Translations under genes and position numbers: made by a program | Shown: in pieces, positions 1-35,687 of the stretch | Layout: the number at the start of each line of letters is the position of its first letter | Position numbering within the stretch: position 1 is the stretch's first letter | DNA from: an uncultured Burkholderiales bacterium | Lineage (GTDB): Bacteria; Pseudomonadota; Gammaproteobacteria; Burkholderiales; Burkholderiaceae_E | Reading direction: 5' to 3' | Length of the DNA stretch: 35,687 nt | Assembly: GCA_903903975.1 (NCBI GenBank) | Contig: CAIVAS010000094.1 | Location: forward strand, 1-35,687 | The notes under the pieces: generated by a model | Told to the model about the DNA's origin: nothing | Databases searched by the model: none | What the model saw: the letters and a program-made list of their open reading frames with translations, nothing else

Positions 1-385
1 CCCAGACGCGCATGTCCATGACCTCGCGATACAGGACACGAGCCAGGAGCGCAGTGAAGACGGCCTCCAAGGCCAGCATCAACGACGCGCTGGTGCCGCT
101 GGTGTGCTGCAGGCCCCAAACCAGTCCCACCGGTCCAATCACCGCGCCGAAGAGGGCCATCCATCCCAAACGCGGCAGGTCCGTTTGGCGCAAGGCTGCC
201 TCTCGTTCGACGGGTTCACGCAGGAACGCTCCCGCCAGCGCGGCACCAAGGTACAGAAGACAAGCGGTCGTAAAGGTGCCGACCGAGGATCCTGCGCGCT
301 GAACCAAGGGAGTGCTGACGCCGAACAGGAAGGCTGCAGCCACGGCGAGCAGGCCGCCGCGCAGAGCAGGGAGGCTTCGGCTCAT
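1..385 (-). CDS. EamA/DMT-family membrane permease, N-terminal part (cut by window edge)
   Basis: Reading leftward from the ATG at 385 gives 128 residues that begin MSRSLPALRGGLLAVAAAFL and run off the window. Four hydrophobic segments are visible at about residues 8-28, 36-56, 80-100 and 106-124. The layout and the 'FGVSTPLVQ' and 'GLQHTSGTSASLMLALEAVFTALLA' type patterns (helices 1 and 3-4) fit the EamA half-repeat of drug/metabolite transporters, inner-membrane permeases of about 300 residues. The substrate cannot be told from the sequence. The gene lies directly behind an ArsR repressor: a ten-codon stretch from the ArsR stop overlaps this start, so the two are probably co-transcribed and coupled. 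No clear ribosome-binding site precedes the ATG. Confidence 0.75.
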   Translation of the reverse strand, partial: MSRSLPALRGGLLAVAAAFLFGVSTPLVQRAGSSVGTFTTACLLYLGAALAGAFLREPVEREAALRQTDLPRLGWMALFGAVIGPVGLVWGLQHTSGTSASLMLALEAVFTALLARVLYREVMDMRVW

Positions 386-413
386 GGGGTGATGAACGGG
401 CAGCAGGCGTGCA

Positions 414-731
414 TCAGCGTTCCCCTTCGACGTGGGCTTCAGCGATGTGCGACAACATGTCCGTCAGGACGCTGGAGATGTGCTGGTCCGCGGCCAGGTA
501 GAAGACCTGTTTGCCCTGGCGGTCGGCCTTCACGATGCGGGCAGCCCGAAGCAGGCGCAGGTGGTGGCTGACCAGCGAACTGCTGAGGTCGTGGCGCGCC
601 GCGATGTCATGAACGGCAACCGGGCCTTCAGCGCACGACAGAACAATGCGCAGCCGCGTCGGATCGCCCAGCAGTCGGAAGAGGTCCGCAAGCACGGTCA
701 CCGAATCGTCGCCGCCGGAGATTGACATCAT
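414..731 (-). CDS. SmtB/ArsR-type metal-responsive repressor (copy 1)
   Basis: This 105-residue protein is a winged-helix ArsR/SmtB repressor. The recognition helix lies at about residues 49-65 (SSSLVSHHLRLLRAARIV) and the wing at 66-80. The C-terminal helix carries D82, H84, H95 and E98, with the D-x-H-x10-H-x2-E spacing of the alpha-5 site of SmtB-like sensors. That predicts a zinc, cobalt or nickel sensor rather than an arsenite sensor; the Cys pair of ArsR-type alpha-3 sites is absent. Translation may start at 731 or at the next codon, 728. A perfect TGAACA-N2-TGTTCA dyad lies 11 bases upstream, which suggests autoregulation. Roughly 70% of positions match the second repressor at 4179. 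The downstream permease is probably its target. Confidence 0.92.
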   Translation of the reverse strand: MMSISGGDDSVTVLADLFRLLGDPTRLRIVLSCAEGPVAVHDIAARHDLSSSLVSHHLRLLRAARIVKADRQGKQVFYLAADQHISSVLTDMLSHIAEAHVEGER

Positions 732-741
732 TTCGTAATAT

Positions 742-755
742 TGAACACTTGTTCA
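742..755 (-). promoter_or_regulatory. ArsR/SmtB-type operator in front of repressor copy 1
   Basis: The sequence TGAACACTTGTTCA is a perfect 6-2-6 inverted repeat. It is the core of the operator type bound by SmtB/CadC-like repressors and sits just upstream of the repressor start at 731. A near-identical site (one arm mismatch) precedes the second repressor at 4143-4156. It may also influence the divergent ABC operon, whose start lies 178 bp to the right. Confidence 0.7.
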
Positions 756-932
756 TACGTTAGCATCGAAAGTCGTCTCCGATGAACGGCCTGAAGGTCT
801 CGCGTGACTCCCGGCACATCCGGAACCCTGGCTGCAACGCGGACCGGGGACCGGCCTCGTTCTTCGGAGTGCGAATGCACGTCGAGAACTGATCGGTCGG
901 CGGCCAACTCAAAAAAATAAGAATTTCGCCCC

Positions 933-2678
933 ATGAAGAGCAGCACCGCACCTCAACTCTCCATCGTCCAGGAACCGCGCGCTTTCGGCTGGGTGGACGC
1001 TGCGGTGATGCTCGCCCTGTTGGGCCTGTTGTGGAGCGCGCTGCACTTCGGCAAGGGCATGCTGGTGCACTTCGACCCGGCGTCCATGCCGCAGGTCGAC
1101 CCATCGCCCAGCCAGATTCCGTACTACGCAGGCCGCACGCTGCTGCGCATGTGGATCGCGTTCAGCTTATCGCTGCTGTTCGCCGTCGGCACGGGGTACC
1201 TCGCCGCCAAGAACAAGACGGCCCGCGCCTTCATCCTGCCGGCGCTCGATGTGCTGCAGTCGGTGCCGGTGCTTGGCTTTCTGTCGGCGACCGTCACCGG
1301 CTTCATGGCGCTGTTCCCGGGCAGCCTGCTGGGCGTCGAGTGCGCCGCAATCTTCGCGATCTTTACCGGGCAGGTCTGGAACATGGCCTTCGGGTTCTAT
1401 CACTCGATGGTCACCATCCCGACCGACATGCAGGAGGCGGCGTCGACCTACGGCCTGACCCGCTGGCAACGCTTCCGGACCGTGGAATTGCCGGCCTCGG
1501 CGCACAGCCTGATCTGGAACTCGATGATGTCCTTCGGCGGCGGCTGGTTCTTCGTCGCGCAGAGCGAAGCCATCAGCGTGATGAACAAGGACATCAAGCT
1601 GCCGGGCCTGGGCTCCTACATGGCGCAGTCGATCGAACGCGGTGACAACAACGCGGCGCTGTGGGCGGTCGTGGCCATGATCGTGTTGATCCTGGCCAGC
1701 GACCAACTGGTTTGGCGCCCGCTGCTGGCCTGGGCTGACAAGTTCAAGATCGAGCTGACCGAATCGGCGACGCCAGCCACCTCCTGGGTCTACAACCTGC
1801 TGCGCGGCGCCTACCTCTTCACCTGGCTCAACGAGCGGGTCTGGCAGCCAGTAATGGAGAAGTTGTTTCAAGCAGCGGACCCGAAGGCGCGGATTCCGAT
1901 TCGGCTCAACGAAACTGGCAAGAAGCTGCTGTGGCGCGCGATGGGCATCGTCATCGCGCTCTGGATGGGCTACGAGGTCCTGACGGCCCTGGCTGCGGCC
2001 GTCGCGGCCCTGCATGGCGCGCTGACTATCTCGATCTTCGGCCACATAGTCTGGCTGGGGTTCCTGACGGCCCTGCGCGTTGCCGCCATGACGGTGCTGG
2101 CCACGCTGATCTGGACGCCCATCGGTGTCTGGATCGGCTTCCAGCCCAAGGTCGCCCGCTTCGCCCAACCGCTGGCGCAGATCGGTGCGTCGTTCCCGGT
2201 CAACATGACCTTCCCCATCGTGGTCGGCTTCTTCGTGGCCATGCACATCACGCTGAACTGGGGCAGCATCCTGCTGATCGCGATGGGCACGCAGTGGTAC
2301 ATCCTCTTCAACGTGATTGCCGGCGCGATGGCGATCCCGAACGACCTGCAGGAAGCCGCGCGCGTCTACGGCCTGCGCCGCTGGAACCTGTGGCGCACCC
2401 TGATCCTGCCGGCCATCTTCCCTTTCTGGGTCACCGGGGCCTGCACAGCCGCCGGCGGGGCCTGGAACGCCAGCATCGTGGCCGAACTTGCGACCTGGGG
2501 CGACACCACGCTGAAGGCCGATGGCCTGGGGGCCTACATCGCCAGCGTCACCAAGACCGGGGACACGCCGCTGATCATCGCCAGCATCGCCGTGATGTCG
2601 ATCTTCGTCGTGCTGATGAACAAGTTCATCTGGCGCAAGCTGTACGCCTACGCCGAGCGCCGATTCAAACTGGACTGA
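933..2678 (+). CDS. ABC transporter duplicated permease, nitrate/taurine-importer type
   Basis: This 581-residue inner-membrane protein contains two binding-protein-dependent permease domains in one chain, at about residues 65-270 and 370-575. Each has the cytoplasmic EAA loop that contacts the ATPase: 'MQEAASTYGLTRWQRFRTVE' at 166-185 and 'LQEAARVYGLRRWNLWRTL' at 472-490. The best family match from memory is the duplicated permease of anion-type ABC systems (COG4986-like, related to NitT/TauT permeases). The two halves remove the need for a second permease gene. The ATPase gene follows two bases after the stop codon. No substrate-binding protein is encoded nearby, which is odd for an importer fold. 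The substrate is unknown; the setting among zinc-type repressors suggests metal-related transport, but that is inference. Confidence 0.88.
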   Translation: MKSSTAPQLSIVQEPRAFGWVDAAVMLALLGLLWSALHFGKGMLVHFDPASMPQVDPSPSQIPYYAGRTLLRMWIAFSLSLLFAVGTGYLAAKNKTARAFILPALDVLQSVPVLGFLSATVTGFMALFPGSLLGVECAAIFAIFTGQVWNMAFGFYHSMVTIPTDMQEAASTYGLTRWQRFRTVELPASAHSLIWNSMMSFGGGWFFVAQSEAISVMNKDIKLPGLGSYMAQSIERGDNNAALWAVVAMIVLILASDQLVWRPLLAWADKFKIELTESATPATSWVYNLLRGAYLFTWLNERVWQPVMEKLFQAADPKARIPIRLNETGKKLLWRAMGIVIALWMGYEVLTALAAAVAALHGALTISIFGHIVWLGFLTALRVAAMTVLATLIWTPIGVWIGFQPKVARFAQPLAQIGASFPVNMTFPIVVGFFVAMHITLNWGSILLIAMGTQWYILFNVIAGAMAIPNDLQEAARVYGLRRWNLWRTLILPAIFPFWVTGACTAAGGAWNASIVAELATWGDTTLKADGLGAYIASVTKTGDTPLIIASIAVMSIFVVLMNKFIWRKLYAYAERRFKLD

Positions 2679-2680
2679 CC

Positions 2681-4033
2681 ATGGACCCGATCCCGCTCAA
2701 GCATCCGCAAGCCGCTGCACCCGTGGCACAACTAGTTGCGGTCACGAAGTCGTTCATGACCGCGGGGGCGCATGAGCTCAAGGTGCTGGACAACATTGAC
2801 CTGGCCGTCAATCAAGGCGAGTTCCTCGCACTGCTGGGTCAGTCTGGTTCGGGCAAGTCGACGATCCTGCGCTGCCTGACTGGCCTTATCGAGCCGACAT
2901 CAGGGCGCGCGCTGGGCAACGGCAAGTCGCTGCATGGCGTCAACCCGGACGCATCCGTGGTCTTCCAAACCTTTGCGCTGTATCCATGGCTCACGGTTGA
3001 GCAGAACGTCGCTGTCGGGCTGATGGCCAAGAAAGTGAGCCGGGCTGATCGCGAAGCCGCCGTGGATCGCGCCATCGAACTGATCGGCCTGGGCAACTAC
3101 CACGCAGCCTATCCGCGTGAGTTGTCGGGCGGCATGCGGCAACGGGTTGGCATCGCACGGGCGCTGGTGTCACAACCCAAGCTGCTCTGCCTGGACGAAG
3201 CCTTCAGCGCGCTTGACGTGCTGACGGCCGAGAACCTGCGCCAGGAACTAATCAGCCTGTGGCGCAGCCCGGGCAGCGGCCTGAGCTCGGTCTTCATGGT
3301 CACTCACAACATCGAAGAGGCCGTGGAGATGGCCACGCGCATCGTGGTCGTCTTCCCACGGCCTGGTCGCATCGGGCTGGTGCTGGAGAACAAGCTGCCG
3401 TTCCCGCGCGACAGCAAGGACCCGGAATTCCAGCGCCTGGTCAGCGTCATTCGCGAGTCGATCACGACACTGACGCTACCGGACCTGCCGCCTGAAGTGC
3501 AGGTCTCCGGTCAGCCCATCTCCCGGGCCCGCACGCGCATGGAATCCATTCCGCTGGTCCCGGTGGGGCAGATCCTGGGCTTGATGAGCATCCTGGACGA
3601 CAACCCCGAGCTGTCCAACATCTACGACATCTCTGACGAGATCGGCAAGGAATTCGGCGAGACGATCGCGATCCTGAAGGCCGCCGAAATCCTGGACCTG
3701 ATCGACACGCCCAAGCAGGATGTGCGTTTCACCGATCTGGGCCGCAAGTTCATGGCCGCCGATCGCTTGGGCAAGCGCACGATCTTTGCGGAACAGGTGT
3801 TCAAGCTGCGGCTCTTCCACATCATCCTGGCGCTGCTCAAGGAGTACGAGGAAATCGACGCCGACCAGGTGATCAAGGACATCGCCAGTGCGCTGCCCTA
3901 TGACAACCCGGAGAAGACCTTCGAGGTCATGATCGCCTGGGGCCGATACGCCGGGCTGATGGACTACAACGCGAAGACCCGGAAGGTCTTCGTGCCTGAG
4001 GAAGAAGAGAGCGCCCAAGACACCCAGTCTTAG
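2681..4033 (+). CDS. ABC transporter ATPase with C-terminal AAA-associated domain
   Basis: The 450-residue protein powers the permease encoded just upstream. Residues 15-260 are a complete ABC ATPase: Walker A GQSGSGKST at 53-61, Q-loop Q96, signature LSGGMRQ at 148-154, Walker B ending D172-E173, and switch H209. The order and wording are those of the nitrate/sulfonate/taurine importer ATPases. From about residue 300 to 430 there is a second, helical winged-helix-like domain matching what I know as AAA_assoc_C (PF09821), a domain of unknown role found on this subgroup of ATPases. It could be a regulatory or sensing module. The ATG at 2681 follows the permease stop by two bases, so translation is coupled. 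Confidence 0.88.
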   Translation: MDPIPLKHPQAAAPVAQLVAVTKSFMTAGAHELKVLDNIDLAVNQGEFLALLGQSGSGKSTILRCLTGLIEPTSGRALGNGKSLHGVNPDASVVFQTFALYPWLTVEQNVAVGLMAKKVSRADREAAVDRAIELIGLGNYHAAYPRELSGGMRQRVGIARALVSQPKLLCLDEAFSALDVLTAENLRQELISLWRSPGSGLSSVFMVTHNIEEAVEMATRIVVVFPRPGRIGLVLENKLPFPRDSKDPEFQRLVSVIRESITTLTLPDLPPEVQVSGQPISRARTRMESIPLVPVGQILGLMSILDDNPELSNIYDISDEIGKEFGETIAILKAAEILDLIDTPKQDVRFTDLGRKFMAADRLGKRTIFAEQVFKLRLFHIILALLKEYEEIDADQVIKDIASALPYDNPEKTFEVMIAWGRYAGLMDYNAKTRKVFVPEEEESAQDTQS

Positions 4034-4178
4034 TGTGCGATCTGCGAGGCGCCAGCGTGGTCCGGAACGCAACCAACGGCTCGGCGCGTTGCGGATCCTT
4101 GTTGCAACGGCTTGAGGTGGGATCAAACGATGCGGTATCGTATGAACATGTGTTTATTTATTGATTCGAGAGTTGCCC
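4034..4178 (+). other. Spacer between ABC operon and second repressor
   Basis: This 145-bp gap holds no gene. An imperfect stem (CGCAAC around 4069 with GTTGCG around 4089) may end the ABC transcript, but it lacks a T-run. The right end carries the repressor operator at 4143-4156 and an AT-rich start region, so the promoter of the ArsR-CDF pair lies here. Confidence 0.4.
4143..4156 (+). promoter_or_regulatory. ArsR/SmtB-type operator in front of repressor copy 2
   Basis: TGAACATGTGTTTA is a 6-2-6 inverted repeat with one mismatch. The flanking text CGTATGAACA-x-GTGTT is shared with the operator of copy 1 read on its own strand. It lies 22 bases before the repressor start at 4179 and should give metal-relieved repression of the repressor-exporter pair. 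Confidence 0.68.
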
Positions 4179-4481
4179 ATGGCCACTGACAGCGACGTGG
4201 CCGAACTGGCCGATATGTTTCGCCTGCTGGGCGACACCACGCGGCTGCGCATCGTGCTGGCCTGCCTGAACGATCCGATCTCGGTCGGCGACATCGCTGG
4301 CCAACTCGAACTGAGTCCTTCGCTGGTCAGCCATCACCTGCGACTGCTGCGTGCGGCGCGTGTGGTCAAGGCGGATCGCCAAGGCAAGCAGGTCTTTTAT
4401 GCCGCGGCCGATCAACACGTCTCTGGCGTGCTGGCCGAAATGCTGGAACACATCGCCGAACCCCACTCGGACGCCGACTGA
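4179..4481 (+). CDS. SmtB/ArsR-type metal-responsive repressor (copy 2)
   Basis: This 100-residue protein is a close relative of the repressor at 414-731. The recognition helix (SPSLVSHHLRLLRAARVV) is at residues 46-63. The C-terminal metal site is D78, H80, H91, E94, again with D-x-H-x10-H-x2-E spacing as in zinc/cobalt sensors of the SmtB group. The ATG at 4179 is preferred over a TTG at 4161 because a GAGAG element precedes it at good spacing and the family start fits. Its stop codon overlaps the ATG of the CDF exporter (TGATG), so the sensor and the exporter it presumably controls are translated together. Binding of metal should release it from the operator at 4143-4156. Confidence 0.92.
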   Translation: MATDSDVAELADMFRLLGDTTRLRIVLACLNDPISVGDIAGQLELSPSLVSHHLRLLRAARVVKADRQGKQVFYAAADQHVSGVLAEMLEHIAEPHSDAD

Positions 4482-5533
4482 TGTCCCACGACCATCACTA
4501 TAGCCATGAAGGCCACGATCATGGACATGCACACGAAGTTTCGAGGCCGTCAGCCTCCCGGCACGGCCATGACCATGCTCAACACGACGGGCACGATCAC
4601 CACGCCGGACACAGCCACGCAGGAGGTCACCACCACCACGGCGACCCGAGCACCCATGGACGGGCTTTCGTCGTCGCCATCGCGCTGAATTCGATCTTCG
4701 TAGCCGTCGAGTTCGGCTACGGCTATGCAGCCAATTCGACCGCGTTGATGGCCGACGCCGGACACAACCTGTCAGACGTACTCGGACTCATCTTGGCGTG
4801 GGGTGCCGTCGCAGTGGGTCGCAGGACCCCGAATGAGCGCTTCACGTACGGGTTGCGCAGCACGTCCATCCTGGCTGCACTGGCCAATGCGATGCTCCTG
4901 CTGGTAGCTTGCGGGGCAATCGGCTGGGAAGCTGTACAGCGCTTTTCTCAGCCGCCTGCGGTGGCCGGCGTGACAGTGATGCTGGTCGCGGCCATCGGCA
5001 TCGTTGTCAACGGTTTGTCGGCCTGGATGTTCGTCAAGGGCAGCGAGGGTGACCTCAACATTCGAGGCGCGTACTTGCACATGGCCGCCGACGCAGCGGT
5101 GTCGCTCGGGGTCGTGGTGGCCGGCCTGGTCATGCTGTTCACCGGGTGGTATTGGCTGGACCCACTGGTGAGTCTGGTGATCGTTGCCGTGATCGTCATG
5201 GGCACTTGGGGTCTGCTGCGCGAATCAATGCACTTGGCCTTGAACGCCGTGCCGCCACACATCGATCTGTCAGCCGTGGGGGATTATTTGCGGCAACTTC
5301 CCGGCGTGACCGACATCCACGATCTGCACATCTGGGGCATGAGTACCACGGAGAGCGCGCTGACCGTGCATCTGGTGATGCCGGCCGGCTACCCGGGCGA
5401 CGCCGTGATCGACGGCATCACGCACGCGCTGAACGAACGCTTCTCGGTCCACCACAGCACGCTGCAGATCGAACAGGGCACGACCCAGCACGCCTGCAGT
5501 TTGCACGCCTGGCTGGTCGCAATTGACCATTGA
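4481..5533 (+). CDS. Cation diffusion facilitator (CzcD/ZitB-like metal exporter) with His-rich N-terminus
   Basis: This 350-residue inner-membrane antiporter exports divalent metal ions from the cytoplasm in exchange for protons. Residues 1-60 hold 22 histidines, a likely metal-collecting tail. Six membrane helices follow (about 62-260). The transport site shows the zinc-type HD-HD pattern: H95 and D99 in helix 2 and H200 and D204 in helix 5. The cytoplasmic domain (from about 265) has the 'GVTDIHDLHIWGMS' motif of the family. Zinc, with cadmium or cobalt as alternatives, is the likely substrate. It overlaps the repressor gene upstream by one base, so metal-induced co-expression is expected. 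The His tail is longer than that of E. coli ZitB. Confidence 0.93.
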   Translation: MSHDHHYSHEGHDHGHAHEVSRPSASRHGHDHAQHDGHDHHAGHSHAGGHHHHGDPSTHGRAFVVAIALNSIFVAVEFGYGYAANSTALMADAGHNLSDVLGLILAWGAVAVGRRTPNERFTYGLRSTSILAALANAMLLLVACGAIGWEAVQRFSQPPAVAGVTVMLVAAIGIVVNGLSAWMFVKGSEGDLNIRGAYLHMAADAAVSLGVVVAGLVMLFTGWYWLDPLVSLVIVAVIVMGTWGLLRESMHLALNAVPPHIDLSAVGDYLRQLPGVTDIHDLHIWGMSTTESALTVHLVMPAGYPGDAVIDGITHALNERFSVHHSTLQIEQGTTQHACSLHAWLVAIDH

Positions 5534-5839
5534 CCGACCGGTTTGGGGCGCTGAATTCGCCACCTGGAACTACTGCTGAGCGTCGGATGCCGCTGGTCAC
5601 GGGGAACTGGAGCTGTCGTTCGGCCAGCATGAGGCGTGCCTCCGCCACCGCCAGCGACCCCACCCATGTTTTGCTTGAAAGATCAACGAAAGCATCGGCA
5701 AGGGCTCGAGCCGGGCAGGCTACCGTATACCTCGCACCAGCGATGCGCCAGACGGCGAGTTGCGACCAATAGTTTAACCTGCTCCGGCAGCCTGCGGATT
5801 CGGTCCAGGTTGACCTGTGTAGCTGCACCGACCTTGGCC
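5534..5839. other. 306-bp gap with no confident gene
   Basis: Between the CDF exporter and the GST-like gene I found no recognisable gene. On the minus strand an open frame across 5534-5780 reads in part 'GSLAVAEARLMLAERQLQFP', and a second minus-strand frame at 5683-5877 reads 'VNLDRIRRLPEQVKLLVATR'. Both look protein-like but match nothing I recognise, and neither has a convincing start. The stretch may be the remnant of an older gene. The promoter of the GST-like gene should also lie here. Confidence 0.35.
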
Positions 5840-6529
5840 ATGCACGCATCGACGACGACACCGTACGCACCACCCACCCTGCCAGTTCCACAGTTGCCGC
5901 GGCTCTACACCTTTCGCCGCTGCCCGTACGCCATACGAGCACGGATGGCGCTGCTGCAGGCCGGGCGTGCCTTCGAGGCGGTCGAGGTCAGCTTGCGCGA
6001 TAAACCAGCAAGCTTGCTGGCCATATCGCCCAAGGCTACGGTGCCAGTGCTGCAGTTGCCCGATGGCAGCGTGATCGAGGAGAGTTGGGAAATCCTGCGC
6101 TGGGCACTGGCCGTGCCCGATCCGCAGGGCTGGTGGGCGCGGGCGCAGTCGCCTGCCAACCTGGACTTGGTGCAGCGCAACGACGGCGACTTCAAGCGTC
6201 ACCTGGACCGATGGAAGTACCCCCAGCGCTATTCGGGTGGGCCCCTCACGCCGGACGCACACCGCGACAGGGCGCTGAATGTCCTGCTGCAGCCACTAGA
6301 GGCTCGGCTGCAGGACGCGCCCTGCCTGGGCGGCGCCACGCCCTGCGCAACCGACTTGGCAGTGATGCCCTTTGTCCGCCAGTTCGCCTCAGTGGACCCA
6401 GGATGGTTTGCAACGCAGAACCTGCGATCAGTGCGGGTCTGGCTGGAGGGCTGGCTCGTCAGCCCGCTCTTTCTTACGTGCATGTACAAGTTGCCCGCTC
6501 AAGGTGCGATTCGCTTTCCATCGCTCTAG
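5840..6529 (+). CDS. Glutathione S-transferase-like protein (cysteine type)
   Basis: The 229-residue product has a thioredoxin-fold N-terminal domain starting 'LYTFRRCPYAIRARMAL' at about residues 22-38, where the Cys of CPYA takes the place of the catalytic residue in omega- and glutaredoxin-2-like GSTs. The pattern 'ATVPVLQLPDGSVIEES' at about 65-81 is the glutathione-binding loop (cis-Pro after Val, then E-S). Helical C-terminal domain: about 90-225. The ATG at 5840 is chosen because it gives a normal length; a longer frame back to 5636 adds low-complexity residues with no homology look. It may help thiol-based detoxification alongside the metal genes, but its substrate is unknown. It converges on the integrase gene. 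Confidence 0.8.
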   Translation: MHASTTTPYAPPTLPVPQLPRLYTFRRCPYAIRARMALLQAGRAFEAVEVSLRDKPASLLAISPKATVPVLQLPDGSVIEESWEILRWALAVPDPQGWWARAQSPANLDLVQRNDGDFKRHLDRWKYPQRYSGGPLTPDAHRDRALNVLLQPLEARLQDAPCLGGATPCATDLAVMPFVRQFASVDPGWFATQNLRSVRVWLEGWLVSPLFLTCMYKLPAQGAIRFPSL

Positions 6530-6723
6530 GGCTCGCTAGACAAGGGGCCGGTTCGAGGGGAAGCGGTCGGTCGCCCGGAAGGGTATCGAATGGCAGGTTT
6601 CGGCGCCCGCCGACAGTCGCTTGGCAATTCCAAACGGCAGCAATCAGTCTTTAGCCGTCGCTCGGGCGAATCGGATAGTCCCACCGCGATCGACGCGCAT
6701 CCTCATCGAACGGCATCGGACCA

Positions 6724-7983
6724 TCACACCGGCGCCGCCGTCGTCACCACCTTCATACTCGGCGGCAGCAACGTCGGCGTATGGCTCTCCCCCGCCACCC
6801 ACGCGTCGATCATGTCGGCCCACTCCTGCAGCATGTGGCGCCGCTGCTCGGCGTACTCAGCCTTGTTGTAGACCCCGCGCGATGAGCGGCCGTCCTCGTG
6901 GGCAAGGCATTTCTCGATCCAGTCGCCGTTGAAGCCCAGCTCGTTCAGGATGGTCGACCCCGTGCGCCGCAGGTCGTGCACGGTGAACGGCGCCAGCGGC
7001 AGGTTCGACTCCTTGGCCTTCTCGGCGATCACCTGGGTCACTCGGTTGAGCGTGGCCTTCGACATGCAGCGATCGGCGTCGTAGCGCGAAGGCAGGACGA
7101 ACTTCGACCCGGCCGCGCAGGTGTGCAGCGCGATGAAGATGTCGAGCGCCTGCTGCGACAGGTAGACGTTGTGCGGCTTGCCCGTCTTCATCCGCGACTT
7201 CGGGATCGACCAGACTGCGTTCTCGAAGTCGATCTCGTCCCAGGTCGCCTCGATCAGTTCGCTCTTGCGTACCAGCGTGAGCAGCACAAGGCGCAGGGCC
7301 AGCCGAATGGTCGGCAGCGTCGCTGTCGTCTCCAGCAGGCGGTGCATCAGCCGGATCTCGGAGGGCGACAGCGCCCTATCTTTCGGCACGAAGGTCGCGA
7401 TCGAGGAAGGCCCGACCTCGTCGGCAGGGTTCGGCGCCTTCTCGCCGTGCATGGCCGCGTAGGCGAACACGAGCTTGACGATCTCGCGGGCGATGACGGC
7501 CGTGGCCGGCGCACCGCGCCCCTTGATCTTGGCGCACAGGGCGCGCAGGTCCTCGGGCCCGATCTCGGCCATGCGGCGGTTCTGGAAGACCGGAAGGATG
7601 TCCCGGTCGATGATCGTCTTGCGCATGGCCTTGGTGCTGTCCGCCATGCGGTGCTCGGCCAGCCAGCGCTTGGTGTATTCGCCGAAGGTCTGGGCCTCGG
7701 CCTGGCGGCTCTTCTCGCGCTGCTTTTCCTGCGCGGGCGAGATGCCCTGCGCGATGGCCTTGCGCGCCTCCATGCAGCGCTCCCGAGCCATCAGCAGGGA
7801 GATCCCGTCCTTCGTGCCGTAGCGACCGATGGTGAGCGTCTCGCGCCGCCCGTTCAGGCGGTAGTCCATCCGAAAGCTGATGGTGCCGCGCGGGGTGACG
7901 ACCACGTAGAGCCCGTCACGGTCGGCGACCTTGTAGAGCGAAGCCTGCGGCTTCAGCCCTCGCAGCGTGCCATCTGACAGCAT
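6724..7983 (-). CDS. Tyrosine recombinase (DUF4102/P4-type island integrase)
   Basis: This 419-residue integrase catalyses insertion and excision of the island. Residues 1-90 match the N-terminal DUF4102 arm-binding domain ('GLYVVVTPRGTISFRMDYRL' in the middle). The core-binding domain spans about 98-185 and the catalytic domain about 205-385. The active-site set is complete: R239, K266, H336 and R339 (HDLRR), H362 and nucleophile Y372. It therefore looks functional. A strong ribosome-binding site (complement of CCTCCTT at 7992-7998) supports the ATG at 7983. It is read away from guaA, and repeated TACCGTCA motifs upstream are probable arm sites; one overlaps its likely promoter, so autoregulation is possible. 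Confidence 0.95.
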   Translation of the reverse strand: MLSDGTLRGLKPQASLYKVADRDGLYVVVTPRGTISFRMDYRLNGRRETLTIGRYGTKDGISLLMARERCMEARKAIAQGISPAQEKQREKSRQAEAQTFGEYTKRWLAEHRMADSTKAMRKTIIDRDILPVFQNRRMAEIGPEDLRALCAKIKGRGAPATAVIAREIVKLVFAYAAMHGEKAPNPADEVGPSSIATFVPKDRALSPSEIRLMHRLLETTATLPTIRLALRLVLLTLVRKSELIEATWDEIDFENAVWSIPKSRMKTGKPHNVYLSQQALDIFIALHTCAAGSKFVLPSRYDADRCMSKATLNRVTQVIAEKAKESNLPLAPFTVHDLRRTGSTILNELGFNGDWIEKCLAHEDGRSSRGVYNKAEYAEQRRHMLQEWADMIDAWVAGESHTPTLLPPSMKVVTTAAPV

Positions 7984-8008
7984 CGGCGATCCCTCCTTGG
8001 CGGAGAAT

Positions 8009-8164
8009 TCTACCGTCAGCCGAAAGAAGCGGCTACATCTACGCTAAGTGCTTGTCCCAAATGACATTTCTTGTCTTTTCTATACCGTCACGACTTGATC
8101 CGGTGTGACGGTAGAAATTTCGGGGACCCTAGCCACTCAGGATCTACCGCCAGAACTACCGTCA
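8009..8164. repeat. Five copies of TCTACCGTCA, probable integrase arm sites
   Basis: The decamer TCTACCGTCA or a close variant occurs at 8009-8018, 8081-8090 (TATACCGTCA), 8143-8152 (TCTACCGCCA) and 8155-8164 (ACTACCGTCA) on the plus strand, and at 8106-8115 on the minus strand. Such clustered short repeats next to an integrase gene are typical of sites bound by the N-terminal arm-binding domain. The binding role is inferred. Confidence 0.7.
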
Positions 8165-8182
8165 ATCTGAACCTCATCCCCC

Positions 8183-8267
8183 CGATAGTCCCTGATAGAT
8201 CACGACAGACTTATACCCATGCATATCAACAACTTACGACTGTTTTTCGACTGTCCTCGATAGTCCC
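8183..8267 (+). repeat. Second repeat pair CGATAGTCCC, with twin CGACTGT
   Basis: CGATAGTCCC occurs at 8183-8192 and 8258-8267. Between them CGACTGT occurs twice, at 8237-8243 and 8248-8254, exactly 11 bases apart, about one helical turn. The second CGATAGTCCC lies 14 bases from the guaA-overlapping core. These could be sites for an excision factor or host protein, or core-flanking integrase sites. Confidence 0.5.
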
Positions 8268-8281
8268 CGAAAGACGTCGAA

Positions 8282-8293
8282 TCATTCCCACTC
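8282..8293 (-). repeat. Attachment core GAGTGGGAATGA overlapping the guaA stop codon
   Basis: Read on the minus strand, the last 12 bases of guaA are GAGTGGGAATGA and encode the final Glu-Trp-Glu-stop. I recall this as the core of guaA-specific island attachment. Insertion here leaves guaA intact because the core regenerates its 3' end. The paired copy should lie beyond the left edge of the window. Confidence 0.7.
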
Positions 8294-9865
8294 GATCGTC
8301 GCAGGCGGCTTGCTCGAGACGTCATAAGCCACCCGATTGATGCCGCGCACCTCATTGATGATCCGACCCGACACCTTCTTCAGCAGCGAATAAGGCAACT
8401 CGGCCCAGTCGGCGGTCATGAAGTCGCTGGTCTGGACCGCCCGCAATGCGACGACATAGTCGTAGGTGCGGCCATCGCCCATCACGCCCACGCTCTTGAC
8501 CGGCAAGAACACCGTGAACGCCTGGCTGGTCTTGTCGTACCAGCTCTTGCCATCAGTGGGGTCGATGCAGGCGCGCAACTCATCGATGAAGATCGCATCG
8601 GCGCGCTGCAGCAGTGATACGAATTCGGGCTTGATTTCGCCCAGGATGCGAACCCCCAGCCCGGGGCCAGGGAAGGGATGCCGATAGACCATCTCGGACG
8701 GCAATCCGAGCGCTACGCCCAGCTCTCGCACCTCGTCCTTGAAGAGATCGCGCAAGGGCTCGAGCAGCTTCAGACCGAGCGTCTCGGGTAGCCCACCGAC
8801 ATTGTGGTGACTCTTGATGGTGGTGGCCTTCTTGGTCTTGGCACCACCCGATTCGATGACATCGGGATAGATTGTGCCTTGCGCCAGCCACTTCGCATTA
8901 GCCAGCTTGCCGGCTTCGCGCTGAAAGACCTCGACAAATTCACGGCCGATGATCTTGCGCTTGGCCTCGGGGTCGGTCACGCCTTTGAGCGCACCGAGAA
9001 ACTCGGCGCTGGCATCAACATGAACGACCTTGGCATTGAGGCGGCCTACGAACATCTCCATGACCATCTGCGCCTCGTTCAGTCGCAGCAGACCATGGTC
9101 GACAAAAACGCAGGTGAGCTGATCGCCGATTGCGCGATGAATGAGTGCCGCCGCGACACTCGAATCAACCCCACCCGACAGGCCGAGGATGACCTGCTCA
9201 TCGCCGACCTGCTCACGGATGAGCGCCACCGCCTCGTCGATATGGTCACGCATCACCCAGTCGGGCCTGGCACCGGCAATCTTGAGCACGAATCGCTCGA
9301 GCAGCGCCCTGCCCTGCACGGTATGCGTCACCTCGGGGTGAAACTGCACCGCGTAGTAGCCGCGTGATTCATCCGCCATGCCGGCAATCGGACAGCTCGG
9401 TGTACTGGCCATCAGCTTGAAGCCGGGCGGCAAGGCGGTGACCTTGTCGCCATGGCTCATCCAGACCTTGAGCATGCCGTGGCCTTCGACGGTCGCGAAA
9501 TCCTGGATGCCATCGAGCAATCGGGTATGACCGTGCGCGCGAACCTCGGCATAGCCGAACTCTCGATGGTTACTGGCCTCGACTTGCCCGCCTTGCTGCA
9601 CCGCCATCGTGAACATGCCATAGCAGATGCCCAGCACCGGCACACCGAGATCCCAGACCGCCTGCGGCGCGCGCAGATCATGCTCTTCGTAGGTGCTGGC
9701 ATGGCTGCCCGACAGAATGACGCCCTTGGGTGCGAACTCGCGCACGAAGGCATCGCTCACGTCATTGGGGTGAATCTCGCAGTAGACATTGGCCTCGCGC
9801 ACCCGGCGGGCAATCAGCTGGGTGACCTGCGAGCCGAAGTCGAGAATCAGGATCCGGTCGTGCAT
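8282..9865 (-). CDS. guaA: GMP synthase (glutamine-hydrolysing)
   Basis: The 527-residue enzyme converts XMP to GMP with ATP and glutamine, the last step of guanine nucleotide synthesis, in the cytoplasm. The N-terminal class I amidotransferase domain (1-195) has catalytic C81 (GICYGM), H176 and E178 (QFHPEV). The ATP-pyrophosphatase domain has the P-loop SGGVDSS at 230-236. The C-terminal dimerisation domain ends 'PPATIEWE', as in other GuaA proteins. It is the last gene of guaB-SIMPL-guaA, with a 15-base gap after the SIMPL gene. The island is inserted right after its stop codon and the coding sequence is undamaged. Confidence 0.98.
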
Positions 9866-9880
9866 GGCGTGAAATCGACC

Positions 9881-10597
9881 TCAGTCCTGAAGGTAATACT
9901 CGATTGTCGAGACAACCCGCACCTTCTTGATGTGCGGCGTACTTGCATCGCGGTCTTCGATGGAAAACTGACCCTGCGCGGCGCGCTTGACCTTACCCAG
10001 GGCGCTTGCGGTATCGGTGGCGAACTTGCCGGCCGACTCGCGGGCATTCTTGACTGCCTGCTCGATCATCACCGGCTTGATGGAATTGAGGCCATCAAAC
10101 ACGAACTGCACGCCGGGCCCTTCGCCTGACACCACGACACCCTGCTTGCCCAGATCGCCGAGCTTGCCGATCGCCACTCTCACCTCATCGACTTTGGGCG
10201 TGTAGACGGTGACCACCGCCTTGCCCAGATATCTGAATTTGCCGTTCTGTTCGCCATATTCGCGAGCCTGACGATCGACGATCGTAGGTGGCCCGAAAGT
10301 GATCTCGGCAGGCTCGAACTCGCGCTCTTTCAGGAAAGCCTCGATCGCGGCCTTGTGCGCTTCGAAACGCGCATAAAGCGCCGGCAGGTCGTTGTCGGTA
10401 TCGGTATAGCTGATCGGCCAGATGGCCAGATTGGCCGGCACTTCGCGCTCGGCCAAACCCTTGACCTCGACCGTTCTTTCCTGCGCACGGTACTTCAGAA
10501 AACCGGCAGACAGGGACATCCCCAAGCCGATCAGACCAAGCGCCAGAAGTACACCGACGATGGCCGCAGCAATCGGCCCAATGATTCGTTCGTTCAT
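9881..10597 (-). CDS. SIMPL-domain (DUF541) membrane-anchored protein
   Basis: The 238-residue protein starts with one membrane helix (about 8-31) followed by a periplasmic SIMPL/DUF541 domain (about 40-238), seen in 'RTVEVKGLAEREVPANLAIW' at its start and in alternating strands and helices. Family members are exported proteins of unsettled function, some linked to oxidative stress or outer-membrane processes. The ATG at 10597 comes one base after the guaB stop, and guaA begins 15 bases after its own stop, so it is embedded in the gua operon. No functional link with GMP synthesis is evident from the sequence. Confidence 0.85.
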   Translation of the reverse strand: MNERIIGPIAAAIVGVLLALGLIGLGMSLSAGFLKYRAQERTVEVKGLAEREVPANLAIWPISYTDTDNDLPALYARFEAHKAAIEAFLKEREFEPAEITFGPPTIVDRQAREYGEQNGKFRYLGKAVVTVYTPKVDEVRVAIGKLGDLGKQGVVVSGEGPGVQFVFDGLNSIKPVMIEQAVKNARESAGKFATDTASALGKVKRAAQGQFSIEDRDASTPHIKKVRVVSTIEYYLQD

Positions 10598-10598
10598 G

Positions 10599-12161
<1,563 letters not shown>

Positions 12162-12201
12162 CTAAGCGGACCACCCGATCAGACTTCGAGGTTCAGGCGT
12201 C

Positions 12202-12723
12202 ATGCTGGTGCGACATCTTCTTCCTGTTCTTTTGCTGGCTCTCGCGGCCGCCGATGCGACTGCGCAATACAAATGGCGCGATGCCAATGGGCGAACGGTG
12301 TACTCCGACTTGCCGCCTCCCGTTTCGGTCGCGCCCAGCGCGGTGCTTGATGCACCCGTGCGGCAGGCCCCTGCGGTTGCAACTGTCGGATCGGGTGGTC
12401 CGGCGGAACAGGCCGTCATTCAGGACAAAGCATCCGCGGTCAACAAGGCGGCGCCTCTGACGCCCGCCGATCGTGAACTCGAATCGCGCAAGCGCGCGGC
12501 AGACAAAGTCGTCGCTGACCGCAAGACCGCCGAAGCAGCCGATCGCAACCGCGAGTTGGCCGAGCAATGCACGGTCGCGCGTTCGAATCTGGCAGCGGTC
12601 GACAGTGGCATGCGCATCGCACAGATCAACGCCAAGGGCGAACGCGAAGTCCTCGACGATGCGCAACGCGCGGTTCGTGCCGATCAGGCCCGCGACGTGA
12701 TCAAGGCCGCCTGCAAGAGCTAG
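12202..12723 (+). CDS. Exported DUF4124-domain protein
   Basis: The 173-residue protein has a signal peptide (about 1-21, cleavage after the ATA motif) followed by the short DUF4124 segment 'QYKWRDANGRTVYSDLPPP' at 22-40, a beta-hairpin common in periplasmic betaproteobacterial proteins. A proline/alanine-rich linker follows, then a charged helical region (about 85-170) that may form a coiled coil. Its function is unknown. It is transcribed divergently from guaB over a 142-bp gap and converges on rnfH with 22 bases between them. Confidence 0.8.
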   Translation: MLVRHLLPVLLLALAAADATAQYKWRDANGRTVYSDLPPPVSVAPSAVLDAPVRQAPAVATVGSGGPAEQAVIQDKASAVNKAAPLTPADRELESRKRAADKVVADRKTAEAADRNRELAEQCTVARSNLAAVDSGMRIAQINAKGEREVLDDAQRAVRADQARDVIKAACKS

Positions 12724-12745
12724 GCGGCAAATCCCAGACCGCGCC

Positions 12746-13135
12746 CTAGACCGCGCGATCGGGCGTCCAGCGCCTCTCGCCTGCAAGACGCCTGCGATGA
12801 TCTGCCCTGCGCTGGCGGGCGATTTTCGGATCGACCATCACGCGCGGCAACAGTTCAATCCGATCGCCATCGTGCAAGGGGTCGGTCAGCGATACCCGAC
12901 GGCCGAAGCAGGCCACGCCAAGCGCATCGGCCTCCCAAGGCAAAACGCTGCCGTCATGCGATTCACTGACTGAGCGATCAGGTATCAGTTGAGCCATCCC
13001 GCTGGCTGCCAGTGCCTGCGCGACCGTCGTGCCTGCCTCGACGTCGAGCGTGACGCGCAAGGGCGGATCGACGCCAATCCAGACGACCTCGATCGACAGT
13101 CGACATGACGCGACAGACTGAATCGCCTCAGCCAT
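12746..13135 (-). CDS. rnfH: RnfH-family ubiquitin-fold protein
   Basis: The 129-residue product belongs to the small RnfH family (beta-grasp, ubiquitin-like). Visible family features are an N-terminal strand 'IEVVWIGVDPP', the segment 'VACFGRRVSLTDPLHDGDRI' and the 'ELLPRVMVDPKIARQRRA' tail, where PK-x-x-R is characteristic. Its exact role is unsettled. It follows ratA with an 8-base overlap (ATGGCTGA), the usual ratA-rnfH pairing in proteobacteria. The C-terminal tail is basic and probably disordered. Confidence 0.9.
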   Translation of the reverse strand: MAEAIQSVASCRLSIEVVWIGVDPPLRVTLDVEAGTTVAQALAASGMAQLIPDRSVSESHDGSVLPWEADALGVACFGRRVSLTDPLHDGDRIELLPRVMVDPKIARQRRADHRRRLAGERRWTPDRAV

Positions 13136-13559
13136 ACAGGGTTTCTGCGCGCTTCACGAAAGCGTCGACAAAACTGCCGGCAATCTGATCGAACACCGGC
13201 GACAACGCCCGCGACAGCAGCGCGCCGGCGAACACATAGTCGAGCGAAAATTCGACTTTGCAGGCGTCGGCACGCAAAGGCGTGAATACCCACTGGCCAT
13301 CCAGCTTTGAGAAGGGCCCATCGCGCAGCGTCATGCTGATGCGCTGGTCGCGGACATGGCGGTTCTCGGTGGTGAAGGACTGGCGCAGCCCGAGATAGTC
13401 GATTCGCAGCGTGGCCACCATGAATTCGTCGGTGCGCTCATGAATCTGGGCCCCACCGCACCATGGCAGGAAAAGCGGATAGTCCTCGACCCGCTCGACC
13501 AACTCGAACATGCGCGGAGCACCATAGGGAACGAGAACCGACTTGTTGACCAGCGGCAT
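13128..13559 (-). CDS. ratA: RatA-like START/SRPBCC-domain protein
   Basis: The 143-residue protein fills one SRPBCC fold. Its start 'MPLVNKSVLVPYGAPRMFEL' and the segments 'VEDYPLFLPWCGGAQIHERT' and 'VFDQIAGSFVDAFVKRAETL' are typical of the RatA/Coq10 group. In E. coli RatA was reported as an inhibitor of ribosome subunit joining; elsewhere the family is tied to ubiquinone handling. Which applies here is open. The ATG at 13559 is chosen over upstream codons because homology begins there. It overlaps rnfH by 8 bases and is divergent from smpB, a conserved arrangement. Confidence 0.9.
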   Translation of the reverse strand: MPLVNKSVLVPYGAPRMFELVERVEDYPLFLPWCGGAQIHERTDEFMVATLRIDYLGLRQSFTTENRHVRDQRISMTLRDGPFSKLDGQWVFTPLRADACKVEFSLDYVFAGALLSRALSPVFDQIAGSFVDAFVKRAETLYG

Positions 13560-13650
13560 GCGAGGCTCTGGGTTGGGCTTGACTGACGCAGGCCGGGGCG
13601 GGCTGCTAGACTCGTCGAATTCTACCCGGCCGTCGTCGTGACGGCACACC

Positions 13651-14109
13651 ATGAGCATTGTCGACAATCGCAAGGCTTTCCACGACTTCTTCATCGAGGA
13701 GAAGTTCGAGGCCGGGCTGGTCCTGGAAGGCTGGGAAGTCAAAGCCATCCGCGCCGGCCGAGCCCATCTGAAAGAGGCCTACGTCATCGTGCGCGGTGCC
13801 GAGCTGGCGCTGCTCGGCGCGCACATCTCGCCGCTCACCGCTGCATCGACCCATGTCAATCCTGATCCCACCCGCACCCGCAAGCTGCTGATGCATGGGC
13901 ACGAGATCGCCAAGCTGATCGGCAAGGTCGAACGCGCCGGCTTCACCCTGGTGCCGCTCGATCTGCATTACAAGGGCGGGCGGATCAAGCTGGAAGTGGG
14001 CCTTGCCAAAGGCAAGAAGCAATACGACAAGCGCGATGCCGAACGCGAGCGCGAGTGGCTGCGCGAAAAGCAGCGCATCGTCAAAGGCGGTACCCGGGTC
14101 TCGGGCTGA
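13651..14109 (+). CDS. smpB: SsrA-binding protein
   Basis: The 152-residue protein binds tmRNA and delivers it to stalled ribosomes for trans-translation. The oligonucleotide-binding barrel begins '[20 protein letters not shown]' and continues with the hallmark '[19 protein letters not shown]'. The C-terminal tail '[20 protein letters not shown]' becomes helical in the mRNA channel. Length and motifs are complete. The ssrA gene itself is not in this window. The 91-bp gap to ratA holds the divergent promoters. Confidence 0.97.
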
Positions 14110-14126
14110 GGCGCTCAGTCCGGTGA

Positions 14127-15074
14127 TCAGGCCGGCGGACCAACCGCAGGCGACCCGGCAACCGGCTGCTTCACAACGGTCATCGCGCTGGCAATCAGCG
14201 ACGACATATCGGCCAGATTGGCCGGCACGATCAGGGTATTGCCCTGGCGCGCGAGTTCACCGAAGGCCTGAACATACTGCTCGGCGATCTTGAGGTTGAC
14301 CGCATTCATGCCGCCCGGTCGCTCGATGGCCTGGGCAATGCGCTCGAGCGCCGCCGCGGTCGCGCCGGCCACCGACAGAATCGCTGCTGCCTGACCCTGC
14401 GCCTTGTTGATCTCGGCCTGCTTGTCACCCTCTGATCGCTGGATCGAGGCTTCACGCTCGCCGGTGGCGATATTGATCTGCTCCTGCTTGCGACCTTCCG
14501 ATGCGGCGATCAGGGCGCGCTTTTCGCGCTCGGCGGTGATCTGCGCCTGCATCGAGCGCAGGATTTCGGCCGGAGGCGTGAGGTCCTTGATCTCGTAGCG
14601 AAGCACCTTCACGCCCCAGCTCATTGCCGCCTCGTCGAGCGCCGAGACCACGCTGCTGTTGATGAAATCACGCTCCTCGAAGGTTCGATCAAGCTCCAGC
14701 CGGCCGATCACCGAACGCAGCGTGGTCTGCGAAAGCTGGGTGATCGCAACGATGAAGTTCGACGAGCCATAAGACGCCCGCGTGGGGTCGGTGACCTGAA
14801 AATAGAGCACGCCATCGACGGTCAGCTGGGTATTGTCCTTGGTGATGCAGACCTGACTCGGGACATCCATCGGGATTTCCTTGAGCAGATGCTTGTAGGC
14901 CACCCGATCGATGAAGGGCACCACGAAAGACAGACCCGGCGTGAGGGTGCGGTGGTATTTGCCCAGCCGCTCGACCACCCAGGCATGCTGCTGCGGGACG
15001 ACCTTGAGCGTCTGGACGATAACCACGACGGCCAGAACCAGGACCACTGCGGCGATGACACTGCTTCCGATCAT
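14127..15074 (-). CDS. SPFH/stomatin-family membrane protein (QmcA-like)
   Basis: The 315-residue protein has an N-terminal membrane helix (about 5-23), an SPFH/band-7 domain (about 25-200; 'VPQQHAWVVERLGKYHRTL' at its start) and a long alanine- and charge-rich helix (about 195-270) for oligomerisation. Such proteins form ring-shaped membrane scaffolds and often guide membrane proteases. The gene follows an NfeD-like gene with a 66-bp gap, the standard SPFH-NfeD pairing in bacteria. It converges on smpB with 17 bases between stops. Confidence 0.92.
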   Translation of the reverse strand: MIGSSVIAAVVLVLAVVVIVQTLKVVPQQHAWVVERLGKYHRTLTPGLSFVVPFIDRVAYKHLLKEIPMDVPSQVCITKDNTQLTVDGVLYFQVTDPTRASYGSSNFIVAITQLSQTTLRSVIGRLELDRTFEERDFINSSVVSALDEAAMSWGVKVLRYEIKDLTPPAEILRSMQAQITAEREKRALIAASEGRKQEQINIATGEREASIQRSEGDKQAEINKAQGQAAAILSVAGATAAALERIAQAIERPGGMNAVNLKIAEQYVQAFGELARQGNTLIVPANLADMSSLIASAMTVVKQPVAGSPAVGPPA

Positions 15075-15140
15075 TCAAACCTCACTTGCTTGATGGCTGA
15101 CGCTGCAGCCCTCGGGTAGCGGCGAACTGCCGCGTTGCTG

Positions 15141-15566
15141 TCAGTGTCGGCTCAGCACCAGCTGGTTGCCGACGACCTCGCGGATAACGAACTCGCCTGG
15201 CTCCGGCGTCTGCCCATGGGCGATTCGGGCGGTCCACTGCGTGCCGCGATACTGGATGCTGGCCAGACCATTGGTATCCCAGGCATCGACCTGCACCCGT
15301 TCGCCGATGTCGGCAAGCACATCGGCGTTTTGCCCGGCCGGCAGTTGCGATGAGGCGCCAGTGCGCGATCGCCGCACCCAGGCGGCCCCCGCAAGACTGA
15401 TGACCGCCGCGGTCAGGCACTGCGCCCAGATCGGACCACCGAGGGCCGCGGCCATCCCGGCAGCGACGCAGCCGCATGCGATGACGAGCAGGTAGAAGGT
15501 CCCCGAGATGAGTTCGAGGATGCCCAGGGCCAGCGCCAGCAACCACCACCAGTATTGAATCGCCAT
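15141..15566 (-). CDS. NfeD-like membrane protein
   Basis: The 141-residue protein starts with two or three hydrophobic helices (about 5-31 and 38-64), followed by a C-terminal OB-fold domain (about 82-141; 'DIGERVQVDAWDTNGLASIQ'). This short NfeD form lacks the serine-protease domain of long NfeD proteins. It is the partner of the SPFH protein downstream, with which it should assemble in the inner membrane. The start at 15566 puts a conserved aromatic run (QYWWWL) at the N-terminus. Confidence 0.88.
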   Translation of the reverse strand: MAIQYWWWLLALALGILELISGTFYLLVIACGCVAAGMAAALGGPIWAQCLTAAVISLAGAAWVRRSRTGASSQLPAGQNADVLADIGERVQVDAWDTNGLASIQYRGTQWTARIAHGQTPEPGEFVIREVVGNQLVLSRH

Positions 15567-15798
15567 AGGGGCGGAGCATCTCGCGTGTGGAGGCCAAGGT
15601 CAATCGGAATGCGACCCCGGCGCCCGGGCAATGATGTCGCGCGCAGACAATCGCGGCATAAATAGCCCTGGCAATCGAGGAACGGCTGCTGGTAACCTTT
15701 GCGGCTAATCGAATCAGCGTTGCGACAGCATTGCCATCGTTCGCGTTCGAGGTGTCTGGCCCGTCAATCTACCGATCCCACTCCTGGAGAATTACCCA

Positions 15799-16944
15799 AT
15801 GAAGCTTGTTCAGACCGTATTAGGCATTGCTGTGACCGCTGCATTTGTGAGCCTGTCAGCTCCGGCTTCCGCTCAGCTCGTGGTCAAGATCGGGCATGTC
15901 GGCCCGCTCACCGGCGCCATCGCTCACCTCGGCAAAGACAACGAACTCGGCGCCAAGCTCGCCATCGAAGACCTGAACGCCAAAGGCATCAAGATCGGCG
16001 GCCAGACGGTCAAGTTCGAGCTGGTCCCTGAAGACGACGGCGCCGATCCCAAGCAGGGCACGGCCGCTGCCACAAAACTGGTTGATGCCAAGGTCAATGG
16101 TGTGATCGGTCACCTGAATTCGGGCACCACCATCCCGGCCTCCAAGATCTATCACGACGCCGGCATTCCCCAGATCTCGCCTTCGGCAACCAACCCGAAA
16201 TACACCCTGCAGGGCTTCAAGACCGCCTTTCGCGTGGTCGCCAATGATGCGCAGTTGGGCGGCGTCATGGGCCGCTATGCAGTCAAGGATCTGAAAGCCA
16301 AGAGCATCGCGATCATCGACGACCGCACGGCCTATGGTCAGGGCGTAGCCGACGAGTTCGAGAAGTCGGTCAAGGCTGCCGGCGGCAAGGTGGTCGGTCG
16401 TGAATTCACCAACGACAAGGCCACCGACTTCAACGCCATCCTGACCAAGCTCAAGGGCGCCAAGCCCGATGTGGTCTTTTATGGCGGCATGGATGCGGTG
16501 GCCGGCCCGATGCTGCGCCAGATGAAGCAGCTCGGCATCGCTGCCAAATTCATGGGCGGCGACGGCATCTGCTCGAGCGAACTGATCAAGCTTGCCGGCG
16601 ACGGCATGGGCGACGGTCAGGTGATTTGCGCGGAAGCCGGTGGCGTGAGCCCGGACAAGGCGGCAGCACTCGACACCTGGAAAGCCAGCTTCAAGACGCG
16701 CACCGGCGCGGATGTGCAGATCTATGCACCCTATGTCTATGACGCCACGATGGTGATGGCGGCTGCCATGCAAAGCGCCAACTCGGCCGATCCGAAGAAG
16801 TATCTGCCTGCCCTGGCCAAGATCAGCTACGACGGCGTGACCGGCAAGATCGCCTTCGACTCGAAAGGCGACATTCTCAATGGCGCGCTGACCTTCTATA
16901 CCTACAAGGGCGGCAAGCGTGAAATGATGATGGTCGTTCGCTGA
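15799..16944 (+). CDS. Periplasmic substrate-binding protein, branched-chain amino acid ABC type
   Basis: This 381-residue type I periplasmic binding protein has a signal peptide (1-25, cleavage after ASA). The mature part begins 'QLVVKIGHVGPLTGAIAHLG', the LivJ/LivK-type entry with the ligand-contacting loop. The two lobes are joined near 'SPSATNPKYTLQGFKTAFRV' (about 130-150). Likely ligands are branched-chain or other hydrophobic amino acids. No permease or ATPase genes flank it, so it must use components encoded elsewhere. GGAG stands 9 bases before the start, and a strong terminator follows at 17003-17027, so the gene is a single transcription unit. Confidence 0.93.
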   Translation: MKLVQTVLGIAVTAAFVSLSAPASAQLVVKIGHVGPLTGAIAHLGKDNELGAKLAIEDLNAKGIKIGGQTVKFELVPEDDGADPKQGTAAATKLVDAKVNGVIGHLNSGTTIPASKIYHDAGIPQISPSATNPKYTLQGFKTAFRVVANDAQLGGVMGRYAVKDLKAKSIAIIDDRTAYGQGVADEFEKSVKAAGGKVVGREFTNDKATDFNAILTKLKGAKPDVVFYGGMDAVAGPMLRQMKQLGIAAKFMGGDGICSSELIKLAGDGMGDGQVICAEAGGVSPDKAAALDTWKASFKTRTGADVQIYAPYVYDATMVMAAAMQSANSADPKKYLPALAKISYDGVTGKIAFDSKGDILNGALTFYTYKGGKREMMMVVR

Positions 16945-17002
16945 TCGGCCACTGCAATCAGAATCAGGGGGTCGGCCGGCAGGTCGGCCCTTGAAGCAGA
17001 TG

Positions 17003-17027
17003 AAGGCGCCGGATTCGGCGCCTTTTT
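17003..17027 (+). terminator. Intrinsic terminator after the binding-protein gene
   Basis: AAGGCGCCG and CGGCGCCTT form a perfect 9-bp stem with loop GATT, followed by a T-run (17023-17027). It lies 58 bases after the stop codon at 16944 and just before the ribosome-binding site of the lipoprotein gene at 17045. Confidence 0.9.
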
Positions 17028-17044
17028 CAATTTGGAGACTTTCA

Positions 17045-17824
17045 ATGCCAGCGACCCAGGCCCGAGCAGCTTTGTTCATCGTGTCGGCCCTGATCGGCGC
17101 CAGTCTGATCGTCGGCTGCACATCACCCGCATTGCCACCGACGCAGCCGGGTTACATCCCCAGGCCGATCGAGATCACGCCACCCGGCATGATCGGTCAG
17201 ACACCGCCACCTGCGGCAGGTCCCGGCACTGGCGCAAGACCGTCAGCACCAGGACCGTCGCTCAACGCGTCGAGCTGGTATTGGCTGGGCACGATCGGTG
17301 GCGCCGAATTCGTTTCGCCCGCCGATCCCGGCACCTTCAATCTTGAGTTCCTCGATGGCGGACAACTCGCAGCCCAGGTCGACTGCAACCGCGGCAGTTC
17401 AAGCTGGCAACAGGACGGCGGCACGCTGCGGATCGGTCCGCTGGCGACCACGCGCATGGCCTGCCCGCCCGGATCGGAAGCCACGCGCTTTGGCCGTCAA
17501 CTCCAACAAGTCAGATCGGCCGCGCTGGTTCGCGGTCTGCTCGAACTGAGCACTGAGGACGCCGGTACGATGGTTTTCGCGCGCGACCCTGAATGGCGAC
17601 TGAGCAGTTACGACTGCCCGGGTGGCTCGCCGATGCGGATCGCGGTCGGTCGAGGTCAGGCAGTGGTTCGGATGCGGACCGACGCGTGGACGCTGACCCA
17701 GCAGGCCGTCGGGTCAGGCCAGCGCTTTGCCCAGGGCAATGCGATTCTGATTATCCGCGGACCCGACGCGAACCTGATCGTCGACGGCAAGCAGATCGCC
17801 GGCCCCTGCTCCACGCGCCGCTGA
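17045..17824 (+). CDS. Lipoprotein with META domain and C-terminal MliC-like domain
   Basis: The 259-residue precursor has a lipoprotein signal peptide with lipobox LIVG-C25 and a proline-rich linker (28-75). Residues 77-182 match the META/HslJ domain ('SWYWLGTIGG' at its start, 'LATTRMACPPGSEATRF' with C140 near the middle). Residues 187-255 look like an MliC domain, the membrane-bound inhibitor of c-type lysozyme: 'YDCPGGSPMRI', 'GSGQRF' and a closing C255, where C191 and C255 could form the conserved disulfide. The protein would sit on the outer membrane facing the periplasm. GGAG at 17034-17037 supports the start at 17045. The MliC assignment is by pattern and less certain than META. Confidence 0.82.
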   Translation: MPATQARAALFIVSALIGASLIVGCTSPALPPTQPGYIPRPIEITPPGMIGQTPPPAAGPGTGARPSAPGPSLNASSWYWLGTIGGAEFVSPADPGTFNLEFLDGGQLAAQVDCNRGSSSWQQDGGTLRIGPLATTRMACPPGSEATRFGRQLQQVRSAALVRGLLELSTEDAGTMVFARDPEWRLSSYDCPGGSPMRIAVGRGQAVVRMRTDAWTLTQQAVGSGQRFAQGNAILIIRGPDANLIVDGKQIAGPCSTRR

Positions 17825-17825
17825 A

Positions 17826-17855
17826 GCGATCCGGGCGCAGAGACGCCCGAATCGC
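17826..17855. terminator. Hairpin between convergent lipoprotein gene and ppsA
   Basis: GCGAT-C-CGGGCG and CGCCCG-A-ATCGC form an 11-bp stem with one mismatch and a six-base loop between the two stop codons. There is no T-run, so it is a weak candidate for a bidirectional terminator. Confidence 0.4.
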
Positions 17856-17869
17856 GGTGCAGCGGCGAC

Positions 17870-20293
17870 TCAGCCGGCCGCGCGGCGTTCGGCCAGCCGT
17901 CTCCAGGTATCGATCACGGTATCGGGGTTGAGCGAGATCGACGCGATGCCCTGATCCATCAGCCATTCGGCCAGATCAGGATGATCTGATGGACCCTGGC
18001 CGCAGATGCCAACATATTTTCCGGCTTGCAGGCAGGCCTTGATCGCGCGCTCGAGCAGGGCCTTGACCGCCGGATCGCGCTCATCGAAGCCCTCGGCGAC
18101 CAGACCCGAGTCGCGGTCGAGCCCAAGGGTGAGCTGCGTGAGATCGTTGGAGCCGATCGAAAAACCGTCAAAGTGCTCGAGGAACTGCTCGGCAAGGATG
18201 GCATTGGACGGGATCTCGCACATCATGATCACGCGCAAGCCGCCGCTGCCGTCAGGGTCGCCGCCCTCGCCGCGCTTCAGACCATTGGCCGCAAGCAGTT
18301 TCACCACTTTTTCGGCCTCGCCCACGGTACGCACGAAAGGCACCATCAGCTCGACGTTGGTCAGGCCCATGACCTCGCGCACCCGCTTCATCGCGCGGCA
18401 CTCCATCTCGAAGCACTCGGCGAAATCTTTCGAGACATAGCGCGATGCACCCCTGAATCCGAGCATCGGATTCTCTTCTTCGGGCTCGTAACGCGAGCCA
18501 CCGATCAGCTTGCGGTATTCATTGGATTTGAAGTCGGAGAGCCTGACGATCACCGTTCGCGGCCAGAACGCGGCTGCGATCGTGGCGATGCCCTCGGAAA
18601 GCTTGTCGACATAGAAGGCGCGCGGGCTTGAATGACCGCGAGCGATGCTCTCGACCGCCTTTTTCAGGTTCGGGTCGACATTCGGATAGTCGAGGATGGC
18701 CTTGGGGTGAACGCCGATGTTGTTGTTGATGATGAATTCGAGGCGCGCCAGACCCACGCCGTGACTGGGCAACTGGGCGAACTCGAAGGCAAGCTGCGGG
18801 TTGCCGACGTTCATCATGATCTTCAGACCGATATCGGGCTGCGCCGCGGTGCTCATCTCGGTGATCTCGGTCTCGAGCATCCCGTCGTAGACGAAACCGG
18901 TATCGCCCTCGGCACACGACACCGTCACCAGGGCACCGTCGCCCAGGCGGTCGGTGGCATCACCACACCCCACCACCGCCGGAATGCCCAGCTCGCGCGC
19001 AATGATCGCCGCGTGACAGGTTCTGCCACCCCGATTGGTGACGATCGCCGAGGCGCGTTTCATCACCGGCTCCCAGTTGGGATCGGTCATGTCGGTGACC
19101 AGCACATCACCCGGCTGCACGCGGGCCATTTCGCTCGCATCGCCAACGACCCGGACCGGGCCTGCGCCGACCTTCTGGCCAATGGCCCGGCCGCTGACCA
19201 GGACATCGGAGGTGGATTTGAGGCGGAACTTGAGCTGACGCCCTTCTGCCGCCATCGACTTCACCGTCTCGGGACGGGCCTGCAGGATGTAGAGCTTGCC
19301 GTCGAGACCATCGCGGCCCCACTCGATATCCATCGGACGGCCATAGTGCTTCTCGATGATCACCGCATAGCGAGCCAGCTCGATCACCTCATCGTCGGTG
19401 AGCGAATAGCGGGTGCGCAATTCGACCGGGGTATCGACGATCCGGACCGCGGGGCCCTGCCCTTGCCCGCCTTCAGACAAATTGCCGAACTCCATCTTGA
19501 CCAGCTTGGAGCCAAGCTGGCGGCGGATGATCGGCAGCTTGCCGGCGGCAAGCATCGGCTTGTGCACATAGAACTCATCAGGATTGACCGCGCCCTGCAC
19601 CACGGTCTCGCCCAGACCCCAGGCACTGGTGATCAGGACGGCATTCGGAAACCCCGACTCGGTATCAATCGTGAACATCACGCCCGAGGCGCCGAGGTCG
19701 CTGCGCACCATGCGCTGCACACCGACCGACAGCGCGACATCGGCATGGGCAAAGCCCTTGTGGACCCGGTAGGAAATCGCCCTGTCGTTATAGAGCGAAG
19801 CAAAGACATGACGCAGGCGATCGAGCACCGCATCGATGCCGACCACATTCAGAAAGGTCTCCTGCTGGCCGGCAAAGGAGGCATCCGGCAGGTCTTCAGC
19901 GGTCGCGGAAGACCGGACTGCAACTGATATTTCACCTGAGGATGTTATTTCAAGCGACTGATAATATTCTTTTATTTCTTTTTCAAGACGCGCGGGCAGC
20001 GGTGCCTCGACCACCCATTTCCGGATATCGGCGCCGCACTGCTCCAGCGCCTTCACATCGTCGACATCGAGGCCATCCAGGCGAGCGCGAATCCGTTCGA
20101 CCAGATTGTTCTCAGCAAGAAAGTCGTTGAAGGCCAGCGCGGTGGTCGCGAAGCCGCCGGGCACGCGCACACCCGCGCCGGCAAGTTGGCTGATCAGTTC
20201 GCCAAGCGATGCGTTCTTGCCGCCGACCGATTCGACATCGGTCATGCGCAAGGCATCGAGCGAAACGACGTAGCGTCCGTCGTGATTGTTCAT
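17870..20293 (-). CDS. ppsA: Phosphoenolpyruvate synthase
   Basis: The 807-residue enzyme makes PEP from pyruvate and ATP for gluconeogenesis. The N-terminal ATP-binding domain (1-345) has '[20 protein letters not shown]' at 126-145. The central swivel domain carries the phospho-histidine H427 in GGRTCHAAI, with T425 two residues before it, the threonine that the PEP synthase regulatory protein phosphorylates in the family. The C-terminal PEP/pyruvate barrel ends with the '[11 protein letters not shown]' motif containing the catalytic Cys. The ATG at 20293 is the family start; the frame stays open upstream but runs over the divergent ppsR gene. Codons 103-125 form an unusually AT-rich patch. 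Confidence 0.97.
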
Positions 20294-20434
20294 GGGAGTT
20301 TCCTGGAGGGTTTGAAATTGGAGAGAGCGCTGTAGTCGTACCGCGACGTCCCGAGGGCTGGGAAACGCTACGACTGCAACACTCGAGCGCCTTCCAGCCC
20401 GATAATCGACCGATTCTACTTCGCCGAGATCTGA

Positions 20435-21265
20435 ATGCCTGATTCCACGACGAGCGTTCCGGAGCGCACCGCCTTTTTCGTGTCCGACGGCACCGGCATC
20501 ACCGCCGAGACCTTCGGGCATTCGATCCTCTCGCAGTTCGAAGGATTGCGCTTGCGCCAGGTCAGGCTTCCCTTCATCGACGAGCTGACCAAGGCCGAAG
20601 ACGCGGTCGAGCGCATCAACCAGCAGGGCATCGTCGACGGCAGTCGCCCGATCGTCTTCAGCACGCTGGTCAATCCGCGAATCAATGCGATCGTACGAAC
20701 CGCCAATGCGATGTTCATGGACCTGATCGCCGCGTTCGTCGAACCGCTGGAAGCCGAATTCGGCATCAAGTCGACCCACACGATCGGACGATTCCACTCG
20801 GTCGCCGAGTCGGAGACCTACAAGAAGCGCATCGAAGCCATTCATTTTTCGATGTCACACGATGACGGCCAGATGCACAAGGAACTCGATCAATCAGATG
20901 TCATCCTGGTGGGGGTTTCCCGTTCGGGCAAGACGCCGACCAGTCTTTACCTGGCGGTGCAGCATGGGGTGAAAGCCGCCAATTACCCGCTGATCCCGGA
21001 TGACTTCGATCGCGGCAAGCTGCCGGCCGAACTCTATCGCTACAAATCGAAGCTCTTCGGACTGACGATTTCGCCCGAGCGCCTGGCCGAGGTCCGCAAC
21101 GAACGGCGCCCCGGCAGTCGCTATGCGGCGCTCGAGACCTGCCGCACCGAAGTCAATCAGGCCGAAGCGATGATGCGGCGCGAGAACATTCCCTGGCTGT
21201 CCTCGACCACCAAGTCGATCGAGGAAATCGCGACCACGGTAATGACCCTGCTCGAGCAGCAGTAA
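20435..21265 (+). CDS. ppsR: PEP synthase regulatory protein (kinase and pyrophosphorylase)
   Basis: The 276-residue DUF299-family enzyme uses ADP to phosphorylate, and phosphate to dephosphorylate, the threonine next to the catalytic histidine of PEP synthase, switching it off or on. The start '[20 protein letters not shown]' at 12-31 and the P-loop GVSRSGKTP at 160-168 are the family signatures. It is transcribed divergently from its target ppsA across 141 bp, the common arrangement. Its TAA stop is directly followed by the stop triplet of the convergent methyltransferase gene, with no spacer. Confidence 0.96.
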
Positions 21266-22060
21266 TCAGTCGAGCAGGCCGCGCTGGCGGCGCTGCTCAA
21301 ACAGGCACAATGCGCCGGCTGCGGCCACATTCAAGGACTCGACGCCGGCGGCCTGGGGGATCCTGACCCAGCGGTCGGTGTCGGCGGCAACCGGTGCGCT
21401 GATGCCATCGCCTTCGCTGCCCAGCAGCCACAGGCAGGGCGCGCGCAGTTCGCTGCGATAGAGCGATTCGGCCTGACTTGCCCGGGTGCCGATTGCTTCG
21501 ATTCGAAGACGCTCATGCACCGCAGGCCAGGCGACCGCCTCGTGGATCGACAGATGAAAATGCGCCCCCATCCCGGCTCGCAGCACCTTGGGCGACCAGC
21601 ACCAGGCGGTGCCCGGCGCGGTGAACACCGTCTTGACGCCTGCCGCCGCGCAGGTCCGCAGCAAGGTGCCGACATTGCCCGGATCCTGCAGTCGATCGAG
21701 ATAGACCGCATCAAGCTCGATGGTCTCGGGCAAGGTCGGATTGGGTGTCTCGACGATGAAGGCGATGCCGACGCCCTGCGCAAGGGTGGAAAAACCGGCA
21801 AAGAGCGCGTCGGCAACGATGGCGGGGACGACCCGGTGCTGGGTCAGTAGTTCAGTCACCTCAGTGTGTGCGACGCCGGACTCGCTGACGATCGATGACA
21901 GCGGTGACCCGTGTCGCTGCAGATAGGCCTCACACAGGTGAATGCCTTCGAGCACCGAGCGACCAAGGCGACGACGCTCGCGCGCCGATCCTGACAGATC
22001 GACAAACTCGCGATACAGCGGGTTGTCGCGAGAGCTGATTCGCCGCGCACCCCCGGTCAT
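21266..22060 (-). CDS. TrmH/SpoU-family RNA 2'-O-methyltransferase
   Basis: The 264-residue enzyme belongs to the knotted SPOUT methyltransferases that methylate ribose 2'-OH in tRNA or rRNA with S-adenosylmethionine. An N-terminal substrate-binding segment (1-105) precedes the SpoU domain, where motif 1 '[14 protein letters not shown]', motif 2 '[12 protein letters not shown]' and motif 3 '[20 protein letters not shown]' are all present. The exact nucleotide target cannot be assigned. The ATG at 22060 overlaps the rnhB stop as ATGA, which favours it over an upstream codon at 22111. It is the last gene of the leftward lpx cluster. Confidence 0.92.
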
Positions 22061-22704
22061 GAGGACAGGACCTCGCGAACCGGGGAGAAACTGCGACGAT
22101 GCGCGCTGCACGGACCATGGCGCTTGAGCGACTCGAGATGCAGCGCCGTGCCGTAGCCCTTGTGCCGGTCAAAGCCGTACTCGGGGTGAAGGCTGTGCAG
22201 CAACAGCATCAGCCGGTCGCGTTCGACTTTGGCCACGATTGAGGCGGCCGAGATGCAGGACTCGGTGGCATCGCCGCCGACAATCAGCTCGACGCCGCAC
22301 GCCAGACGCGGCGCCTGATTGCCATCGACCCGCGCCAGAGTCGGCACCACAGGCAATGCCTCGACCGCGCGGCGCATCGCCAGCAGCGACGCCTGCAGAA
22401 TATTGAGCTGGTCGATCTCGTCGACACTCGCCTGCCCGATTGCCCATCCGATTGAACATTCACGGATGACGATCGCAAGGGCCTCCCGACGGGCTTGCGA
22501 TAACTTCTTGGAGTCGCGCAGCCCGTCAATCGCACGCATCGGGTCGAGAATGACCGCAGCGGCCACGACCGGCCCGGCCAGCGGCCCGCGGCCCGCCTCA
22601 TCGACACCACAGACAAGCCGCGTATCGAAGGCCAGCGACAGTCCGCTCTGGCCGCTCTCGCCCCGGCGTCCTGTCGCGCGCAGGCTGTCGCTGGCGCGAT
22701 TCAT
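22057..22704 (-). CDS. rnhB: Ribonuclease HII
   Basis: The 215-residue enzyme cuts RNA in RNA-DNA hybrids and removes single ribonucleotides from DNA. The N-terminal motif '[20 protein letters not shown]' holds the first two catalytic acids (D, E of DEAGRG). 'RDSKKLSQ' and, later, 'SIVAKVERD' are further family motifs with the remaining acids. The ATG at 22704 overlaps the lpxB stop as ATGA. It follows lpxB and precedes the methyltransferase gene, the usual order in many proteobacteria. Residues 1-25 before the conserved core are variable. Confidence 0.96.
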
Positions 22705-23891
22705 CAGCGGCGGCCCGCGCGCGCGTCGCGCATCGAGAGCAAGGCCTGGGCCGCGCGCGTGGCGGTATCGCAGCGAAGGCTGTCGTGCAGTTCGGCAAAG
22801 CGCTGCTGGAGGCTGGCTGTCATCGACGGATCGTCGAGTTGGGCCAGCAGCGCCGCACCCATCGCTTCGGGGGTCGCAGCCGCCTGGACGAACTCGGGCA
22901 CCACCCAGTCCTTGCACAGGATGTTGGGCAGTCCGATCCAGGGCAGATAGCCCATCCGGCGCATGATCTGGTAACTCGCCCAGGCCATCTTGTAGGCGAT
23001 CACCATCGGCTTTCGAAAGAGGGCCACCTCGAGGGTCGCAGTGCCACTGGCGACCAGCACTGCGTCGGCTGCAGCAATCGCCTCATGCGAATGGCCCATG
23101 ACCAGGCGGCAATCGGTGCCGTCGGGCAGTGCGCTGCCTGCCAGCAGACCCCGCAGACGCGCGAAGAGTCGCTCGGTGGCCGCCGGCACGACGAAGATCA
23201 GATCAGGCCGACGCTGCGCCAGCCAGGCGATGGTCCGCACGAAGGTCGGTGCGATGTAGGTGATCTCGCCGCCCCGGCTGCCGGGCATCACCGTCACGAT
23301 CTGTCGCCCGGGCGGCAGGCCAAGTCGGACGCGGGCACCCTCGACATCGGCCTGCAGGGGAATCGCGTCGGCAAGCGGATGGCCGACATAGGTCGCGGCA
23401 ATCCCGGCATCGTCGTAAATCTTCTTTTCAAATGGAAAGACCAGCAGCATGTGGTCGACCGACTCACGGATGGCATCGATCCGCCCACCGCGCCAGGCCC
23501 AGATCGACGGGCCGATAAAATGCGCCACCTTGACGCCCGATTGACGCAGCGAACGCTCCAGCCCGAGGTTGAAGTCGGGCGCATCAACGCCCACAAACAC
23601 CTCCGGTCGCCACTGCAGCAACCGGCCTCGCAACTGCGCGCGCATCGAACGCAGACGCGGATATTCGCGCACCACCTCGGCATAGCCCCGAACCGCCAGC
23701 GCCTCGCAATGCCACCAGGGATCAAAGCCCTGCTCGATCATCGCCGGCCCACCGATCCCCCTGGACTGCAGCAGGCTCGGATCACCGAGCTCATGCTTGA
23801 GGCCGCTGAGCACGGCTGCGGCCAGCAGGTCCCCGGAGGTCTCGCCGGCGACCATCCCGAGGCTGAATGCAGCGGCCGGGCTTGCGGTCAC
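22704..23891 (-). CDS. lpxB: Lipid-A-disaccharide synthase
   Basis: The 395-residue membrane-associated glycosyltransferase (GT19) joins UDP-diacylglucosamine and lipid X to the lipid A disaccharide. '[20 protein letters not shown]' marks the N-terminal Rossmann half, '[20 protein letters not shown]' the middle and '[20 protein letters not shown]' the sugar-nucleotide binding part. The start is a GTG at 23891, which puts 12 residues before VAGE as in the family and leaves 31 bases after lpxA. A TTG at 23954 would overlap lpxA by 32 bases, and an ATG at 23855 would cut the first strand. Its stop overlaps the rnhB ATG. Confidence 0.95.
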
Positions 23892-23922
23892 GCTGCGGCC
23901 ACTCGTGGTGCGCAAACAGTCA

Positions 23923-24726
23923 TCAGCGGACGATGCCGCGGCTGACCTTGGCAAGAAAATCGCTCAGCAGGCGCAGGGCATCGGCCGACGCACCGGCGGG
24001 CGTCGCGCTCAAGGCCTCAAGCTCGGCGTCGAGTTGCGATCTGGCTTGCTGCAAGGTCAGCTCAGACCGATAGACCGTCTTGTAGGCCTGCTTGAGGACC
24101 TGAATCGTCTCGGCATCGAAGCCGCGCCGACGCAGACCTTCGGTGTTCAGGCCGTGGGCCGCGGCGGTGTTGCCCGAGGCCATCACGAAGGGCGGAATAT
24201 CGTGAAGCACGACCGTGCCGACGCCGGTCATGGCGTGCGCGCCAATCTTGCAGAACTGGTGGACGCCGGTATAGCCGCCCAGAATGACCCAGTCGCCGAT
24301 ATGAACATGACCGGCGAGATTGACGGTATTGGCGAGGATGGTGTGATCGCCAACGACGCAGTCGTGTGCAATATGCACATAGGCCATCAACCAGTTGTCG
24401 CTGCCGATGCGGGTGACATGGGCGTCCTGAACGGTGCCCCGATTGACGGTCACGAATTCGCGAAAGGTATTGCCATCGCCGATCTCGAGGCGGGTCGGCT
24501 CACCCCGGTATTTCTTGTCCTGAGGCGCGCCGCCGATCACCGCGTGCGCATGGATGCGATTGTCGCGACCGATGCGCGACGGTCCTTCCAGAATGGCGTG
24601 AGGGCCGATGCGGGTTCCGGCACCGACTTCGACACCCGCGCCGATCACCGCGAAAGGGCCGACCTCGACATCGTCATCAAGGCTCGCGGCAGGATCGACC
24701 AGCGCGCTAGGATGAATCGTCGCCAT
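23923..24726 (-). CDS. lpxA: UDP-N-acetylglucosamine acyltransferase
   Basis: The 267-residue cytoplasmic enzyme carries out the first step of lipid A synthesis, moving a 3-hydroxyacyl chain from ACP to UDP-GlcNAc. Residues 1-190 form a left-handed beta-helix of hexapeptide repeats, visible as many I/V-G-x-x motifs. The catalytic base is H121 in 'AHDCVVGDH'; 'GGAPQDKKYRGEPTRLEIGD' is another family hallmark. The C-terminal helices (about 195-267) contact ACP. The gene begins four bases after the fabZ stop. Confidence 0.98.
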   Translation of the reverse strand: MATIHPSALVDPAASLDDDVEVGPFAVIGAGVEVGAGTRIGPHAILEGPSRIGRDNRIHAHAVIGGAPQDKKYRGEPTRLEIGDGNTFREFVTVNRGTVQDAHVTRIGSDNWLMAYVHIAHDCVVGDHTILANTVNLAGHVHIGDWVILGGYTGVHQFCKIGAHAMTGVGTVVLHDIPPFVMASGNTAAAHGLNTEGLRRRGFDAETIQVLKQAYKTVYRSELTLQQARSQLDAELEALSATPAGASADALRLLSDFLAKVSRGIVR

Positions 24727-24730
24727 GATG

Positions 24731-25216
24731 TCAGGCGCCCGGGGTCGGCGTGGTCCCGAGGCGCTGGGGCGGCTCGACGTCGCGCAGCGTGCACATCAGT
24801 TCGGCCTCGGCCGCGACCGCGCCATCGACCGTCGCCACGCCGCGAAATTTCGAGATCGATTTGGCAAATCGAAGAATCTCGACCTCCAGACGCAACTGAT
24901 CGCCCGGCACAACCGGCCGCTTGAATCGCGCGCCATCGATGCCGACGAAATAGAACACCGACGTCGCATCCGATCGGCGACCCAGCGTCTCGAACGACAG
25001 GATTCCTGCGGCCTGGGCAAGCGCTTCGATCATCAGCACACCCGGCATCACCGGCAGGTGCGGGAAATGGCCGACAAAGTAGGGTTCGTTGATCGTCACA
25101 TTCTTGATCGCCACAATTCGCTTGCCATGCTCGAGTTCGAGCACTCGGTCGACCAGCAGAAAGGGATAACGGTGCGGCAGATATTCCATGATGCCGCGGA
25201 TGTCGATCGGGTTCAT
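24731..25216 (-). CDS. fabZ: 3-hydroxyacyl-ACP dehydratase
   Basis: The 161-residue hot-dog-fold enzyme removes water from 3-hydroxyacyl-ACP in fatty acid elongation. Catalytic H50 and E64 are in '[20 protein letters not shown]'; '[13 protein letters not shown]' at 13-25 is also typical. It competes with LpxA and LpxD for the same hydroxyacyl-ACP, which explains its place between them. Its ATG overlaps the lpxD stop as ATGA. The C-terminal tail (about 148-161) is rich in Pro and Thr and is longer than in E. coli FabZ. Confidence 0.98.
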
Positions 25217-26295
25217 TCAGGATCCTTGGTGAGGCCGACCTTCGAGGCCAGCGCTCGCAGACGCTGGCGCAACTGCGGCAGCTGTTTGAGGGTCGCAGCG
25301 GTTCTTTCCCACTGCGTATGAGTCTGAAGCGGCCAGGCGCCGGTATAGAAACCCGGCTCGGTCACCGATCGTTCGACCAGCGACATGCCGCCGATGATCG
25401 CGCCGTCGCAGATATCGATATGACCGGCGACCCCGACCCCACCGCCGATCATGCAGCGCTGCCCAATCACGGCGCTGCCGGCAATGCCGACGCATCCGGC
25501 AATCGCAGTGTGCTCGCCGATTCGAACGTTGTGGCCGATCTGAACAAGGTTGTCGATCTTGCAGCCATTGCCGATGATCGTGTCATCGAGCGCACCGCGA
25601 TCGACCGCACAGTTGGCGCCAATCTCGACATCATCGCCAATCAGCACCGAGCCGAGCTGCGCGATCTTGATCCAACCGCCGGGTGACGGCGCAAATCCGA
25701 ATCCATCAGCACCGATGACGGTACTTGCATGAATCAGCGCGCGCTGGCCGATGCGAACCCCATCGTAGAGCGTGACACCGGGATGCAGGACCGATCGCTC
25801 GCCCACGCTGGCATTGGCGCCGATCGCACAGCCGGCGCCAATCCGGCAATGTGCTCCGATCGACGCGCCGGCGCCGATCGTCACACCCGGGCCGATCTGC
25901 ACGCCCTCCCCGATCAGTGCCGAATCGGCGATGTGGGCGCTCGGATCGATCGCTTGCGCAGCCATTGAATGCGAGGCTGCTGCGGCATTCGCAAGCTGAC
26001 TGGCCATCCATTGCGACAGTCGTGCATAGGCCAGATAAGGGTCCGCGACCAGAATCCGTGCAACCCCGGCTGAAAGCAGCGACTCGAGTTCAGGCGACAC
26101 GATCACGGCTGCTGCCTGGCTCGCCGCCGCTGCACGGGCGTGACGGCGACCCGACAGAAAAACAATGCTGCGTGCATCGGCCGATTCGAGCGACGCCAGG
26201 CGGGTGATCAGGCAGGCGCCCTCGCCTCGAACCTCACCACCGATCAGTTCGGCAATGGTGTTCACCGACACCGGCACAGGCAGCGGCGGATGCAC
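25213..26295 (-). CDS. lpxD: UDP-3-O-acylglucosamine N-acyltransferase
   Basis: The 360-residue enzyme adds the N-linked hydroxyacyl chain in the third step of lipid A synthesis. An N-terminal uridine-binding domain (1-115) precedes a left-handed beta-helix (about 118-330) with long runs of hexapeptide repeats. Catalytic H255 lies in '[13 protein letters not shown]'; '[20 protein letters not shown]' is a further family motif. The start is GTG at 26295, supported by an AGAGG element at the end of ompH; no ATG is available nearby. The gene follows ompH by 10 bases and overlaps fabZ by four. Confidence 0.96.
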
Positions 26296-26305
26296 TCGAT
26301 GCCCT

Positions 26306-26854
26306 CTATTTGGCAGCGTTGAGGGTACGCAGCACCTTCTCGGTCAGATCGATGCGCGCCGAAGCAAACACCGACTCCTGGAGGATCAGGTCGTACTTTT
26401 CCTGCTCGGCGATCTGCTTGATGACGCGATTGGCACGCTCGACGACTGAGGCGAGTTCCTCATTGCGACGCTGGTTGAGGTCCTCGCGGAACTCGCGCTG
26501 CTTGCGCTGAAACTCCTTGTCGAGATCGGCGAACTCCCGCTGCCGGCGCAGGCGGTCGGCGTCTGGCGTCACGGCGGCCTCGCGATCAAGGCGCTCCGAC
26601 ATCTGCTTGAGCCGAGCACCCATTTCCTGCATTTCCTTGTCACGCCGGGAGAATTCCTGTTCGAGCTTTTGCTGCGCCGATTTGGCGATGTTCGCTTCTC
26701 GAAGGATGCGCTCGGTATTGACGAAACCGATGCGGGGGATGTCCTGGGCCGAGACAGCGCCGGCCATCAGGACACCCAGTGCAAGCACTGTCAATCTGAG
26801 CCAGCGCCAGCCGAAAAGCATCCGAGGACTCTCAAACATATCGCGACGCCTCAT
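26306..26854 (-). CDS. ompH: OmpH/Skp-family periplasmic chaperone
   Basis: The protein (182 residues from the ATG at 26854) holds unfolded outer-membrane proteins in the periplasm and passes them to the Bam complex. A signal peptide (cleavage after VSA, about residue 36) is followed by '[20 protein letters not shown]', the Skp start, and long charged helices (about 60-160) that form the tentacles. The start is uncertain: 26854 overlaps the bamA stop as ATGA, 26839 has a GAGG at fair spacing, and 26821 gives the most usual signal peptide. It lies between bamA and lpxD as in most proteobacteria. Confidence 0.92.
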
Positions 26855-29124
26855 CAGAAGGATGAACCGATCTGAAACTGAAACTTCTGCAGCCGATCGC
26901 CGGGCTGCCGTTTCAATGGGACACCGAGACTGAGCTTGAAGGGACCGAGTGGCGAGAGCCAGTTCAGTCCGATGCCGGACGAATAACGCAGCCCGGCCAG
27001 ATCGATACTCTCAGCCCAGACGTTACCGGCATCGGTAAAGAGGAAACCGCGGATCGTCTGGTCTGCTCCAGGCAGGGGGAAGATGAATTCCACCGAGCCG
27101 GTCACTTTGCTCTGGCCGCCGGTCGGATTGCCATAGGCATCACGCGGACCGAGGCTGGCAGTCTCGAAACCGCGAACCGAATTGATGCCGCCCGCGTAGT
27201 AGTTCTTGAAGATCGGATAAGCGCCGCCTTCAAGCGCCCAACCTCGGGCAATCTGTCCATTGAAACCGAGAGTGTAATTACGAGACAGCGGCTGGTAATA
27301 CTGGAAGCCAAAATCGGCGCGGGTGTAGTGAACATTGCCGACCGGCAAGGTGACCTCGAAGTTGCTCGACATCAACAGGCCTCTCGTCGGGGCGAGAGGA
27401 TTGTCGCGACCATCCCGCAGCCATCCGATCACACCAAGAATCTGCCAGCTCTGGGGCCCGAAATCATCCACATACTGCTGAATTCTGGGCGGCGGATTGA
27501 CGCCAAGCTTGATATCGTTTCGCTCGTAGACACCGCCAAAGGAGACCCGGTCGAGTTCGGTATAGGGCACACCGAATCGCAGACCGAATCCCGAGGTACG
27601 AAGCTGATAATCACCGAGACCGAGGGCTTGCGCATTGATATTGCGCGTAAACACATTGAAGGCCCGGGACACGCCGTCAGGCGTGAAATACGGGTCAATC
27701 ACATTGAAGTCGACCGTCTGTTGGGTCCGGCCGGTATTGAGCGACAGACCGACCGATTTTCCAGTCCCAAGCCAATTCTGCTGAACGATGCTCGCGGTCA
27801 GCACGACCTTGTCAGCGCTCGAAAAACCGACCCCGATCATGAAGGTACCGGTCGCACGCTCGGTCACATTGACATTCAGATCGACCTGATCGGGCGCATC
27901 CGGCACCGGCACGGTATCGATCGTCACATTGGTGAGATAGCCAAGCCGCACCAGCCTTTCTCGCGACAGTCGAATCTTGTCGGTGTCATACCAGGCGCTC
28001 TCGAACTGACGCAATTCGCGTCGGATCACCTCGTCGCGGCTCTTGGCATTGCCTGAAATATTGATCCGCCTGACATAGACACGCCGGCCCGGATCGATCG
28101 AGACGTTGAAGAAGACCGTCCTTTTTGCGCGATCAATATCAGGCAAGGCGTTCACATTGGCAAAGGCATAACCGATGGAGCCGTAGAGCTCGGTCATGGT
28201 TCGCGTGGATTCATTGAGCGCCTGACCCGAAAACACCTCACCTGGTCGCAACAGCATGAGTGCGGCCAATTCGGCGTCGCGGCCCATGGTGTTGCCACTG
28301 AATTTGAAACCGGTGACGGTGTAGCGCTCGCCTTCGGTGATGTTGGCAGTGATGTACACGCCTTCCCGGTCGGCATCGATCGAGACCTGGGTCGAATCGA
28401 TCGAAAACTCGAGGAAGCCGCGATTGAGATAGAACGATCGCAGGCGCTCGAGATCACCGGCGAGTTTCTCGCGGGCGTACTGGTCGGCCTTGGTGTACCA
28501 GCTCAGCCAGGTCGGCGTACTCAGCGTCAACTCGTCGAGCAGTTCACTCTCGGTGAAGGCCTTGTTGCCCACGATCCGGATCTGCGTGATCTTGGCGACA
28601 TCACCTTCATCGATTGACAGCGATACCGCTACCCTGTTTCGTTCGAGCGGCGTGACCGTCGGTGTCACAGTGGCCGAATAGCGTCCCCTGGCAAGGTATT
28701 GACGCTTGATTTCCTGATCAGCGCGATCGAGCAGTGCACGGTCGAAAATGCGCGACTCTCCGAGACCAAGATCCTTCAGCGCTTTGAGCAGGACCTCGCT
28801 CGAGATGTCTTTGGCGCCACTGACATCGACCGATGCAATCGTGGGACGCTCGGTCAGGTAGATGACCAGCACATCCTTGTCGACTTCGAAACGCACGTCG
28901 TTGAAAAACCCGGTGGCATACAAGGCGCGCACCGCGCGGGATGCGCCGGCATCATCGAGTTGCTCGCCAACCTTGATCGGCAGATAGCCAAAAACCGTGC
29001 CGGGCTCGACACGCTGAATACCAACCAGCCGGATATCACTGATGGTGAAAGGATCAAACGCCCAGGCAATCTGGCTGAGCAAGCCCATGACGAGCGCCAG
29101 CACGGATTTCAAAAAAAAGCGCAT
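26854..29124 (-). CDS. bamA: Outer-membrane protein assembly factor
   Basis: The 756-residue precursor is the core of the machine that inserts beta-barrels into the outer membrane. It has a signal peptide (cleavage after AWA, residue 22), five POTRA domains (about 25-420; the first starts 'FTISDIRLVGIQRVEPGTVF') and a 16-strand barrel to the end. The lid loop motif VRGF is present in 'INSVRGFETASLGPRDAYG'. The protein ends in 'FQFQIGSSF', a barrel signal with terminal Phe. It follows rseP by 37 bases and overlaps ompH by four. Confidence 0.98.
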   Translation of the reverse strand: MRFFLKSVLALVMGLLSQIAWAFDPFTISDIRLVGIQRVEPGTVFGYLPIKVGEQLDDAGASRAVRALYATGFFNDVRFEVDKDVLVIYLTERPTIASVDVSGAKDISSEVLLKALKDLGLGESRIFDRALLDRADQEIKRQYLARGRYSATVTPTVTPLERNRVAVSLSIDEGDVAKITQIRIVGNKAFTESELLDELTLSTPTWLSWYTKADQYAREKLAGDLERLRSFYLNRGFLEFSIDSTQVSIDADREGVYITANITEGERYTVTGFKFSGNTMGRDAELAALMLLRPGEVFSGQALNESTRTMTELYGSIGYAFANVNALPDIDRAKRTVFFNVSIDPGRRVYVRRINISGNAKSRDEVIRRELRQFESAWYDTDKIRLSRERLVRLGYLTNVTIDTVPVPDAPDQVDLNVNVTERATGTFMIGVGFSSADKVVLTASIVQQNWLGTGKSVGLSLNTGRTQQTVDFNVIDPYFTPDGVSRAFNVFTRNINAQALGLGDYQLRTSGFGLRFGVPYTELDRVSFGGVYERNDIKLGVNPPPRIQQYVDDFGPQSWQILGVIGWLRDGRDNPLAPTRGLLMSSNFEVTLPVGNVHYTRADFGFQYYQPLSRNYTLGFNGQIARGWALEGGAYPIFKNYYAGGINSVRGFETASLGPRDAYGNPTGGQSKVTGSVEFIFPLPGADQTIRGFLFTDAGNVWAESIDLAGLRYSSGIGLNWLSPLGPFKLSLGVPLKRQPGDRLQKFQFQIGSSF

Positions 29125-29161
29125 GAAACTCCTGGTTGAAGGGGCCGACGAACCCGGCGCT

Positions 29162-30520
29162 TCAACCGCCGAACAGCCTGCTCAGATCGTTGAACAGCGC
29201 CACGGCCATCAGGCCGACGATCGCCACAAGGCCCGCTTTCTGGGTCACCTGAAGGAAGCGCTCCGACAGCGGCCGACCCTTGATCGCCTCGAGTCCGTAA
29301 TATACCAAATGGCCTCCATCAAGTACCGGGACGGGCAGCAGATTGAGCACCCCGAGGCTGACACTGATCAGCGCCAGAAACGCGATATAGGCCACCGCAC
29401 CGACTTTCGCTGATTGACCGGCATAGTCGGCGATCGCCACCGGGCCGCTCAGATTGCGCCATGAGAGGTCGCCCATCAGCATCTTGCCGAGCATGCGAAG
29501 CGAGAACCAGGACATTTCCCAGGTCTGACGGACACCATAGGCGATGGCATCAAGCGGCCCGCGATCGACCCGGACCATCTCGAAACGGTTCTGCAAGGAC
29601 GCGCCGATTCGCCCGATCATCCGGCCGTTGTCTTCGGGACGTTCAGAGGCGGTCGCCTGCGGAACGACGACGATTCGCTGCTCGACGCCATCGCGCCGGA
29701 TTTCGATCGGCACCTCACGACCAGCGCTCTCGCGCAGGACATCGATCAGGTCGGTCGCGCGAGTGACCGGACGCGACTGCACGGCAGTCACTTCATCGGA
29801 GGCGCGCAAACCGGCCCGAGCAGCGCTTCCGTCGGGCGTCACCGACCCCACCGTCACGACGCCTCCGGTGAGCTCAAGCCCGAGCGTTCGCATGAAGTCC
29901 TTGTCGAGTTCGCCGGCTGGCAGGCCCTCAGTGGCAAGGCTGAGGGACACGGTCTGACCGGCACGCTGGACCGTCAGTTGCGCGGGACGGCGCTCGACGA
30001 TGGCATCGATCATCCGAAGCCTGAGTACCGAGACGGCGCTCACTTCACGCCCGTCAAGGGCAATCACCCGGTCGCCATCGCGAAGACCGGCCGCTGCCGC
30101 CGCAGTCGCGGCCGCAGGCTCACCCATGACCGCGGCAGGCTCTTCGGTTCCGGCCATTCCGAGCCCGGCGTACAGCCCAATCGCAAGCAGGAAGTTCGCC
30201 AGCGGCCCGGCAATGACGATCGCAGAGCGTTTGGCCAGCGACTGACGGTTGAAGGCACGATGCAGCTCGTTAGCCGGCACCGAGCCCTCACCGCCCTCAC
30301 GCTCATCGAGCATCTTGACGTAGCCGCCCAGGGGAATCGGTGAGATCGACCATTCGGTCTTGTCCGGGCCAACTGTGAATTTCACCAGCGGTTTGCCGAA
30401 GCCGATCGAAAAGCGCAGGACCTTGACCCCGCACCAGCGGGCAACGAGGTAGTGCCCGAGTTCGTGCACGAAGACCAGAAGGGCCAGTGCAAACAGAAAA
30501 GCGATCAGTGTCGTGATCAT
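29162..30520 (-). CDS. rseP: RseP site-2 membrane metalloprotease
   Basis: The 452-residue inner-membrane zinc protease cuts within the membrane; its usual substrate is the anti-sigma factor RseA, releasing sigma E for envelope stress. The zinc site HELGH is at residues 19-23 in the first helix, and the '[13 protein letters not shown]' motif near the C-terminus supplies the third ligand. Two periplasmic PDZ domains lie between (about 120-290). The start at 30520 overlaps the dxr stop as ATGA. Next to bamA and ompH it forms an envelope-maintenance block. Confidence 0.97.
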
Positions 30521-31689
30521 GTGGCTAGCCTGGAAAGATGAAGGGTGGCCGCGGTGCGCGCCGCGGCATCGAGCGCGAGGACCGACTCGGTATCAGCCGG
30601 CGCAGCGGCACGGCCCAATTCGTCGAGTGTTGCCTCGCAGATGCGAAAGATATCGGTAAAGCGAACGCGCCGATCGAGAAAGGCGTCGACCGCGATTTCG
30701 TTGGCGGCATTGAGGACACAGGGGGCCGCCGCACCTGCCGACAGTGCCTCACGGGCCAGCCTGAGACAGGGGAAACGCACCGGATCGGGCAACTCGAAAT
30801 CGAGTCGGCCGTGCACAGCCAGATCAAGCATCGAGACGCCACTGTCGATCCGCGCGGGCCAGGCCATCGCATGGGCGATCGGGGTTCTCATGTCGGGATT
30901 GCCCAACTGGGCGAGCAGCGAGCCGTCGACATACTCGACCATCGAATGCACGATGCTCTGAGGATGAATCAGGACGTCGAGGCGCTCGGGTGGCATCTCG
31001 AAAAGAAAGTGGGCTTCGATCAGTTCGAGGCCCTTGTTCATCATGGTGGCCGAGTCGACCGAAATCTTTCGACCCATGCTCCAGTTGGGATGGGCGACCG
31101 CCTGCTCAGGCGTGACACGATCCATGTCGCTTGCGCTCAGCGAGCGGAAGGGGCCACCCGACGCGGTGAGCACGATGCGACGCACGCCCATTCGCGACCC
31201 ATCGGCCGGCAGGCACTGAAACACCGCGTTGTGCTCGCTGTCGATCGGCAGCACCCGCGCACCGCCGTCGCGAACCGCTGCCAGAAACACCGGCCCGGCC
31301 ATCACGATGGCCTCCTTGTTGGCCAGCAGGATCGTCTTGCCGGCTCGGGCCGCTGCCAGGGTCGGCTCAAGGCCTGCTGCGCCAACGATCGCTGCCATGA
31401 CCAGATCGGTTTCGGCCGCAGCAGCCACCTGGGATGCCGCAGCCGGGCCATCCAGCACCTCGGTCCGGCTGCCGTGCTGAGCCAGCTTTTCGCGCAACAC
31501 CGCTGCCGCTGTCGGGTCGGTGAGCACGGCGTAGGCCGGCTCGAATCGCAGGCACTGCGCCAGAAGTCGCTCGTGACTGTGTCGCGCAGCCAGCGCAAAC
31601 ACGCGGTAGCGATCGGGATGTCGGCCGACGACATCAAGGGTACTTTCACCGATCGACCCGGTGGCACCAAGAATGGTTATCCGTTTCAT
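30517..31689 (-). CDS. dxr: 1-deoxy-D-xylulose 5-phosphate reductoisomerase
   Basis: The 390-residue enzyme makes MEP from DXP with NADPH, the committed step of non-mevalonate isoprenoid synthesis. The nucleotide motif GATGSIG lies at 8-14. '[12 protein letters not shown]', '[15 protein letters not shown]', 'LTASGGPF' and '[20 protein letters not shown]' are the family's substrate and metal-binding segments; the D and E residues of IDSEH and the later E of GLELIE hold the metal. It sits seven bases after cdsA and overlaps rseP, feeding uppS further upstream in the operon. Confidence 0.98.
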
Positions 31690-31696
31690 CGCGCGA

Positions 31697-32530
31697 TTAT
31701 CGCAGGAGTTCCATCAGGAGCAGGCAACCAGGCATCGTCGGGATCAGCGCGTCGATCCGGTCGAGCACGCCACCATGTCCCGGCAAACTGGCTCCGCTGT
31801 CCTTAACACCGGCCCGGCGCTTCAGAAGTGACTCATAGAGGTCACCGGCAACGCTCAGGCAGGCGATCGCCATCAGGATCGCAGCACTGATGAGCCAACC
31901 CAGTCGAGTGACCAGCCGACTGGAGAACACGCTCTCGCTTGCCTGCGGCGCGAGCAGCACAACCGCCATCGACAGCGCAAGGACGGCCGCCACGCCGCCG
32001 GCGACGCCTTCCCAGGTTTTGCCGGGGCTGATGTGTGGCGCAAGCTTGTGCCGCCCGAAAGCTCTGCCGGCGAAGTAAGCCCCGATGTCGGCGACCCAGA
32101 CAACTGCCATCGCCGAAACCAGCATCGCCGCACCCAGCAGGCGAAGCTCGAACAGCGCCACCCAGCATGCCGACAGAACCAGCAGACCGGTCGCCCAACC
32201 CGAACCGATCGGATGACCGCGAACCAGTGAGATGAGCCCGACCGACAACCAGAAAGCCAGGCTGGCCGCCGACAGGAAAGCGACCGCGCCAGGCACTTCG
32301 CCGGTTCCGGTGGTGGTCCGCCAAAAAAGATAGATCGCCCCGCACACAGCAAGGGCGGCACACAGCAGCCAACTGCCAAGGGTTGAACCCAGCAGCCGCC
32401 CCCACTCGCGCCCGGCAATCGAGAGCATCAGCAGGGAGATCAGCCCCCATACCCAGGGCTGCGCACCGGTAATTGCCGGCACGATGATCGCCAGCAGTAC
32501 CAGCGCGGTCATGATGCGCTGCTTGAGCAT
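31697..32530 (-). CDS. cdsA: Phosphatidate cytidylyltransferase
   Basis: The 277-residue integral membrane enzyme makes CDP-diacylglycerol from phosphatidic acid and CTP for all phospholipids. About eight hydrophobic helices fill the protein. The C-terminal signature is complete: '[19 protein letters not shown]' followed by VLDRID, with the metal-binding aspartates. The start at 32530 ([14 protein letters not shown]) begins the first helix; the frame remains open upstream, but only inside uppS. The gene follows uppS by 16 bases. Confidence 0.97.
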
Positions 32531-32546
32531 CGCTCGCGTGCCGCCG

Positions 32547-33323
32547 TCAGTGTTCGGGGGTGATGATCGGCACGGCCACCTGGGCGCTGGTGCGCCCGAA
32601 CCGCCTTTCTCGAACGCGATAGGAATCGAAGGCCTTGTCGAGCTCGACCGCCCCGAAATCGGGCCAGAAAGCATCCGTGAAATAGAGCTCGGTGTAGGCC
32701 AGCTGCCAGAGCAGGAAATTGCTGATCCGCTGCTCGCCACCGGTGCGGATGAACAGGTCGGGTTCGGGCGCAAAACTCATGGCGAGATAGGGCGCGAGAT
32801 CGGCCTCGGTGATCGGCGCGCCGGCCTCAGCCAGGTCGGGGCGAGCATCGAGCATGGCGCGCGTGGCCTGCAGCACATCCCATCGACCGCCGTAATTGGC
32901 ACAGATCGTCAGCGTCATCTTGTGGTTGCTCGCCGTTCGGGCTTGCGACTCATCGATGAGTTTTCGCAATGCCGGCTCGAAGGCACTGGTATCGCCCACT
33001 ACCCGCAGACGGATGCCGTTGGCACGCATCTGCGTGACCTCGCGCTCGAGCACCATGATGAACAGCCGCATCAGCAGCGACACTTCGTCGGCGGGACGAC
33101 GCCAGTTCTCGGAGCTGAAGGCAAACAGCGTGAGGAATTCGACCCCTTGATCGACGCAGGCCTGAACGGTCGCCCGTACCGCATCGACGCCTTTTGAGTG
33201 ACCCGCAACCCTCGGCATATGCCGAGCCGAGGCCCAGCGGCCATTGCCATCCATGATGATGGCGACATGGCGCGGTATTCCGGGGGACGCCGGAATCTGG
33301 TCTGTTGAACTGGTATGGGTCAT
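32547..33323 (-). CDS. uppS: Undecaprenyl diphosphate synthase
   Basis: The 258-residue cis-prenyltransferase extends farnesyl diphosphate with eight isopentenyl units to make the lipid carrier for peptidoglycan and O-antigen. The N-terminal motif '[12 protein letters not shown]' places the catalytic Asp at D25; '[13 protein letters not shown]' and '[20 protein letters not shown]' with the YTELYF segment are the other conserved regions. Length and motifs are normal. It lies between frr and cdsA with gaps of 44 and 16 bases. Confidence 0.98.
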
Positions 33324-33367
33324 CAGCGGGAGGATCGCACAAGCCGCATGAGCGGGCAGCGCAGAAC

Positions 33368-33934
33368 TCAGACCGTCATGATCTCCTGCTCCTTGGCCTG
33401 GAGCAGTTTGTCGATTTCGACGATGAAACGGTCGGTCAGTTTCTGGACGTCGTCCTGGGCGCGCCGCTCATCATCCTCGGAGGCGGCCTTGGCCTTGAGC
33501 AGTTCCTTGAGATGGCTGTTGGCATCGCGGCGCAGATTGCGGACCGCCACCTTGGCGTCTTCGCCTTCAGTGCGAACCAGCTTGGCCATCTCCTTGCGAC
33601 GCTCCTCCGACAAGGGAGGCATCGGCACCCGGATCAGTTCGCCGGTCGTGGACGGATTGAGGCCGAGGTCGGATTCGCGAATCGCCTTGTCGATCGCCTG
33701 GGTCATCTTCTTTTCCCAGGGCGACACGCCGATGGTGCGTGCGTCGACCAGGGTGACATTGGCTACCTGACTGATCGGCACCATGCTGCCGTAATAGTCG
33801 ACCTGAATATGATCGAGCAGACCGGCGTGGGCTCGACCGGTTCGGATCTTTGCCAGGCTGATCTTGAGCGCCTCAAGCGACTTGAGCATCTTCTGCTCAG
33901 CCTGCGAGCGGATTTCGGGAAGGGTAGCGGCCAT
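33368..33934 (-). CDS. frr: Ribosome recycling factor
   Basis: The 188-residue protein splits post-termination ribosomes together with EF-G. The tRNA-shaped fold is recognised by '[17 protein letters not shown]', '[16 protein letters not shown]', '[20 protein letters not shown]' and '[20 protein letters not shown]' in order. The protein is complete, two residues longer than the common 186. It starts 18 bases after the pyrH stop, within the tsf-pyrH-frr run. Confidence 0.98.
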
Positions 33935-33952
33935 GTGGCTCAGACTCCGGAA

Positions 33953-35687
<1,735 letters not shown>

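Follow-up and report, generated by a model that had tools for sequence, protein, structure and literature searches.

In the attachment site of phage lambda, arm sites, an IHF site, and helically spaced excisionase (RDF) sites are arranged around the core. Among elements associated with guaA, islands with a P4-type integrase and AlpA have been described (Song et al. 2012, as cited in PMC7775301), and ICERspD18B (PMC7775301) and GIsul2 (PMC9376610) are likewise presented in their sources as guaA-associated elements with P4-type integrases. The attP of phage epsilon15 has the same core as these islands, with the 8-mer TACCGTCA on both sides of it. The epsilon15 record (AY150271.2) annotates four integrase sites, GTGACGGTAT; as two of these lie inside the integrase gene, the annotation perhaps derives from simple pattern matching. 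In the KplE1 prophage, whose target is a tRNA gene, an arm site lies over the −10 box of the integrase gene intS, attL covers the promoter, and autoregulation of intS through attL is reported, with the autorepression measured (PMC2951348).

We examined a 35,687-nucleotide stretch (the window) from an uncultured member of the Burkholderiales, in which five TCTACCGTCA-like decamers, two exact and three with one mismatch, occupy positions 8009-8164 between the gene for a P4-type tyrosine integrase and the end of guaA (Table 1). These decamers are very probably arm-type sites of the neighboring guaA-specific P4-type integrase, lying on the attL side of an integrated island. The evidence is of several types: site sequence, conservation, geometry, both ends of related islands, target site, and domain content. 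The locus shares with the guaA-associated islands, as those sources present them, the guaA 3′ end as target, the core GAGTGGGA, and the P4-type integrase, and differs from them in its arm motif, TACCGTCA, and in that its genome has no AlpA match. Like lambda, it has candidate arm sites, an IHF-like site, and helically spaced RDF-like repeats around the core, but the arm sequence and layout differ and the integrase bears a P4-type arm domain. Relative to epsilon15, whose integrase is about 51% identical, it has more exact sites and belongs to an island rather than a phage. Among the papers listed by the literature searches, none was seen to describe a TACCGTCA arm motif, although the 8-mer is listed in the epsilon15 record; where its occurrences in papers on integrases were inspected, they were chance matches, one within a primer and one within a column of ribosome-binding sites.

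Table 1. Features of the integrase–guaA region, in window coordinates, with the basis of each assignment
Feature	Position	Strand	Basis
Tyrosine integrase, 419 aa: arm-binding, central, and catalytic domains	6724..7983	-	Pfam PF13356, PF22022, PF14659, PF00589 and fold matches
−10-like hexamer TAGAAT, presumed integrase promoter	8007..8012	-	sequence; family comparison
Putative arm site 1, TCTACCGTCA, exact	8009..8018	+	overlaps −10-like box; position conserved
Putative arm site 2, TATACCGTCA, 1 mismatch	8081..8090	+	pattern match; family comparison
Putative arm site 3, TCTACCGTCA, exact, inverted	8106..8115	-	inverted site in 33/46 loci
Putative arm site 4, TCTACCGCCA, 1 mismatch	8143..8152	+	pattern match; family comparison
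Putative arm site 5, ACTACCGTCA, 1 mismatch	8155..8164	+	12 bp from site 4
Three GATAG/GACAG repeats, 10-bp spacing, probable excisionase (RDF) sites	8184..8208	+	sequence; role inferred
IHF-like site TATCAACAACTTA	8224..8236	+	exact match to WATCARNNNNTTR
Two more GATAG/GAAAG repeats, 10-bp spacing	8259..8273	+	sequence
guaA (GMP synthase), integration target	8282..9865	-	Pfam
att core GAGTGGGAATGA, last codons of guaA	8282..8293	-	identity to second genome drops just past core

The integrase gene adjoins the 3′ end of guaA that carries the core, as expected of a guaA-specific island, and both this gene and the TAGAAT box lie where the original prediction had placed them. In a genome of another genus (G029), the intergenic region is identical to that of the window at 298 of 298 positions, the integrase gene is 99.2% identical, and guaA is 71.8% identical. 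The claim of five near-identical decamers within 156 bp, one inverted and two spaced by only two bases (sites 4 and 5), held up in both a pattern count and shuffling. First, the interval 7984-8281 contains five decamers at no more than one mismatch, against a mean of 0.02 and a maximum of two in 2000 dinucleotide shuffles. Second, the largest decamer family within any 156 bp of the real window is the TCTACCGTCA family with five members, against three in 12 window shuffles. When up to two mismatches are allowed, the entire window yields 34 matches to TCTACCGTCA versus 19.2 expected, and two-mismatch matches outside the cluster therefore carry little weight.

Relatives were gathered by integrase sequence only, as the best 80 of 483 loci from a genome collection plus three viral contigs; a few of these 83 loci share contigs with loci from another collection of integrase relatives used in this analysis. 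For 74 of the 83, the 2.5 kb upstream of the integrase includes the C-terminus of guaA. The remainder are three loci at contig starts (L070, L095, and the viral L134), the viral L133 and L135, the tandem element L129, and L067, L113, and L077, the last of which retains only the final 28 codons of guaA. From the window and the 83 loci, L070, L095, L113, and L134 were dropped for a contig end or the lack of a core in range, and removal of near-duplicates from the resulting 80 left 46 non-redundant loci, the window included. The loci are related, so the counts that follow are not independent events.

As the original prediction proposed, the motif recurs beside the integrases of related guaA islands. 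The 46 loci (drawn from the best 80 of 483, the viral contigs, and the window) contain 169 copies of TACCG[TC]CA on either strand, a mean of 3.7, with at least three in 41 loci, two in four, and none in one, a viral contig; exact TACCGTCA is present in at least three copies in 38. Control stretches of about 300 bp from the same loci gave 0 copies in guaA (where two of the 45 stretches other than the window's were shorter than 300 bp), six inside the integrase gene, and 0 at 1.4 kb downstream. Further, the distances of the sites from the core cluster at approximately 127, 139, 178 (the inverted site), 202, and 274 bp, those of the window being 129, 141, 180, 203, and 275 bp. The two bases preceding the 8-mer vary by lineage (TT, TA, AG, and others), and their agreement within a locus is 0.65, compared with a permutation mean of 0.36 and a maximum of 0.41 in 1000 permutations, as would be expected if all sites of a locus were read by one protein. 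The notion that the repeats arose by chance is contradicted by both the shuffles and this conservation and can be given practically no weight.

To find the far ends of the islands, 18 genomes, representing 18 of the 83 collected loci, were searched for exact GAGTGGGARTRA. In 10 of them the contig carries another copy of the core on the same strand, 14-77 kb from the first in the direction of the integrase; in the other eight, no second copy was found on that contig. One of the 10, in Xanthomonas arboricola (G084), turned out to be attL of a further element in tandem and was excluded from the far ends, and two exact core matches on a contig of another genome (G060, C22) were set aside for want of an adjoining arm pair. 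At eight of the nine far ends counted, all 36-77 kb from the integrase, a site lies 70-72 bp before the duplicated core (four exact TACCGTCA and four TACCGTCG, which ends in G instead), and five of the nine have a pair of sites spaced by 12 bp. The Rhizobium tropici far end (L197) has no near pair, its only site being at −224.

The genome of the window itself (G000) has two far ends, on contigs C38 and C50, either of which may belong to the window's integrase; the assembly joins neither to the window. Each has exact sites at −83 and −71, with outlying sites at −249 and −305 at one end and at −293 at the other. The bases flanking the C38 and C50 sites (GA, TT) are unlike most in the window, and the 20-base pair of C38 is identical in G029. 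Arm-type sites thus occur on both sides of the core in relatives and, in G000, on separate contigs, and the expectation of the decamer at the far end is borne out. The window cluster taken with the C38 and C50 ends suggests for this group an attP with five sites in its integrase arm and three or four in its far arm; more distant members have one or two in the far arm. As to the window's own left part, no second core was found there, the best match to 12 bases of the core having two mismatches. A weak core-like sequence in the stretch that follows the integrase and ends at about 6643 was considered as an att site and rejected, both of its flanks being, by eye, common to near relatives. Separately, similarity to the compared related islands ends about 80 bp past the integrase, beyond which lie window positions 1-6643; the genes of this left part include ABC transporter, cation efflux, and glutathione transferase-like genes.

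The far ends bear directly on the proposal that the cluster is an operator for the integrase gene only, with no role in recombination. Site 1 does overlap a conserved −10-like box, and the KplE1 intS gene, as reported, is autoregulated through attL (PMC2951348). An operator of this kind would, however, leave unexplained the same sites near the core at far ends, 36-77 kb from the integrase, and we regard it as very improbable when set beside the arm-site reading.

The regions around the arm-type sites contain two further sets of candidate protein-binding sites. WATCARNNNNTTR is the IHF consensus. In 38 of the 46 loci (from the best 80 of 483), a match to it with no more than one mismatch lies at a distance of 68-79 bp from the core end, and in 16 this match is exact; as a raw count, these regions hold 54 same-strand matches in all. 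GATAG-like words at a spacing of 10 or 11 bp are present in 35 of the 46 loci, whereas 200 base shuffles reach two loci. Among pair spacings of up to 40 bp, 39 are of 10 bp and six of 20 bp, with no more than two at any other value, and the GATAG repeats occur at the far ends too. RDF sites have been described as direct repeats one helical turn apart (in the account of PMC7498355), and by that analogy the GATAG repeats are probably excisionase sites.

The two roles might instead be exchanged, the excisionase or some other regulator binding TACCGTCA while the GATAG repeats are read by the arm domain of the integrase, as both motif sets are conserved in one region and present at both ends. Against this, the GATAG-like pairs are mostly exactly 10 bp apart, the pattern given for RDFs in PMC7498355, whereas the TACCGTCA sites are scattered, with one inverted, and the epsilon15 record gives the 8-mer as a site of the integrase. 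The exchange consequently appears improbable, although it is only by analogy that the two sets are assigned their roles. Absence of AlpA does not decide the matter, because both sets persist in G000, where, at 98% completeness, no match to AlpA (PF05930) was found, near the integrase or elsewhere; in this genome excision may have been lost or may proceed via another factor. AlpA is annotated beside the integrase in two plasmid records with related integrases (NZ_CP155767.1 and NZ_CP076808.1), and a PF05930 match lies beside the integrase in G011 and on the contig of the integrase in G059 and G070. NZ_CP155767.1 (L136) is itself a 3975-bp circular ‘plasmid’ whose only annotated genes are guaA, the integrase, and AlpA, and is perhaps an assembly artefact or an unusual circle.

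The integrase is of the P4 type by its domain content, with a Pfam Arm-DNA-bind_3 domain in the N-terminal region and a phage integrase catalytic domain. In a structure model built from 34 aligned integrases (mean pLDDT 81.8, pTM 0.51), the first domain matches the solved arm-binding domains 3jtz and 3rmp, with a TM score by target length of 0.89 and an rmsd of 1.2-1.3; the title of 3rmp concerns attP recognition by P4-like integrases. The match to lambda integrase (1z1b) has an E-value of 3.3e-10, with a whole-chain TM score of only 0.31-0.37. The spacing and position of the decamers had been said to fit integrase arm sites, and this is supported by the relatives, the far ends, the Arm-DNA-bind_3 domain, and the matches to 3jtz and 3rmp. 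When covariation of the flanking bases with integrase residues was ranked, five of the top 20 columns fell in residues 1-90, all within 28-36; since the mean mutual information is equal inside and outside the arm domain (0.236 each), these residues are a lead only as readers of the flanks.

On the arm-site reading, the N-terminal domain of the integrase would bind the five decamers, IHF would bend the stretch from site 5 to the core, and the catalytic domain would be brought to GAGTGGGA, where guaA ends. The rest of attP would reside at the far end of the island, typically as a pair of sites 83 and 71 bp from the core, with one or two outlying sites besides the far pair in near relatives. The GATAG repeats, one helical turn apart, would probably serve the excisionase.

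Site 1 reads TGACGGTAGAAT on the integrase strand, and its overlap with the TAGAAT box is as the original prediction described. The overlap recurs in the family: AT follows the decamer in 14 of 46 sites no more than 70 bp from the start codon versus one of 90 farther same-strand sites, and five or six matches to TATAAT are made by 22 of the 46 proximal sites versus eight of the 90 farther ones. In five loci, both TTGACG and a −10 word, separated by a 16-bp spacer, are supplied by two sites 15 bp apart. In the window, no complete sigma-70 promoter was called at 7900-8400, and no convincing −35 was found for the integrase promoter. The idea of self-repression that accompanied the predicted promoter at TAGAAT is partly supported, with the conserved overlap in its favor and the lack of a called promoter in the window against it. 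Because site 1 covers the −10 region, bound integrase probably limits its own expression, and we lean toward repression of the integrase gene through site 1; the arrangement is like that of KplE1 intS, where the repression was measured, whereas here it is predicted.

The integrase family spans records of several proteobacterial classes by their titles, which we take to be the alpha-, beta-, and gammaproteobacterial ones. Among its distant members, the integrase of plasmid R485 is 57% identical to that of the window, and its element is taken as GIsul2 by gene order, the record itself not using that name. This locus (L308) has TACCATG at 283 and 215 bp and, inverted, at about 187 bp from a core remnant, with weaker TACCAGC and TGCCATG at 150 and 138 bp; in place of the window's motif, it thus has TACCATG-like words at similar spacings. 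In the viral contig L135, whose integrase is 56% identical, TACCC words occur at several places on the integrase side, less regularly, and beyond the core a TACCC-type pair lies 83 and 71 bp away. Since this pair stands across the core with guaA absent, L135 looks like an undivided attP. For R485, the comparison suggests that the order and near-same spacing of the arm sites were kept while the motif differs; for both loci the motif part is suggestive, because the words were sought post hoc with short patterns.

The least expected result is that integrase-less elements and one tandem array at guaA retain these ends. A sequence model from eight far ends, searched over 74 genomes of the family, gave 32 matches in 16 genomes, seven of the 32 being training sequences. 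In one genome (G072:C2:1-30500; L292, L293), six far-end-type att sites lie in one orientation beyond guaA, with exact cores spaced by 4.4-6.7 kb; tblastn found no integrase of this kind within these 30.5 kb, the genome's best match being 28% identical. An 11-kb guaA element in G065 (L295, C126) has a far end as well as five arm sites, but a GntR/aminotransferase gene takes the place of the integrase. A HigBA unit of about 1.1 kb, flanked by a core and an arm-site end, occurs in two genera (L240:1303-2365 and L169:16850-18090): in G055 it sits immediately beside guaA, and in G029 it follows an island end. Over 948 bp the copies are 97% identical, G055 having about 190 additional bases; they diverge at the core on one side, and the other end has no intact core in either. 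The integrase-less state may in part reflect decay, as G006 has an integrase remnant, and incomplete assemblies.

Genes beside such ends include those for AbiEii, a PIN toxin, HigB, BrnA, Wadjet JetA, Cas3/Cse1, and a ZorD-like helicase, as well as metabolic and signaling genes, the list being an unsystematic sample; in a PADLOC scan of 10 chosen proteins, seven had no match at E 1e-5. Around the C38 far end in G000 (L239, 93-4973), AbiEii lies on one side and a PIN toxin, a MazE-like antitoxin, and an AbiEii match below the Pfam cut-off on the other. In Stenotrophomonas, a defence island flanked by guaA has been reported (PMC11680222), and the GIsul2 integrase is described as moving an internal unit (PMC9376610). 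Cis-mobilizable elements and tandem accretion are known elsewhere (PMC5704250, PMC3146451), and the present elements resemble them, as those sources describe them, in being integrase-less units between att sites, in tandem at one target gene; the Dehalococcoides ssrA islands covered there use serine recombinases, whereas here guaA and tyrosine-integrase arm sites are involved.

These observations raise the possibility, which we hold only tentatively, that the guaA 3′ end is an att array in which integrase-less tandem elements are moved in trans by a visiting guaA integrase, with the site geometry fixed and the site sequence tracking the integrase. These elements would keep arm, IHF-like, and RDF-like sites, and some would carry toxin-antitoxin or defence-like genes, making the array somewhat a slow, lambda-style counterpart of the integron. 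As the motif changes with the integrase (TACCGTCA, TACCATG, and perhaps TACCC), the integrase of each lineage could move only its own class of cassette.

Arm sites of this kind are already known; here they are mapped at both ends of the island and across many bacteria. The result is a concrete attachment-site map: one core, flanked toward the integrase by five putative arm sites and, at the far end, typically by two, a number that reaches as many as four in near relatives. Such a map lets the ends of guaA islands be found without an integrase and makes minimal attP constructs testable. Further, the combination of a near-constant geometry with a changing motif would offer a natural series on how arm-binding domains choose their DNA.
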